Source: Candidatus Thioglobus autotrophicus (GTDB lineage: Bacteria; Pseudomonadota; Gammaproteobacteria; PS1; Pseudothioglobaceae). Taken from it: a DNA stretch of 64,000 nt. The stretch spans positions 682,001 through 746,000 of the forward strand of contig NZ_CP010552.1 in NCBI RefSeq assembly GCF_001293165.1, read 5' to 3'. Both the position numbers and the translations under genes were made by a program. Shown piece by piece: positions 1 through 64,000 of this stretch (position 1 is its first letter; every line of letters starts with the position of its first letter). The notes beneath the pieces were generated by a model. That model was not told the DNA's origin and searched no databases. It saw only the letters and a program-made list of their open reading frames with translations.

Positions 1-2
1 CA

Positions 3-134
3 CCGCTACAAATGCGCGCTGCCACTTACAGCGTTGGACGTAAAGACGGGCAAGTTATCGCCACCATTAGCTTTATTGTGCCGGGTATTACCGAAAGCTA
101 TCTTGATCAAAATCCAATTGTTGAAGACTTTTAA
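3..134 (+). CDS. 3' end of an unrecognised protein gene (partial)
   Basis: An open frame enters from the left edge and ends with TAA directly before the glmU start codon. About 43 residues are visible, including VPGITESYLDQNP and an acidic end EDF. I do not recognise the family. The absence of any gap to glmU suggests co-transcription and translational coupling. The upstream part lies outside the window. Confidence 0.5.
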   Translation, partial: PLQMRAATYSVGRKDGQVIATISFIVPGITESYLDQNPIVEDF

Positions 135-1493
135 ATGACTAATATTCACGCCATTATTCTGGCAGCGGGCAAAGGCACGCGCATGAACTCATCCAAGCCT
201 AAAGTCTTGCAAACTTTAGCAGATAACACACTCTTGGGTCATGTACTCAAACAAGCCAAATTAATCAGTCAGAAAATCCATGTAGTGTATGGATTTGGCG
301 GTGCACAAGTTCAGCAAACTATTAATGATAACCATATTAACTGGGTTGAACAAAAACAGCAATTGGGCACAGGACATGCGGTGCAACAAGCAACACCCCA
401 TATTGAAGATAATTCAATATCGCTCATCTTATATGGCGATGTGCCACTTATTCAACGCGCAACACTGGAGCAGCTAATTAGCGCTTGCAAAACATCGGGT
501 ATTGCTCTTTTATCCGTGATTTTAGAAAATCCAACAGGATACGGTCGCATCATTCGCGACAACAACATCATTCAAGCCATTGTCGAGCAAAAAGATGCAA
601 GCGCTGAACAGCTCAAAGTCTGTGAAGTTAATACCGGCATCATGGCAGTTCGAACAACACTGCTTAAAAAATATTTAAATAGTCTAGATACAAACAATGC
701 CCAAGGCGAACTCTACCTCACTGATATCATTGCATCTGCCGTTAATGATGGCAAAACTATTTCCTCGGTTATTACCACCGACGAGTTTGAGGTGGCTGGC
801 GTCAATGACAAAACTCAACTCGCCGAACTCGAACGTATCTATCAACAACAAAAAGCCGCTAAATACATGCAGCTTGGCCTGAGTCTAAAAGATCCGTCGC
901 GCTTTGATTGTCGTGGCGAATTAAGCTTTGGACAAGATTGCGAAATTGACTTTAACACCCTCATTGAAGGTGTAGTCACACTGGGCAATAATACAACAAT
1001 TGCGCCGAACTGCTGTATAAAAAACTCTAAAATCGGTGATAACGTCACAATATTGGCAAATTCAGTGATTGAAGATGCTGTCATTGGCAATGGCGCTTCA
1101 ATCGGCCCATTTGCACGCATTCGCCCGCAAGCTAACATTGGAGAAAACGCTAAAATTGGTAATTTTGTCGAAGTTAAGAAATCTACCATCGGTAAAGGTT
1201 CAAAAGTGTCACACCTTAGCTATGTGGGCGACAGCACAGTTGGCAAAGGCGTTAACATTGGCGCAGGCGTCATTACTTGCAACTATGACGGCGTCAATAA
1301 ACATCAAACCATCATTGGTGACGGTGCCTTTATTGGCTCAGACTCGCAGCTCGTCGCACCTATTAGCATTGGCAAGAACGCCACGATTGGCGCAGGATCA
1401 ACCATCACTTCAAGTGCGCCAGAAGGCCAACTAACCTTAAGCAGATCAAAACAAAGACTTTTTCCAAGCTGGAAAAGACCAGTCAAACAATAA
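135..1493 (+). CDS. glmU: bifunctional UDP-GlcNAc pyrophosphorylase / glucosamine-1-P acetyltransferase GlmU
   Basis: GlmU acetylates glucosamine-1-phosphate and then uridylates it to UDP-GlcNAc, the cytoplasmic precursor of peptidoglycan and lipid A. The 452-residue length is normal. The nucleotidyltransferase signature LAAGKGTRMNSSKPKVL lies at residues 9-25, with YGDVPL near residue 100. From about residue 250 there are left-handed beta-helix hexapeptide repeats (IGDNVTILANSVIEDAVIG and similar), then the acetyltransferase segment with KVSHLSYVGD. The ATG follows the upstream TAA without a gap, and the next ATG follows the glmU TAA the same way, so three genes look translationally coupled. 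Confidence 0.97.
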   Translation: MTNIHAIILAAGKGTRMNSSKPKVLQTLADNTLLGHVLKQAKLISQKIHVVYGFGGAQVQQTINDNHINWVEQKQQLGTGHAVQQATPHIEDNSISLILYGDVPLIQRATLEQLISACKTSGIALLSVILENPTGYGRIIRDNNIIQAIVEQKDASAEQLKVCEVNTGIMAVRTTLLKKYLNSLDTNNAQGELYLTDIIASAVNDGKTISSVITTDEFEVAGVNDKTQLAELERIYQQQKAAKYMQLGLSLKDPSRFDCRGELSFGQDCEIDFNTLIEGVVTLGNNTTIAPNCCIKNSKIGDNVTILANSVIEDAVIGNGASIGPFARIRPQANIGENAKIGNFVEVKKSTIGKGSKVSHLSYVGDSTVGKGVNIGAGVITCNYDGVNKHQTIIGDGAFIGSDSQLVAPISIGKNATIGAGSTITSSAPEGQLTLSRSKQRLFPSWKRPVKQ

Positions 1494-2660
1494 ATGCTAA
1501 CCTTACCTAGAAATGTCTGGCTACTCACAGCCGGACTTGCGCTGTTCATGTCACTGAGTGTCTTTGTGATTTTTCTAGGCGGTATTATTGGTCAAAATTT
1601 AGCACCCATGGATAGCCTGTCAACCTTACCTGTTGCTTTATTAGTGGTTGGCACAGCCAGTGGCATCATCCCTATTAACCGCATTATGTCTATCTTTGGC
1701 AGACGTCGAACTTTTTTAGGTGTTTGTATTTACACCCTAGGCATTATTACACTGGCCATTGTGGCGCTCAATAGTCAGTCTTTTTACTTATTCTGCACAG
1801 CCACTTTTTTATTTGGCATTACCACAGCAACTATGAACCAATTTAGATTTGCTGCGATTGAAAGTGTTGATCGTCACTTGAGCGCGACAGCTACTTCAGC
1901 TGTGCTGATTGGTGGCCTAGTTTCCGCCTATTTGGGGCCAGAGATTGCTCTATTAGGGCAAGACCTATTTAGCATTCAATTTGCTGGCTCTTTCGCTTTA
2001 CTGAGTCTTTGTTTTGTTCTGGCCTTTGCACTACTGTGGTTTTATAAGCCCAATCATGTCACTTCAACAAACCATTCATCCTCAGGCAGAGAGTTACGCA
2101 ATATCATCAGACAACGCGTTTTCATCGTCGCCATGTCGAGCGCAGCCGTTGGCTATGTGGTAATGAGCTACATCATGACAGCAACACCGATGAGCATGCA
2201 CGTGATCGATGGGTTCTCTTTAGAGCATACCAAGTTTGTTATTCAGTCGCATGTTATTGCGATGTTCCTTCCTTCGCTATTTACTCCTTGGATTGTTAAG
2301 CTATTAGGCCTAAGTAAAATGATGATTGTCGGCGTTTTACTGTATTTTATTTGTGTTGCCATTGCCCTCTCAGGTCATGCACTAGACAACTACTGGATAG
2401 CGCTTATTTTGCTAGGACTGGGCTGGAATTTTTTATTCATTGGCGGCACTAGCTTGCTGCCCCAGTCTTACACTGATTCTGAAAAATTCAAAGTCCAGTC
2501 AGTTAACGACTTTTTAATTTTCAGCCTACAAGCCGTTGCCTCACTTTCTGCCGGCTGGTTTGTGTTTAACTTTGGCTGGGAAAGTGTGTTGTTATCTGTC
2601 GTACCCCTATTGGTAGTACAACTACTATTATTACTTTGGTGGCTGAAGGTTAAAGCTTAA
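1494..2660 (+). CDS. MFS-family transporter, substrate unknown
   Basis: This 388-residue, strongly hydrophobic protein has about 12 predicted membrane segments and a cytoplasmic loop near residues 185-205 (KPNHVTSTNHSSSGREL). That architecture, with the short basic motif GRRRT near residue 70 in the loop after membrane segment 2, fits the major facilitator superfamily. The start codon abuts the glmU stop. Nothing in the sequence fixes the substrate; many relatives are annotated loosely as drug or sugar efflux proteins. No terminator is obvious downstream. The 198 bases before sdaA contain the small inverted repeats GCATAG-t-CTATGC (2716-2728) and CTGATT-N6-AATCAG (2748-2765). Confidence 0.85.
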   Translation: MLTLPRNVWLLTAGLALFMSLSVFVIFLGGIIGQNLAPMDSLSTLPVALLVVGTASGIIPINRIMSIFGRRRTFLGVCIYTLGIITLAIVALNSQSFYLFCTATFLFGITTATMNQFRFAAIESVDRHLSATATSAVLIGGLVSAYLGPEIALLGQDLFSIQFAGSFALLSLCFVLAFALLWFYKPNHVTSTNHSSSGRELRNIIRQRVFIVAMSSAAVGYVVMSYIMTATPMSMHVIDGFSLEHTKFVIQSHVIAMFLPSLFTPWIVKLLGLSKMMIVGVLLYFICVAIALSGHALDNYWIALILLGLGWNFLFIGGTSLLPQSYTDSEKFKVQSVNDFLIFSLQAVASLSAGWFVFNFGWESVLLSVVPLLVVQLLLLLWWLKVKA

Positions 2661-2858
2661 TAATTAAGCTTTGTCTATCCCAAACAATCTCAGCCTCACC
2701 TTAAAAACAGCCAGTGCATAGTCTATGCTTAACCCCTTATTTTAGTGCTGATTGCATAAAATCAGTATGTGTATAATCAATCGAATTAATCTGGTGTGGC
2801 TATAAATATACTAGTATGATTAAGCCATAATAACTAACTTTATTAGCAAATATTTTAT

Positions 2859-4226
2859 ATGTTTATTAGTGTTTTAGAATTATTCAAAGTCGGCATTGGA
2901 CCGTCAAGCTCTCATACCATGGGGCCCATGGTAGCTGCGCATGCTTTTATTAATCACGTACGTGCACAGCCCACTCAGACCGACACCCACATTCGCTGCA
3001 CATTAAAGGATTCTTTGGCGCACACAGGTATTGGCCATTCAACTGATTTGGCCATTATATTGGGCCTACATGACTACTTGCCTGAAAGCTTATCCCAGAT
3101 CGATGTGGAAGCGCTCAGCCATCAATTACGACGCAAAAAAACGCTTGAACTAACAGAGAATTTTAACGTGGGATTTGATACTGAAAAATCGCTTATTTTT
3201 GACAAGAAGCACTCACTACCTCAGCATCCAAACGGCATGGTATTTAACTGGCTGGACAATTCAGAAAAAATACTACTTTCAAAAACCTACTTTTCTATTG
3301 GCGGTGGATTCATCACCACATTGGAAAACATTGATCAGCTTCAAGCCCCTATGCTCAGCAAAACTCACGCACAATGCCCCTATGCATTTGACTCAGCCGA
3401 TGCTATGCTGCTCATGTCAAAACAGAGCAATTTATCGATTGCGCAAATGAAATATGCCAACGAAACCCAGAGCCTTTCCAAAAAATCACTAGAACAGGGC
3501 TTGGATAAAATTTGGCAATCTATGGAGATCTGTGTCGAAAAAGGCTTGCAAGGCGAGGGTATACTGCCTGGTGGCTTAAACACACCTCGGCGCGCTAAAA
3601 ATATACATCAGCAGCTAACACGAGATCCAGACAATGCAGATGCAAATGATTGGCTCTGTGCTTATGCAATGGCTGTGAATGAGGAAAATGCCTCAGGTCA
3701 TATGGTAGTCACAGCGCCAACCAATGGCGCCGCTGGAATTATTCCGGCTGTTTTATATTACTTGGTGCATCATCAAAATGCTGAGCAGCAACAAATCTAT
3801 GATTTTTTACTAACCGCCGCTGCAATTGGCGGATTAATCAAACACCGAAGCTCTATCTCAGGCGCCGAAGTAGGCTGTCAGGGTGAGGTTGGCTCGGCCT
3901 CTTCGATGGCAGCGGCTGGACTTTGCGCTGCTAAAAAAGGCAGTAGTGCACAAATTGAAAACGCTGCAGAAATTGCCCTAGAGCATCACCTAGGCTTAAC
4001 CTGCGATCCTGTTAAAGGCTTGGTGCAAATTCCGTGTATTGAGCGCAATGGCTTTGGCGCAATTAGCGCCTATCTCGCCGCCTCTCTGGCATTAAGAGAA
4101 AGTGGAGAGCATTTAATTTCCCTAGATCGCTGTATCGAAACCATGAAAAAAACAGGACTTGACATGTCTAGCAAATACAAAGAAACTTCTCTTGGCGGCT
4201 TAGCGCTCAGCATGACTGAATGTTAA
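2859..4226 (+). CDS. sdaA: L-serine dehydratase, single-chain iron-sulfur type
   Basis: It deaminates L-serine to pyruvate and ammonia in the cytoplasm using a [4Fe-4S] cluster. At 455 residues it is the fused beta plus alpha form. The N-terminal GIGPSSSHTMGPM segment (about residues 12-24) is the family signature. Cluster cysteines are seen in GAEVGCQGEVGSA, GLTCDPVKG and VQIPCIERN. The gene stands alone, convergent with trpB across a 355-base spacer. The ATG at 2859 gives the typical start MFISVLELFKVGIGPSS. Confidence 0.95.
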   Translation: MFISVLELFKVGIGPSSSHTMGPMVAAHAFINHVRAQPTQTDTHIRCTLKDSLAHTGIGHSTDLAIILGLHDYLPESLSQIDVEALSHQLRRKKTLELTENFNVGFDTEKSLIFDKKHSLPQHPNGMVFNWLDNSEKILLSKTYFSIGGGFITTLENIDQLQAPMLSKTHAQCPYAFDSADAMLLMSKQSNLSIAQMKYANETQSLSKKSLEQGLDKIWQSMEICVEKGLQGEGILPGGLNTPRRAKNIHQQLTRDPDNADANDWLCAYAMAVNEENASGHMVVTAPTNGAAGIIPAVLYYLVHHQNAEQQQIYDFLLTAAAIGGLIKHRSSISGAEVGCQGEVGSASSMAAAGLCAAKKGSSAQIENAAEIALEHHLGLTCDPVKGLVQIPCIERNGFGAISAYLAASLALRESGEHLISLDRCIETMKKTGLDMSSKYKETSLGGLALSMTEC

Positions 4227-4581
4227 GCCAATAGCCTTAATCGCTTAAAAATTTTGGAAATTTCCCAAATGGGCTTATATTAGTAAAAAATGCTAAAAAT
4301 AGGTAGTTTTAGGGTAAAAATAGATAATAATTACGATAAATATCGATTTTTTAACAAAAAATAGGCTGTTTATCGCTAAAAACTATAAAAAATATACCAA
4401 TATCTGGACTCATTCGCAAAATCTGCGAAATTTTAATGATAAATTGGATTTTTACCAGATTTTAAAGTGGTAATTTTTTCCAAAATCAAGCCGTAAGGAA
4501 TTTGAAAAGTCAGGAGCTTATAAATTATAAGCGACTGCTTTTGAAAATTTCGACAACAAAGCGTTTGGAAAAAAGTACCCT
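4227..4581. other. AT-rich spacer between convergent sdaA and trpB; carries a repeated 27-bp motif
   Basis: No gene or RNA is recognisable here. The spacer is very AT-rich. Positions 4247-4273 resemble a 27-base segment in the adk upstream spacer at 29189-29215 (23 of 27 identical by hand alignment). The core is nearly palindromic, TTTGG-AAATTT-CCCAAA. No good rho-independent terminator is visible for either flanking gene, although several short hairpins could form, for example TTCGCAAAATCTGCGAA near 4413. Confidence 0.5.
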
Positions 4582-5787
4582 TTAAAATTCGATGCCTTCA
4601 ATTTCAGCAATCGTGTGGATGTCCTTATCACCACGCCCTGAAAGGTTGATGATAATATGCTGATCGGGTGTTAATGTTTGCGCAAGCTTGAAGCCGTAGG
4701 CCACCGCGTGAGAAGACTCGAGTGCAGGCAAAATACCTTCAACTTTGGTTAGCGTGTGAAAGGCGTCTAGCGCTTCGTCATCAGTAATGGCAACATAATG
4801 TGCGCGACCTGAATCTTTCAAATAGGCATGCTCAGGCCCAACACCGGGATAATCTAGCCCGGCAGAGATTGAGTGGCCTTCAATAATTTGCCCGTCTTTA
4901 TCTTCCATCAAATAAGTACGATTACCGTGCAACACACCAACACTGCCTGCACATAAAGGTGCCGCATGTGCAGTTGGACCTTTTTCAAGGCCGTGCCCTG
5001 CTGCTTCTACACCGTAGATTTCAACTGATTTATCATCAATAAATTCATGAAAAAGACCAATTGCATTTGATCCACCGCCCACACAAGCTACCAATGCATC
5101 TGGCAAACCGCCCACTTGATCGGCAAACTGCTTTTTCGCTTCTTTGCCAATAATACTTTGAAAATCGCGCACCATCATTGGATAAGGGTGCGGACCTGCG
5201 ACGGTGCCAATGATATAAAAAGTGTCATCAATATTAGTAACCCAGTCGCGCATAGCTTCATTAAGCGCATCTTTTAGAGTTTTTGAGCCCGACGTTACTG
5301 GAATGACTGTTGCTCCGAGTAACTTCATACGAAAAACATTCAAAGCTTGGCGCGCAACATCCACCTCACCCATATAAACCACACACTCAAGCCCTAGCCT
5401 AGCTGCCACGGTCGCTGTTGCAACGCCGTGTTGGCCTGCACCAGTTTCAGCAATAATGCGTGTCTTTCCTAGACGCTTTGCCAATAAAGCCTGACCAATC
5501 GTGTTGTTTACTTTATGTGCACCGGTATGATTTAAGTCTTCACGTTTGAGGTGAATCTGCGCACCGCCGAGTTTTTGGCTTAAATTTTGCGCATGATATA
5601 GTGGCGTAGAACGCCCCACATAATGCTTGAGATCGTGCTCAAACTCGGCTATAAAATCTGGATCATCTTTAAATTTTTCATAAGCATCCTTAAGTTCGGT
5701 AACAGCTGTAACCAGTGTTTCTGGCATAAATGCGCCGCCATATTGTTCGAAATGACCCTTATCGTCGGGTAAATTGTAATTACTCAT
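4582..5787 (-). CDS. trpB: tryptophan synthase beta chain
   Basis: TrpB condenses indole with L-serine to give tryptophan, normally in an alpha2-beta2 complex with TrpA. The length of 401 residues is typical. The PLP lysine is K92 in HTGAHKVNN, and the phosphate-binding loop [10 protein letters not shown] is near residue 236. The start overlaps the trpF stop by four bases (ATGA). trpA, which commonly follows trpB, is absent: sdaA lies convergent downstream, so the alpha subunit must be encoded elsewhere. Confidence 0.97.
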
Positions 5788-6392
5788 AAGTTTGCTTGTT
5801 GAATGAATTGTTGTATTTTTTCAAGATCTTTAACGCCTTTTGCGCTTTCTACACCGCTGGATACATCGAGCGCATAAGGATTGACTTGATTCACCGCCTG
5901 AGCAGCAGTTTCAGGGTTAAGCCCTCCTGCCAAAATAATCGGCAACTCAATATCTACTTGAGCCAACGACCAATCAAAACGCTCGCCCGTACCGCCATAA
6001 TTCGTTGGGTGGTAAGCATCTAATAACAGACCGCTGGCCTGCTGATACGCTTGTGCGAGTTGGGGAATGTTTGTCTGCTCATTGACCCGCAAAGCCTTAA
6101 TATACGGCATAGCATATTGTGCGCATTCTAGCGGCGATTCATCACCATGAAATTGCAAAGTATCCAGTGGCACTTCACACAACACCTCATCAATAAAATA
6201 TGAATCGGCGTTAACAAATAAGCCTACCCGATTAATAAAAGGTGGCAATGCCTGAACAATTTCTAGGGCGCGCTCAACCTCAACATAACGCGGAGATTTT
6301 TGATAAAAAACCAAGCCAATTGCGTCAATACCCAGCAAGGACGCATCACGTGCATTTTGAGCCTGAGTAAAACCACAAATTTTGATTTTCAT
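5784..6392 (-). CDS. trpF: phosphoribosylanthranilate isomerase
   Basis: TrpF isomerises N-(5'-phosphoribosyl)anthranilate to the ribulose form in tryptophan synthesis. The 202-residue TIM barrel starts with KIKICGFT, which carries the catalytic cysteine, has LFVNAD near residue 60, LLDAYHP near residue 122, and ends with the phosphate-binding [10 protein letters not shown]. It overlaps trpB by four bases, and its ATG lies directly after the stop of the upstream unknown gene. All four genes from 7293 down to 4582 are therefore probably one transcript. Confidence 0.96.
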
Positions 6393-7100
6393 TTATTTTC
6401 CTTCAGCGTCTAACTTGGCTCTAATGGTATCACGATCAACCCACCAGTTGTCACCAACGAGCTGCTCAACCGCGCTAGAAAGCTTGGGCAAGAATACTTC
6501 TGGCTTATCTAATTGCAGGGTTTTACGCCATAAATCAAAGGTTGATTGGTCAGTCACATGCGAATGCTCATCGGCAACCGAGGCAATCATCTGTGAGGCA
6601 AAGAACGTTAAGTCGTCATTTGCACCGCGACGAATAGAAACAATATAGTGAGCTACTGCAGCAGCGTAGGCTTTAGTATCAGCACCCTTTGGCGACTCCT
6701 CTACTAAATGTTGTAGCATGGCCACGGTAATTTCTGGATCAATTGGGAAAGTAACGCTCAACCATAAAGCATGGCCCAATGCCTTTAATGCATCAGGACC
6801 TTCTGATAAAAACATCGCATCACAAGCTTCTGTTGCCAATTCCCAAAGCTCGTTGTCTTTCGCCAGATCAAAGGCTGCCATCGCCTTTTCCCAAGCATCC
6901 GCCCCCTTGTAACGCTCAACTTGAATGCGGGCAATTTCTAGCAAGGTGTTAATACGCTCCTCAACTGGCGTGTCTGGCGTTTGCTCAGAAAGCTGTTTTT
7001 CAAAAAACTCTAGGCGTGCGACCAGCTGCTCTTCGTTAGCATACAAATCTTCGCCGTCTTCTGCGTCAAATATTTGTTCTTTATTTAGGTATTTTCCCAT
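6393..7100 (-). CDS. conserved-looking protein of unknown function (235 aa)
   Basis: I do not recognise this family. The protein is acidic, soluble and largely helical by composition. It has no signal peptide and no cysteine cluster; its only cysteine is in TEACDAMF. The regular amphipathic helices (DAWEKAMAAFDLAKDNELWELATEACDAMF) suggest a TPR-like or alpha-solenoid fold, but no repeat consensus is clear. It is packed between a 60-residue ORF and trpF with gaps of 10 and 0 bases, so it is very likely translated and co-expressed with trpFB. Confidence 0.75.
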   Translation of the reverse strand: MGKYLNKEQIFDAEDGEDLYANEEQLVARLEFFEKQLSEQTPDTPVEERINTLLEIARIQVERYKGADAWEKAMAAFDLAKDNELWELATEACDAMFLSEGPDALKALGHALWLSVTFPIDPEITVAMLQHLVEESPKGADTKAYAAAVAHYIVSIRRGANDDLTFFASQMIASVADEHSHVTDQSTFDLWRKTLQLDKPEVFLPKLSSAVEQLVGDNWWVDRDTIRAKLDAEGK

Positions 7101-7110
7101 GGCTTTTCCT

Positions 7111-7293
7111 TTAGTAAAAGGCCGCTTCTAGGCGGTCTTCCCAGTTATCTGGCACATCTGCATAATCGGGCTTCACATCCATACGGAAGAAGCGCTCATC
7201 AGAAGCTTTTGAGATGGTTTTAAGTACTACCACTAGCTCTTCAAAGCTATCAATTTGCGGATTTCCGATCATTATTTCGCTAATTAGTAACAT
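7111..7293 (-). CDS. small acidic protein of unknown function (60 aa)
   Basis: The protein has an N-terminal hydrophobic stretch and an acidic tail (DVPDNWEDRLEAAFY). A second possible start is the ATG at 7272 (MIGNPQID), giving 53 residues; neither start has a clear ribosome binding site. It ends 10 bases before the 235-residue gene and probably shares its transcript. The function is unknown. Position in a tight gene string and protein-like composition support it being real. Confidence 0.55.
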   Translation of the reverse strand: MLLISEIMIGNPQIDSFEELVVVLKTISKASDERFFRMDVKPDYADVPDNWEDRLEAAFY

Positions 7294-7380
7294 AACATTT
7301 GATATTTAACAATAAATGCTTTGCATTTTACACCGACAAGGTGAAAAAAGGCTGTGTGATAATAAGGCTATGGCGCCCTA

Positions 7381-9765
7381 TTACTTTTTCTTAGCGGGCT
7401 TTTTGGTAGATTTACTCGTAGATTTTTTAACTGTCGATTTTTTTGGCGCAGCTTTTTTGCGTGTTTTGGTTTTTGGCTTAAGCTTCCCAGAAATAGCCTT
7501 CTTACACTCTTCCAGGGTTAGATCAACAGGCTCTTTATCACCAAATACTTTTTTAATGGTAATATTTTTTTGCCCTTTTCCACGCTTTTTACCATTCCAA
7601 ATATACGGTCCAAAGCGACCATTTAGGACTTGAATTTCAGACTCATCGAAGGTTTTAATAATGCGCTCTGCATCAAATTTTTCCTTGGCTGCAATTAGTT
7701 CTAACGCCGTTGTCAAATCCACTTCTTCTGGTATATGTTCTTTTAGAGAGACGTATTTTTTACCGTATTGAAGGTAAGGTCCAAAACGTCCATAGTTGGC
7801 TTTAATCACGCCATAATCATCTGTTTCACCAACGGTGCGCGGCATGTTGAATAATTCTAACGCCTCATCCAAAGTAATGGTTTCAATGTCAAGCGTACCT
7901 CTCAGTGCTGCAAAAGTAGGCTTGTCTTCATCGTCTTTATGACCAATTTGTGCAAATGCACCATAACGCCCAAAGCGAACACTGACCGGTTTTCCAGATT
8001 TTGGATCTTCGCCCAACTCACGCATACCATGTGTTTCTTCTCTAGAAATATCTGCTGCTGCTTCAATTTGCGCATGAAATGGATCATAGAAGTTTTTCAC
8101 CACATTTTTCCAAGGCACATTTTGCGTCGCAACCGTGTCAAAATCACTTTCTAATTTGGCGGTAAATTCGTAATCAATAATATTACTAAAGTTTTTCACT
8201 AGAAAGTCATTTAACAAATAAGCAACATTCGTCGGAAAGAGTTTGTTCTTTTCAGCACCTGTTGTTTCACTAGGCCTTGACTCAACCACCGTATTGTCTT
8301 GTATCTCAATCAGTTCGTACTCACGCTCATAACCCTCTCGAGTTTCTTTGCTGACATAATTACGATCCTGAACCGTGGAGACCATAGTGGCAAAGGTAGA
8401 CGGCCTACCAATACCCATTTCTTCCACTTTTTTAACCAACGAGGCTTCGGTATAACGCGGCTTGGCGCGAGAAAAACTCTCTCTTGCAGAGAAGCTAGCA
8501 AGGGTTAAAGCATCACCCTCACTCAAGTCAGGTAGCAATTTATCGTCAGCAGACAGATAATCATAAACTTTTAAAAAGCCTGGGAATGTTAAGATTTCAC
8601 CGTTGGCCACAAATTGCTCATCTGCATTGGATGCCACGACTTTAATCTGGGTTTTTTGTAATTGTGCATCGCTCATTTGCGAGGCAAGTGTGCGCTTGTA
8701 AATAAGGCTATATAGTTTGGCCGTTTGCTCATCTACCCCATAAATACTTGGTTTGGTCAGATCCGTTGGGCGGATTGCCTCATGCGCCTCTTGTGCACCT
8801 GAATCTTTAGTCTTAAAGCGTCTGGTATGGTGATATTGTTCACCAAACTCTTGCTCAATCACCTTGCCTGCTGCTTCAATTGCAGTTTCTGATAGGGTGA
8901 ACGAGTCTGTTCTCATGTACGTAATCGATCCTTCGCGATACAAATTCTGGGCAATGGTCATGGTTTGCTTAACCGAAAATCCCAATTTTTGCGAGGCTTC
9001 TTGTTGTAAAGTTGAGGTGATGAAGGGCGCTTTTGGCGAACGTTTTGAAGGTTTTTTCTCAATCGAGATAACCTTCAATTCTGCTGATAATAACTTGGTG
9101 GCAAAAGCGAATGCCTCTGTCTTAGAGTCAAAATCTTTATTGAGCTTAACATCAACTACTTCACCACTTGCATTTACCAGTTCAGCTTTAACTTTGTAAG
9201 TTGATACCGAGGTGTGCTGAGTAATCTCTCTTTCTCTTTCAACCACAAGACGCATCACCGGAGACTGTACACGCCCCGCTGAACGCGCCCCTGAGATTTT
9301 GCGCCATAATACCGGCGAAATTTCAAAACCTACTAAGCGATCAATAATTCGGCGTGCTTGTTGCGCATCTACTAAATGATAGTCCACCGTTCTTGGTGCG
9401 GTAATGGCGCTAGTAATCGCGCCTTTAGTAATTTCGTGAAAAACGATTCTAGCGGTATCTTTTGGAAGTTTGAGTGCTTCTAGCAAATGCCAAGCAATGG
9501 CCTCACCTTCGCGATCCTCATCCGTTGCTAGGTACACTTTTTCTGCTGACTTAACCGCTTTGCGCAATTCGGCAACAACTTTCTTTTTATCAGCTGTTAC
9601 TTCATAGGTAGGCTCGAAGTTATTTTCAATGTCGATACCCATGTTCTTTTTTGGCATATCGCGAATATGGCCAATACTTGACTTAACAACATAATCTTTG
9701 CCCAAAAATTTTTCAATCGTTTTGGCCTTGGCAGGGGACTCAACGATAACTAAGTTCTTAGCCAT
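7381..9765 (-). CDS. topA: DNA topoisomerase I
   Basis: Type IA topoisomerase that relaxes negatively supercoiled DNA. The Toprim domain carries TDEDREGE at 81-88, and the catalytic tyrosine is Y283 in GSITYMRTDSF. The 794-residue protein lacks the four-cysteine zinc ribbons of the E. coli enzyme. It instead has topoisomerase C-terminal repeats (RFGRYGAFAQIG, GRFGPYLQYGKK, GRFGPYIWNGKK) and a lysine/serine-rich tail of about 30 residues that probably binds DNA. The start overlaps the smg stop by one base, so smg and topA are coupled. Confidence 0.97.
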   Translation of the reverse strand: MAKNLVIVESPAKAKTIEKFLGKDYVVKSSIGHIRDMPKKNMGIDIENNFEPTYEVTADKKKVVAELRKAVKSAEKVYLATDEDREGEAIAWHLLEALKLPKDTARIVFHEITKGAITSAITAPRTVDYHLVDAQQARRIIDRLVGFEISPVLWRKISGARSAGRVQSPVMRLVVEREREITQHTSVSTYKVKAELVNASGEVVDVKLNKDFDSKTEAFAFATKLLSAELKVISIEKKPSKRSPKAPFITSTLQQEASQKLGFSVKQTMTIAQNLYREGSITYMRTDSFTLSETAIEAAGKVIEQEFGEQYHHTRRFKTKDSGAQEAHEAIRPTDLTKPSIYGVDEQTAKLYSLIYKRTLASQMSDAQLQKTQIKVVASNADEQFVANGEILTFPGFLKVYDYLSADDKLLPDLSEGDALTLASFSARESFSRAKPRYTEASLVKKVEEMGIGRPSTFATMVSTVQDRNYVSKETREGYEREYELIEIQDNTVVESRPSETTGAEKNKLFPTNVAYLLNDFLVKNFSNIIDYEFTAKLESDFDTVATQNVPWKNVVKNFYDPFHAQIEAAADISREETHGMRELGEDPKSGKPVSVRFGRYGAFAQIGHKDDEDKPTFAALRGTLDIETITLDEALELFNMPRTVGETDDYGVIKANYGRFGPYLQYGKKYVSLKEHIPEEVDLTTALELIAAKEKFDAERIIKTFDESEIQVLNGRFGPYIWNGKKRGKGQKNITIKKVFGDKEPVDLTLEECKKAISGKLKPKTKTRKKAAPKKSTVKKSTSKSTKKPAKKK

Positions 9766-10256
9766 TATTGTAAGGTACGGTTTTCATCAAGAAACACAAT
9801 AGACTCAAGCCATTGAGCCGATATTTCGCCGTCGACACTATTGCCCAATACCATCATAACTACCCATTTCAGATCTTCTAATTCAATGCCAGTGTCGCCC
9901 AGTGACATTACTTGCTCAATAATCATTTCACGTTGATTAGCGTCTAGCTGGCCTACATTTTCCATAAACAGTAAAAAACCACGCGCCTTAGCATCCAATT
10001 TTGATTGCTCAGCATCTGTATAAATACGCATGCTGGTTTGATGAATTAAATCAAATGGCTTAATTTTTCCGTCTTGCAAGGTGGCGATATTTTCCAACCA
10101 GCTTAGCGCCTTATCAATACCTGCAACATCAAAGCCGGCATCTGATAGGTGAGCCTTTAGCTCACTATCGTTAATTTCGTGTGCGTTGTTCTGTTCCGCT
10201 TCTTCGAAAAGATAATCGAACATATAAGTAAGAACGTCGAGAATATTATGTGTCAT
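9765..10256 (-). CDS. smg: Smg protein (DUF494)
   Basis: A 163-residue acidic protein whose start, ILDVLTYMFDYLFEEAE, matches the Smg/DUF494 pattern (a helix with a MF-YLFE core). Smg genes are conserved between dprA and topA in many gammaproteobacteria, which is exactly the arrangement here. The biochemical role is not settled. It lies 10 bases after dprA and overlaps topA by one base. Confidence 0.9.
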   Translation of the reverse strand: MTHNILDVLTYMFDYLFEEAEQNNAHEINDSELKAHLSDAGFDVAGIDKALSWLENIATLQDGKIKPFDLIHQTSMRIYTDAEQSKLDAKARGFLLFMENVGQLDANQREMIIEQVMSLGDTGIELEDLKWVVMMVLGNSVDGEISAQWLESIVFLDENRTLQ

Positions 10257-10266
10257 GTTATAAATT

Positions 10267-11355
10267 TTATTTAATTAATACGTAGCCTTGTGCGTGCGTT
10301 TTTTCTAGCTTGCCTGCTAACTCTAACAAGAGTAACTCTTGAGATACTACCTGTGGGCTGAGTCGGGTTTTTTCAACCAACTGATCAACACTCAAAGGTT
10401 CATAGCTGAGACATTTTAATACTTTAGACCCAGTTTTGTCCATCTCTTTTATAGAATCGGTATTTTTCTGTGGCAGTATATCACTCAATGAGTCCTTTGG
10501 TAGCTCCTCAACAATGTCATTTACACTGCTAACCAGCTTAGCACCTTGATTAATCAAATAGTGACATCCTTCAGACAAAGGGTTGTGAATTGAGCTGGGA
10601 ATAGCAAATACTTCTTTACCTTGCTCGGCGGCCAGTTTGGCAGTAATCATCGTGCCGCTCTTAATACTTGCCTCAACCACTAGCGTGCCCAGACTCAAAC
10701 CACTAATAAGTCGATTACGCCTAGGAAAGTTACTGGCCATGGGGGATGTGCCAATAAAAAATTCAGATATAAGTGCGCCCTGCATAGAAATTTGGTGTGC
10801 TAAAGACTTGTGTTTTGCTGGATAGATTCTATCAAGCCCTGTACCACACACAGCAATGGTTTTGGCGCCCTGCTCTAATGCGCCGATATGTGCTTGTGCA
10901 TCGATACCACTAGCCATTCCAGAGGTAATGACCAAGCCCAGTTTGGCCAAATCAGCTGCAAATTGTTGTGCATTTTGCTCGCCACCTGTGGTGGGATTTC
11001 TACTGCCAACAATAGCCAACTGAGGATCCTGAAGACAATCAACATCACCCCTAACATAGAGTATCGGTGGCGGATCAGAGATGGTTTTTAATTGGGATGG
11101 ATAACGTTTATCAATTAAGGTTAAGATGTGACAATTCTCTTTTTGCATCCAATCAAGATCCGCTTGCACAAGGGCCACATCAGCAGACGCCAAATAAGTC
11201 AGTGTTGGCTTTTTAAACAAACCAGTATTGAGTCTGTCACTATGGCTGGCAAGAAACACTTGTTGTGGCGTTTCAAAATGTTGCAACGCTTTATAGAATG
11301 TTTTAATGCCTAAATGTGGCGCTTTTAACAATAACAACCAATAAACCAAATCCAT
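10267..11355 (-). CDS. dprA: DNA-processing protein DprA
   Basis: DprA loads RecA onto incoming single-stranded DNA during natural transformation. The 362-residue protein has an N-terminal helical region, a Rossmann-like core with AIVGSRNPTTGGEQNA, SGMASGIDAQAH, GTGLDRIYPAKH and FPRRNRLISGLS, and a C-terminal winged-helix-like segment (SVDQLVEKTRLSPQVVSQELLLLE). It is the first gene of the leftward smg-topA string and diverges from rpmH across 135 bases. Confidence 0.95.
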   Translation of the reverse strand: MDLVYWLLLLKAPHLGIKTFYKALQHFETPQQVFLASHSDRLNTGLFKKPTLTYLASADVALVQADLDWMQKENCHILTLIDKRYPSQLKTISDPPPILYVRGDVDCLQDPQLAIVGSRNPTTGGEQNAQQFAADLAKLGLVITSGMASGIDAQAHIGALEQGAKTIAVCGTGLDRIYPAKHKSLAHQISMQGALISEFFIGTSPMASNFPRRNRLISGLSLGTLVVEASIKSGTMITAKLAAEQGKEVFAIPSSIHNPLSEGCHYLINQGAKLVSSVNDIVEELPKDSLSDILPQKNTDSIKEMDKTGSKVLKCLSYEPLSVDQLVEKTRLSPQVVSQELLLLELAGKLEKTHAQGYVLIK

Positions 11356-11490
11356 TAACGACCTTATCTAAAATCTTGAATAGGGGTCATTGTAGCATCT
11401 ATATTAGTCTACAAGCTATATTCGTCACAGTTAATGCCAAGCGCAGTAAGTTATGGTAAAATTGCAAGATTTTATTGAACAATATCCGTT

Positions 11491-11631
11491 ATGAAGCAAA
11501 AGAGAACCTTTCAACCAAGTGTTATTAAGCGTAAGCGTAAGCACGGTTTCAGATCAAGAATGAGTACTAAAGCAGGCCGTGCAGTTGTTAATGCGCGCAG
11601 AAGAAAGGGACGTAAGCGCTTAACAGCTTAA
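11491..11631 (+). CDS. rpmH: 50S ribosomal protein L34
   Basis: This 46-residue, very basic protein starts [20 protein letters not shown] and continues [21 protein letters not shown], the classic L34 sequence. It precedes rnpA by 9 bases, the universal rpmH-rnpA arrangement. In many bacteria this pair sits beside dnaA and oriC, but here dnaA is about 52 kb away at the other end of the window. Confidence 0.97.
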
Positions 11632-11640
11632 ACCATTCAG

Positions 11641-11982
11641 ATGTCTTTTAGATTAACTCGCCAATCTAAAGTATTAAAACCTAGCGACTATAAATCCATT
11701 TTTAATCATGGAAAAATGACTAGGGGAAAATATTGGCAAGTTATGTCTATTAAGACGGATGATTCTCCGGCCAAACTTGGTCTGGCAATTTCTAAAAAAG
11801 TACATCGTTTAGCGGTTCAACGTAATCGCTTCAAACGATTAGCGCGTGAAGCCTTTAGGCTTAGACAAGCTCAGCTAGGGAATTGGGAGTTTGTGGTCAT
11901 GGCTAAGCGCTCGAAGCCTGCTAATAATGCCGTTATCACGCAGGACTTGGCTACTTTATTTAATAAAGTAGTTGGCAAATAA
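11641..11982 (+). CDS. rnpA: ribonuclease P protein component
   Basis: RnpA is the protein subunit of RNase P, which trims tRNA 5' ends together with rnpB RNA. At 113 residues it carries the signature [22 protein letters not shown] at about 51-72 and the N-terminal [17 protein letters not shown]. It overlaps yidD by one base (TAATG), so the two are translationally coupled. Confidence 0.95.
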
Positions 11983-12197
11983 TGCGCTATCTATTATTAA
12001 TACCGATTAAACTCTATCAGCTACTGATCAGCCCTTTTCTCGGTTCTAATTGTCGTTTTCAGCCTACCTGTTCTCAATACGCCTACGATTCTGTCAAAGA
12101 TCATGGCTTGATAAAAGGCTTTATATTAGCTGCAAAACGTATCGGCAAATGTCATCCTTGGCACGAGGGTGGCCTTGACCCAGTACCTAAAAAATAA
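11982..12197 (+). CDS. yidD: membrane protein insertion efficiency factor YidD
   Basis: A 71-residue protein with the family core [20 protein letters not shown], then [30 protein letters not shown]. YidD is thought to help YidC-dependent insertion of membrane proteins. The ATG overlaps the rnpA stop, and yidC follows after 26 bases. Confidence 0.95.
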
Positions 12198-12223
12198 CTT
12201 AACTTTAATTAAAAATAAATCCG

Positions 12224-13840
12224 ATGAATAATCAAAAATTTTTCCTTATTATTGCCATACTTCTTAGTATTTTCTTACTCAATGAGCAGTGGGATAGACA
12301 ACATGCAACTGATGCCAATGGTGACTTAATCTATCAAGCAAAAACTGAAAACACTGTAGACGCCTCTATTAGCAAAAATGCTAACGTGCCAAGTGCGATT
12401 CGCACCAACCCAACCCCTAACGTTCCAGCGACAAAAACTACTCATAATGGCGAGTTTGTAACGGTCATTACTGATTTGCTAACATTAGAAATTAGCCACA
12501 AAGGCGGTACTATTACTAACGCTTGGCTCAATGATTATCCAATTGAATTAGGCTCTATTGCCAATTTTCAACTACTAAGTGATACGCCTAATGAACTATT
12601 CCAGGCGCAAAGTGGTTTATTGCCAAGTGAGCAAATGCCAACACATCACTCTGTCTTTAACGCAGCTCAAACACACTACCAAATGCAAGGTGATACACTG
12701 GTAGTGCCATTAACATGGATTGGTGAAAACGGCGCTGTCGTCACTAAAAACTACCACTTTAGCAAAGGTAGTTATATGGTCAATATCGATTACCAAGTAA
12801 GCAATAACTCAAATAATCCGCTGGATGTTACCAGCTACACTCAATTAGTGCGCAATGCACTAGACCAGTCAAACATGATGATGCCAACCTATACCGGTGG
12901 TGCTAAATATGACGACCAAGAAGTGTATGAAAAAATTGAGTTTGATGAATTCAACGAACAACCAGAAACCACTTCTAAAGGTGGCTGGTCAGCAATGATC
13001 CAGCATTATTTCTTTGTGGCCATGATTCCTGAAGCCCAAAATACACACAATTATTCTGCCAAAGTCAACAACGGAAAATACTTACTAACGATTGTTAATT
13101 CTGCTCAAAATATTGCCCCTGGCGCAACTGCCACACTTGGAAAGAATGCTTTATATATTGGCCCTAAAGAACAAGCACATATTGATGATTTAGCGCCCGG
13201 TCTCGACAAAACCGTTGATTACGGTATTTTGTTTATTATTGCCAAGCCACTTTCAGAAGTATTGAACTGGATTTATGCCTATGTCGGGTCATGGGGTTAT
13301 GCCATCATTATTCTCACCATCTTGATCAAGCTAGCCTTCTACAAACTCAGTGAAAAATCTTACCGTTCAATGGCAGGCATGAGAAAACTCTCCCCAAGGT
13401 TGGCCAAGTTAAAAGAAACGTATGGCGACGATAAAGAGAAAATGGGTCAAAAGACCATGGAGCTATACCGCAAAGAAAAAATCAATCCAGCGGCTGGTTG
13501 TTTGCCAATCTTAGTGCAAATTCCAGTTTTCATCTCTCTTTATTGGGTGCTATTAGAAATGGTTGAATTACGCCAAACCCCTTTTTGGTACTTGCTTGAC
13601 TTGGCTGCGCCAGACCCATTCTACATTTTGCCACTCATCATGGGTGCCTCTATGTTTGTACAGCAAAAGCTAAATCCGCCGCCGCCTGACCCAATGCAAG
13701 CCAAAATTATGATGGCACTACCATTCGTCTTTACCATCTTCTTCTTGTGGTTCCCATCAGGACTGGTTCTTTACTGGGTGATTAACAATATCTTGTCAAT
13801 TGCACAACAGTGGTTTATCAATAAGCGCATTAATGGCTAA
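12224..13840 (+). CDS. yidC: membrane protein insertase YidC
   Basis: YidC (538 residues) inserts inner-membrane proteins alone or with SecYEG. Residues 5-21 form the N-terminal membrane anchor, followed by a large periplasmic P1 domain to about residue 340. The conserved insertase core comes next, with membrane segments near 352, 420, 460 and 500, the cytoplasmic loop KSYRSMAGMRKLSPRLAKLKE and NPAAGCLPILVQIPVFISLY. The 3' end overlaps the next gene by 8 bases. mnmE, which often follows yidC, is not here. Confidence 0.97.
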   Translation: MNNQKFFLIIAILLSIFLLNEQWDRQHATDANGDLIYQAKTENTVDASISKNANVPSAIRTNPTPNVPATKTTHNGEFVTVITDLLTLEISHKGGTITNAWLNDYPIELGSIANFQLLSDTPNELFQAQSGLLPSEQMPTHHSVFNAAQTHYQMQGDTLVVPLTWIGENGAVVTKNYHFSKGSYMVNIDYQVSNNSNNPLDVTSYTQLVRNALDQSNMMMPTYTGGAKYDDQEVYEKIEFDEFNEQPETTSKGGWSAMIQHYFFVAMIPEAQNTHNYSAKVNNGKYLLTIVNSAQNIAPGATATLGKNALYIGPKEQAHIDDLAPGLDKTVDYGILFIIAKPLSEVLNWIYAYVGSWGYAIIILTILIKLAFYKLSEKSYRSMAGMRKLSPRLAKLKETYGDDKEKMGQKTMELYRKEKINPAAGCLPILVQIPVFISLYWVLLEMVELRQTPFWYLLDLAAPDPFYILPLIMGASMFVQQKLNPPPPDPMQAKIMMALPFVFTIFFLWFPSGLVLYWVINNILSIAQQWFINKRING

Positions 13841-14699
13841 CGTCATCGCCTCAACGGATGACTACCAATTTTGGCGAGATGAAAAGCTTGCCAACGCTCA
13901 GACTGATATTGAAAGCTGCCTAATAGAAGTCAGTAACCCTGCTCAACTATCAACGGCTGAAAAATCACAAATCGCCTATTTATGTCGTGTTAATAATTTT
14001 GCATTATTTCACACGCCTACTCAACCAAACTACGAATCTAGCATGGTCAGCTTTAATAAGCAGTTTGGCTTAAAAGCATTTGATCAGCATTTATATGTTC
14101 AAAATCAGGGCTTGGCTCATATCACTCAAAGTGATCAAGCAGATCAAGCGGAGTTTATTCCTTACACAAGCCGTGCTATTGGCTGGCATACAGATGGCTA
14201 TTACAATGCACCTGAAGAACGCATTCGTGCGTTCTCTTTATTTTGTGTTAGGCCAGCGCAAATGGGAGGCGAAAATCAATGGATTGATCAACAAATGGCC
14301 TATTTACTCTTGAGAGAACAGAATCCAGATGTGACAAAAGCACTGACCCATGCTCAAGCTATGAGCATACCCAAACATGTGGTCAATGGCCAAACTAGGC
14401 GAAAAACTTCCATTGGGCCTATTTTTTTCACCGATGAAATGACTGGTCAACTTTATATGCGCTACACTCAAAGAAAGAAAAATATCGACTTTTATGATTC
14501 TGCTGAAATCAGGCAAGCGGTTGAAATTTTAGACCTGTTTTTAGCCAGTAGCACACCTTATCATTTCACTCACACCATGAGCGCCAATCAAGGGATTTTG
14601 TGCAACAATGTTTTGCATAAACGCTCGGCTTTTACCGACCGGCAAGATACACCCAGATTAATGCTGAGAGGGCGCTATTTTAATCGCGTACAATCTTAA
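13833..14699 (+). CDS. TauD/TfdA-type Fe(II)/2-oxoglutarate dioxygenase (copy 1)
   Basis: The double-stranded beta-helix dioxygenase signature is visible. H119 and D121 lie in GWHTDGYYNAP, the second histidine H262 lies in NNVLHKRSAF, and a 2-oxoglutarate-binding arginine lies in LMLRGRYF (R275 or R279). The family couples substrate hydroxylation to 2-oxoglutarate decarboxylation and needs O2; the substrate is unknown. I start it at the ATG at 13833 (288 residues) because the longer frame would overlap yidC by 41 bases. It shares WHTDGYYN, GGENQ and AYLLLRE with the copy at 51108, so the two are paralogues. It is probably co-transcribed with yidC, and ampD follows two bases later. Confidence 0.85.
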   Translation: MANVIASTDDYQFWRDEKLANAQTDIESCLIEVSNPAQLSTAEKSQIAYLCRVNNFALFHTPTQPNYESSMVSFNKQFGLKAFDQHLYVQNQGLAHITQSDQADQAEFIPYTSRAIGWHTDGYYNAPEERIRAFSLFCVRPAQMGGENQWIDQQMAYLLLREQNPDVTKALTHAQAMSIPKHVVNGQTRRKTSIGPIFFTDEMTGQLYMRYTQRKKNIDFYDSAEIRQAVEILDLFLASSTPYHFTHTMSANQGILCNNVLHKRSAFTDRQDTPRLMLRGRYFNRVQS

Positions 14700-14701
14700 T
14701 T

Positions 14702-15220
14702 ATGATTTCAGGCCATCAACTAGATATTGCAACACAAAGACCCTCTGATAATTTCAATCAACGCCCAGATGGCACGAACATCACTCTGGTCGTTATTCAC
14801 AATATTTCACTACCTCCGGGGGAGTTTAACAATAACTATATTGAGGACTTTTTTACCAACCAATTACAAACTGATCAACACCCCTATTTTGAAACACTAA
14901 AAGAGGTTAAAGTTTCTGCACACTTGTTAATTAAACGTGATGGTCGCATTATTCAATTTGTAGATTTTGATCAGCGTGCTTGGCATGCAGGGCGCTCGAG
15001 TTTTAACCAAATTGATGACTGCAATAACTATTCAATTGGTATTGAGTTAGAAGGTACAGATAATAGCCCTTACGAAACGCTACAATATCAGTCATTAAAT
15101 CAAGTATTATCAATTTTAAAAGCGCACTATCCCATTACAGACATTCGAGGTCATAGTGAGATCGCGCCAGGCAGAAAAACTGACCCTGGCCCTGCATTTG
15201 ACTGGAGAAAATTAAAATGA
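14702..15220 (+). CDS. ampD: 1,6-anhydro-N-acetylmuramyl-L-alanine amidase AmpD
   Basis: AmpD is a cytoplasmic zinc amidase that cleaves the peptide from anhydro-muropeptides in cell-wall recycling. At 172 residues it carries the zinc ligands in VVIHNISLPPG (first His), GHSEIAPGRKTDPGP (second His and the Asp) and the catalytic region NYSIGIELEG. No signal peptide is seen, which fits AmpD rather than secreted relatives. The stop overlaps the kdsC start by four bases. Confidence 0.94.
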   Translation: MISGHQLDIATQRPSDNFNQRPDGTNITLVVIHNISLPPGEFNNNYIEDFFTNQLQTDQHPYFETLKEVKVSAHLLIKRDGRIIQFVDFDQRAWHAGRSSFNQIDDCNNYSIGIELEGTDNSPYETLQYQSLNQVLSILKAHYPITDIRGHSEIAPGRKTDPGPAFDWRKLK

Positions 15221-15750
15221 AATTATTAAACAAAGCCTATCTTCGTGCAAAAAAAATTAAGCTAATCATTTTTGATGTTGATGGCGTGCTAACCGATGGT
15301 GGCCTGTATTTTTCCGATGAAGGAATCGAGCTGAAACGCTTTAATTCGCTAGATGGTTTGGGCATCAAACTCTTAAAGAAAAGTGGTGTTGAGCCAGCTG
15401 TAATCAGCGCAAGAGACACGCCAAATGTGGCCCATCGCATGAACAATCTAGGTATTGAACACTTCTATCAAGGTCAAAATGATAAGCTGATTGCCTTTAA
15501 CGAACTCTTAAAAAAACTTTCTCTTAAGGCTGAACAAGTGGCTTACGTAGGTGACGATGTAATTGATCTACCCGTTATGCGTAATATTGGCTTACCAATT
15601 GCAGTTGCTAATGCTCATGACTTAGTTAAAGATAACGCCTGCCTAATCACGCAAAAGCGTGGCGGACATGGTGCTGTTAGAGAAGCTTGTGACTTTATTT
15701 TAAAAGCACAGGATAATTACGATTCAGCTATGGGTGCTTACTTGGTATGA
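15217..15750 (+). CDS. kdsC: 3-deoxy-D-manno-octulosonate-8-phosphate phosphatase
   Basis: KdsC dephosphorylates KDO-8-phosphate, giving KDO for lipopolysaccharide. It is a capless HAD phosphatase. The nucleophile motif IFDVDGVLTDGG is at about residues 18-29, motif II is VISARDT near residue 63, and motif IV is YVGDDVIDLPVM near residue 110. At 177 residues it is of normal length. It overlaps ampD and the following gene by four bases each. Confidence 0.95.
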   Translation: MKLLNKAYLRAKKIKLIIFDVDGVLTDGGLYFSDEGIELKRFNSLDGLGIKLLKKSGVEPAVISARDTPNVAHRMNNLGIEHFYQGQNDKLIAFNELLKKLSLKAEQVAYVGDDVIDLPVMRNIGLPIAVANAHDLVKDNACLITQKRGGHGAVREACDFILKAQDNYDSAMGAYLV

Positions 15751-16046
15751 CTGCTTTTCAAAAACTCTGCTACGATACACTTAAGCACCACGTCCCTGCA
15801 GGGTCTGTTACCACCTACGGTAATTTAGCTAAACTCATGAAACACCCTAAAGCCTATAGAGCAGTGGGCACAGCCATGAATAAAAATCCTAATGCGCCTG
15901 AGGTACCTTGCCATCGAGTGGTTAAGTCTAATGGCGAACTGGGTGATTATGCTTTTGGCTCAAACTTAAAACAAAAACGCCTTCAAGAAGAAGGCGTTCA
16001 GGTCGTTAATAACAAGATTGTCAACTTTAAAGATATCTGTCTTTAA
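15747..16046 (+). CDS. minimal O6-alkylguanine-DNA methyltransferase (single domain)
   Basis: This 99-residue protein consists of the DNA-binding and active-site domain only: FQKLCYDTLKHHVPAGSVTTYGNLA, YRAVGTAMNKNP, then VPCHRVVKSNGELGDY. The PCHRV acceptor cysteine is present, so it may be an active alkyl acceptor, unlike ATL proteins where Trp replaces Cys. The N-terminal domain of Ogt/Ada-C is missing. The stop codon overlaps that of atpC on the other strand within TTAA, leaving no room for a terminator between them. Confidence 0.88.
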   Translation: MTAFQKLCYDTLKHHVPAGSVTTYGNLAKLMKHPKAYRAVGTAMNKNPNAPEVPCHRVVKSNGELGDYAFGSNLKQKRLQEEGVQVVNNKIVNFKDICL

Positions 16047-16459
16047 ATCTTTTTACCTCTCATCTTCGAAATCATTTGTAGTTGAGCCATTGATTCAGCT
16101 AACGCAGCCTGTGTTGAAGAGATATCTTGATCAGTATCAGCATTTTCCATTGCCTCCTCTGCTCTTTGCTTCGCTTCTAACGCTTTTGACTCATCTAAAT
16201 CATGTGCACGAATAGCCGTGTCCGAGAAAATTGTTACGACCGTTGGCTGCACTTCAACAATACCGCCAGATACATAAATAGACTCAAAGCCACTTTCAGT
16301 TTCAACACGCACCTCACCAGGTCGTAGCGTTGATAATAGTGGTAAATGCTGAGGATAGATACCTAGCTCACCATTACTACCCGGTGCAAACACACACTTA
16401 ACTTCACCTGAATACAGGGATTCAGTGGCGCTGACGATATCAACCTGGATCATTGACAT
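16043..16459 (-). CDS. atpC: ATP synthase F1 epsilon subunit
   Basis: Epsilon belongs to the central stalk and inhibits ATP hydrolysis. The 138-residue protein has the N-terminal beta sandwich (IQVDIVSATESLYSGEVKCVFAPGSNGELGIYPQHLPLLS) and a C-terminal helical hairpin rich in Ala and Glu. It is the last gene of atpIBEFHAGDC, directly after atpD. Its stop codon overlaps that of the convergent methyltransferase gene. Confidence 0.96.
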   Translation of the reverse strand: MSMIQVDIVSATESLYSGEVKCVFAPGSNGELGIYPQHLPLLSTLRPGEVRVETESGFESIYVSGGIVEVQPTVVTIFSDTAIRAHDLDESKALEAKQRAEEAMENADTDQDISSTQAALAESMAQLQMISKMRGKKI

Positions 16460-17854
<1,395 letters not shown>

Positions 17855-17876
17855 TTAAAACTCTATTTGTTTAATT

Positions 17877-18740
17877 CTATACTGCGGCTGCACCACTAAC
17901 AATCTCAGAAATTTCTTGAGTAATTGCCGCTTGCCTTGCCTTATTGTAAACCAATTCTAATTCATCAACCATATCACCAGCATTATCAGTCGCACTCTTC
18001 ATGGCGATCATTCGTGATGACTGCTCACAAGCAATATTTTCGACCAAACCCTGATAAACGATTGCCTCAATGTATCTAACTAACAAAGCGCTTAGCGCCT
18101 CTTCTGCATCAGGCTCGTAAATATAATCCCAACGATGACTCATGCCTTCTGCTTCTGAAGCAACCATTGGAATCAATTGTGCCGTTGTCGGCACCTGAGT
18201 CATGGTGTTTTCAAATTTATTGTAGGCAACTGACAATTGTTGAATTTCATCATTATCATAGGCATCCAGCATCACTTTAACCGTACCTAAAAGGTCGTCA
18301 AAGTGTGGCGCATCACCAAGGCCTGTTAAGACAGAATTAATTTTTAGGCCTGAATTCTTGAAAAATGAAGTGGCTTTTTTACCAATGGTGCAAATATCAA
18401 CTTCGATACCTTTCGCTTGATAATCAGCAACTTCTTTTAATAGACTTCTGAATAAATTAGTATTTAGACCACCACATAAGCCTCTATCGCTAGAGATGAT
18501 AATGATACCAATACGCTTAAGCTCACCAACCTCTTTCATATAAGGATGCTCAAACTCTGGGTGTGCGTTCGCCAAATGACCAATCACCTTGGTGATTTTT
18601 TCAGAATAAGGGCGTGACGCAATCATTCTATCTTGGGCCTTTTTCATTTTAGACGCTGCCACCATTTCCATGGCCGATGTGATCTTCTGAGTATTTTTAA
18701 TACTCGCGATCTGCGTTCTAATTTCCTTTCCAGCTGCCAT
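17877..18740 (-). CDS. atpG: ATP synthase F1 gamma subunit
   Basis: Gamma is the rotating central shaft of F1. The 287 residues include the N-terminal coiled-coil helix [20 protein letters not shown] and [15 protein letters not shown], the central [16 protein letters not shown] motif, and the C-terminal helix [29 protein letters not shown]. It starts 10 bases after atpA. Confidence 0.97.
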
Positions 18741-18749
18741 ATTATTTAT

Positions 18750-20291
18750 TTACCAAGTGTGGTTTGCCTTAAAATCATCAATTGCTGCTTGTAATTGGCC
18801 AGCAATATCATCGTTATAATCACCCGTCTCATTAATGTTGTCCATTAATGCTGATTGATTAGAACCCATGTATGTTAGCAAGGCTCTTTCAAAGTCAACC
18901 ACTTTGTTTGCCTCAAGATCGTCTAAAGATCCAGAGTTTGCAGCAAACAATGAAGTCGCTAATTCTGCTACAGATAATGGCTGGTATTGATCTTGCTTCA
19001 TCAACTCTGTTACACGTTGACCACGATCAATTTGCGCCTTTGTTTCTGCATCAAGGTCTGAGGCGAATTGAGCAAAAGCTGCCAATTCACGGTACTGCGC
19101 CAAGTCAAGACGAATACCACCGCCTAACTTCTTAATAATATTTGTTTGCGCTGCACCACCAACACGTGATACTGAAAGACCCGCATTAATCGCTGGCCTG
19201 ATACCGGCATTAAACAAGTCAGTTTCTAAGAAAATCTGACCATCTGTAATTGAAATCACATTCGTTGGTACAAACGCTGATACGTCGCCACCTTGAGTTT
19301 CAATAATTGGCAATGCTGTTAGTGAACCTGTTTTACCTTTAACTTCACCATTTGTCATTTGCTCAACGTACTCAGCATTCACACGCGATGCACGCTCTAA
19401 TAAACGAGAGTGCAAGTAGAATACATCACCCGGGTACGCTTCACGTCCTGGTGGACGCTTAAGAAGCAATGATACTTCACGGTAAGCCCAGGCTTGTTTT
19501 GTTAAGTCATCATAAACGATTAGTGCATCTTCGCCACGATCACGGAAGTACTCTGCCATTGAACAACCTGCATATGGTGCAATGTACTGAAGTGCTGGAG
19601 ATGAAGCAGCGCCAGCATTAACAATAATTGTATTTTCTAATGCGCCATGCTCTTCTAGTTTACGTACAACAGCTGCTACTGAAGAATCCTTTTGACCAAT
19701 AGCAACATAAACACAACGAATGCCTGTGTCTTTTTGATTAATAATTGCATCAATTGCTACAGCAGTCTTACCTGTTTGACGATCGCCAATAATAAGTTCA
19801 CGCTGGCCACGACCAACTGGAACCATTGCGTCAATCGCTTTAACACCTGTTTGAATTGGCTGATCAACTGACTTACGCTCAATAACGCCTGGTGCCATAA
19901 CCTCTAATGGAAGAGAGCTGTTAGTATCGATAGCGCCTTTACCGTCAATCGGCTGACCTAATGGATTAACCACACGACCAAGCATCGCTTCACCAACTGG
20001 AACTTCAACCAATCTGTTGGTACATTTAACAACATCACCTTCAGATAAGTGAAGGTAAGCGCCTAGTACAACTGCACCCACTGAATCTTGCTCAAGGTTA
20101 AGCGCCATACCGAAAGTATTACCCGGAAATTCAAGCATTTCACCAAATTGAACATCAGCCAGTCCATGAATTCGAACAATACCGTCACTAACACTAACAA
20201 TTGTGCCTTCAGTGCGCGCTTCTGCTGCAAAGTCAAAACCTTCTATTTGTTTTTTAATTAAATCACTAATTTCACTGGCGTTTAATTGCAT
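18750..20291 (-). CDS. atpA: ATP synthase F1 alpha subunit
   Basis: Non-catalytic nucleotide-binding F1 subunit of 513 residues. Walker A is GDRQTGKTA near residue 169, followed by [12 protein letters not shown], the Walker B region [18 protein letters not shown], and the alpha signature [17 protein letters not shown]. It follows atpH after 27 bases in the canonical order. Confidence 0.98.
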
Positions 20292-20318
20292 AACTCTTCC
20301 TTTTATATAAATTTATAA

Positions 20319-20867
20319 TTAATGTGTTGTAAGAAGCAAGTTGAGCTCATCAGTTCGAGCTTTGATCGACATGTCGATCACCTTGTCTCCTAGTTTAATA
20401 ATCAGACCGCCAATCAGCGAATCATCAATAGTTGTTTCAATACTAACACCGGCATTGTACTTTTCACTAAGATCGGCAACAATACTTTTTTCTTCAGCAG
20501 CTGTTAACTTATAAGCACTAATCACATGGAAAGCTTTCGCTTCATCAAATGCATTAGAGCGGTCTTCAAATAAAGACAAAATACTTGGTAACGCTTCTGT
20601 ACGGCCATTGTCCAAAATTAATGACAAAAACTCATTTTCTTTAGTGGCTAGCTTTCTGTTAACCACGCTGGCAACAAGCTTTTGAATAGTGCTACTTTTA
20701 TCTTGTTTAGTCGCATTTGGAGACTCAAGATAGTCTTGCAATTGCTCATCAATAACTAAAGATGCCGCTGCCTCTAATACCGCTTTCCAGTCATTATGTG
20801 ACTTGTCTTGCTGTGCAATTTCAAAAACTGCATTAGCGTATGGCTTGGCGATTGTAACTAATTCCAT
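20319..20867 (-). CDS. atpH: ATP synthase F1 delta subunit
   Basis: Delta links F1 to the peripheral stalk. The 182-residue protein has the N-terminal helical domain TIAKPYANAVFEIAQQ and the C-terminal signature VSIETTIDDSLIGGLIIKLGDKVIDMSIKARTDEL, which is typical of OSCP/delta. It lies 9 bases after atpF. Confidence 0.96.
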   Translation of the reverse strand: MELVTIAKPYANAVFEIAQQDKSHNDWKAVLEAAASLVIDEQLQDYLESPNATKQDKSSTIQKLVASVVNRKLATKENEFLSLILDNGRTEALPSILSLFEDRSNAFDEAKAFHVISAYKLTAAEEKSIVADLSEKYNAGVSIETTIDDSLIGGLIIKLGDKVIDMSIKARTDELNLLLTTH

Positions 20868-20876
20868 AATTGATTA

Positions 20877-21347
20877 CTATAGGGTTTGTGACAATTTAGT
20901 TAACATGGCTTTATGCGTCTTGCCATCAACCTCTTTAGATAAAACAGCGTTCACACCCTGCATAACCAAAGTAGATACCTGATCTTGCAATTCATTGCGA
21001 ACACGCACTTTATCTTGCTCAAGCTCTGCTGCTGCTTGCGACTTAACCTTCTCGGCCGCTTGCAAAGCAACATCTTTGGCCTCTTCAACCATATTAGAAG
21101 CTTGCTTTGAGGCATTAGCAATAATTTCAGAAGCCTGGTCTTTAGACTGGCTAATTAATTCTTGTGCTCTTTGCTCGGCTTCCGCTTGCTCAGACAATCC
21201 ACGTTCCGCTGCTAGCAAACCACCTTCGATACGCTTTTGACGCTCTTCCATGGCCGCAATAAGCGGTGGCCACACATACTGCTTGACCATATAGACAAAA
21301 ATGAAAAATGCAATTGATTGACCAATTAATGTAGCATTTATGTTCAT
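20877..21347 (-). CDS. atpF: ATP synthase F0 b subunit
   Basis: Peripheral-stalk subunit of 156 residues with one N-terminal membrane segment ([24 protein letters not shown]) and a long charged coiled coil rich in Ala, Glu, Gln and Lys. A single b gene is present rather than a b/b' pair, as in most gammaproteobacteria. Confidence 0.96.
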
Positions 21348-21384
21348 AAGACTTACCTTGTACTTAGATTAAAACGTTAAAAAC

Positions 21385-21639
<255 letters not shown>

Positions 21640-21659
21640 TTATATAAAAAAATTAAAAA

Positions 21660-22768
<1,109 letters not shown>

Positions 22769-22778
22769 AGGTTTGGTG

Positions 22779-22808
22779 ATTATACATAAACCGATACACC
22801 ATCGTGAA
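22779..22808 (-). promoter_or_regulatory. probable promoter of the atp operon
   Basis: On the minus strand, TTCACG (22808-22803) and TATAAT (22784-22779) are 18 bases apart, a sigma70-like match. The predicted start near 22772 leaves almost no leader before the atpI ATG at 22768. The 17-bp tandem repeats begin directly upstream of the -35 element, where UP-type elements would sit. Confidence 0.45.
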
Positions 22809-22809
22809 A

Positions 22810-22888
22810 TATATTTTTATATTATGAATATTTTTATATTATGAATATTTTTATATTATGAATATTTTTATATTATGAATATTTTTAC
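22810..22888. repeat. 17-bp tandem repeat, four copies plus a partial copy
   Basis: The unit AATATTTTTATATTATG recurs at 22827, 22844 and 22861. A copy differing in its first base starts at 22810, and a partial copy follows from 22878. The whole array is A+T except for the G of each unit. It lies between the divergent atp and sqr promoters and directly upstream of the atp -35 element. Confidence 0.95.
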
Positions 22889-22947
22889 AAGGGATTATTT
22901 TTAATTAGGTTCGAATTGACTATTAATATCAGGGTTTTCTAATGCAT

Positions 22948-22976
22948 TTGACATTGGCTGACGACCCGCGAATAAT
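22948..22976 (+). promoter_or_regulatory. promoter of the sulfide:quinone oxidoreductase gene
   Basis: TTGACA (22948-22953), a 17-base spacer and AATAAT (22971-22976) form a good sigma70-type promoter. The spacer contains TTGGCTGaCGACCC, which is almost identical to the spacer of the TauD-like gene promoter at 51061-51074. The gene start at 23013 is preceded by the strong ribosome binding site GAGGAG. Confidence 0.65.
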
Positions 22977-23012
22977 GAACCCTTTACGCGAAATCTTGTT
23001 GAGGAGAATTAT

Positions 23013-24299
23013 ATGGCGCACATTGTTGTGATTGGCGCGAGCACGGGTGGATTGCCCTTTGCTTACGATATCAAAAAAACATTAGGAAGCGGTCACCAAG
23101 TGACTGTTATCTCTAATAACCCAAACTTTAACTTTATCCCTTCTAACCCTTGGCTTGCAGTTGGCTGGAGAAGTGAAGAGGATATTAGTTTCGAATTAGA
23201 GCCACGCCTTAAACGTAAAGATATTAATCTAATCGTTGGTGAAGCAACCAAAATCAAGCCGAACGATAATCAAGTCATGGTTGGCGATCAAGTTGTTGAT
23301 TATGATTATTTAGTCTTAGCTACTGGCCCTAAGCTGGCTTTTGATGAAGTAGAAGGTCTTGGTCCTGATGGACACAGCGTATCTATCTGTACAACAGCAC
23401 ATGCAAAAGTTGCTTCTAGTGAATGGGAGACTTTTTGTAATAATGGTGGCGGCCCAATTGTGGTTGGCGCAGTACAAGGCGCCTCATGCTTTGGCCCGGC
23501 TTATGAATTTGCAACCATCATGGATACAGATTTGAAAAAACGTGGTATTCGTGATAAATGTCCTATGACGTTTGTGACTGCTGAGCCATATATTGGCCAC
23601 TTGGGCCTTGGTGGTGTTGGCGACTCTAAAGGCTTACTAGAGTCAGAATTCAGACAACGTCATATTAAATGGATTACCAATGCAAAAGTTGCCTCTGTAA
23701 GTGCTGACACGGTCACTGTTGACGAGGTAGATGATGCCGGCAAAACCATTAAAACCCATGAAGTAGCCACCAAACACACCATGCTGTTACCAGCATTTAA
23801 AGGCGTAGATGCAGTCGCAAAACTTGCAGAAGTTGACGCAGGATACGTTAATCCACGCGGGTTTGTCATGATTAATAGCCATCAACAATCTCCTGTTAAA
23901 GATAATATATTTTCACTCGGTGTGAATGTTGCTATTCCACCTGTAGAAGCTACGCCAGTCATGTGTGGTACGCCAAAAACAGGCTATATGATTGAATCCA
24001 TGGTGACTGCTATTGTGCACAACATTGAAGACATGATTGCGGGCAATGCACCCTCACACATTCCAACTTGGAATGCAGTTTGTATTGCCGACATGGGTGA
24101 TACTGGCGCCGCCTTTGTTGCCATGCCACAAATTCCACCCAGAAATGTCACCTGGGCAAAGAAAGGTAAAATGATGCATTTGGCCAAAATCGCCTTTGAG
24201 AAATTCTTTATTCGTAATATGAAAACTGGAAACTCAGAGCCAGCCTATCAAAAATACATCTTTAAAATGTTAGGCATTGAGCGCCTCAAAAAGAAATAA
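23013..24299 (+). CDS. sqr: sulfide:quinone oxidoreductase
   Basis: SQR oxidises sulfide and passes electrons to the quinone pool at the membrane. The 428-residue flavoprotein starts with an FAD-binding Rossmann motif (VVIGASTGGLPFAYD) and has the second dinucleotide site YLVLATGPKL near residue 100. Three candidate redox cysteines are C126 (SICTTAH), C159 (QGASCFGPAYEF) and C318 (PVMCGTPKTG), spaced as in SQRs. The C-terminal amphipathic stretch (MMHLAKIAFEKFFI) may bind the membrane. QGASCFGPAYE makes me think of the type VI group, but I could not test this. Flavocytochrome c flavoprotein is a less likely alternative because no secretion signal is present. The gene is monocistronic with a strong terminator. 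Confidence 0.88.
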   Translation: MAHIVVIGASTGGLPFAYDIKKTLGSGHQVTVISNNPNFNFIPSNPWLAVGWRSEEDISFELEPRLKRKDINLIVGEATKIKPNDNQVMVGDQVVDYDYLVLATGPKLAFDEVEGLGPDGHSVSICTTAHAKVASSEWETFCNNGGGPIVVGAVQGASCFGPAYEFATIMDTDLKKRGIRDKCPMTFVTAEPYIGHLGLGGVGDSKGLLESEFRQRHIKWITNAKVASVSADTVTVDEVDDAGKTIKTHEVATKHTMLLPAFKGVDAVAKLAEVDAGYVNPRGFVMINSHQQSPVKDNIFSLGVNVAIPPVEATPVMCGTPKTGYMIESMVTAIVHNIEDMIAGNAPSHIPTWNAVCIADMGDTGAAFVAMPQIPPRNVTWAKKGKMMHLAKIAFEKFFIRNMKTGNSEPAYQKYIFKMLGIERLKKK

Positions 24300-24307
24300 A
24301 CGTTTAA

Positions 24308-24336
24308 TAAAAAAGCCGCTTTCGCGGCTTTTTTAT
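24308..24336. terminator. bidirectional rho-independent terminator between sqr and recN
   Basis: AAAAAAGCCGC-ttt-GCGGCTTTTTT forms a GC-rich hairpin with A and T tracts on both sides. It can end sqr (+) and recN (-), which converge here. Confidence 0.9.
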
Positions 24337-24349
24337 TGGTTAATTTTTG

Positions 24350-26014
24350 TCAAGCTTGACTACTAGCAATCATTTCAGCCGCCGCTACCCTGGCCTTATC
24401 AGTAATAGTAGCGCCACCTAAAATACGCGCTACCTCCTCGGTCCTTTGTTGATGATCAAGTTGCTCAACCGTAGTTTGTGCACCCTCTTCATTTTGAGAC
24501 TTGCTCACTCGTAAATGTTGATGTCCAAAAGCTGCCACTTGCGCTAAATGAGTAATACAAATAATCTGATAATGCTTAGCAAGTTCCTGTAGTTTTCTAC
24601 CTACAACCTCAGCCACTGCACCACTAATACCCACATCAACCTCATCAAAAATTAAAGTTGGGGTGTATTCGCTATCGCTACTCACCACTGAAATAGCCAA
24701 TGATATACGTGACAATTCACCACCCGAAGCCACCTTTTTAAGCGCCTTAAAATCTTGGCCCATATTGGTTTTTACCAAAAACTCAACGGCTTCGTGGCCA
24801 TTCAAATGCACTCCGTCAGATTTCTCATTCAACCCCACTTTAAACTCACTGCCTGGCATACCTAGCACCTGCATCGCCTCACTAACTCGTTGAGACAATT
24901 CACCTGCTTTTACTTGTCGAGCCTTAGACAACTTATTGGCCTTACCTTGATATTTTTTAGCCAGTGCATCGAGCTGCTTGGTCATTTCATCAATAGAACT
25001 TGCACCACCACCAATCTCTTCTAGTTTTAGAGTTAGCTGATCACGCACTTCTAGCAATTCCTCAATAGTACAATTATGCTTTCTTCCCAAAGCGTACAAC
25101 TCAGAAATTCGATCTTCCATTTCTTGGGCGCTTTGCTCATCGGTTGATAATTGGCTCAAATATTGCGTTAGCTCATACACAACCTCTTGAGTTTGCACTT
25201 GTGCAGAGCTCAACAATTCAAATCCAACCTGAAGCCTATCGTCCATTTCCAGCGCTTCGGATAGTTGTGAGCTGAGTGTTAAAAGCTGCGCATTGGCGCC
25301 CACCTCACTTTCTAGCTGATTCAGAACACTGGATGTTTTTTCAGTGATCGTTTGTGCATTAGCACTGGTTTTAAAGTTAGCCTCAATGGTGTTAAGCTCG
25401 TCTTGATCCAACATTGCTTCATTTAGCTCTTCCAGCTGATGCGAGTATAGTGCTTGTTGCTGCTCAATAATATCTTGATTATTCAGCAAATTATTGACTT
25501 TTTCATTCAATAATTTATGCGCGATAACCACTTCATTCAGCGCTTGCTTATCAGCGTCCAACTGTGCAAATCCATCTAACAAACGCATTTGCTGATCTGG
25601 TCGTAGCAACAATTGGTGCTCGTTTTGACCATGAATATCTAATAGTAAGTCGCCCACATTACGCACGGTAGACAAGGGTACGCTATTGCCATTAATAAAA
25701 GCTTTCGAGCGGCCATCGCTGGTAATGACTCGGCGCAAAATGCATTCGCCTTCATCCTCTAAAGCGTGCTCAGTCAAAAAATCCTGCACGGTTTGATTGT
25801 GTTCTAGCGCAAAAGCTGCACTAATATCAGCTTTATCTTTGCCGTGGCGTACCAAATTAGAATCAGCGCGCGCACCCAAGGCCAAGCCTAATGCTTGTAA
25901 AAGAATGGATTTTCCCGCGCCCGTTTCACCCGTAACCGCGCTCATGCCTGGCTCAAAAGATAAATCAAGTCGTTCAACAACGGCTAAATTTTTAACGGAT
26001 AACTGCGACAACAT
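24350..26014 (-). CDS. recN: DNA repair protein RecN
   Basis: RecN is an SMC-like ATPase in double-strand break repair. The 554-residue protein has Walker A GETGAGKSILLQAL near residue 30, long central coiled-coil segments rich in Glu, Gln and Leu, the ABC signature SGGELSRISLAI, and Walker B LIFDEVDVGISG. It is transcribed after nadK with a gap of about 13 bases. Confidence 0.96.
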   Translation of the reverse strand: MLSQLSVKNLAVVERLDLSFEPGMSAVTGETGAGKSILLQALGLALGARADSNLVRHGKDKADISAAFALEHNQTVQDFLTEHALEDEGECILRRVITSDGRSKAFINGNSVPLSTVRNVGDLLLDIHGQNEHQLLLRPDQQMRLLDGFAQLDADKQALNEVVIAHKLLNEKVNNLLNNQDIIEQQQALYSHQLEELNEAMLDQDELNTIEANFKTSANAQTITEKTSSVLNQLESEVGANAQLLTLSSQLSEALEMDDRLQVGFELLSSAQVQTQEVVYELTQYLSQLSTDEQSAQEMEDRISELYALGRKHNCTIEELLEVRDQLTLKLEEIGGGASSIDEMTKQLDALAKKYQGKANKLSKARQVKAGELSQRVSEAMQVLGMPGSEFKVGLNEKSDGVHLNGHEAVEFLVKTNMGQDFKALKKVASGGELSRISLAISVVSSDSEYTPTLIFDEVDVGISGAVAEVVGRKLQELAKHYQIICITHLAQVAAFGHQHLRVSKSQNEEGAQTTVEQLDHQQRTEEVARILGGATITDKARVAAAEMIASSQA

Positions 26015-26027
26015 AAACTATGTACGC

Positions 26028-26849
26028 CTATGAAAGCTTTGATCCCCAATGTAGTTTTGAACGAATAATTTCGAAATAATCATAGTCTTTCGGATGTAGC
26101 AAGTGCACAAAACTGCCATGCTGACGCACACGAACCTCTTGACCTAGCTCAATTGGAAACGATGCTTGTCCATCGATATGCACACTCACGCCTGCGCCTG
26201 CGTCCTTAACTCGAACCACCACCTCACTGCCACCTGGCACCAATAGTGGTCGATGACTCATCGTATGTGGACAAATAGAAACTAAACCAATTGCATTGAC
26301 GCCTGGGTGCATAATCGGCCCACCACTCGACAAAGCATAGGCCGTAGAGCCTGTTGGCGTGGTAATAATCAACCCATCTGCACGTTGATTATTAACAAAC
26401 TTATCATCAATATAGACATCAAATTCTATCATTTTCAGTGCGTCTTGGCGATTGACAACGGCGTCGTTAAGTGCCACACTCTGATGAATAACTTGCCCGT
26501 CTTGCTCTATCTGACAAGATAACAAGCAGCGATCCTCTTTGGTAAATTCACCTTGTAAAACCTGCGCAACAATGTCAAGCATCTTACCAACTGACACATC
26601 TGCCAAAAATCCAAGACGGCCTAAGTTAACCCCTAAAATAGGAATATTGTTATCCACAAAAGTACGCGCTGTATTAAGCAAAGTACCGTCGCCGCCCACC
26701 ACAATAATCAAATCTGCCTGCTCCGCAATTAGTTCATTGCCAAGCACAACGCCTACACCTTTATTTTGTAGAAATGCGCTCAACTCTTCAGCGATACCGT
26801 CGCTAACAGAGTCATTGGGTTTAGTGATAATGCCGATTGTATTAAACAT
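26028..26849 (-). CDS. nadK: NAD kinase
   Basis: NAD kinase makes NADP from NAD with ATP. The 273 residues include the signature VVGGDGTLLNTAR near residue 50, LGVNLGRLGFLAD, and TPTGSTAYALSSGGPIMHPG. It pairs with recN downstream, as in many gammaproteobacteria, and diverges from grpE. Confidence 0.96.
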   Translation of the reverse strand: MFNTIGIITKPNDSVSDGIAEELSAFLQNKGVGVVLGNELIAEQADLIIVVGGDGTLLNTARTFVDNNIPILGVNLGRLGFLADVSVGKMLDIVAQVLQGEFTKEDRCLLSCQIEQDGQVIHQSVALNDAVVNRQDALKMIEFDVYIDDKFVNNQRADGLIITTPTGSTAYALSSGGPIMHPGVNAIGLVSICPHTMSHRPLLVPGGSEVVVRVKDAGAGVSVHIDGQASFPIELGQEVRVRQHGSFVHLLHPKDYDYFEIIRSKLHWGSKLS

Positions 26850-26864
26850 TGTTATATTTTGCTA

Positions 26865-26894
26865 TTGAATTCTTTAAAATAGCCACTATATAAT
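26865..26894 (+). promoter_or_regulatory. sigma70-like promoter of grpE
   Basis: TTGAAT (26865-26870), an 18-base spacer and TATAAT (26889-26894) precede grpE. I see no convincing sigma32 heat-shock element (CTTGAAA with CCCCAT). Confidence 0.5.
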
Positions 26895-26937
26895 CGACTA
26901 ATAATTAGCTACAAATATACATTAATTGGACAACAAA

Positions 26938-27483
26938 ATGACAAAAAAGCAAGACCAAGACGAAAGTGTTGAAAAAATCGACGATGAAAACATTGAGGCA
27001 ACCGAGCAAGAAGCGCCAGAGGATGATCTAGCAACCCAGCTAGAAACTGCACAGCAGTCTGCTAAAGACAACTGGGACAAGGTACTTCGCGCTCAAGCGG
27101 AAATGGAAAACCTTAAGCGTCGCAATGCTAAAGATCTTGAAAACGCTCACAAATTCGCTCTCGATGGTTTTGTCAAAGCACTGCTCGAGGTTAAAGATTC
27201 CCTAACTATGGGGCTAAAAACCGCTCAAGATGACAACGCTTCGGTAGATAGTATCACCGAAGGCTTAGAAATGACAGACAAAGTCTTTTTATCAACGCTT
27301 GAAAAATTCGGCGTTGAATTGCTCAACCCTACGGGCGAAGCATTCAATCCAGAATTCCACGAAGCCGTGACCATGATCCCAATGCCGGATAAAGAGTCTA
27401 ACTCAGTACTAGAAGTGGTACAACATGGCTTCACTTTAAACGGTCGTTTAGTGCGTCCAGCTATGGTGGTGGTGGTTCAGTAA
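26938..27483 (+). CDS. grpE: nucleotide exchange factor GrpE
   Basis: GrpE releases ADP from DnaK. Starting at the ATG at 26938 gives 181 residues; a TTG 12 bases upstream is the alternative. The N-terminal tail is acidic and disordered, followed by a long coiled coil ([29 protein letters not shown]) and the C-terminal beta domain ending [13 protein letters not shown]. dnaK and dnaJ, common neighbours, are not downstream here. Confidence 0.96.
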
Positions 27484-27764
27484 AATCTGGATTTAATTCC
27501 TTTTTAAATATCTTTCAAAAATCTTCGATTTTCGTTTTGATACTTTTCTACTTGTTTAGAAGAGTATCAAAAAGGTAACACCTCTCCATAAATCTACCAA
27601 TTCACACTAAATCTCATTCGTTGTATTTTCTAAACTCGCTACACTCAAACACCGAGAGTGCCACCATTCATCTCGATAAGTATTTATTAGTAAATTTTAT
27701 AAAGAACAATAAAAAAGCCTGGTCAGCTTGTCAAGCTTCGACAAAAAATTATAATGCTGCTTTT
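27484..27764. other. non-coding stretch after grpE with a long inverted repeat
   Basis: No gene is supported. Its main feature is a near-perfect inverted repeat at 27535-27572: 16-base arms with one mismatch (G:U in RNA) and the 6-base loop CTTGTT. It is not followed by a T tract on either strand, so it is not a standard terminator. Closer to the convergent DUF2892 gene, the A-rich and T-rich stretches near 27713 and 27761 could help termination. Confidence 0.6.
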
Positions 27765-27950
27765 TTACTTATCTTTACAAGTCGATATTCCAAAAACAGA
27801 ATACAAGGGGCATTTACAAAATAATGCTGTCACAATTGGAATAACGCCAATTGCCCCTAGCCATGTGTTTAATCGTAAGCCAGCTAGAATTAAGAATACA
27901 CCAAGCACAATTCTAAAAGTTTTATCTATTTTTCCAATATTGCATTCCAT
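27765..27950 (-). CDS. DUF2892 family inner-membrane protein
   Basis: With the ATG at 27950 the protein has 61 residues. It shows the family pattern: MECNIGKIDKTFRIVLGV at the start, a hydrophobic pair of membrane segments, and CKCPLYSVFGISTC at the end. DUF2892 proteins occur alone or fused to rhodanese domains; the function is unknown. A GAGGG ribosome binding site precedes this ATG, which is why I prefer it to the TTG one codon upstream. It follows two lipoprotein genes on the same strand. Confidence 0.85.
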   Translation of the reverse strand: MECNIGKIDKTFRIVLGVFLILAGLRLNTWLGAIGVIPIVTALFCKCPLYSVFGISTCKDK

Positions 27951-27969
27951 CAATAACCCTCTGTTGTAG

Positions 27970-28434
27970 TTAAAATTTTCTAGTATCTTTTATTAATCTG
28001 CTTGGGTATCCATGTATTAAAATCACCCTTTCATCTGTCTTAAATATAGGATTGTTTCTATTAATCTGCACAACAGTTAATAGCATATCGGTTTCAGTCT
28101 GGATTACATATTCCGTTGCTTCATGAGTATTTGAATCTTGTTCTACCATCTCCCCAACAATTGCACCTGCAATTATTCCAGCAAACACCACGCCAGCATT
28201 ATCACTATTGTTATCTGCGATCAATCCTCCAGTAGTGCCACCAATAAGTGAACCTTTTCCAGATATATCAGCCTGAACAACCACCATCTGGTGAGATATT
28301 ACCACCGCTCCAACTGAGCGCTTTGCATTTCCAATTGTCTCGACTCTATATTTTCCCTGACCATCTATAGTTGCGCATGCTGATAAATATAACAGGGTTA
28401 TTGTGGTAACAAATAATTTTAAAATAACTTTCAT
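27970..28434 (-). CDS. lipoprotein with glycine-zipper membrane segment
   Basis: A 154-residue protein with a lipoprotein signal peptide: a hydrophobic helix followed by the lipobox LSAC, so C19 should be lipidated. A Gly-rich hydrophobic region (GSLIGGTTGGLIADN, AGVVFAGIIAGAIVGEMV) resembles the glycine-zipper domain of SlyB-like outer-membrane lipoproteins. The function is unknown. Its ATG directly follows the stop of the upstream lipoprotein gene, so the pair is coupled. Confidence 0.8.
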   Translation of the reverse strand: MKVILKLFVTTITLLYLSACATIDGQGKYRVETIGNAKRSVGAVVISHQMVVVQADISGKGSLIGGTTGGLIADNNSDNAGVVFAGIIAGAIVGEMVEQDSNTHEATEYVIQTETDMLLTVVQINRNNPIFKTDERVILIHGYPSRLIKDTRKF

Positions 28435-28992
28435 CTATTTTCCTGCAAATACAGGCTTTGCTAAATCAGCTTGATCTAAACTATGAATAAAATCAGCTAT
28501 ATTGTTTCTAATTGCGCGGTTTACTGATTCTCTCGCTCTCACAATACCCATAAATGCATAATCCATTGGTACAACACCTTTGCTTTCAATTAATTCAGAA
28601 TACAACATAGCCCCATTACCCCTATCTATTACTTCATAAATTGCACCAACCTTTGTCTCCATGTCAAAACCAGCATCTGGGGCGTCAACTTCAACAATAC
28701 GCACTGACAGATTAACTTTTATCGATTGATCATCCTGAAACACTAGGGATCTGTTTAATGCATCGGTTAATCCACTTTTCCAAATTGGTGGTAATGTAGA
28801 GTTTGTTTCCATGGTTTTTTGCTGAGCTTGTGGGGCGAATCCAACTGTCAAAGATTTTAGTTCTGCATTTTTTCTATGATCCACCATACCCACATCCTGA
28901 ACATTAAAATCTAGTGGTGGTATTGTTTGACACCCAGAGAGTAACATAGCTAAAAATAATAATGCAAACATATTTTTAATAGTATTCTTCAT
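28435..28992 (-). CDS. lipoprotein of unknown function (185 aa)
   Basis: The lipobox LLSGC follows a hydrophobic signal segment, giving a probable lipid-anchored C21. The ATG at 28992 has the ribosome binding site AAGGA, so I use it rather than the longer frame from 29022. The mature part is mixed alpha/beta and includes KVNLSVRIVEVDAPDAGFDMET and a helical C-terminus. I do not recognise a named family. It is the first gene of a leftward string with the glycine-zipper lipoprotein and the DUF2892 gene. Confidence 0.8.
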   Translation of the reverse strand: MKNTIKNMFALLFLAMLLSGCQTIPPLDFNVQDVGMVDHRKNAELKSLTVGFAPQAQQKTMETNSTLPPIWKSGLTDALNRSLVFQDDQSIKVNLSVRIVEVDAPDAGFDMETKVGAIYEVIDRGNGAMLYSELIESKGVVPMDYAFMGIVRARESVNRAIRNNIADFIHSLDQADLAKPVFAGK

Positions 28993-29348
28993 AATTAATC
29001 CTTTTTTATCGACTAGTTTCAATTGTACTCCACATTAATTAATTAATGATTCAAAAGCAAGGGTTATTTAGAAACAAATAATTTTGAAAAATATCAAATT
29101 CACTTGGCTAAAATCGCTAAAAAACCTTATTTACAGTACAAATAAAATCAATTTAACTTTAAAATAAGGCGCTTTAACACCATAAATCGAAAATTTCGGA
29201 AATTTTGCAAATGGGTCTTTTAAAGGTTAAAAATAAACGCTATTTTACTATTCGCAAGTTTATGATATAATTTTCGCTCAATTTTGACCTCAAAACATTT
29301 AAAAAATATGGGGCTAAATTTTTTATTAACCATTCCCAAGGAAACATT
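28993..29348. other. AT-rich divergent spacer upstream of adk
   Basis: About 350 bases without a gene separate the lipoprotein genes from adk. It contains a 27-base segment (29189-29215) resembling the one in the sdaA-trpB spacer, and promoter-like sequence near 29262-29275 (TATGATATAATTTT) that could serve adk. Most of the rest is low-complexity A+T. Confidence 0.45.
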
Positions 29349-29990
29349 ATGAAATTAATTCTTTTAGGTGCTCCAGGTGCCGGCAAAGGTACTGTTGCAA
29401 AATTACTAACTAAAATTGACGGTTCAGTTCAAATCTCTACAGGCGACATTTTACGTGGTGCAGTAGCAGCAGGTACAGAACTAGGCAAGCAAGCGCAAGC
29501 GGCAATGAACGCTGGTGACTTGGTATCTGATGATTTAATTATGGGCATTATGGAAGAGCGCTTACAAGAAGACGATTGTAAGTCTGGCTACTTATTAGAC
29601 GGCTTTCCACGCACTATTCCACAAGCAGAGGCTTTGAAAACTTTACTTGAAAAAATGGGTGAAAAATTAGATGCAGCTGTTGAAATTGACGTACCTCGTG
29701 ATGTAATCCTTGATCGTTTAACAACGCGTCGTACTTGTGAAAGTTGTGGCGCAATTTACAATACCAAGTCTAATCCGACTAAAGTTGAAGGTATTTGTGA
29801 TAAGTGTGGCGGTGCGGCAGTGCAGCGTGAAGATGAAACAGAAGAAGCAATCAGCAATCGTTTGAACGTATATAACGACCAAACTGCGCCTTTAGTAGGT
29901 TTTTACAAAAATGAAGGCCTGTTGTTGAGTGTTGATGCGACTTCATCTGATGCGGTTATTGATGCTATTCAGGCAAAAATTGGCCAATAA
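29349..29990 (+). CDS. adk: adenylate kinase (zinc-LID type)
   Basis: Adk interconverts ATP, ADP and AMP. The 213-residue protein carries the P-loop GAPGAGKGT at 7-15, the AMP-binding STGDILRGAV, and DGFPRTIPQAEAL. The LID holds CESCG and CDKCG, a four-cysteine zinc site more often seen in Gram-positive enzymes but also present in some proteobacteria. A clear terminator follows. Confidence 0.97.
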   Translation: MKLILLGAPGAGKGTVAKLLTKIDGSVQISTGDILRGAVAAGTELGKQAQAAMNAGDLVSDDLIMGIMEERLQEDDCKSGYLLDGFPRTIPQAEALKTLLEKMGEKLDAAVEIDVPRDVILDRLTTRRTCESCGAIYNTKSNPTKVEGICDKCGGAAVQREDETEEAISNRLNVYNDQTAPLVGFYKNEGLLLSVDATSSDAVIDAIQAKIGQ

Positions 29991-30030
29991 CTACTAATCT
30001 GTTTGTGTTTTAAATAGATTAATTAGCTCT

Positions 30031-30069
30031 AAAAACCCTAGATGTGATTCACATCTAGGGTTTTTTTTT
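30031..30069 (+). terminator. rho-independent terminator after adk
   Basis: AAAACCCTAGATGTG and CACATCTAGGGTTTT pair across a short loop, followed by a run of T. Confidence 0.92.
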
Positions 30070-30156
30070 GCCTAAAATTACTGAATCGTGCCAAAGGGGT
30101 TTGTCTTAATTCACTATATGACTTATAATTCACCTAGATATCCTGAGGAGAAATTC

Positions 30157-32388
30157 ATGAAGCGTTTTTTATTGCCATTATTTTTGTTGTTACTTTCTAC
30201 TTTCGCTCAAGCGCAAGAAGAGTTATTGCCAGCTGACAAGGCATTCGCCTTTAAGGCTAGCGTGGTTAATGATGAGATTGTGCTAGACTGGAATGTTGCC
30301 AAAGGTTATTATCTTTATAAAGAAAAAGTCAAGATATCAAGCGATTCTTCTGCACAACTAGGCGTTGCCAAATTCCCGCCAGCCAAAATTAAAAACGATG
30401 AGTTTTTTGGAAAAGTAGGGATTTATAGAAAATCTGTCAAGGTAAAAATTCCTGTATTAGAAGGAGATTCTGACTCTTTATTACTCAATGTAACTTTTCA
30501 AGGCTGTGCGGATTTAGGGGTTTGTTATCCACCCATTACCAAAACAGTTGCACTAGATATTAGCGCTTTGAAAAAGCCTTCTTTGGCGGATAATGCCTTT
30601 GATATATTCTCTCAGGCTAAGCAGAGCGCACAGTCTGTGGTTGATAAAATCAAGCCAATTTCTGATGAGCCTTTGCCTGCTGATCAGGCCTTTGCCTTTA
30701 GCGTTAGCGCTCTTGATGCCAATACACTTATTGCCTCGTGGGATATTCATCCTGAGTACTACCTATATCATGACAAATTCTTTGTCGATGTTCAAGGAGC
30801 AGAGTTTGATACGATTAATTTTCCCGAGGGAAAAATCAAAGACGATCCTTTATTTGGCAAAGTGCAAATTCACAAAGGTAAGTTAGAGATTATCCTGCCG
30901 CTTAAAAACATTCAAACTCAAAATATTAGCTTTACAGCTCGCTACCAAGGCTGCTGGACAGGTGGAATTTGTTACCCGCCACAAGAAAAAATAACAGGTC
31001 TAACACTGCCTATTCAAAATGAAACGCTAACAACTAATACCAATCAACAGCCATCTAACTCAACGCCTGCAGCAGCCAACTCGTCAGATGCACTGAATGA
31101 AACTGACCAGATTGCCGCCTTATTGCAACAAGACAATATTTTCTGGGTATTAGTAAGTTTCTTTGGCTTTGGCTTGTTGTTGTCATTAACGCCTTGTGTA
31201 TTCCCGATGATTCCAATTTTATCAGGCATTATTGTTGGCCAAAAAGGTGAAATCACCACTCGAAAAGCGCTAATTATGTCGATCGTGTTTGTCTTAGCCA
31301 TGAGTGTTACTTATTCCATTGCCGGCGTTCTGGCTGGATATTTTGGCGAAAATCTGCAAGTGTTATTCCAAACGCCTTGGATATTGGTAGTCTTTAGCTT
31401 GGTATTTGTTGCTCTGGCCTTTTCAATGTTTGGCTATTATGAAATTCAACTGCCGGCCAGTCTACAAGCCAAAATTGCCAATATGAGCAACAAACAAGAA
31501 GGCGGACATCTGATCGGTGTGGCGGTGATGGGCTTTTTATCAGCGCTTATCGTTGGCCCTTGTGTCGCACCTCCTTTGGCGGGCGCACTGATTTATATCG
31601 GTCAAACTGGTGATGCTTTGTTGGGTGGATTATCGCTATTTGTCATGAGTTTAGGTATGGGTGCACCACTGATCTTAATTGGTGCGGGCGTATCAAAACT
31701 ACCTCGAGCAGGTGGCTGGATGGATAAGGTTAAATACATCTTTGGTATTCTCATGTTGGCCGTTGCTATTTGGCTGATTGAGCGTATTATCCCGTCCATT
31801 GCCTCACTAGCATTATGGGCTGCAATCTTCAGTATTTCTCCTATTGCCATGGGCGTACTTAATAAGCTCACTGATACACCAAGTGCCTGGGGACGCATCT
31901 TTAAGGCGATTGGCTTATTGATTATGTTCTACGGTATTTTACTGTGGGGCTTGGTGGCGCGCGGTGGTGGCGACATGCTAGCGCCACTAGCAGGCTGGGG
32001 CGGATCTAATACCCAAGTAGAGCAGGTACACATCTCGTTTGAAAAAATCAAAAGCATTGAGGATCTTGATCGAGTTTTAGCCAGATCTCAAAAAAATAAT
32101 CAAATTGTTATGCTAGATTTTTATGCAGACTGGTGTATTTCTTGTAAAGAGTTAGAGCGCTTTGTGTTTAGCAATAGCGAGGTTGTAAGCAACATGAAAA
32201 ATGTTATTTCAGTGCAAGCTGATGTCACAAAAAATGATGCTCTTGATAAAGCTCTAATGGCCAAATTTAATATTATTGGCCCGCCGGGAATTTTGTTTTT
32301 TAAAGCCGGTGTTGAGAACCGCTCTCAACGCATTGTTGGTGAAATCAACGCTCAAGGGTTTTTGGAGCACTTAAACAAGGTCAAGTAA
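30157..32388 (+). CDS. dsbD: thiol:disulfide interchange protein DsbD with duplicated N-terminal domain
   Basis: DsbD carries electrons from cytoplasmic thioredoxin to periplasmic thiol proteins. The ATG at 30157, preceded by GAGGAG, gives 743 residues with a clear signal peptide ending AQA. Two N-terminal DsbD-alpha domains follow each other. The first (about 20-160) contains GCADLGVCYPP and the second (about 180-300) GCWTGGICYPP, each with a cysteine pair. Next comes the eight-helix membrane domain with TPCVFPMIPIL and GPCVAPPL, and a C-terminal thioredoxin domain with DWCISCKELE. The usual E. coli length is about 565, so the extra length is mostly the second N-terminal domain. Confidence 0.93.
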   Translation: MKRFLLPLFLLLLSTFAQAQEELLPADKAFAFKASVVNDEIVLDWNVAKGYYLYKEKVKISSDSSAQLGVAKFPPAKIKNDEFFGKVGIYRKSVKVKIPVLEGDSDSLLLNVTFQGCADLGVCYPPITKTVALDISALKKPSLADNAFDIFSQAKQSAQSVVDKIKPISDEPLPADQAFAFSVSALDANTLIASWDIHPEYYLYHDKFFVDVQGAEFDTINFPEGKIKDDPLFGKVQIHKGKLEIILPLKNIQTQNISFTARYQGCWTGGICYPPQEKITGLTLPIQNETLTTNTNQQPSNSTPAAANSSDALNETDQIAALLQQDNIFWVLVSFFGFGLLLSLTPCVFPMIPILSGIIVGQKGEITTRKALIMSIVFVLAMSVTYSIAGVLAGYFGENLQVLFQTPWILVVFSLVFVALAFSMFGYYEIQLPASLQAKIANMSNKQEGGHLIGVAVMGFLSALIVGPCVAPPLAGALIYIGQTGDALLGGLSLFVMSLGMGAPLILIGAGVSKLPRAGGWMDKVKYIFGILMLAVAIWLIERIIPSIASLALWAAIFSISPIAMGVLNKLTDTPSAWGRIFKAIGLLIMFYGILLWGLVARGGGDMLAPLAGWGGSNTQVEQVHISFEKIKSIEDLDRVLARSQKNNQIVMLDFYADWCISCKELERFVFSNSEVVSNMKNVISVQADVTKNDALDKALMAKFNIIGPPGILFFKAGVENRSQRIVGEINAQGFLEHLNKVK

Positions 32389-32479
32389 AAAACTTAGTCG
32401 CTAAAAGTCGTCCAAAGCTAACTATCGTGCATGATGTTGGTGGTAAAATCAACTTTATTTGAAACTTGTTATCAGTGTT

Positions 32480-32923
32480 ATGGACATCTTATTGCTAAAT
32501 GGCCCAAATCTAAATATGCTCGGTACACGCGAGCCAGATCATTATGGCGCACAAACACTTGATGATATTGTTCAGCACTTAACGCAATTGGCAACTGACG
32601 CTAAACTTAGCTTGGATCATCATCAAGATAATTCTGAAGTGGGACTGATTGACAAAATTCATGCAGCCAGTCGTAATGGCACAAAGTATATTATTATTAA
32701 TCCAGCAGCCTTCACACACACATCAGTCGCCTTGCGTGATGCGATGTTAGCTGTTGGTATCGAATTTACTGAAATTCACCTGTCAAACGTTTATAAGCGT
32801 GAAGACTTTCGTAAAAAATCTTATTTTTCAGATATTGCACAAGGGGTTATTTCTGGCTTTGGCGCACAAGGCTATGAATTTGCAATGAGTGCAGCAATCA
32901 AACATATTAAATCAAAGGGGTAA
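32480..32923 (+). CDS. aroQ: 3-dehydroquinate dehydratase, type II
   Basis: It dehydrates 3-dehydroquinate in the shikimate pathway. Starting at the ATG at 32480 gives 147 residues beginning [23 protein letters not shown], the type II signature with the catalytic tyrosine. Further motifs are [15 protein letters not shown] and [20 protein letters not shown]. The aroQ-accB-accC order is common in gammaproteobacteria. Confidence 0.95.
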
Positions 32924-32926
32924 AAA

Positions 32927-33376
32927 ATGGACATTCGCAAAGTAAAAAAATTAATGGAATTACTAGAACAATCTGGCATGGCAGAGATTGAAATTCATGA
33001 AGGTGAAGAATCCGTTCGCATCTCTCGCTATGGTGACGCACCAATGGCTGGCACGCCTATGGCAATGCCAGCACCAGTTGCAGCTGCACCAGTTGCAGCT
33101 GTTGAAAGCGTTGCAGCTGTTGACCCTATCAAGGCGATTGACGGACACCCACTTACCTCGCCAATGGTAGGTACATTTTATGGCGCCGCTTCGCCAACTT
33201 CTGACGTCTTTGTTAGTATCGGTCAACATGTGAATCAAGGTGATACCGTTTGTATTGTTGAGGCCATGAAAATCATGAACCAGATCGAAGCAGATCAATC
33301 AGGCACTGTTACTGAAATCTTGTGTCAAGATGGCGATGCAGTAGAATTTGGACAAACATTGGTTGTTATTAAATGA
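32927..33376 (+). CDS. accB: biotin carboxyl carrier protein of acetyl-CoA carboxylase
   Basis: AccB carries CO2 on biotin for fatty acid synthesis. The 149-residue protein has an N-terminal helix pair, a Pro/Ala linker (partly encoded by a 15-base tandem duplication near 33070-33099), and the biotinyl domain with EAMKIMNQ, whose lysine is biotinylated. The stop overlaps the accC start by four bases. Confidence 0.96.
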
Positions 33377-34734
33377 TTACAATGAATAAGATTCAAAAGG
33401 TTCTAATTGCCAATCGCGGTGAGATTGCGCTTAGAATTTTACGAGCTTGTAAAGAGCTTGGCATTAAAACTGTTGCCGTTTACTCAACAGCAGACAAAGA
33501 TCTTAAGCATGTACGCCTAGCTGATGAAGCTGTTTGTATTGGCCCACACCCCTCAGTAGAAAGTTATTTAAATATTCCTGCTCTCATTGCTGCAGCAGAA
33601 GTAACTCATGCGGATGCCATTCACCCGGGCTACGGGTTTTTATCAGAAAGTGCTGATTTTGCACAACGCGTTGAAGAAAGCGGTTTTATTTTTATTGGCC
33701 CAAGAGCTGAAAATATTCGCGTTATGGGTGACAAAGTTGCTGCGATTGAAGCCATGCAAAAATCAAGCGTGCCTTGTGTGCCCGGCTCTGATGGCGCATT
33801 AGGCGAGGATCCAATCAAAAATATGGAAATTGCCCGTAATATTGGCTTGCCAATTATTATTAAAGCTTCTGGTGGTGGTGGTGGTCGTGGTATGCAGGTG
33901 GTAGAACAAGAATCTGACTTACTCGGCTCAATTGAACTTGCCAAGTCTGAAGGCTTAAGCTTCTTTGGTAATGCAGAAGTCTATATGGAAAAATTCCTAA
34001 CCACGCCTCGCCATGTAGAAATCCAAATTTTAGCAGACGAACATGGCAATGCTGTGCACCTCGGTGAGCGCGACTGTTCGATGCAGCGTCGTCACCAAAA
34101 AGTGGTGGAAGAAGCGCCTGCACCAGGTATCACACCCGAGCTACGCAACAAGATTGGCTCAGTTTGTGCTGATGCTTGTAAAGCGATCAATTATCGCGGT
34201 GCAGGTACGTTTGAATTTCTATTCGAAAATAATGAGTTTTACTTTATTGAGATGAACACTCGTGTGCAAGTTGAGCACCCAGTGACGGAAATGATCACTG
34301 GTGTTGATATTGTACGTGAGCAAATTCTGATTGCCGATGGGCAAGCGTTATCATTTACGCAAGAGGATGTTAAGATTAAGGGCTTCTCAATTGAGTGTCG
34401 TATTAATGCTGAAGACCCCAACAACTTTATGCCTTCTCCTGGAAAGATCACGCAGTATCATGTTGCGGGTGGCCTAGGTGTACGCGTTGATTCACACGTT
34501 TACAACGGCTATACTGTGCCACCACATTATGATTCAATGATTGGCAAACTAATCACCTTTGCTGATACACGTATGGGTGCGATTGTTAAGATGAAAAATG
34601 CACTAGATGAAATGGTGATTGACGGCATTAAAACCAACATTCCACTGCAAAGAAGAATTATGGAAGACCAGGTATTTCAACAAGGTGGTATGAATATCCA
34701 CTATCTTGAAAAAATGCTGGGCGAATCACACTAA
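33373..34734 (+). CDS. accC: biotin carboxylase subunit of acetyl-CoA carboxylase
   Basis: AccC carboxylates the biotin of AccB using ATP and bicarbonate. It has 453 residues if started at the ATG overlapping accB (33373); an ATG at 33382 is equally possible. It shows [22 protein letters not shown] at the start, the ATP-grasp loop [22 protein letters not shown], and [15 protein letters not shown]. accA and accD are not in this window. Confidence 0.97.
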
Positions 34735-34748
34735 GATTTTAAAAAATT

Positions 34749-35780
34749 ATGATTAAAGCAGGCATTATTGGCGGCACTGGCTATACCGGCGTCGAGTTAC
34801 TCAGATTACTTCATAATCATGAAGGTGTAGAAGTAATAGCAATTAGCTCTCGCTCAGAAGCCGGGCAATTAGTTGGTGATTTTTTTCCTTCTCTAGCCGG
34901 ACAAACAGATTTAGCTTTCACCGCACCGGGTGATGCCATTTTAAATGAGTGTGATGTAATCTTCTTTGCAACACCGCACGGTGTGGCGATGAAGACGGCT
35001 AGCAGCTTTATTGACAAAGGCATTAAAGTAATTGATTTAGGTCCAGACTTCCGCCTGCGTGATAAAGATGAATATGCACAATGGTACGGTTTGGAAAATT
35101 TCCAAGACGATCTACTCGCCTCCTCAGTGTACGGGCTTTCTGAAATTAATCGCGAGCAAATTAAACAGGCGCAGTTAATCGGCAATCCAGGCTGTTTTCC
35201 AACCACTGTCTTGTTAGCCCTTAAACCCTTGATTGAAAATAAGCTGATTAACTTATCAAGCATTATTGTTGACTCTAAAACGGGCGTCAGTGGTGCAGGT
35301 CGTGGTGCAAATCAAGCCATGCTATTATGCGAAGCCAGTGAATCTATTAAGGCTTATGGTGTCAGTGGCCATCGTCACTATCCAGAAATAAAACAAGAAT
35401 TAAGTTTATTGTCAGGTGGCGAGCCCATTGGTCTGACATTCATTCCGCACTTAGTACCAATGATTCGTGGCATGGAGTCCACAATTTATGTGGACTTATT
35501 GGATACTGATACTGATGTACAATCAGTGCTTGAAGCTGCCTATAAAGACGAGCATTTTGTGACCGTTATGGGCGCGGGTGTTGTGCCTGAAACGCGCAGC
35601 GTTAAGTCGAGCAACTTCTGTCAAATTGCTGCACAAAAAGCGGTTGGCGGTAAATTAATAATCACCTCCGTGATCGATAATTTGATCAAGGGTGCAGCAG
35701 GACAAGCAATACAAAACATGAATATTATGTTCGGTCTTGATGAAAAATCAGGCTTATCGTCTATTGGCCTGTTGCCTTAA
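34749..35780 (+). CDS. argC: N-acetyl-gamma-glutamyl-phosphate reductase
   Basis: ArgC reduces N-acetylglutamyl-phosphate with NADPH in arginine synthesis. The 343-residue protein begins IKAGIIGGTGYTGVELLRLL (the nucleotide-binding fold) and has the catalytic cysteine in LIGNPGCFPT, with VSGHRHYPEI near residue 205. It is followed by erpA after 15 bases. Confidence 0.96.
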   Translation: MIKAGIIGGTGYTGVELLRLLHNHEGVEVIAISSRSEAGQLVGDFFPSLAGQTDLAFTAPGDAILNECDVIFFATPHGVAMKTASSFIDKGIKVIDLGPDFRLRDKDEYAQWYGLENFQDDLLASSVYGLSEINREQIKQAQLIGNPGCFPTTVLLALKPLIENKLINLSSIIVDSKTGVSGAGRGANQAMLLCEASESIKAYGVSGHRHYPEIKQELSLLSGGEPIGLTFIPHLVPMIRGMESTIYVDLLDTDTDVQSVLEAAYKDEHFVTVMGAGVVPETRSVKSSNFCQIAAQKAVGGKLIITSVIDNLIKGAAGQAIQNMNIMFGLDEKSGLSSIGLLP

Positions 35781-35795
35781 ATTATAGGAGACACT

Positions 35796-36143
35796 ATGTC
35801 AGAAGTATTAGAAGAAGCAGATATTATTTTCAGCGACAATGCTGCCAATAAAGTAGCGACACTGATTACCGAGGAAAAAAATGATAACTTGCGTCTGCGT
35901 GTTTATATTACAGGTGGTGGTTGCTCGGGCTTCTCTTACGGCTTTACCTTTGATGAAGAGCACAAAGAAGGAGATTCTGGTGTTGAGAATAACGGCGTTC
36001 AGCTGGTGATAGACCCAATGAGCTATCAGTACCTTATTGGCGCAACAGTTGACTATCTTGAAGACTTGCAAGGGTCTCGATTCATTATTCACAACCCTAA
36101 CGCTAAAACCACTTGTGGCTGTGGCTCATCTTTTTCAGTTTAA
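35796..36143 (+). CDS. erpA: A-type iron-sulfur carrier / insertion protein ErpA
   Basis: ErpA delivers Fe-S clusters to apoproteins. At 115 residues it has the three conserved cysteines C43 ([11 protein letters not shown]), C107 and C109 ([11 protein letters not shown]). The ribosome binding site AGGAG lies just upstream. The A-type fold and the length near 114 residues fit ErpA better than IscA, though IscA cannot be excluded by eye. Confidence 0.9.
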
Positions 36144-36230
36144 TAAATTAACACCTGAATTTATATTATGAAGTTATTTTTTATATAGTGAATAACCTAG
36201 GCCAATTAAGGGTAATCTACTGAATGACAA

Positions 36231-36277
36231 TTAATAAAACTGTGGCTACCCTACTATACAAACGCGTACAGTAGCCA
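36231..36277 (+). promoter_or_regulatory. probable citrate synthase promoter with flanking inverted repeat
   Basis: TTAATA (36231-36236), an 18-base spacer and TATACA (36255-36260) form a weak promoter candidate. The -10 element is enclosed by TGGCTAC (36243-36249) and GTAGCCA (36271-36277), a perfect 7-base inverted repeat. A nested CTACT/AGTAG pair lies inside. It may be an operator or an mRNA 5' hairpin directly before the ribosome binding site GAGGAG. Confidence 0.4.
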
Positions 36278-36291
36278 AATGAGGAGATAAT

Positions 36292-37428
36292 ATGATTGAA
36301 TACATTCCAGGTCTTGCAGGCATTCCAGCAACAGAGTCTGCCATTTCGTCCATTGATGGAGAAAAAGGCATCTTGGCTTATCGCGGATACTCTATTAAAG
36401 ATCTTGCTAAAAATGCTTCGTTCGAAGAAGTGGCTATGCTGCTTCGAGATGGTGAGCTGCCAAGTGCCAACAAACTAAAAGAATTTCGCTGCGTACTGCA
36501 TAAGCGTTATGAAGTTAAACGCAATATTCGACAAATGATGTGGGCACTGCCCGCAACTGGCCATCCAATGGATGTTTTACAAACTGCCATTGCAGCCATG
36601 GCCACCTTCTATCCGGGTGCAGGCGCTAAAGATCCAGATTCAGCCTTTACCCAAAGCGCACTGACAAAAATCATCGCCAACATGAGTACTTTGGTGGCAA
36701 TGTGGGCACGTATTAGCGCAGGTTATGACCCAATTCCGCCTAGCAAAAACATGTCCTATGCAAAAAACTTCTTGTACATGTCTTTTGGTGAAGAGCCAGA
36801 TGATGACATTGTCCAACTGTTTGATGCGTGTTTAATTTTGCATGCCGAACACACCATTAATGCCAGCACCTTCTCAGCTATGGTAACTGCCTCAACACTG
36901 ACCAACCCTTTTGCCTCAATCTCTGCAGCAGTAGGCACCTTGGCCGGATCTCTACATGGAGGCGCAAACGAAGATGTGCTTAATATGTTGGATGAGATTG
37001 GCGATACAAAAAATGTTCGTGGTTATATTGAAAACCGCCTAAAAAACAAACAAGTAATTATGGGCATGGGGCATCGCGAATACCGCGTTAAAGACCCGCG
37101 TGCCACCATCTTGCAAGAAATGATCGAGGCCTACATTAAAAAATCAGGTATTACTTTATCTAAACGCTTTGAAACAGCCTTAGAGGTTGAGCGGGTTTGC
37201 GAAGAGTTGCTATCTGCAAAGGGCGTATACCCTAATGTAGACTTCTACTCGGGTATTTTGTATTCAGAAATTTTTAAAATTCCGAAAGAACACTTCACCC
37301 CAATTTTTGCTATGGCTCGTTCTGCTGGCTGGGCCGCACACTGGCACGAACAAGTAGGGCATAATCGCATCTTCCGACCGACCCAAATATATATCGGTCA
37401 CGATTTTAGAGACTATCCAGCTAAATAA
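36292..37428 (+). CDS. gltA: citrate synthase
   Basis: It condenses oxaloacetate with acetyl-CoA. The 378-residue length and the start [29 protein letters not shown] match the shorter citrate synthase / 2-methylcitrate synthase group. Catalytic residues are seen as His in [12 protein letters not shown], His in [13 protein letters not shown], and Asp in [10 protein letters not shown]. No prp genes are nearby, so citrate synthase is the more likely role. The gene has its own promoter region and a GAGGAG ribosome binding site. Confidence 0.92.
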
Positions 37429-37432
37429 ATTT

Positions 37433-38173
37433 ATGGACAATACCACACATTTCGGCTTTAAAGATGTAGCCACCGATGATAAACAAAGCCTCGTTAAAGG
37501 GGTTTTTGACTCGGTTGCTAGCAAGTACGACTTGATGAATGACGTTTTATCTTTTGGTGCCCACCGTTTATGGAAGCGCTACACCATAGCATCTTCCAAT
37601 GTAAAAACTGGCGACAAGGTACTCGATATCGCCGGTGGAACTGGTGATTTAGCTATTGAGTTTAGAAAAAAAGTGGGTGAGTCTGGTCAGGTTATTTTGT
37701 CTGATATTAATGCTGCAATGCTGGGTGAAGGGCGAAAAAATCTAATCAACCAGGGTATTTTTGGTGTCGATTATATTCAGCTTAATGCTCAATATCTACC
37801 CTTTGAAAGTAACACGTTTGATTGCGTGTCTATTGCTTTTGGCCTTAGAAATGTCACTGACAAAGACCAGGCGCTACGTGAAATGCACAGAATTCTAAAG
37901 CCGGGCGGTTGTTTATTAATTTTAGAATTTTCTAAAACAGATTCCGAGCTACTGAAAAAATTCTATGACTTTTATTCCTTTAATGTCATGCCAAAATTAG
38001 GCGGTATTATTGCTGATGATGAAGATTCATATCAGTACTTGGCAGAGTCTATTCGCAAACACCCTGACCAAGAAACCTTGAAAGACATGGTGTTAGAAGC
38101 GGGCTTCGGTTTTTGCGAATACCACAACCTTTCAGGTGGTATTGTGGCCCTACATAAAGGCATAAAAACCTAA
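37433..38173 (+). CDS. ubiE: ubiquinone biosynthesis C-methyltransferase UbiE
   Basis: UbiE methylates the quinone ring carbon in ubiquinone (and menaquinone) synthesis with SAM. The 246-residue protein has [33 protein letters not shown], the SAM-binding [12 protein letters not shown] near residue 65, and [17 protein letters not shown]. It opens a ubiE-ubiJ-ubiB cluster with gaps of 8 and 2 bases. Confidence 0.97.
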
Positions 38174-38181
38174 CACAGATT

Positions 38182-38694
38182 ATGCAGCACTTTGTTCTTG
38201 AGCAGGCACTAAACCTATTAATTCAAAATGGCTCGATTGATATCAAGCCTTTAGAATCAAAAGTGATTCGCTTTAGTCTGCTTGACTTGTGGCTGGATGT
38301 TAATTTTATTTGTCTTAATAACCGAATTTTTGTCAGTAGCGATACCAGCGTAAGCAGTGATGTTGAGATTAAACTCAAGCCTAGTGTTTTCTTTGCTTTA
38401 TTTAAGGGCGAAGATTTAACTGACCTACTCAGACAAGATAAGATTCATATTCATGGAGATGTAAAAACCGCCCAGCTGCTAGTAGATTTACTATCCGCAA
38501 CTGAGCTGGATTTAGAAGAGTTACTCTCGCAATATACCGGCGATATTGTTGCCCATGAAGTAGGAAAAACAGCCAAAAAAATTAAGAAAATGACCCAACA
38601 CTCGTCTAACCCGCTCGAAGCGCTCAAAGATGGATTAAGCGAGCTATTGATTCAGCCAAAAGTTTCAAAAAAATACACCAATCCACGCCATTAA
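38182..38694 (+). CDS. ubiJ: ubiquinone biosynthesis accessory factor UbiJ
   Basis: UbiJ is the lipid-binding SCP2-domain scaffold of the aerobic Ubi complex. At 170 residues it is a little shorter than the E. coli protein. It has the SCP2-like core (VFFALFKGEDLTDLLRQDKIHIHGDVKTAQLLVDLL) and a C-terminal helical region. Identification rests mainly on its place between ubiE and ubiB, which is diagnostic in gammaproteobacteria. Confidence 0.9.
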   Translation: MQHFVLEQALNLLIQNGSIDIKPLESKVIRFSLLDLWLDVNFICLNNRIFVSSDTSVSSDVEIKLKPSVFFALFKGEDLTDLLRQDKIHIHGDVKTAQLLVDLLSATELDLEELLSQYTGDIVAHEVGKTAKKIKKMTQHSSNPLEALKDGLSELLIQPKVSKKYTNPRH

Positions 38695-38696
38695 GC

Positions 38697-40301
38697 ATGC
38701 GTAGTTTTTTTCGATTTTTAAAAATTTCTCAAGTGTTGATGCGTTATCGATTAGACGCCTTGGTACTTTCAACACCCTTTCTAAAAGGTTTTAAACCACT
38801 TCTATATTTAACTCCGTGGTATTATTTTCCGATTAAAAAGTATTCAAGAGGCCAAAGAATTCGTTTGGCACTTGAGGCACTAGGGCCTATTTATATCAAA
38901 TTTGGACAAACACTGTCTACTCGCCCCGACTTGCTGCCTGAAGACATCAGCTTAGAGCTAAAAAAATTACAAGATAGTTGCCCCGCCTTTAGCACGCAAC
39001 ACGCAAAGCGCTTAATCGAAGAGGCTTTAGGTGGGAAAATTGAACAGCTTTTCAAAACATTTGACGAACAACCTCTTGCCAGCGCCTCCATTGCCCAGGC
39101 GCATACGGCCACCACTTTAGAGGGGGAAGAGGTGGTTGTTAAGGTTGTGCGTCCAGATATTGATAAGCTGATTGCTCGTGACATTAAACTAATGTATGCC
39201 TTGGCAACTCTATTTAATAAGCACCCTTTGGCGAAAAAAATTCGACCTATAGAAGTGGTGGAAGAGTTTGAAGCTATTATTATCAATGAGCTAGATATGC
39301 GCATTGAAGCAGCACATTGCGACAAAATTAGACAAAACTTTAAGCATTCTGACCTGCTCTACATTCCTAAGGTCTATCATCATTTAAGCCAGATTAACGT
39401 ACTCACAACTGAGCGCATTTATGGCACACCAGTTGGTGAAATCGATACACTCAAAGCCAACAATATTGATATGAAACGCTTGGCTGAAGAAGGGGTTATT
39501 ATCTTTTTCACACAAGTATTCAAGCATAACTTTTTCCATGCCGACATGCACCCTGGCAATATTTTTGTCTCTGACACGGGTCAATACATTGGTGTTGATT
39601 TTGGCATTATGGGCTCGTTAAGCGAGGATGATAAAGACTTTTTGGCAGATATATTTTTGGCGTTTTTTAATCAAGACTATCAAAAAGTAGCCCAAGTCTA
39701 TATTGACTCTGGCTGGATTGGTGTGCATACGGATGAGAAGGCTTTTGAGGCCGCTGTTAAAAAAATATGCGACCCAATGTTTGACAAGCCACTAGGCGAT
39801 ATATCTTTTGGGCAGGTGTTGCTAGACTTAATTCAAGAAGCCAAAAATTTTGACATCAAAGTTCAACCCCAGCTGTTATTATTAGACAAAACCCTGCTTA
39901 ATATTGAGGGACTGGGTAGACAACTTTACCCACAACTAGACTTATGGTCCACTGCCAAGCCATTTTTAGAAGATTTAATGAAAGAGAGATATAGCGTGAA
40001 AAACACCTTTGAAAAACTAAAAGAAGAAGCACCTCAACTATTAAAAGATATTCCTGAGCTGCCTGCGCTTACGATTAATGCGCTTAAGCAGCTTAACAAA
40101 ATGAAAGACATTAACAAGCTCTATGCGCAACAAACTGAGCAAATTGTCACCCAACTGCAAAGCAACGCCAACCAACAAACTGCCGCTATATTTGCCGGCT
40201 CACTGCTAATATTATCGGGTGTATTTGCAGTAAATACTCTATGGCTTGCCAGTGGTATTAGTGCCTTGGTGACCCTGCTATTCTGGATCAAGTCTAGATA
40301 G
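38697..40301 (+). CDS. ubiB: ubiquinone biosynthesis ATPase/kinase-like protein UbiB
   Basis: UbiB is an atypical kinase-fold ATPase that supports ubiquinone synthesis. The 534-residue protein has the family KxGQ motif in GPIYIKFGQTLSTRPDLLP near residue 65, ASIAQAHTATTLEGEEVVVKVVRP, and HADMHPGNIFVSDTGQYIGVDFGIMG. Two C-terminal membrane segments (AIFAGSLLILSGVFAVNTLWL, GISALVTLLFWI) anchor it. It follows ubiJ after 2 bases. Confidence 0.96.
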   Translation: MRSFFRFLKISQVLMRYRLDALVLSTPFLKGFKPLLYLTPWYYFPIKKYSRGQRIRLALEALGPIYIKFGQTLSTRPDLLPEDISLELKKLQDSCPAFSTQHAKRLIEEALGGKIEQLFKTFDEQPLASASIAQAHTATTLEGEEVVVKVVRPDIDKLIARDIKLMYALATLFNKHPLAKKIRPIEVVEEFEAIIINELDMRIEAAHCDKIRQNFKHSDLLYIPKVYHHLSQINVLTTERIYGTPVGEIDTLKANNIDMKRLAEEGVIIFFTQVFKHNFFHADMHPGNIFVSDTGQYIGVDFGIMGSLSEDDKDFLADIFLAFFNQDYQKVAQVYIDSGWIGVHTDEKAFEAAVKKICDPMFDKPLGDISFGQVLLDLIQEAKNFDIKVQPQLLLLDKTLLNIEGLGRQLYPQLDLWSTAKPFLEDLMKERYSVKNTFEKLKEEAPQLLKDIPELPALTINALKQLNKMKDINKLYAQQTEQIVTQLQSNANQQTAAIFAGSLLILSGVFAVNTLWLASGISALVTLLFWIKSR

Positions 40302-40375
40302 TCTTTCAGGCGTGCTGTATTTAGGGTAAAATTAATCCCTTGATATATTTGGTCGCAAAATATATGAACTAAGTC

Positions 40376-40400
40376 AACACCCTTATTATGGTGTTTTTTT
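40376..40400 (+). terminator. terminator or leader hairpin between ubiB and rplY
   Basis: AACACC and GGTGTT pair around an 8-base loop and are followed by a long T run. It lies 20 bases before rplY, so it probably ends the ubi transcript. If the rplY promoter lies upstream (TTGATA near 40340) it would act as a leader attenuator. Confidence 0.75.
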
Positions 40401-40419
40401 TATTTTACGGAGTACAAAC

Positions 40420-41091
40420 ATGAGTTTAACAATCAATGCAACAAAACGCGAAGATCAAGGTAAAGGTGCGAGCCGCCGCCTACGTCGCGCTGAACAGATC
40501 CCTGCAATTATCTATGGTGCTGGCAAAGCTCCAAGCAACATTACCCTAGGTATTCACGAAATTACACACCTATTAGAAAAAGAAGAGTCGTACACTTCTG
40601 TTCTAGATCTAATGGTTGGCAAGAAAAAAGAGGCAGTGATCATTAAAGACTTACAGCGTCATCCTGCAAAAAATATTGTAACTCATGTTGACTTTTTGCG
40701 TGTTAACTTAAAACAAGCGCTTGTTACCAATATTCCTCTACACTTTCTTGGTGCTGATGAAAATGAAAGCATCCGTCTTGGTGCTATCCTGAATCAATTT
40801 GTTACTTCTGTTGAAGTATCATGTTTACCAGCTGACCTACCGACTTCAATTGACGTAGACATCACTAACTTAACATTAGGTGATCACATTAGTCTAACTG
40901 GTCTGAACATCCCTAAAGGTGTTACCTTAACAGCGCTAACACATGGTGATATTGAAGCGCACGACCAAAGTGTTGTAGCGGTTCAAGAAGCTAAAAAGAT
41001 GGCTGAAGTTCAAGATGATGCACCAGTCGCGCCTGAGACTGAAGTGGCTGGCGATGAAGCTAATGCTGACAACGCAGAAGGCGACGAGTAA
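40420..41091 (+). CDS. rplY: 50S ribosomal protein L25 (CTC family)
   Basis: L25 binds 5S rRNA. The 223-residue protein is the long CTC form. The N-terminal L25 domain (REDQGKGASRRLRRAEQIPAIIYG) is followed by a beta domain (IPLHFLGADENESIRLGAIL, GDHISLTGLNIPKGVTL) and an acidic tail. The rplY-pth-ychF order is classical. Confidence 0.96.
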   Translation: MSLTINATKREDQGKGASRRLRRAEQIPAIIYGAGKAPSNITLGIHEITHLLEKEESYTSVLDLMVGKKKEAVIIKDLQRHPAKNIVTHVDFLRVNLKQALVTNIPLHFLGADENESIRLGAILNQFVTSVEVSCLPADLPTSIDVDITNLTLGDHISLTGLNIPKGVTLTALTHGDIEAHDQSVVAVQEAKKMAEVQDDAPVAPETEVAGDEANADNAEGDE

Positions 41092-41108
41092 TCTCTAATT
41101 AAAGAATT

Positions 41109-41681
41109 ATGGCCATTAAACTGATTGTTGGCCTGGGGAATCCAGGCAAAGACTATCAGTCACATCGTCATAATGTTGGGTTTTGGTTTTGTGATACGCT
41201 GGCCAATTTATACTCAGCTACCTTTAAAAAAGAAGCAAAATTTTTCGGCGATGTGGCACAAGTCACTATTGCTGGTGCCAGTGTTCGCCTATTAAAACCT
41301 ACCACATTCATGAACAGGTCGGGCCAGTCGATTCAAGCTCTAGCAAAGTTCTATCAACTCGAAGCTGATGAGATACTAGTCGTACATGATGAGCTCGATT
41401 TAGAGGTTGGCACGGCCAAGCTCAAGGCAGAGGGTGGACATGGCGGACATAATGGCTTGCGTGACACTATTAAAGCCTTAGGCACGAAGAGCTTTTATCG
41501 ACTTCGCCTAGGCATTGGTCATCCTGGCAATAAACTGCAGGTGGCTGATTATGTTCTGCATGCACCCAATAAAATCGAACTAGAAAATATTCAAAATGCC
41601 ATGATAGATGCGCTGCAAATCATGGAAGAGGTCGTTAAAGGCAATATAGATCAAGCCATGAAACACTTACATACAAAATAA
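41109..41681 (+). CDS. pth: peptidyl-tRNA hydrolase
   Basis: Pth frees tRNA from peptidyl-tRNAs that drop off the ribosome. The 190-residue protein has VGLGNPGKDYQSHRHNVGFW with the catalytic His, KPTTFMNRSGQSI, VHDELDLEVG and GGHGGHNGLRDTIKALG. It is placed between rplY and ychF. Confidence 0.97.
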   Translation: MAIKLIVGLGNPGKDYQSHRHNVGFWFCDTLANLYSATFKKEAKFFGDVAQVTIAGASVRLLKPTTFMNRSGQSIQALAKFYQLEADEILVVHDELDLEVGTAKLKAEGGHGGHNGLRDTIKALGTKSFYRLRLGIGHPGNKLQVADYVLHAPNKIELENIQNAMIDALQIMEEVVKGNIDQAMKHLHTK

Positions 41682-41715
41682 TAAGCGCGATTCTTTAGTC
41701 TAATAGGAGAAAAAA

Positions 41716-42807
41716 ATGGGATTTAAATGTGGTATTGTTGGGCTGCCTAATGTTGGGAAATCAACCCTATTTAATGCATTAACCCAGGCTGGTATTGCAT
41801 CAGAAAACTATCCTTTTTGTACCATCGAGCCTAATGTAGGCATCGTGCCAATTAATGACAAGCGCCTAACTCAATTGGCTGATATCGTTAGCCCTGAAAA
41901 AATATTGCCAACAACTATGGAATTTGTTGATATTGCCGGGCTGGTTGAGGGCGCCTCTAAAGGCGAGGGACTAGGAAACCAGTTTTTAACCAATATTCGC
42001 GAAACAGATGCGATTGTCCACGTGGTTCGTTGTTTTGAAGACGAGGATATTATTCATGTTTCTGGCAAAATATCCCCTTTGGACGATATTGAAATTATCA
42101 ATACAGAGCTTATTCTAGCTGATTTGGATGTAGTTGAAAAATTATTACAAAAAGCCGTTAAAAATACCAAGTCTGGGCAAAAAGATGGCCTACCTCTAAG
42201 AGAGATTTTAGAAAAAATTCTACCCACACTTGAAGCTGGAAAAAGCGCACGAAGTCTCGATTTTGACGAAGAAGAATTAAAACTACTACGCGGCTTTCAA
42301 TTGCTTACGATTAAGCCAGTATTGTATATGGCCAACGTCAGTGAAGATGGTTTTGAAAACAATCCTCATTTGGATGCAGTTAGAAAATTTGCAGAATCTG
42401 AAAATGCACAAGTTGTGCCTATTTGCGCAGATATTGAAGCCGAAATTTCAGAGCTAGACGCAGATGAGAAACAAGACTTCCTAGATGAAATGGGTCAAAC
42501 AGAATCCGGCCTTGATCGCCTAATCAGTGCAGGATATACGCTACTGGGTTTGCAAACCTATTTCACTGCTGGCGTTCAGGAAGTGCGCGCCTGGACTATT
42601 AATATTGGTGATAGCGCACCACAAGCAGCAGGGAAGATTCACGGCGACTTTGAGAAGGGCTTTATTCGAGCAGAAACTATTGCTTTTGACGATTTTGTAG
42701 AATTTGGCGGCGAAAAAGGCGCCAAAGAGGCAGGGAAGCTCCGCTCTGAAGGCAAGGAATATATCGTTCAAGATGGCGATGTGGTACACTTCTTATTTAA
42801 TGTTTAA
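41716..42807 (+). CDS. ychF: redox-regulated ATPase / GTPase YchF (OLA1 family)
   Basis: YchF is a ribosome-associated P-loop NTPase. The 363-residue protein has G1 [14 protein letters not shown] at about 8-21, G3 [20 protein letters not shown], and the C-terminal TGS domain with [15 protein letters not shown] and [12 protein letters not shown]. The ribosome binding site AGGAG is present. Confidence 0.97.
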
Positions 42808-42833
42808 CCGAAACACTTAAGGTTTATTTACAC

Positions 42834-44375
42834 ATGATGAAATCCAAAAAAGACACTAAACTCTTATTAATTTTAGACGGTTGGGGACACTCCGAAGTCA
42901 CAGAGAATAATGCGATTGCACAAGCTAAAACACCCGTTTGGGATAGGTTTAATCAGGACTTTCAGCACTCACTCATATTAACCAGTGGCGAGCAGGTTGG
43001 CCTACCCGGCGAGCAAATGGGCAACTCTGAAGTAGGCCATCTAAACCTGGGCGCAGGTCGCGTGGTCAAGCAAGATTTTACCCGTATTCACAATGAAATA
43101 AAAAACGGTGATTTCTTTAGAAATCCAACACTTAGAAATTCCCTTGAGTATGCCAACGATAACAACAAGGCTGTCCATATCATGGGCCTATTGTCTGATG
43201 GTGGCGTACATTCTCATGAAGAGCAAATTCATAGCATGCTGGAAATGACGCAAAAATACGGCTGTCAAGATGTCTATTTACACATATTTACTGATGGTAG
43301 AGATTGCGCCCAAAAGAGTGCCAAACAATATATTCAAAAACTAGAAGATAAAATCAGTGAACTGGGCGTTGGTGAGATTGCCAGTATTATTGGCCGCTAC
43401 TTTTCTATGGATAGAGATAATCGCTGGTCACGTATACGCTGTGCTTATGAACTTATTTCCAAGGGCAAATCAAAATTCTTGGCAAAAACCGCCCTAGATG
43501 CCATCGATCAAGCTTACGAGCGCGGTGAAACCGATGAATTTATTCAATCAACTGTTATTAATGCGCCAACCAAGATTAACGAGGGCGATGTTCTTATTTT
43601 TATGAACTATCGAGCAGATCGCGCTCGTCAAATTACCCAAGCTTTTACCGATGAAAATTTCCAAGGGTTTTCACGTGGAACCTTTGTATCTGGCCAGTTT
43701 GTTTGCCTAACTGAGTATAAAAAAGACTTCAATCTGCCTGTTGCCTACCCTTCTTCCAAGCTTAATAACGTACTTGGGGAATATTTGGCTGACCTAGGTA
43801 TGACACAGCTTAGAATTGCCGAAACCGAAAAATACGCGCATGTTACCTTCTTTTTAAACGGCGGCATAGAGCGACCATTTAATGGCGAAGACCGTGTCTT
43901 GATCCCTTCTCCTGAAGTGGCAACTTACGATCTGAAACCAGAAATGAGTGCCTTTGAGCTAACCGATGAGCTGGTTGAAAATATTGAAAGTCAAAAATAT
44001 AATTTAATTATCTGCAACTTTGCCAATACTGACATGGTTGGACACTCTGGAAAGCTTGATGCGGCTATCAAATCTGTGGAGGCGGTGGACGCCTGCCTAG
44101 GTATTATTTATCAAGCCATTAAAACCATTAATGGCGAAATGTTAATTACAGCAGATCATGGCAATGTGGAGCAAATGGTCAATCCAAAAACTCAAGAGGT
44201 GCATACTGCCCATACAAACAATCCTGTTCCGTTAGTTTTTGTCAGCCCTAGAAAAGCGACAATAGCCGAGCCTTGCCAAGGCGCTTTGTCAGATATTGCG
44301 CCTACTTTACTCGCTATGATGGATGTTGATAAGCCTAGCGAAATGACTGGCGAAAGCTTGCTAACTTTTAAGTAA
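42834..44375 (+). CDS. gpmI: 2,3-bisphosphoglycerate-independent phosphoglycerate mutase
   Basis: This manganese-dependent enzyme interconverts 3- and 2-phosphoglycerate. The 513-residue protein begins with LLLILDGWGHSE, has the phosphoserine motif GEQMGNSEVGHLNLGAGR, the substrate region IFTDGRDCAQKSA, and metal ligands in NFANTDMVGHSG and ITADHGNVEQM. ATG codons at 42834 and 42837 are both possible. Confidence 0.97.
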   Translation: MMKSKKDTKLLLILDGWGHSEVTENNAIAQAKTPVWDRFNQDFQHSLILTSGEQVGLPGEQMGNSEVGHLNLGAGRVVKQDFTRIHNEIKNGDFFRNPTLRNSLEYANDNNKAVHIMGLLSDGGVHSHEEQIHSMLEMTQKYGCQDVYLHIFTDGRDCAQKSAKQYIQKLEDKISELGVGEIASIIGRYFSMDRDNRWSRIRCAYELISKGKSKFLAKTALDAIDQAYERGETDEFIQSTVINAPTKINEGDVLIFMNYRADRARQITQAFTDENFQGFSRGTFVSGQFVCLTEYKKDFNLPVAYPSSKLNNVLGEYLADLGMTQLRIAETEKYAHVTFFLNGGIERPFNGEDRVLIPSPEVATYDLKPEMSAFELTDELVENIESQKYNLIICNFANTDMVGHSGKLDAAIKSVEAVDACLGIIYQAIKTINGEMLITADHGNVEQMVNPKTQEVHTAHTNNPVPLVFVSPRKATIAEPCQGALSDIAPTLLAMMDVDKPSEMTGESLLTFK

Positions 44376-44414
44376 AATATACGACATATTATTAAAATAA
44401 TTTAGGAGAAAAAC

Positions 44415-45089
44415 ATGAAACAAGAAAATTTTATTGCACCCTCGATTCTAGCGGCAGACTTTGCCAGACTAGGTGAAGAAGTTGACAATGTACTGCGTGA
44501 TGGTGCTGATATTGTTCACTTTGATGTCATGGACAACCACTACGTACCAAACTTAACAATTGGTCCATTGGTGTGTGAAGCGCTTAGAAACCATGGTGTG
44601 ACTGCGCCGATTGATGTTCACTTAATGGTTAAGCCAGTTGATAGATTGATTCCTGATTTTGTCGCAGCCGGCGCCTCTTACATCACCTTTCATCCTGAAG
44701 CGTCTGAACATATTGACAGAACCCTGGGCATGATTCAAGAAAGTGGCTGTAAAGCAGGTTTAGTATTCAACCCAGCAACACCACTACATGTCTTAGAAAA
44801 TGTGATGGATAAACTAGATATGATTTTACTGATGTCTGTAAACCCAGGCTTTGGCGGACAGTCTTTTATTCCTCATACACTAGAAAAATGTCGCCAAGTG
44901 CGCAAACTCATCGATGCAAGTGGCAAAGACATTCGCTTAGAAATTGATGGCGGTGTTAAGGTTGATAACATTCGTGAAGTCGCAGAAGCTGGCGCAGATA
45001 CGTTTGTAGCTGGATCAGCTATCTTTAATACAGATGATTACAAGGTGACAATTGATGCCATGCGTGCAGAGCTTGCCAAGGCAAAATAG
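44415..45089 (+). CDS. rpe: ribulose-phosphate 3-epimerase
   Basis: Rpe epimerises ribulose-5-P and xylulose-5-P in the pentose phosphate (and, if present, Calvin) cycle. The 224-residue TIM barrel has [58 protein letters not shown] and [11 protein letters not shown], covering the metal ligands. A TTAGGAG ribosome binding site precedes the ATG. Confidence 0.97.
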
Positions 45090-45114
45090 TCAATGCTTGT
45101 TAGCGTCTAAGTGC

Positions 45115-45143
45115 TTGATACATCAGTGCTAATTCGGTATAAT
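45115..45143 (+). promoter_or_regulatory. promoter upstream of rpsB
   Basis: TTGATA (45115-45120), a 17-base spacer and a perfect TATAAT (45138-45143) predict a start near 45150. That leaves a leader of about 208 bases before rpsB, which fits autogenous control of the S2-EF-Ts operon. Confidence 0.7.
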
Positions 45144-45199
45144 TACTTTTTTTAAGATTTTACTTGGGCATTATAAGTTCTAAGAAAAAATCTAAAGTT

Positions 45200-45237
45200 G
45201 AGTTAGGCGCTTGTAAATCAAGCGCCTAACTCGTTTT
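45200..45237 (+). terminator. strong hairpin with short T tract in the rpe-rpsB spacer
   Basis: GAGTTAGGCGCTTG (45200-45213) and CAAGCGCCTAACTC (45219-45232) are perfectly complementary around TAAAT, followed by GTTTTA. It could terminate rpe, attenuate rpsB, or be the 3' end of a short RNA of about 85 bases starting near 45150. Confidence 0.65.
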
Positions 45238-45246
45238 AATGTATCA

Positions 45247-45350
45247 CACAGCTCGACATAGTAATCAGGGTGCTCTCAAAAAATAGGGTTGATTATTAGA
45301 AGCTGTGGAAGGGAGTGTTATAAAAAAACACTCTACCAACCCCCCGGAGA
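45247..45350 (+). promoter_or_regulatory. structured rpsB 5' leader, probable S2 autoregulatory element
   Basis: Three pairings can be drawn: CACAGCT (45247-45253) with AGCTGTG (45301-45307); GGGTTG (45286-45291) with CAACCC (45337-45342); and GAGTGTT (45313-45319) with AACACTC (45327-45333). The first two cross, giving a possible pseudoknot whose last strand abuts the ribosome binding site GGAGA (45346-45350). S2 is known to repress rpsB-tsf through such a leader in gammaproteobacteria. That this leader is the same element is inference. Confidence 0.55.
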
Positions 45351-45357
45351 AATAAAA

Positions 45358-46287
45358 ATGGCAAAAACGTCAATGAAAAAAATGCTTGAAGCAGGTGTTC
45401 ACTTTGGTCACCGCTCACGCTTCTGGCATCCAAAAATGGATCAATACATCTACGGTACTCGTAATGGTGTTCATATCATCAACCTAGAAAAAACCTTACC
45501 AATGTTTAATGATGTGCTTAACTTTGCATCAAAAACAGCGGCGGCTGGCGGATCAATTCTATTTGTGGGTACCAAGCGTGCTGCAAGCGACATCATGAAA
45601 GAAGAAGCAATGCGTTGTGGAATGCCTTATGTTAATCATCGCTGGTTAGGTGGCATGATGACAAACTACAAAACTATTAAAGCATCTATTAAGCGCTTAA
45701 AAGATCTTGAATTTTTAGCAGAAGAAAACTTCTCACAATTTGGCAAGAAAGAAGCGTTAATGATGACTCGTGAAATGGACAAATTAGAGCGTAGCCTTGG
45801 TGGCATTAAAGACCTTGGCGGCATTCCTGATGTTGTATTTATCATCGATATTGGTCATGAAAAAAATGCGATTGCAGAATCTAAAAAATTAGGCCTTCCA
45901 ATTATTGGTATCGTAGACACAAACCATAATCCAGAAGGTATTGATTACGTTGTGCCTGGCAACGATGACTCTATCAGAGCCATTGGTTACTACGCACGAG
46001 AAATTGCTAATGCAGTACTAGAAGCAAAAGCTGCTGCGGGTACGCACACTAAAACTGCTGTTAAAAAGAAAGCGCCAGCTAAAAAAGTAGAAGCGCCAGC
46101 TGCAACTGAGACAAAAGCTAAAGTAGAGAAAAAAGTAGAAGCTAAAGTAGAGGCGCCAAAAGTTGAAGCAGCTAAAACTGATCTGAATGGCATGCTAAAA
46201 GCAGAACTAGTAGCACTTGCTAAAGAAAAAGGTGTTGAAATCGCTAGCAAGGATACCAAAGCAGACATTATTGCAAAGCTTGGTTAA
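45358..46287 (+). CDS. rpsB: 30S ribosomal protein S2 with a C-terminal extension
   Basis: The ATG at 45358 with its GGAGA ribosome binding site gives 309 residues starting [26 protein letters not shown]. coli S2 has 241. The normal S2 domain ends near residue 225 ([15 protein letters not shown]). The remaining 80 or so residues are a Lys/Ala/Glu/Val-rich repeat linker ([15 protein letters not shown]) and a small helical domain, [29 protein letters not shown], resembling SAP/Rho-N type nucleic-acid-binding motifs. tsf follows. Confidence 0.95.
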
Positions 46288-46345
46288 TTCATAAACTATT
46301 GTCTCTTCACCATCGGTGTAGAGACATGATATATAGGAGATAATT

Positions 46346-47224
46346 ATGGCAATTACAGCTGCCTTAGTTAAAGATCTAAGAGAAAGAACTGGTGCAGGCA
46401 TGATGGACTGCAAAAAAGCCTTGAATGAAACTAATGGCGACATGGAGGCTGCAATCGATTTAATGCGTACATCTGGTGCAGCAAAAGCTGCCAAGAAATC
46501 AGGACGTGTTGCTGCTGAAGGCCTTGTTAAAGTAAATATCAGCGATGACAAAAAAACGGCAACTATTTTAGAAGTAAACTCAGAAACTGACTTTGTTACT
46601 AAAGGTGATGATTTTATCGGCTTTGTTGATACATTAGGTGCATTAGCACTCAAAACAACGCCTGCTAATATTGAAGAGTTTATGACTCAGACATTAGAAA
46701 ACGGCGATTCTCTTGAGAAATCTCGTGAAGATATTGTTGCTAAAGTTGGTGAAAATGTTTCAATCAGACGCGTTGAAACCATTACGGTTGACTCAGGTGT
46801 CATTGGTGCCTACAAGCACGGCGAGCGTATTGCGGTCTTATCAGTCTTAGAAGGTGGTGATGAAGCACTGGCGAAGGACGTTGCTATGCATGTAGCAGCA
46901 ACACGCCCTGAGTGTGTGTCAGAAGATCAGCTTGACCCTGAATTACTGGAAAGAGAAAAGGCTATTTTTGTTGAACAAGCCCGCGAATCTGGCAAGCCAG
47001 ACAACATCATTGAAAAGATGATTGGCGGCCGCATGAAGAAGTTTGTTAACGAAGTAACTCTTTATGGACAAGCATTCGTTAAAGATCCAGACACAACGGT
47101 TGGTGCGCTTGCAAAAGCAAACAATGCTAAAGTCATCTCATTTGTCCGCTATGAAGTTGGCGAAGGTATTGAGAAGAAAGAAGAAAACTTTGCAGATGAA
47201 GTAGCCGCTCAAATGAAAGGTTAA
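46346..47224 (+). CDS. tsf: elongation factor Ts
   Basis: EF-Ts recycles EF-Tu by exchanging GDP. The 292-residue protein has the N-terminal LVKDLRERTGAGMMDCKKALNET signature, EVNSETDFVTKGDDF and HVAATRPECVSED. It lies 58 bases after rpsB and ends at a strong terminator. Confidence 0.97.
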   Translation: MAITAALVKDLRERTGAGMMDCKKALNETNGDMEAAIDLMRTSGAAKAAKKSGRVAAEGLVKVNISDDKKTATILEVNSETDFVTKGDDFIGFVDTLGALALKTTPANIEEFMTQTLENGDSLEKSREDIVAKVGENVSIRRVETITVDSGVIGAYKHGERIAVLSVLEGGDEALAKDVAMHVAATRPECVSEDQLDPELLEREKAIFVEQARESGKPDNIIEKMIGGRMKKFVNEVTLYGQAFVKDPDTTVGALAKANNAKVISFVRYEVGEGIEKKEENFADEVAAQMKG

Positions 47225-47243
47225 TACCCAACATTTAGTGATT

Positions 47244-47270
47244 AAAAGGCGCCTTTGGCGCCTTTTTTAT
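47244..47270. terminator. bidirectional terminator between tsf and nrdG
   Basis: AAAAGGCGCC-ttt-GGCGCCTTTTTT is a compact GC-rich hairpin with tracts on both sides. It serves the convergent tsf (+) and nrdG (-). Confidence 0.92.
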
Positions 47271-47274
47271 TGCT

Positions 47275-47892
47275 TCAAATAAGGCGCAATTTTTCATCCA
47301 AACATTGGCTAGTATTGCACGCTTGCACAATCAGCTCTTGATGATACTGGCGCCTAATCAATCTTTGTAATTGCGCCAGCTCTTCATCACTCATCAAACT
47401 CGGGTGCCTGGTAATACGCAATTGCTGATCAACACCCGACTCTAATAACAGCTCCAAAGATTGCCAAGCCCTCTGCGCTGAGTGTGGCGTTTGTGTTACA
47501 AGGTCATAATGCAAAGGCAGGTGCTTGATATCAAAACCCACCCAATCAACCAACGGCAAGCAACGCCTAAGGCGTTGTGGGTAAGCGCCTCCTGTATGTA
47601 GGCCCACCTTAAACCCTAATTCCTTAACTTGCGTTATCGCCTGCAATAAGTCGCTTTGCAAGCAAGGCTCTCCACCACTAAATACAACCGCATCCAGTAG
47701 CCCTTGCCTTGCCTTGATAAATTTAAGAATATCATCCCAGTCAAATGCTGTGGGTTTGTTGGCAGCAATTAAATCATGATTATGGCAATATCCACATCGC
47801 CAAGGGCAGCCCTGTGTAAACACAACACAAGACAAATTATCTGGATAATCAATCGTTGTTAACGGCTCAAAGCCACCAACATGGATAGCCAT
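47275..47892 (-). CDS. nrdG: anaerobic ribonucleotide reductase activating protein
   Basis: NrdG is a radical SAM enzyme that installs the glycyl radical on NrdD. From the ATG at 47892 it has 205 residues, with the cluster motif C29, C33, C36 in GCPWRCGYCHNHD and the SAM-binding segment FSGGEPCLQSDL. The longer frame from 47934 would overlap the preceding small gene, so I reject it. It starts one base after the stop of the 52-residue NrdD tail ORF, and the three genes form an operon. Confidence 0.93.
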   Translation of the reverse strand: MAIHVGGFEPLTTIDYPDNLSCVVFTQGCPWRCGYCHNHDLIAANKPTAFDWDDILKFIKARQGLLDAVVFSGGEPCLQSDLLQAITQVKELGFKVGLHTGGAYPQRLRRCLPLVDWVGFDIKHLPLHYDLVTQTPHSAQRAWQSLELLLESGVDQQLRITRHPSLMSDEELAQLQRLIRRQYHQELIVQACNTSQCLDEKLRLI

Positions 47893-47893
47893 A

Positions 47894-48052
47894 CTATCTG
47901 TCTGCCGACTCTTTAAAGTTGACGCGCTCCGCATGCTCAGATTGCTTGCCCGGGTTAAAACTAGTCACCGGCCGGTGATAGCCCATAACCCGCGTCCACA
48001 CTTCGCACACTTGTCTTTCACTATTGGTTAACAACACTTCTTGCTCTTTCAT
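47894..48052 (-). CDS. separate glycyl-radical C-terminal fragment of anaerobic ribonucleotide reductase
   Basis: This 52-residue ORF contains CEVWTRVMGYHRPVTSFNPG followed by KQSEHAERVNF. The RVMGY pattern matches the glycyl-radical region that ends class III NrdD proteins (RVxGY, then FNxGK); G24 would be the radical site. The ORF starts inside the last codons of nrdD in a different frame, overlaps it by 32 bases, and has the strong ribosome binding site AAGGAG six bases before its ATG. It therefore looks like a true split subunit rather than a sequencing error, though an error or a single ancestral frameshift is possible. I believe similar short ORFs occur beside other proteobacterial nrdD genes but cannot verify it. 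Confidence 0.8.
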   Translation of the reverse strand: MKEQEVLLTNSERQVCEVWTRVMGYHRPVTSFNPGKQSEHAERVNFKESADR

Positions 48053-50072
48053 GGTTTTCTCCTTGGTTTTTTAATTTTTTATTGGCCAATAGTGTTTCAT
48101 CACACTTTGGGCAGTATTCGTGTTCACCGCTCAGGTAGCCGTGTTTAGGGCAAATCGAAAAAGTTGGGGTAATGGTAATATAAGGAAGTCGAAAATTCAT
48201 TAATGAGCGCTTCACCATTTTCATGCAGGCTTCGCCACTACTAATTCTTTCACCCATATATAAGTGCAGCACGGTACCACCGGTATATTTTCCCTGCAGT
48301 TCGTCTTGTTTTTCTAATGCCTCAAAAGGGTCTGAGGTATAGCCAACTGGCAGTTGGGATGAGTTAGTGTAATAAGGCTTATCGGCCTCACCCGCCTGTA
48401 GAATATCCGGGTAACGCTTCTGATCTTCTTTGGCAAAACGGTATGTTGTACCTTCTGCTGGTGTCGCTTCTAAGTTAAACATATGTCCTGTTTGCTCTTG
48501 AAACTCAACCATACGCATACGAATATGGTCTAAAAATTCAACAGCCATTGGATAGCCTCCCGCAGAAGTAATATCCTCTTGGTCGTTGCTAAAATTACGG
48601 ATCATCTCATTAATACCATTAACGCCAATGGTTGAGAAATGATTTCTTAATGTTCCTAGATATCTTTTGGTATAAGGAAATAAGCCGTTATCCATCAATT
48701 TCTGCACCACTTTTCGTTTAACTTCCAAAGAGTCCTTGGCCATAAGCAACAATTTATCCAGCTGCTCATATAAGCCTTTTGTATTATTCTTATAAAGATA
48801 GCCCAAGCGTGCGCAATTAATGGTCACCACACCCAAAGATCCGGTTTGTTCTGCTGATCCAAATAGGCCGTTACCACGCTTTAACAACTCATTCAAATCA
48901 AGTTGCAAGCGACAACACATCGACCTCACCATATTAGGCTTGAGGTCAGAATTTAAAAAATTCTGGAAATAAGGCAGGCCATATTTAGCGGTCATATCAA
49001 ATAAACGCTTGGCATTTTCACTTTCCCAAGGGAAATCCGGAGTCATGTTATAAGTAGGTATTGGAAAGGTAAATACGCGACCTTTAGCATCGCCTTCCGT
49101 CATCACCTCAATATAAGCTTGGTTAATCATATCCATTTCTACTTGCAGATCACCATAAGTAAATGGCATTTCTTCGTCGCCCATCATCGGCACTTGGTCG
49201 CGCAGGTCCTCAGGACAAACCCAATCAAAGGTCAGGTTAGTAAAAGGCGTTTGCGTCCCCCAGCGAGAGGGGACATTTAGATTATAAATCAACTCCTGAA
49301 TACTCTGCTTAACCTCGTTATATCCTAAATCATCCAAACGAATATACGGCGCCAAATACGTATCAAACGAGCTAAATGCTTGAGCACCAGCCCATTCGTT
49401 TTGTAGCGTACCCAAAAAGTTAACCATTTGTCCTACCGCACTACTTAAATGCTTTGGCGGGCCCGCCTCAATACGCCCTTCAACCCCATTCAACCCTTCT
49501 CTTAATAAAGTTCGCAACGACCAACCCGCACAATAACCTGCCAGCATATCCAGGTCATGGATATGCAAATCCCCTTGACGATGTGCATGACCAACTTCAG
49601 GCGCATAAACATGGCTTAACCAGTAATTTGCGATAACCTTGCCTGATACATTCAATATTAACCCGCCCAGAGAATACCCCTGATTGGCATTGGCATTAAC
49701 ACGCCAATCTGCTCTATCTAAATACTCATTGATGGATGATGCAACATCGACCAAGGTCTTTGTATCATCTCTAAGGGTTTTATGTTGTTGGCGATAAGCG
49801 ATGTAAATTCTAGCTGTCTTAATAAAATTTGAAGCGATTAACGCTTGCTCTACAATATCTTGAATGCGCTCAATACTTGGATTGTTATTGTTCTGGTGAT
49901 CTAAAACCTGTAGCACCTGCTCGGTTAATAATTCTGCTTGAGCGTCACCCAACTCTTCACTAACCTGGCCCGATCTAACAATGGCTAAATAAATTTTCCT
50001 GGCATCAAATAAAGCGCTGCTGCCGTTTCTTTTGATAACGCCCTGTGGCATATTGGTATGCGTTGTGTCCAT
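48021..50072 (-). CDS. nrdD: anaerobic ribonucleoside-triphosphate reductase, large part
   Basis: Class III reductase that makes dNTPs without oxygen. The ATG at 50072, preceded by GGGGAG, gives 683 residues. The N-terminal ATP-cone (VIKRNGSSALFDARKIYLAIV) is followed by the catalytic barrel (HIHDLDMLAGYCAGWSLRTLL, NLTFDWVCPEDL, PYFQNFLNSDLKPN) and the zinc motif CPKHGYLSGEHEYCPKC near the end. The protein stops about 30 residues later without the glycyl-radical segment, which is encoded by the next ORF. Its promoter carries an FNR-type box and two NrdR boxes. Confidence 0.94.
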   Translation of the reverse strand: MDTTHTNMPQGVIKRNGSSALFDARKIYLAIVRSGQVSEELGDAQAELLTEQVLQVLDHQNNNNPSIERIQDIVEQALIASNFIKTARIYIAYRQQHKTLRDDTKTLVDVASSINEYLDRADWRVNANANQGYSLGGLILNVSGKVIANYWLSHVYAPEVGHAHRQGDLHIHDLDMLAGYCAGWSLRTLLREGLNGVEGRIEAGPPKHLSSAVGQMVNFLGTLQNEWAGAQAFSSFDTYLAPYIRLDDLGYNEVKQSIQELIYNLNVPSRWGTQTPFTNLTFDWVCPEDLRDQVPMMGDEEMPFTYGDLQVEMDMINQAYIEVMTEGDAKGRVFTFPIPTYNMTPDFPWESENAKRLFDMTAKYGLPYFQNFLNSDLKPNMVRSMCCRLQLDLNELLKRGNGLFGSAEQTGSLGVVTINCARLGYLYKNNTKGLYEQLDKLLLMAKDSLEVKRKVVQKLMDNGLFPYTKRYLGTLRNHFSTIGVNGINEMIRNFSNDQEDITSAGGYPMAVEFLDHIRMRMVEFQEQTGHMFNLEATPAEGTTYRFAKEDQKRYPDILQAGEADKPYYTNSSQLPVGYTSDPFEALEKQDELQGKYTGGTVLHLYMGERISSGEACMKMVKRSLMNFRLPYITITPTFSICPKHGYLSGEHEYCPKCDETLLANKKLKNQGENHERARSVVNQ

Positions 50073-50118
50073 ATTACTCCCCCGATTCATATTAATAAAA
50101 AACTATTTTTTAAGATAT

Positions 50119-50165
50119 TAACTACATCTAGTGTTTGAATATTATAAAACAACTACATATAGTGT
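50119..50165 (-). promoter_or_regulatory. two NrdR boxes upstream of nrdD
   Basis: CTACATCTAGTGT within 50119-50134 and CTACATATAGTGT within 50150-50165 fit the NrdR consensus (acaCwAtATaTwGtgt). They are 31 bases apart, about three helical turns, as is usual for NrdR pairs. They flank the inferred nrdD -10 element (TATAAT, 50146-50141 on the minus strand), so NrdR binding should repress nrdD when dNTPs are ample. Confidence 0.8.
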
Positions 50166-50169
50166 TATA

Positions 50170-50183
50170 TTGACGCAAATCAA
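50170..50183 (-). promoter_or_regulatory. FNR-type box of the nrdD promoter
   Basis: TTGACGCAAATCAA matches the FNR/ANR consensus TTGAT-N4-ATCAA with one substitution. Its centre is about 30 bases from the minus-strand TATAAT at 50146-50141, placing it near -41.5 to -42.5, a class II activating position. Confidence 0.75.
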
Positions 50184-50206
50184 TAAACCAAAATTATTTT
50201 TATTGT

Positions 50207-50248
50207 TTGATTTTGGTCAATCAAAATCTAGCCACTTCGTCCTATAAT
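50207..50248 (+). promoter_or_regulatory. FNR-type box and -10 element of the ubiT promoter
   Basis: TTGATTTTGGTCAA (50207-50220) is an FNR-type box, and a perfect TATAAT lies at 50243-50248. The predicted start near 50255 puts the box centre at about -41.5. The identical 14 bases occur before the TauD-like gene at 51042. The longest reading frame for ubiT would begin inside this box, so the ATG at 50279 is the real start. Confidence 0.78.
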
Positions 50249-50278
50249 AAAAAACAATCAAACCCATTAAATTGCCTT

Positions 50279-50761
50279 ATGAGCTTTATTCGTCCGCCTA
50301 TTTTTTTACCTATAGCAACGCTCACGCAAGTCAGCAAAACGATCAATAACAAAATAATCGTCAGCCTGTTTAACCAAATATTTTCACAAGCAATTAAAAC
50401 AGGAGATTTAGATTTCTTAGAAGGTCGTTGGGTTCTAATTGAGATTCTAGACATGGGGCTAACATTCAATCTAGGGTTTAATAATCAGCGACTGATACAA
50501 GCTCAACAAAACCAAGTGTTTGATTTAACTATTAGCGCCCGTAGTTGTGACTTCCTCGACCTTATGAGTAAAAATAAAGATCCAGACACCTTGTTTTTTC
50601 AACGAAAAATCAATATGCAAGGTTCAACTGAACTGGGGCTTTATGTAAAAAACTTTCTCGATGCTTTTGATGTTGAGGTACATTGGGCTAGCGCTGGCGT
50701 CGACAAAATACTGCAAAACACTTATCCAATACTCAGCAAACTTTTATGCCGTAAATCTTAA
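50279..50761 (+). CDS. ubiT: UbiT-like SCP2 protein for O2-independent ubiquinone synthesis
   Basis: UbiT is the lipid-binding SCP2-domain factor of the anaerobic ubiquinone pathway with UbiU and UbiV. From the ATG at 50279 it has 160 residues: an N-terminal hydrophobic helix (FIRPPIFLPIATL), then the SCP2 core (LDFLEGRWVLIEILDMGLTFNLGFNNQRL, DLTISARSCDFLDLMSKNKDPDTLFFQRKINMQGSTELGLYVKN). The presence of ubiU and ubiV 1.3 kb away and a shared FNR-type promoter support the call. Other SCP2 proteins such as UbiJ are less likely here. Confidence 0.88.
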   Translation: MSFIRPPIFLPIATLTQVSKTINNKIIVSLFNQIFSQAIKTGDLDFLEGRWVLIEILDMGLTFNLGFNNQRLIQAQQNQVFDLTISARSCDFLDLMSKNKDPDTLFFQRKINMQGSTELGLYVKNFLDAFDVEVHWASAGVDKILQNTYPILSKLLCRKS

Positions 50762-50776
50762 GTATCACTCTCGAGC

Positions 50777-51040
50777 ATGAAGCCGAACACCGTCGATGCA
50801 ATGCACGACTTAATCAAAGAGATACAAAAGACTCTGCCTATGGATAAGATCAAAGCAGACTTCTGTTCTGACACTTGTTCGGGCTGCTCACTCAAACTCA
50901 TCACCTTTCTATCGACTGAAATTGAACATTGGCAATTTCAGCTCAACCAAGGCATTATTCCCAATTTTTCTGATTTAAATAAATTGGCAAAAATGGCCAA
51001 AAAAATTCAAGCAGTATTATTAAAAAATCACCTTATTTAG
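50777..51040 (+). CDS. small protein with a CX3CX2C motif (87 aa), unknown function
   Basis: The protein has C30, C34 and C37 in FCSDTCSGCSLKL, the cysteine spacing used by radical SAM enzymes for a [4Fe-4S] cluster, but at 87 residues it is too small for a radical SAM barrel. The rest is helical, with basic C-terminal sequence KLAKMAKKIQAVLLKNHL. It starts 15 bases after ubiT, so it should be expressed with it under FNR. It may bind an Fe-S cluster or zinc and assist the anaerobic hydroxylation system; this is inference. I do not recognise a named family. Confidence 0.75.
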   Translation: MKPNTVDAMHDLIKEIQKTLPMDKIKADFCSDTCSGCSLKLITFLSTEIEHWQFQLNQGIIPNFSDLNKLAKMAKKIQAVLLKNHLI

Positions 51041-51041
51041 C

Positions 51042-51083
51042 TTGATTTTGGTCAATGACATTGGCTGTCGACCCGATTACACT
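51042..51083 (+). promoter_or_regulatory. FNR-type box and promoter of the TauD-like gene
   Basis: TTGATTTTGGTCAA (51042-51055) is followed by a -35-like aTGACA (51055-51060) and TACACT (51078-51083) after 17 bases. The predicted start near 51090 places the box centre at about -41.5. The spacer TTGGCTGtCGACCC is nearly the same as in the sqr promoter. The box starts two bases after the previous stop codon. Confidence 0.75.
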
Positions 51084-51107
51084 GACATTTTTTTCACAAT
51101 AAACGCC

Positions 51108-52025
51108 ATGCAGCTTGCCAAACAGACTCTTTCAGTAACTTCTCCTTTTGCCCTAGACAATGAAGATCTTTACCAACGCTGGAGAGATAAAAAATCCTTT
51201 GCTTATCCCAATAGAATCTCTGAGCTATTTATCGAGGTTAAAAACCCAAAACAGCTTAGTAAGGGCGAACATGCTGCCATTTTGGCGTTAACTCAAAAAA
51301 CCAATATGGCGATCTATATTGGCAATACTGGCAACAACCCTTCTGTCGAAATTCCCATCGCGATAGCCAACCAATTTGGCCTCAAACAAATCAACAAAAA
51401 TTGGCTGGCTGACGATACAGGTCTCACCTCTCTCAAAGTAGCCAATGATGATATTAGAAAAAAATACATTCCTTATACCAACAAACTCATTCATTGGCAT
51501 ACAGATGGCTATTACAACACCCCTGATCAACAAATTCATGCGTTGAACTTACACGTTGTTCAGCAAGCTGCCAGCGGCGGTGAAAATCAGCTGATGGATC
51601 ATGAAATTGCTTATTTATTATTACGCGAAAAAAATCCTGATTATATTCGTGCATTAATGGCAAACGATGTTATGACCATTCCTGCAGGCACCAATGCAGA
51701 TGGTAGTGCCAGACCTGATCGCTCCGGACCTGTATTTAGTATCAGTAGTCGGGGAAATTTACACATGCGCTACACGGCAAGAACTAAAAATATACGCTGG
51801 TCTAGTACACCCCTTGTTAAAGAGGCGCTTGAATTTCTGCAACAAATTCTCAATCGTCAACACTCGTCCTATGTCTTTAAAGGCTTGCTAGAGCCGGGCA
51901 TGGGTTTAATCAGTAACAATGTATTACACGATAGGGCGGCCTTTACAGAAGACGCCCAACACCAGCGCCATTACTATCGGGCACGATATTTTGACCGCCT
52001 AGCAAACACCGACTTTAAAGGGTAG
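51108..52025 (+). CDS. TauD/TfdA-type Fe(II)/2-oxoglutarate dioxygenase (copy 2)
   Basis: A 305-residue protein from the ATG at 51108. The longer frame from 51042 begins in the FNR box, upstream of the inferred transcription start. Iron ligands H131 and D133 lie in HWHTDGYYN, the distal H274 lies in NNVLHDRAAF, and arginines in YYRARYF can bind 2-oxoglutarate, so the active site looks complete. It is a paralogue of the gene at 13833. The family normally needs O2, which is surprising beside ubiT, ubiU, ubiV and nrdDG under an anaerobic promoter. The substrate is unknown. It converges with ubiV with 3 bases between them. Confidence 0.85.
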   Translation: MQLAKQTLSVTSPFALDNEDLYQRWRDKKSFAYPNRISELFIEVKNPKQLSKGEHAAILALTQKTNMAIYIGNTGNNPSVEIPIAIANQFGLKQINKNWLADDTGLTSLKVANDDIRKKYIPYTNKLIHWHTDGYYNTPDQQIHALNLHVVQQAASGGENQLMDHEIAYLLLREKNPDYIRALMANDVMTIPAGTNADGSARPDRSGPVFSISSRGNLHMRYTARTKNIRWSSTPLVKEALEFLQQILNRQHSSYVFKGLLEPGMGLISNNVLHDRAAFTEDAQHQRHYYRARYFDRLANTDFKG

Positions 52026-52028
52026 CTG

Positions 52029-52943
52029 CTAACCTCTTAAAATTGGTTGTTGCAACTCAACACCACTCATGCCCGGTTTATCAAACCAATAGCCGTCACA
52101 CTGCTGATATGCACTAAAAGGCTGTAGCAACCCTAATGCCTGATGAATGCTAATATTTTGGGCAATTCTATCCTTAAAAATTTGGATAATTTCTGCCGTA
52201 TTGGTAAACTGAGGGCTAATTCTTACAACATCTACACCCATATCCTGCATTTGATCCATCTGGGAAATAAGATTAAAAGTATTGGCTGACAACGTCTGGA
52301 TACCGTTCATCATCAGAAAAGACTGCTGCTCTTGAGTGGTCAATAATAGCCCGTCTTCATGCATCAAACACTTATACTGACAATCATCCTTATCAAGATC
52401 ATAAGCTCTAGCGGTGAAGCACCGCGCCGAAAATGCCAACGGCATTTGACCAAAAACAAACACCTCAGTTTGCAACTCTGGGCTTATCCCTGCCATCATT
52501 TGTTGCAAAGCCTCTTGAGATAACTCAAGCGGAAAGCACCAACGCACAAGGCCTTTTTTTGCCAACAGATTAAGACTTGGTGCATTATATAAATTAACAC
52601 TGGGCCCCGTCACAAATGGCATATTTTGTTTACTTCTTAAACCAATAGCGGCATAGTCATTCGCCTCTATCAAATAATCTTCTTGCTGGCAAATACGCCC
52701 CAGTTGCTTGAGCTCAGAGTCAGCCTCTAATAAAGTGAGTGTTGAAAATACTACCTCTTTACCTGCATCACGCAATTGGTTAGCAATCATCAACCAGTCA
52801 TTTATTTTAAGTTGTCTACGCTTAGAACAAACCACCTCTCCCAAATAAACAATATCAACCGGGGTTTTGGCAATCGCCTTGTAAAAATCAAAAACTTTTT
52901 GTCTGTCCCAATAATAATAAATAGGTCCTAATGAAATCTTCAT
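52029..52943 (-). CDS. ubiV: O2-independent ubiquinone hydroxylation protein UbiV
   Basis: UbiV, a U32-type protein with a [4Fe-4S] cluster, works with UbiU to hydroxylate the ubiquinone precursor without O2. From the ATG at 52943 (ATGA overlap with ubiU) it has 304 residues. C39, C175, C188 and C192 keep the E. coli pattern as I recall it (C39, then Cys-X12-Cys-X3-Cys), seen in GEVVCSKRR and ARCFTARAYDLDKDDCQYKC. It starts MKISLGPIYYYWDR, typical of the family. Confidence 0.93.
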   Translation of the reverse strand: MKISLGPIYYYWDRQKVFDFYKAIAKTPVDIVYLGEVVCSKRRQLKINDWLMIANQLRDAGKEVVFSTLTLLEADSELKQLGRICQQEDYLIEANDYAAIGLRSKQNMPFVTGPSVNLYNAPSLNLLAKKGLVRWCFPLELSQEALQQMMAGISPELQTEVFVFGQMPLAFSARCFTARAYDLDKDDCQYKCLMHEDGLLLTTQEQQSFLMMNGIQTLSANTFNLISQMDQMQDMGVDVVRISPQFTNTAEIIQIFKDRIAQNISIHQALGLLQPFSAYQQCDGYWFDKPGMSGVELQQPILRG

Positions 52944-53929
52944 TGCCAACTCCGGTGATAGGCGCCCAACGTGGTTTGAAAGCCTTCAGATATGTCGCTA
53001 AGCGCCTGATTCCATTCAGATTTAGTCTGATAGTTGCCTGTTTCTAGCTGCTGAATTGCCGCCGACCATGTCTGGGCGACAGTTTTAATGTAAGCACTAG
53101 ATCGCTGCCGACCCTCAATCTTAATGGCTTTAACGCCAATCTCTTGCAGCGTGGGTAGAATCTCCAACGTATTTAAACTAGTTGGCTCTTCAAGTGCATA
53201 ATAAGTGTTGTTCATAGATTCAAATCGACCTTTACACAAAGTCGGGTAACCTGCAGGCTCGTGCTTTTCATAGGCATCTATCAACACACCGCCCAGTCTG
53301 GTTTCTAGCTTAATATCGTTCTCAATATATTCAACATGGGAGGCTGGCGAACAAGCCCCATAAGTATTAGGCGAGCGCCCAGTTGCATAAGAAGAAAGAA
53401 TGCACCGGCCCTCTACCATGACACACAAAGAGCCAAATCCAAAGACTTCTATGTCTACAGGCGAAGAATCAATAACTTTCTTGACTTGCGCCACAGATAA
53501 AACCCGAGGCAGCACAGCACGCTTAATATTAAAATTTTGATAATAAAAATCAAGCGCCTCATAGCTAGTAGCCGAACCCTGTACTGATAAATGTAGGTTT
53601 AAATCTGGATATACTCGAGCGGCATATTCCATCAGTCCAATATCGGCCAAAATAATAGCATCCGCCCCTATTCTAGCAGCACGATCAATGGCGTCTATCC
53701 AGCGTTGCCAAATATTTGGCTGTGGATAGGTATTAATTGCCACGTATACCTTTTTACCGCGTGCATGAGCATAATCAACCCCCTGTGCAGCACGCTGTTC
53801 ATTAAAGTTGAGGCCCGCAAAATGACGAGCATTGGTATCATCTGCAAAGCCAATATAAACCGTATCGGCGCCTTGATCAATGGCCACTTTAAGTGCCGGT
53901 AAATTACCCGCAGGACAAACTAATTCCAT
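52940..53929 (-). CDS. ubiU: O2-independent ubiquinone hydroxylation protein UbiU
   Basis: UbiU is the U32-family partner of UbiV. The 329-residue protein begins MELVCPAGNLPALKVAIDQGADTVYIGF. Cluster cysteines fall at C169, C176, C193 and C232 (SLCVMVEGRCILSS, YGACSPASH, TLCKGRFE), the same numbers I recall for the E. coli cluster ligands. It overlaps yhcC by 10 bases and ubiV by 4, so the three genes form a tight operon. Confidence 0.94.
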   Translation of the reverse strand: MELVCPAGNLPALKVAIDQGADTVYIGFADDTNARHFAGLNFNEQRAAQGVDYAHARGKKVYVAINTYPQPNIWQRWIDAIDRAARIGADAIILADIGLMEYAARVYPDLNLHLSVQGSATSYEALDFYYQNFNIKRAVLPRVLSVAQVKKVIDSSPVDIEVFGFGSLCVMVEGRCILSSYATGRSPNTYGACSPASHVEYIENDIKLETRLGGVLIDAYEKHEPAGYPTLCKGRFESMNNTYYALEEPTSLNTLEILPTLQEIGVKAIKIEGRQRSSAYIKTVAQTWSAAIQQLETGNYQTKSEWNQALSDISEGFQTTLGAYHRSWQ

Positions 53930-54831
53930 CTAATTTTCTCCTGATTTTGTGCCTTAAGTTCTGCCTCAATAGCATTTAAAACCGCCCACTTTTTATGACA
54001 CCATGCGGGTGCCAACAATTGTTGCTTATTGGCTGTGCCCGTGAGTCGGTGATACACGATCGACTTTGGCGCCATGCGTATCAATGCCACAACGGCTTTT
54101 ACATAGTACGCCATTGTCATAGGCTGATACTCGCCTCTGCGCCATTCATTGGCAAGCTGGGTACCTTTAACCACATGTAGTGGATGGAATTTTAGCCCAT
54201 CAACTCCCAATGCCAACACACGCTCTAGTGTGGTTTTAAAATGACTTTCATCTTCACCAGGCAATCCAAGAATTAGATGCGTACAAACTCGAATGCCTTT
54301 GGCTCGGGCTGCCAGCAAAGTTTTTTTATATGCTTCAAACCCATGGCCTCGATTAATGCGCGCCAAGGTTTCATCAAAGGCTGATTGCAGGCCTAGCTCA
54401 AGCCAAATGTCATAGCCCTGATTTTGATAATCAACCAATAAATCAATCACTTCATCGGAGACGCAATCAGGTCGAGTGCCAATAGACAAGCCGATCACAT
54501 CTTGTTCAGATAGTGCTCGACCATACAGATCTCTTAAGGTTTTTAGGTCTGCAAAGGTGTTAGTATAAGCCTGAAAATACGCAATATATTTCTTAGCACC
54601 GGTACGCTTAAGCAACACTTCACGGCCATTTTGAATTTGCACTAAGATTGGATCTGGCTGTCGCCCATTCGGGCTAAAGGTTGCATTATTACAAAACGTG
54701 CAGCCGCCTATACCGATAGAGCCGTCCCGATTAGGACAACTAAGTCCCGCATCAATAGCCACCTTATGTACACGCTCTTGGTAAGTTCTTAACAAGGATT
54801 GCCCTAAAGTGTTTACATAATCAGACAGCAA
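53920..54831 (-). CDS. yhcC: YhcC-like radical SAM protein (TIGR01212 family)
   Basis: A radical SAM protein of unknown reaction. The cluster motif is the long-spaced C32-X11-C44-X2-C47 in SCPNRDGSIGIGGCTFCNN, the family hallmark, followed by YFQAYTNTFADLKTLRDLY and GTRPDCVSDEV. I start it at the TTG at 54831 (303 residues). The longest frame begins at 54879, upstream of the inferred transcription start near 54853, and relatives begin about 20-30 residues before the first cysteine. It leads the ubiU-ubiV operon, hinting at a link to anaerobic metabolism, though relatives are widespread elsewhere. Confidence 0.85.
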   Translation of the reverse strand: MLSDYVNTLGQSLLRTYQERVHKVAIDAGLSCPNRDGSIGIGGCTFCNNATFSPNGRQPDPILVQIQNGREVLLKRTGAKKYIAYFQAYTNTFADLKTLRDLYGRALSEQDVIGLSIGTRPDCVSDEVIDLLVDYQNQGYDIWLELGLQSAFDETLARINRGHGFEAYKKTLLAARAKGIRVCTHLILGLPGEDESHFKTTLERVLALGVDGLKFHPLHVVKGTQLANEWRRGEYQPMTMAYYVKAVVALIRMAPKSIVYHRLTGTANKQQLLAPAWCHKKWAVLNAIEAELKAQNQEKIRWN

Positions 54832-54859
54832 CCTAACCCTCGCAATAACTAAAGCTTGT

Positions 54860-54901
54860 ATTGTAAAAGTGAATGGCATTTGATGGATTGACGTAAATCA
54901 A
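54860..54901 (-). promoter_or_regulatory. FNR-type box and -10 element of the yhcC-ubiU-ubiV promoter
   Basis: TTGACGTAAATCAA (54888-54901) is an FNR-type box close to the one at nrdD. On the minus strand TACAAT lies at 54865-54860, and the inferred start near 54853 places the box at about -41.5. This also decides the yhcC start codon. Confidence 0.75.
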
Positions 54902-54923
54902 CTATCTGACTTTTTATTAGACG

Positions 54924-54954
54924 AAAAAAAACCACTCAAAAGAGTGGCTTTTTA
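54924..54954 (-). terminator. rho-independent terminator of the sulfur-globule-like gene
   Basis: On the minus strand GCCACTC-tttt-GAGTGG is followed by eight T. It insulates the upstream secreted-protein gene from the yhcC-ubiUV promoter just downstream. Confidence 0.88.
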
Positions 54955-54959
54955 ACTAA

Positions 54960-54985
54960 AAGCGCGAGAGCTAGCTCAGGCGCTT
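54960..54985 (-). repeat. 26-bp palindrome in the 3' untranslated region
   Basis: AAGCGC-ga-GAGCT-AGCTC-ag-GCGCTT is an inverted repeat with one internal 2x2 mismatch. It lies between the stop codon of the secreted repeat protein and its terminator. It could be an mRNA-stabilising hairpin or a protein binding site. Confidence 0.7.
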
Positions 54986-54999
54986 AACGTGAGTGCTAA

Positions 55000-55515
55000 T
55001 TACTTAGCAGCTGTTTCACGTGAGTCTGCAGCAGCGTTACCTTTAGCATCTGCGTAACCTTTAGCGTATGCATCAGCTTGAGCCTTAGCAAAAGCGTCAG
55101 CTTGACCTTTAGCGTATGCATCAGCAACACCTTTAGCGTTAGCGTCAGCAACACCAGCAAACTTACCGTCTGTAGTAGCGTTAGATTTGTTAGCAGTCTT
55201 ATTCTTGTTGTTGTAATGGAAACCCCAATCAGAATCGTTGTTCATGTCATTGCTGTTAGCAAAAGGACCGAAGTTTTGAGCGCCATTGAAAGGACCCATG
55301 TTTGAACCACCGTTGAAAGGACCCATGTTCTGGCCGCCAGTAAATGGACCCATGTTAGAACCTGAGTTCATAGGACCGAAGTTAGAACCACCGTCGAAAG
55401 GACCCCAGTTTGACATGCCGTTACCGTTAGTCCAACCGTTGTTGTTGTTGTTACCAAAAAAAGCTGAAGCTGAAGTAGCTGCTACTAAAGTAGTAATTGC
55501 GATAATTTTTTTCAT
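55000..55515 (-). CDS. secreted repeat protein, sulfur-globule-protein-like
   Basis: The 171-residue protein has a signal peptide (KKIIAITTLVAATSASA, cleavage before FFGN) and an Asn/Gly-rich mature part. NWGPF, NFGPM, NMGPF, NMGPF, NMGPF and NFGPF start at residues 36, 45, 54, 63, 72 and 81, an exact 9-residue period. The C-terminal part has an exact 8-residue period of ADAxAKGx from residue 123 to about 158. Signal peptide, Asn/Gly richness and the AFFGNNNNNGW start resemble sulfur globule proteins, and sqr in the window fits. This is resemblance by eye, not homology proof. It has a strong promoter, AGGAG ribosome binding site and terminator, so high expression is likely. Confidence 0.75.
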   Translation of the reverse strand: MKKIIAITTLVAATSASAFFGNNNNNGWTNGNGMSNWGPFDGGSNFGPMNSGSNMGPFTGGQNMGPFNGGSNMGPFNGAQNFGPFANSNDMNNDSDWGFHYNNKNKTANKSNATTDGKFAGVADANAKGVADAYAKGQADAFAKAQADAYAKGYADAKGNAAADSRETAAK

Positions 55516-55601
55516 GTTAATCTCCTAGATTATTATGTAGTTATAACATCTTCATTATTGATGATGTTTAAAGTGCTGAACTCGTGTTCTGCATGGGGAG
55601 T

Positions 55602-55629
55602 ATTATATAACATATATATTAGAAGTCAA
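55602..55629 (-). promoter_or_regulatory. strong promoter of the sulfur-globule-like gene
   Basis: On the minus strand TTGACT (55629-55624), a 16-base AT-rich spacer and TATAAT (55607-55602) predict a start near 55595 and an 80-base leader containing a small hairpin. Confidence 0.65.
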
Positions 55630-55873
55630 TGATATTCTTATACTTTTTTTAAAAAACCCTATAATTCCTTGATATAACAGGATTTTATTCGATAAAAAAA
55701 TATTAGAAAAAATGAAAATCACCGCCAAATAAACACTAAAAACCTTCAAAAAACCCAAAAAAAGGGGCTTTTCTTAAAAATTTAGGGTTTTTATCAGGCA
55801 AATATGGCCCAATTAATAAAATATAGCAGATTTTGCTAATGCGCCTTTTAGCATTGTATTTTTTGTCAGAAAC

Positions 55874-55900
55874 AAAAAAACCGCTAATAATAGCGGTTTT
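55874..55900 (-). terminator. terminator of the second secreted-protein gene
   Basis: On the minus strand AAAACCGCTA-ttat-TAGCGGTTTTTTT forms a hairpin with a T tract, 25 bases after the stop codon at 55925. Confidence 0.9.
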
Positions 55901-55924
55901 AATAAAAATTCCTATTGTTATTAT

Positions 55925-56485
55925 CTATTGATCGCTGCCAACTCGCGGCGTCGAAGCAGCGGCAGGCGACAGACCATTGTAAACACCATTCGTTAAGCGG
56001 GAACCATCACCATAACGATTCAGTTGCTCTCTAACTGCCTTTTCAATATCTTCAGACTGCGTTTGTATACGCTGATAACCCTCATTAAAGTTGACCGGCA
56101 TCTCATTCACAAAAAATGTTTTACTGCCCGAACCTTTAATCTGCTCTAGGGTTCTACTAAAATCAGTCTCTTGCAGCCAATTGCTTGGTTGAATCTGATT
56201 AGGCATAACCCTCATGGCGTTATTAGGCTGAAACTCGGGATTTTGACGATAGCTTTTAAGCGAATTTGGGCGCGCACCATAACGACTCATGTTTCTAGCG
56301 TCGTTAGCCGGAGAGTACTGCACACCTGTTGACATAGGATTCCAGTTCGAACCATTGCTCCAAGGGGTGGTGCTGGTATAACCGGTACCATTTCCAAACG
56401 GTGAAAAACTATTGGTATCGAAAAATGCAACAGCATTAAGTGAGGTGACACCAAGGATGCTCAATATAAGGCTTATCTTTCTCAT
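55925..56485 (-). CDS. secreted Asn/Ser-rich protein of unknown function (186 aa)
   Basis: A signal peptide (ILSILGVTSLNAVA, cleavage before FFDTN) precedes an Asn/Gly/Ser/Pro-rich region (FSPFGNGTGYTSTTPWSNGSNWNPM) that recalls the start of the neighbouring sulfur-globule-like protein. The C-terminal half is more ordinary and helical (FFVNEMPVNFNEGYQRIQTQSEDIEKAVREQLNRYGDG). The shared FF after the cleavage site and NGxNW motifs suggest a related envelope or globule-associated role. I do not recognise the family. It has its own terminator. Confidence 0.7.
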   Translation of the reverse strand: MRKISLILSILGVTSLNAVAFFDTNSFSPFGNGTGYTSTTPWSNGSNWNPMSTGVQYSPANDARNMSRYGARPNSLKSYRQNPEFQPNNAMRVMPNQIQPSNWLQETDFSRTLEQIKGSGSKTFFVNEMPVNFNEGYQRIQTQSEDIEKAVREQLNRYGDGSRLTNGVYNGLSPAAASTPRVGSDQ

Positions 56486-56551
56486 TATCTTCTAAAGAAT
56501 TGATTAAAGTATATTATTATACCATAATATAGAATAAATGCCAAATTCTCT

Positions 56552-57847
56552 CTAGAAGGTGTGGCTCAGCTTGGTGAAAATTCGATCGTTTTCTTGGTAG
56601 CTATCGATCATTGGATTGTCTCCGCCGATATAATCGATCACGCCACCACTAACAGATATTTGATCATCAATGGCATAATCAAGTGTGATTCTAGCCGAAC
56701 CCCCATCTTGGGCCGAGTCACCCATTGCACTAAGTATAACGCTTAAATCTAGGGTTTGATTAAAATACGCCTGATTAAAACGAATGACCTGCTGATATTC
56801 TTCTTCACGCTTATAGCCATTGAGCGCACTATTAATCGTGGCCACATAATCATGAATTTTTCTCAGCGCGATTTCATAACCAATTGAGCCATCAGTAATG
56901 CCGTTATATTCTATACCCAACAACACGTCAGTTCTAGCGCTATCAACCGTGGTGTTTGCATCGGTATTGTATTTAATTTGGTCAAAATGTGCTGCCTCGG
57001 CCTTGAGCAAAAAGCTATCAACAACCTGGTTGTAAGCAGCGCCCACCATTTTGGACTTATTATCATAATAAAGTGTATCGCCTTTTAAATAGGCTTTATC
57101 AATATAAGTATCGGCAAAATACAGCCCCATATCGTAGCCTTCGAAGGCGCCAGTTAGGCTTAGTGCTACGCCGGCATTGTCTAGCTGGTCGTCTGGCGTA
57201 TGGGTTGGTTTATCAGCCGCGGACTTAAAGTCTGAGTATTGGGCAGGGTTTTCTGTGAATCGATTTTCATGCAAGGCGATGGCTGAAAAATTATACTCAT
57301 CGACATAATAATCCAGCTTGCTCATGGTTCTACCTAGGCGTAGATTTTTAATATCGACCAAACCAGGTATGCGATTATCCAAAGGATTTAAAACATCAGT
57401 AATACGGATAGAGTCTGACTTGCCCCAAACCACAATCTGCCTGCCCACTTTAAAATCAAGCTTCGAGTTTAGACTGCCTTCTAGCGTTAGCTCATTTAGA
57501 TTAATCTCATTTTCATAGCCACTGGGGGTTGCGGTGTAATTACTACCGTCAAGATCATAGATGAAATCATGCGCGCCTTTAAGGTTGCCCTTAATGTTGT
57601 TGCCATTGTCCAGCTTATATTCACCAATCACATCCACCCATGACTTAAGTAGCGATAAATCCTGATCATTATCTATATTGTAATGTGCCTCTAGATCAAT
57701 TGAGCCATATAACACACCTTTGGCTGCTGGGGTATTATCAATAGCTATCGTGACAATGTCAGTGTCAAAACCGTCGTCGTCAAAGCCGTCTTCAGCACCA
57801 ACCATTAGTGAGGTGGCCAATAGGAGGCCAGCGATCAAGCTTTTCAT
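56552..57847 (-). CDS. DUF1302-like outer-membrane beta-barrel protein
   Basis: A 431-residue protein with a signal peptide (SLIAGLLLATSLMVGA) and alternating beta-strand pattern throughout, ending in the aromatic C-terminus TKLSHTF typical of outer-membrane barrels. The segment VGRQIVVWGKSDSIRITDVLNPLDNR resembles DUF1302-type proteins that accompany RND/LolA-like export systems. It starts 3 bases after the LolA-like gene, in an operon with it and the RND permease, so it is probably the outer-membrane part of that module. Confidence 0.78.
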   Translation of the reverse strand: MKSLIAGLLLATSLMVGAEDGFDDDGFDTDIVTIAIDNTPAAKGVLYGSIDLEAHYNIDNDQDLSLLKSWVDVIGEYKLDNGNNIKGNLKGAHDFIYDLDGSNYTATPSGYENEINLNELTLEGSLNSKLDFKVGRQIVVWGKSDSIRITDVLNPLDNRIPGLVDIKNLRLGRTMSKLDYYVDEYNFSAIALHENRFTENPAQYSDFKSAADKPTHTPDDQLDNAGVALSLTGAFEGYDMGLYFADTYIDKAYLKGDTLYYDNKSKMVGAAYNQVVDSFLLKAEAAHFDQIKYNTDANTTVDSARTDVLLGIEYNGITDGSIGYEIALRKIHDYVATINSALNGYKREEEYQQVIRFNQAYFNQTLDLSVILSAMGDSAQDGGSARITLDYAIDDQISVSGGVIDYIGGDNPMIDSYQENDRIFTKLSHTF

Positions 57848-57850
57848 TGA

Positions 57851-58657
57851 TTACAAGCCTTTCTCAATAGCACGAATGGTAAACATATCGTCGTCAATAG
57901 CTGTATTCACGGTGACGGCTGAATTTGTCAAAATAGTTTTGTGCAGGGTTTGTGAGCCTTGCTTAGTGGTCATAGTGGTTTGCATGGCCACCCAAATACC
58001 GTCAATCTCTTCCATTTTGCGCACGTCCATATATTTAATACGGCTGGCTTTTTTCAGATAAAACTTAGCACGGGTTAGTACGTAATTATCCTTGCGCACA
58101 TACAAAACACTCTTGGTATAACCTGTTTCATCAATCACGTCTTGATTAACAGGCAAGGCTTCAATCTTCCAAACTTGCTCCTCACCCTGAGTACGCTTAA
58201 TGGTGCTTTCTCCTAACAACTTGTAGCTGTAATCATCCAACTCTTTATCGGTCATGTCTGAATATGAGAAGTCACTGCCCATAAAAGCAGCGTCTTTATC
58301 ACTAGCTGGAATACGCTTGGTTTTTTTCAAGGCTGGCAAATACATCCACTGATCGTCGTCTTTGTCATCGCCACTATAGTCGTAGGTTAAAAATGAAGTG
58401 TTTTTAACGTCGCTAGGTGATAAAAAGAAAATGGTTTTATGCTCGGTATTAGCGTCAACATCTTTTGAAAACGTACGCATTTGACGAATACGCTGCTTAT
58501 TGTTTTTATCAATCAGCGTCATTTGCATGGTGGACACCATGCTCGCACCATCATCTCTAGCATCTGCTTTGTCCATAATACTGCGAGCCTGATCTGCGGC
58601 AAACGCACTAGATACACCTAGTAGGGCGCTGAACGTTACTAATAGTAATTTTTTCAT
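57851..58657 (-). CDS. LolA-like outer-membrane lipoprotein-sorting protein
   Basis: This 268-residue periplasmic protein has a signal peptide (KKLLLVTFSALLGVSSAFA) and the pattern of the LolA-like family linked to RND transporters: MQMTLIDKNNKQRIRQMRTFSKD, KTIFFLSPSDVKNTSFLTYDY, and DDQWMYLPALKKTKRIPASDK followed by AAFMGSDFSYSDM. It overlaps the RND gene by one base. It probably shuttles a hydrophobic molecule between membranes; the cargo is unknown. Confidence 0.88.
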   Translation of the reverse strand: MKKLLLVTFSALLGVSSAFAADQARSIMDKADARDDGASMVSTMQMTLIDKNNKQRIRQMRTFSKDVDANTEHKTIFFLSPSDVKNTSFLTYDYSGDDKDDDQWMYLPALKKTKRIPASDKDAAFMGSDFSYSDMTDKELDDYSYKLLGESTIKRTQGEEQVWKIEALPVNQDVIDETGYTKSVLYVRKDNYVLTRAKFYLKKASRIKYMDVRKMEEIDGIWVAMQTTMTTKQGSQTLHKTILTNSAVTVNTAIDDDMFTIRAIEKGL

Positions 58658-61077
58658 TACAAATCTCCTTTGTTGTGAATCATCAGCTTCATGATAGCGG
58701 GCACCAAGAAGAAGTCAGCCAGTAACGCGATAAAGATTGCGCTGGCAGTCAATATACCAAAATTAAACATTGAACTCATTGAAGCAAACAACAACACTAA
58801 GAATCCAACTGAAAGCACAATTGATGTCACTGTAATTGCCCTACCAGTACCCATAAGTGTCAGTCTTACTGCTTTATCAACATCATTATGCTCAAGCTCA
58901 TAGCGTCTAAAGTTATGCATAAAATGCACCGTATCATCGACTGCTAGGCCTAAGGCAATAGCACCAATCAACATGGTAAACATATCTAGTGGCATGTCGA
59001 AAACCACCATAATGGTTGATAAGAACAGGATTGGTAAAATATTTGGAATCATACTAATCAGACCAATTTTGATATTACCAATGAGCAGTACCATCATGAT
59101 AGTGACTAGGCCAAAAGCAATCACATAGCTAACTGCACTCGAATGAATAGATTTCTCCATAATCACTGACAATAAGGTGGTGATACCAGTGAGCTGTACT
59201 GTCGCCACACCCTTGAACTCTTGATCAAGTTGCTGTTGAACTTGCATAATAAAGCCGTTATATTCAAGCGCGTCGATATACGGCGCCTTAACTGTAATGC
59301 GTGCCTTTGAAAAACTGGCATCAACAAAATCTTCCAAATCATCACTGCCACTATTTTCAAATAAAAACAGCTCTTGGGCAATCAAATCTTTATCTTGAGG
59401 GATGCTGTAGAATTCTGCTTGGTTTTCGTTAAGCGCTCGATTAGTCTCTTTAAGCACGTCAACTAAGCTCAAGGTCTTGCCGACAAAATAAGTACCGGTT
59501 TGAATGCTGTTCAAATAATCTGTAGCATTTTGGATTTTATTGAGCATAGCTGGATCATATAGGCCGTTTTCTTTGCCTGTATCAATCACAATCTCTAGTG
59601 TGATCGAACCCTTGAGCTTATCATCCACTACCTCGGTTGCCACTCTTGAGGCGTGATCTTCTGGAAACCAAACCAGTGGGTAATGCGAAAATCTAAGCTG
59701 TGAGGCAAAGACGATTGCCACCACAATCATCAACCCACTAATGGCAATAATAGCTTTTGGATAACCCGTTGAAATACGACTAATACTCAACAACATTTTG
59801 TCCATCTGCGTATGCTCCTGTGCATCTTCCTTGGCGGTATGCGGCTTAATGCTCATACTAGCAATGAGTGCTGGCAACAACACCAAATTAAACAACAGGC
59901 CAATCAACACACCGCTACTGGCAAAAACACCCAGATCTGCCACGGGGGATAGCTCTGAAAATGAGAAAGACCACAAACCTGCCGCTGTAGTGAGTGATGT
60001 CATCACAATCGCTAATCCAGAGTGGCCCATGGCGTAACGCAAAGAAGCCTTTCTATCTTGAGTTTTGGAAAGATCTTTATAAAAAATAGCCAACAAATGA
60101 ATGGCGCCGCCGGTAATAACGGCCAATAAAAAGGAGGGCATTATTTGGGTCACAATGGTAAATGGCGTGGATGTTATGGCCATCATTGACAAAGTAACCG
60201 AAATGGTAAAGGCAACAGAGATCAACGGCAACAATACACCTGAAACTCGTTTAAACAACAAGGCTAAAACAATCACAATCATTACAATCATTTTTGTAAT
60301 AAAGCTCTTGGTATCAGCCATCATACTTTGCTTAAGCGTGCCTGCAATCACGGCAGAACCAGTTAGATAAATCTCAAAATTATCAGCTTCAAACTCTTTA
60401 ACAATCGCCTGAGTTTTTTGAACAATAACTGTATTTTCAGCGTCTGACAAATAGAGCTTTGCTGCGGGCGCAATATTAATCGGCTCATCTGCAAACTCGT
60501 CTTCTTCCTGCTCAACTATTAGCTTACCCTCTGCATCAAAAGAAGAGTAGGTCTGAGTATCAATCACAATGGTGGTAAAGGTCTGATCTTCACTAAATAA
60601 TAAGTTTTCTAGCAAAGGATTGTTGAGCGCTCTTTGTTTTTGCGGCTCAATCTGTTGTTGCGAGTCTGGCAAGACTTCGAATAAATCCTCAACAATCAGG
60701 CTTTCTTCGTCACCATAAGTGTTTCTCGCATTAATTAGGGAGTTTACATCGGTAATATAAGGCAGTTCTGCCTCAAGGTTTTTGTGCAGTTTTTCTAGCT
60801 TTTTGAGGAAATTCAGATCAAAAACATTCTCTGTTTTGATGGCAACCAGGAGTTTTTCGTCCCGACCAAACTGATCTCTAAACTCATCATAGGCCACGCG
60901 CATAGAATCGGTTTTATGCAAAAACCCTTCTGTAGAGGTGTCCATGGTTAAATTTGGCAACTGTGTGCCAAAAGCCGCCACTAATAATAAAATAGCTAGA
61001 ATGGTTTTTTTACTATGGGTAAAAATTAAATCTGAAAAACTTTCAAATTTTCTTTCGGTTCGATGACGCCAGTTCAT
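58657..61077 (-). CDS. RND/MMPL-family membrane transporter
   Basis: From the ATG at 61077 (GGAG upstream) it has 806 residues. The architecture is a membrane segment near 30-50, a large periplasmic domain, about five membrane segments at 235-400, a second periplasmic domain from about 450-640, and a final five-helix bundle containing IGAIALGLAVDDTVHFMHNFRR. This is the two-fold MMPL/HpnN-type layout, smaller than AcrB. With the LolA-like and barrel genes downstream it likely exports lipids or another hydrophobic compound. No regulator gene is adjacent. Confidence 0.88.
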   Translation of the reverse strand: MNWRHRTERKFESFSDLIFTHSKKTILAILLLVAAFGTQLPNLTMDTSTEGFLHKTDSMRVAYDEFRDQFGRDEKLLVAIKTENVFDLNFLKKLEKLHKNLEAELPYITDVNSLINARNTYGDEESLIVEDLFEVLPDSQQQIEPQKQRALNNPLLENLLFSEDQTFTTIVIDTQTYSSFDAEGKLIVEQEEDEFADEPINIAPAAKLYLSDAENTVIVQKTQAIVKEFEADNFEIYLTGSAVIAGTLKQSMMADTKSFITKMIVMIVIVLALLFKRVSGVLLPLISVAFTISVTLSMMAITSTPFTIVTQIMPSFLLAVITGGAIHLLAIFYKDLSKTQDRKASLRYAMGHSGLAIVMTSLTTAAGLWSFSFSELSPVADLGVFASSGVLIGLLFNLVLLPALIASMSIKPHTAKEDAQEHTQMDKMLLSISRISTGYPKAIIAISGLMIVVAIVFASQLRFSHYPLVWFPEDHASRVATEVVDDKLKGSITLEIVIDTGKENGLYDPAMLNKIQNATDYLNSIQTGTYFVGKTLSLVDVLKETNRALNENQAEFYSIPQDKDLIAQELFLFENSGSDDLEDFVDASFSKARITVKAPYIDALEYNGFIMQVQQQLDQEFKGVATVQLTGITTLLSVIMEKSIHSSAVSYVIAFGLVTIMMVLLIGNIKIGLISMIPNILPILFLSTIMVVFDMPLDMFTMLIGAIALGLAVDDTVHFMHNFRRYELEHNDVDKAVRLTLMGTGRAITVTSIVLSVGFLVLLFASMSSMFNFGILTASAIFIALLADFFLVPAIMKLMIHNKGDL

Positions 61078-61196
61078 AACAGCTATCTCCAATTCACAAA
61101 AATGTAGCAATTGTAATCCAAATTAACCTGAGGTTTTTACTTAGATTACAAAATATAGGGGCCACTTAGGGTAGCGAATCCCGCACTTATTAGGTG

Positions 61197-61370
61197 CTAC
61201 AGATCAAAAAAAGAGGGAGAATTAAGAACTGCAGTTCTCTTTGATTTGGTTCTTAAACTGACCACAATCTTCTTTGTAGAATATTTCTCTTGAAGGTCCC
61301 TTGGAACTCTTCTTGAGTAATAATAAGTGCTACCTCTTATGTGGAGATAGGATGTATTTGTGTGCAACAC
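61197..61370 (-). pseudogene. N-terminal fragment of a tyrosine integrase (DUF6538 type)
   Basis: From a possible GTG at 61370 the frame reads LHTNTSYLHIRGSTYYYSRR, VPRDLQEKYSTKKIVVSLRT and KSKRTAV, then stops. This resembles the N-terminus of phage-type integrases with the RGxTYYxRRVPxDL motif. The core-binding and catalytic domains are missing. It lies directly beyond the 3' end of tRNA-Leu, the usual integration target, so it is a remnant of a mobile element that used this tRNA. Confidence 0.7.
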
Positions 61371-61448
61371 TTTGGCATACCCCTCTAATGTAATCAAACG
61401 GTTAAACGTTGATACACTGCGGGTTTCCGAGGTGTTACACAGGAAATA

Positions 61449-61534
61449 TGGTGCCGATGGCCAGAGTCGAACTGGCACGAGCGTAGCTCACTACCCCCTC
61501 AAGGTAGCGCGTCTACCAATTCCGCCACATCGGC
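61449..61534 (-). tRNA. tRNA-Leu (anticodon GAG)
   Basis: The minus strand folds into a type II tRNA: acceptor GCCGATG with CATCGGC, anticodon stem CTACC/GGTAG with loop TTGAGGG (anticodon GAG), a long variable arm, the T arm CCAGTTCGACTCTGG, and an encoded CCA end. It lies 17 bases after secG, the usual place for a leucine tRNA in gammaproteobacteria. Confidence 0.95.
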
Positions 61535-61551
61535 AAAAAAATTATAGCGAT

Positions 61552-61902
61552 CTAATAATCAGGAACGTCGCTTGAATCAGATGACGCTGGTGCAATCATT
61601 GGCACATCTGAAGGTGTCATTGAAACTGCTTGCTCCATAATACTGCTTGGCTCGCCACTAGCGCCAGTTTCATTAGTTGCCAAATAAGCCAGTGTCAAGC
61701 TGGTGGCAAAAAAACCAAAAGCAACACTAGCAGTGAGCTTATACATAAATGAATTAGCACCTCGAGCACCAAAAACTGAGCCAGATGCACCCGCACCAAA
61801 AGCAGCGCCTGCGTCTGCACCTTTACCATGTTGCATTAAGACAAGTGCGATTAAACCTAATGCCAATAGCACATGAATAATTAAAATGATTTGAAATGAC
61901 AT
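61552..61902 (-). CDS. secG: preprotein translocase subunit SecG
   Basis: SecG assists the SecYE channel. The 116-residue protein has two membrane segments (IILIIHVLLALGLIALVLMQ, LTASVAFGFFATSLTLAYL) and the conserved loop GKGADAGAAFGAGASGSVFGARGA. The C-terminal tail is Ser/Pro-rich and acidic. It begins 2 bases after tpiA. Confidence 0.95.
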   Translation of the reverse strand: MSFQIILIIHVLLALGLIALVLMQHGKGADAGAAFGAGASGSVFGARGANSFMYKLTASVAFGFFATSLTLAYLATNETGASGEPSSIMEQAVSMTPSDVPMIAPASSDSSDVPDY

Positions 61903-61904
61903 AA

Positions 61905-62651
61905 TTAACCCGCTTTACAAATTTGTAAGAAATCTTCTGCTTTTAATGAGGCGCCGCCAATAAGACCACCATCAATATCTTCACAACCAATTAGCTCCGC
62001 CGCATTACCAGGATTCATACTACCACCATATAGGATAGGTGTAGTCTGAGCAACGCTTGCGTCGTTCTGTGTTAGCATTGAACGAATAAAGGCGTGCGCA
62101 TCTTGAGCTTGTTGTGGGCTTGCTGTAACACCTGTGCCAATGGCCCAGACAGGCTCATAAGCAATAATAATATTTTTAAAAGCACCAATGCCAACACGAT
62201 CAATCACCGCCTGAATTTGACGAGAGACAACCGCTTCCATACTGCCAGCTTCTCTCTGCTCAAGTGTTTCACCAATACAGAAAAGCGGCGTTAGGCCATT
62301 GTCAAGTGCAACTTGTACTTTGCTGGCGACAATTTCATCAGTTTCGCCATATAGACTTCTACGCTCAGAGTGACCAACAATCACATATTGCGCGCCAAAA
62401 TCTTTAATCATGTCTGCACTCACCTCACCCGTAAAAGCGCCTGATGCATTTTCATTTAAGTCCTGTGCACCTAGATGTAGTTGAGAATGAGTAATTAATG
62501 CCTCAACCTGTGACATATACGGAGAAGGTGCGCAAACAATAACGTTTGAATCAACATCCGCCATGCCAGAAAGAATGCCCATAATTAGTGTATTAACCGT
62601 TTCTTTTGAGGCATTCATCTTCCAATTGCCCGCAACAATAACTTGACGCAT
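61905..62651 (-). CDS. tpiA: triosephosphate isomerase
   Basis: TpiA interconverts DHAP and glyceraldehyde-3-phosphate. At 248 residues it shows GNWKMNASKE with the catalytic lysine, VIVGHSERRSLYGE with the catalytic histidine, IIAYEPVWAIGTGVTASP with the catalytic glutamate, and YGGSMNPGNA. The tpiA-secG-tRNA-Leu order is conserved. Confidence 0.97.
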   Translation of the reverse strand: MRQVIVAGNWKMNASKETVNTLIMGILSGMADVDSNVIVCAPSPYMSQVEALITHSQLHLGAQDLNENASGAFTGEVSADMIKDFGAQYVIVGHSERRSLYGETDEIVASKVQVALDNGLTPLFCIGETLEQREAGSMEAVVSRQIQAVIDRVGIGAFKNIIIAYEPVWAIGTGVTASPQQAQDAHAFIRSMLTQNDASVAQTTPILYGGSMNPGNAAELIGCEDIDGGLIGGASLKAEDFLQICKAG

Positions 62652-62719
62652 AATAACTCTCTAAATCAAAAGGATTGAATGTTACGCTATTTAGCGATAA
62701 AAATCAATGACCAAAAGCT

Positions 62720-63238
62720 TTAGTGTGATGACTTAGAGCCAAAATAGAGCGCCAGTGACACCATTAAAATACCAAGTGCGAAATACACCAAATCTAGTGC
62801 GCCAACAAAAGTCATGGATAGTGACACTTCAAAAAAAGTCACCACCAAAATCATCAGGATCACCTTAGCAAGCTTAGACTTTAAGTCATCCAACGAATTA
62901 ATCACCAACACCTTTGATGATCGGCCGCTTTCTTTAGCTTCATCAATATCACTGATAAACAATTCATACAGGCCTAATGCAAAAATCAACAAAATTGTTG
63001 CCAACAAAAATCCGTCAATGGAGCCTACTGTATGTGCCACCATTTCAATTTTTAAAGCTTTTTTTACCTCAACTGTTGCCCCAACATAATCACTCGCATG
63101 AGCGATCAAATTAGTCACGTCAATTGCGGTAATAACAAACAACATTAAAGAAAGTAAAAGTGAGGAAACCACGGCTGCTAAAACCATTAATCTAGAGCTC
63201 CACAGCAACTTTTCAAAATACTTTTCTAAACCACTCAT
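62720..63238 (-). CDS. yqhA: YqhA family (UPF0114) inner-membrane protein
   Basis: From the ATG at 63238 it has 172 residues with about four membrane segments. The start GLEKYFEKLLWSSRLMVL and the segment LGLYELFISDIDEA match UPF0114. The function is unknown. It diverges from dnaA across a short spacer. Confidence 0.88.
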   Translation of the reverse strand: MSGLEKYFEKLLWSSRLMVLAAVVSSLLLSLMLFVITAIDVTNLIAHASDYVGATVEVKKALKIEMVAHTVGSIDGFLLATILLIFALGLYELFISDIDEAKESGRSSKVLVINSLDDLKSKLAKVILMILVVTFFEVSLSMTFVGALDLVYFALGILMVSLALYFGSKSSH

Positions 63239-63301
63239 CCACTTCTCTCTCAAAACAATATAATGCTTAAGTATATCATTACTTAATTTTAAATTTTACT
63301 T

Positions 63302-64000
63302 ATGTCAAAAACTTGGGCGCAATGTTTAAGCACACTAAAAGACACGGTGTCTTTGTCTGAATATAGTGTTTGGATACACCCATTAAAAGTGCTGGAGGAC
63401 CAACATACCTTGTCTTTATTAGCGCCCAACACCCAAGTTAAAAATTATATTAGTAAAAACTTAAAAACCCAAATTAAAAATGCTGTTGCTCAACACAATA
63501 AGAATCTAAAAATTTTTATTGGGGTAGCACCCAGTGCAAACCCTGAAAAAGCAAACTATAAAAAACACTCAACACCCTTGTTTGAAGACTACACTTTTGA
63601 CAACTTAGTACTAGGAAGTGCCAATCAAATGGCTTACGGGGCTACTAAACAAATTGCAGAAAACATAAAAGGCTCCCCCTACAACCCTTTTATTATTTAT
63701 GGTGGATCCGGGCTAGGAAAAACACACCTTATGCAGGCTGCTGGTCACTTGGCCAGATTTCAAAATCCAGATATGAAGGTTTTGTACGTACCGCTCATGG
63801 ATTTTGTCAGAAATATCACCTCAAGCTTAAGACACAACACCATTGAAGATATCAAGGCTTTTTACCAATCTGCTGACTTATTACTGGTTGACGATATTCA
63901 CCTAATTGCTGGTAAAGAAAAATCACAAGAAGAATTTTTCCATATTTTTAATTTTTTATTCAATGGAAAAAAACAAATTATTTTCACCTGTGACCAACCA
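63302..64000 (+). CDS. dnaA: chromosomal replication initiator DnaA (5' part, runs off the window)
   Basis: DnaA opens the replication origin. The visible 233 residues begin MSKTWAQCLSTLKDTVSLSEYSVWI (domain I). Domain III follows, with FDNLVLGSANQMAY, Walker A GGSGLGKTH near residue 140 and Walker B LLLVDDIHLIAGKE near residue 200. The rest, including the DNA-binding domain IV, is outside. The 63-base spacer before it shows no DnaA-box cluster, so oriC is not visible on this side. Confidence 0.96.
   Translation, partial: MSKTWAQCLSTLKDTVSLSEYSVWIHPLKVLEDQHTLSLLAPNTQVKNYISKNLKTQIKNAVAQHNKNLKIFIGVAPSANPEKANYKKHSTPLFEDYTFDNLVLGSANQMAYGATKQIAENIKGSPYNPFIIYGGSGLGKTHLMQAAGHLARFQNPDMKVLYVPLMDFVRNITSSLRHNTIEDIKAFYQSADLLLVDDIHLIAGKEKSQEEFFHIFNFLFNGKKQIIFTCDQP

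Follow-up and report, generated by a model that had tools for sequence, protein, structure and literature searches.

Background

Among described systems, the closest to the gene considered here is dsrQ, a tauD-like gene that lies divergent from dsrA and, according to PMC7596348, received its name from Lenk et al. 2012. The same paper carries the proposal, presented as speculation, that its product releases sulfite from sulfonates (PMC7596348). A second system is the UbiTUV pathway of O2-independent ubiquinone hydroxylation. In E. coli, UbiUV depends on FNR and is already produced at 0.1% O2 (PMC10470549). The dsr-linked tauD-like gene is already known and named; for a paralog that is linked to ubiTUV and preceded by an FNR-type box, no description was found in the literature searched, which comprised papers available without subscription, and a 2024 survey of ubiTUV loci (PMC11707229) contains no mention of TauD or of a dioxygenase.

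The gene described here resembles dsrQ in that a single profile finds both dsr-linked and ubi-linked copies, a single set of residues is invariant in both, and both are present in sulfur oxidizers that use reverse Dsr (rDsr). It differs from dsrQ in lying outside the dsr cluster, within a ubiTUV locus and behind an FNR-type box, and in belonging to a separate paralog clade. A dsrQ gene is found beside dsrA, usually divergent from it; since dsrA is about 389 kb from the oxygenase gene in the source genome, the latter is classified as a paralog of DsrQ and not as DsrQ itself, an assignment made by genomic position and family membership. With the UbiTUV pathway the gene shares its locus and the type of promoter box, but the oxygenase family is dispensable where UbiUV occurs without DsrA, as only 1 of 23 such UbiU-containing genomes has it.

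The ubiTUV locus of the source genome

The window (the whole stretch of 64,000 nucleotides that was analysed) comes from a complete genome of 1.51 Mb whose closest relatives are SUP05/Candidatus Thioglobus. The locus consists of nrdG and nrdD on the minus strand, followed by ubiT, a small cysteine-containing ORF and the oxygenase gene on the plus strand, and then by ubiV, ubiU and ytqA, again on the minus strand. An nrdG2-type activating enzyme is encoded at 47275-47934 (-; TIGR02495, 195 bits) and the anaerobic ribonucleotide reductase NrdD at 48021-50090 (-; Pfam and NCBIfam matches). NCBIfam equivalogs identify ubiT (50279-50761, +, ATG start likely; NF047962, 134 bits, cut-off 46.9), ubiV (52029-52949, -; NF047965, 392 bits, cut-off 275) and ubiU (52940-53929, -; NF047963, 540 bits, cut-off 440), confirming the placement amid these genes that a preliminary description of the locus had given. 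The radical-SAM gene ytqA/mnmL (53920-54879, -; TIGR01212, 361 bits) heads the ubiUV directon. The small ORF (50777-51040, +; 87 aa), located between ubiT and the oxygenase gene, contains a CSDTCSGCS motif, is kept in 7 SUP05-type loci, and has no match in Pfam or NCBIfam. Beyond ytqA, the window encodes two Asn/Gly/Pro-rich proteins (55000-55515 and 55925-56485, both -) that look like candidate sulfur-globule envelope proteins; one of them contains GGSNMGPF-type repeats and probably a signal peptide.

The oxygenase gene itself is complete in the window and lies between ubiT and ubiV. It had been described as an ORF from 51042 to 52025; the oxygenase is real, but its likely start is the ATG at 51108, giving a protein of 305 aa (51108-52025, +). 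This start is preferred because orthologs align from their first residues there and because an FNR-type box lies upstream of the ATG. The TTG at 51042 was rejected, as it begins at the first base of that box.

The box, TTGATTTTGGTCAA (51042-51055, +), has one mismatch to TTGATNNNNATCAA and ends 52 bp before the ATG. In class II promoters, the box is centred at -41.5. A -10-like hexamer found by inspection, TACACT (51078-51083, +), would set the transcription start at about 51090, with the box centred 41.5 bp ahead of it, so that the class II spacing assigned earlier appears to be correct. A box with no more than two mismatches is found 66-72 bp ahead of the ATG in 8/8 SUP05-type orthologs; thus, the box has both the predicted activating position and conservation among orthologs. 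In the window, 16 boxes have at most one mismatch to TTGATNNNNATCAA, compared with 5.2 expected from shuffles, and four of these belong to this locus. Besides the oxygenase box, a box scan places one between nrdD and ubiT (50170-50183, +), one upstream of ubiT (50207-50220, +) and one upstream of ytqA-ubiU-ubiV (54888-54901, -). The box upstream of ubiT is identical to that of the oxygenase gene; the exact 14-mer TTGATTTTGGTCAA occurs three times in the 1.51 Mb genome, before ubiT, before the oxygenase gene and before a gene for a Crp/Fnr-family regulator.

In other lineages, the FNR-type box precedes ytqA, the first gene of a ytqA-ubiU-ubiV-TauD directon, and it is present there in 21/32 loci versus 6% of random stretches. 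At loci without ubiUV, a box precedes the tauD-like gene in 6/36 cases, only mildly above the random rate of 6%. From the boxes we infer that the oxygenase gene would be under FNR control. The source genome encodes an Fnr/FnrL-like regulator (L114), which scores 109 bits for FnrL and 82 bits for Fnr, its nearest families, where the curated cut-offs are 300 and 228, and which has a CxxC near its start.

The oxygenase

The protein belongs to the Pfam TauD/TfdA family (PF02668, 65.4 bits, gathering cut-off 27) and scores 483 bits against A1, a profile built from 47 family members. The residues H131-x-D133, H274, R287, R291 and R293 are identical in 99/99 family members from both paralog groups. 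The HxD...H iron site and the arginines for 2OG are thus kept, as the preliminary description had stated, with R287 as the C-terminal arginine, and a region WHTDGYYN is mostly invariant across the same 99 sequences. The protein is therefore probably an O2- and 2OG-dependent oxygenase.

No NCBIfam equivalog scores above its cut-off, and the best NCBIfam scores are weak ones to trimethyllysine, TmpA and butyrobetaine enzymes. An AlphaFold model made from 47 sequences (pLDDT 92) has an Fe/2OG-oxygenase fold, and the solved folds closest to it are those of TmpA (Z 22.8) and BBOX1 (Z 22.3; VIA-align), followed by lysine, asparagine and arginine oxygenases, glutarate hydroxylase and TauD (Z 17.4). 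TmpA and gamma-butyrobetaine dioxygenase (BBOX1), both Fe/2OG oxygenases, are also the best sequence matches in the PDB. However, they share only 14-18% identity with the oxygenase, and the NCBIfam scores are 37 against a cut-off of 400 and 33 against 415. Trimethylammonium substrates were consequently not adopted by analogy with these distant matches; in addition, the cage tyrosine of BBOX1 seems, from the alignment, to be replaced by R293.

In TauD, R270 lies four residues past R266. R291 of the oxygenase has the same spacing from the presumed 2OG arginine R287, which suggests that the active site would suit an anionic substrate. Beyond this arginine pair, the oxygenase shares with E. coli TauD the PF02668 family and the fold. 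It differs in its genomic setting, and hhalign found no true alignment with E. coli TauD; homology to that enzyme did not prove closer than to other subfamilies. Identification as a taurine dioxygenase was rejected, given the lack of both this alignment and an NCBIfam TauD equivalog.

Conservation beside ubiTUV and the paralog clade

When genomes were searched with the oxygenase protein alone, 80 related loci were obtained, and ubiU or ubiV is present on the retrieved stretch in 43 of them, the window included. The neighbours are arranged in several ways: ubiT-TauD facing ubiV-ubiU-ytqA in SUP05, TauD-ytqA-ubiU-ubiV facing ubiT in Acidiferrobacteraceae, ytqA-ubiU-ubiV-TauD facing ubiT in many other lineages, and TauD-ubiU-ubiV at loci L068 and L070. 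The conservation beside ubiTUV, which the preliminary description had proposed as a check, is therefore broad, and the persistence of the same neighbours in differing orders suggests that the oxygenase and ubiTUV are linked in function or in regulation. Homologs of pdxT and pdxS, identified by reading of the sequence, recur downstream of the ubi cluster at about 11-12 loci (L020, L026, L031-L039, L041, L044). In G194, a FAD hydroxylase of the UbiH/UbiM kind (L109:3824-5086, +) lies inside a ubiT-ytqA-ubiU-ubiV cluster, so that an O2-dependent ubiquinone enzyme adjoins the O2-independent set.

The surroundings of nearly all matches from a sample of Gammaproteobacteria (described below) were retrieved, and a quick, midpoint-rooted tree was made of 99 proteins. 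The window gene falls in a paralog clade (29 copies; SH-aLRT 96) that contains all 10 ubiUV-linked copies and none of the dsr-linked ones; the other 19 clade copies do not adjoin ubiUV in the retrieved stretches. At the genome level, UbiU is present in 25/27 genomes with the clade, and the clade is found in 24/41 genomes that have both DsrA and UbiU versus 2/38 that have DsrA without UbiU (p 2e-7). Outside the clade, 62 of 72 copies have dsrA or cmx6 at a distance of about 5 kb or less, those in dsr clusters usually being divergent from dsrA, and none of the 72 is near ubiUV. An independent tree of 66 proteins agrees, with most dsr-linked copies outside the clade. With the root placed at the midpoint, any direction of duplication read from the first tree is tentative. 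Three clade members (L107, L109, L121) are near what we take, from reading of the sequence, to be ccoN of a cbb3 oxidase.

The window also contains a second, very divergent TauD-like paralog that is not in the ubiTUV clade (13800-14699, +; A1 profile, 300 bits), located between yidC and an ampD-like gene. In the tree, it groups with copies from G093 and G200, relatives within the Thioglobaceae that have DsrA, do not have UbiU, and carry only this type of paralog.

Co-occurrence with reverse Dsr

The A1 profile and searches for UbiU, Coq7, Ubi-type FAD hydroxylases and DsrA were run against 232 genomes sampled evenly across the class Gammaproteobacteria. The family and DsrA occur together in 76 genomes, the family alone in 4, DsrA alone in 3 and neither in 149 (Fisher p 4e-52), the genomes in these counts being not independent, though drawn across many families. 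Thus, DsrA is present in 76/80 genomes with the family, and the family in 76/79 genomes with DsrA. A phylum-wide sample of 348 genomes gives the same picture, with 29 having both, 1 the family only, 8 DsrA only and 310 neither (p 7e-34). In three of the four family-only genomes of the class sample, the copy adjoins cmx6, a gene of dsr clusters, and is located at a contig end or close to one, a position suggesting that these cases reflect assembly gaps. The family tracks rDsr sulfur oxidation, not ubiquinone. The TauD-like family is thus an almost perfect genomic marker of rDsr sulfur oxidation in Pseudomonadota.

The source genome is itself an rDsr host, with DsrA at G000:C1:343148-344410 (485 bits). 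Both of its TauD copies, like the SUP05 copies, are far from dsr. Where a tauD-like gene is part of a dsr cluster, NCBIfam confirms dsrA and dsrB (637 and 549 bits), and the other flank of the tauD-like gene holds TusE/DsrC-like and Cas6/Cmx6-like genes. This pair lies beside the tauD-like gene in most of the dsr clusters examined, placing an RNA-processing fold amid sulfur-oxidation genes; one such Cas6/Cmx6-like protein (L105:4520-5206, -) matches TIGR02807 at 116 bits and PF09559 at 187 bits, and the same gene is present at L091-L105 and L136-L195.

Probable role of the oxygenase

The explanation judged likely is that the oxygenase is a low-oxygen isoform of the DsrQ-type enzyme, which carries out the same reaction and has been recruited to the ubiTUV locus and its FNR-type regulon. 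According to this proposal, the window gene codes for a member of the DsrQ-type family of Fe(II)/2OG oxygenases, whose tauD-like genes go along with rDsr sulfur oxidation, and its paralog clade would have been brought into the ubiTUV locus and the FNR-type control of that locus. The clade enzyme would perform the reaction of the dsr-linked copy, in which O2 and 2OG would serve to oxidize a small and probably anionic compound connected with sulfur oxidation in the cytoplasm. Like the FNR-controlled cbb3 oxidases, which use O2 at low levels, it would be produced under low oxygen but not under anoxia. There would then be no contradiction in an FNR-type box preceding the gene of an O2-dependent enzyme, because FNR switches on E. 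coli UbiUV already at 0.1% O2 and because clade copies lie near ccoN; it is on these grounds that the low-oxygen isoform appears the most likely role, with use of the clade enzyme under microoxic conditions as its predicted consequence. Against the proposal stand the distance of the SUP05 copies, and of both copies in the source genome, from dsr, and the 19 clade copies that do not adjoin ubiUV in the retrieved stretches. That the note of an O2-dependent enzyme for trace oxygen in the preliminary description is still the best reading does not extend to the role around ubiquinone hydroxylation that it implied, which is unsupported: the family co-occurs with DsrA and not with UbiU, and hydroxylase sets are usually full (see below). 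As for the reaction itself, oxygenolytic cleavage of a sulfonate to sulfite is one candidate, possible at about one chance in four. A separate clade that tracks anaerobic ubiquinone genes predicts a specific low-oxygen role in SUP05, which is dominant in oxygen minimum zones, and the paralog pair offers a direct test, in which the substrate would come from one copy and the O2-dependent step at trace oxygen from the other.

The clade might instead act on a new substrate, different from that of dsr-linked DsrQ and suited to anaerobic or microoxic sulfur oxidation. It is distinct and has its own genomic setting, it shows a few characteristic residues around the metal motif and within the core (I128, Q142, L146, L267), and 14 genomes carry a dsr-linked copy in addition to that of the clade. 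However, these differences are conservative, WHTDGYYN, R221, R225, N271, R276, R287, R291 and R293 are common to clade and dsr-linked copies, and the clade copy is the only one in 10 genomes. Identical catalytic residues (99/99) together with conservative clade differences argue that the reaction is most likely, though not necessarily, the same, and a new substrate is considered unlikely.

Less likely again would be a trace-oxygen oxygenase that links rDsr sulfur oxidation to quinone supply, for example through modification of a sulfur carrier or quinone that is needed only while ubiquinone comes from UbiUV; if true, an anaerobic pathway would then include a new step that requires O2.

A part in ubiquinone biosynthesis proper, in which the enzyme would hydroxylate or otherwise modify a ubiquinone intermediate, or prephenate, beside UbiTUV at trace oxygen, would account for its repeated placement in ubiTUV clusters of several gene orders and for the tracking of UbiU by the clade among DsrA-containing genomes. 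The source genome also has only two known O2-dependent ubiquinone hydroxylases, UbiM (546 bits, cut-off 420) and a second enzyme of the UbiH/UbiI type, and Coq7 was not found in it. Yet UbiM is a type that elsewhere acts on three positions, as the Neisseria enzyme can (PMC5069965). Counts of FMO-type hydroxylases and Coq7 in the 232 genomes show that family genomes are not short of these enzymes, since the usual three are present in 29/39 genomes with the family and UbiU and in 34/41 with the family and without UbiU; the oxygenase was consequently rejected as a missing ubiquinone hydroxylase. The family neither follows the ubiquinone pathway nor replaces a missing member of it, 22 of the 23 UbiU genomes without DsrA do without it, and its dsr-linked relatives have all the same catalytic residues. 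In four genomes that carry both the family and UbiU, no known O2-dependent hydroxylase is present; they fit a microoxic or anaerobic life, yet leave this role a small chance, and overall it is regarded as very unlikely. Across the 232 genomes, eight with UbiU yield no match to a known O2-dependent ubiquinone hydroxylase at the applied thresholds (G084, G087, G099 and G205; also G018, G060, G117 and G178).

A role in oxygen sensing or scavenging, by which the protein would shield UbiU/UbiV, NrdD or Dsr proteins that are sensitive to O2, would be in keeping with a position among genes for O2-sensitive enzymes (nrdDG, ubiUV) and with their FNR-type boxes. Such a function is still less probable, given that the substrate-site and 2OG residues are fully conserved, as in a specific oxygenase, that genomes with ubiUV and without DsrA manage without the family, and that dsr-linked copies are located elsewhere.

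The weakest alternative, a dioxygenase that provides nutritional sulfur from taurine or sulfonates and has no connection with rDsr flux, draws on the Pfam TauD family and on published TauD annotations, including the taurine metabolism proposed for the Solemya velum symbiont with its two homologs (PMC4287430), but it can hardly be reconciled with the near-perfect co-occurrence with DsrA, which is not expected for nutrition, or with the weak NCBIfam scores, the missing equivalog and the failed profile alignment to E. coli TauD. Counts of tauD in metagenomes of sulfur oxidizers should not be equated with taurine use. Further Fe/2OG genes lie near some dsr clusters, encoding a PiuC/YbiX-type PKHD protein and a 2OG-FeII_Oxy_3 protein (L105:1745-2422, + and L103:2749-3348, -), and several Fe/2OG enzymes may serve rDsr organisms.
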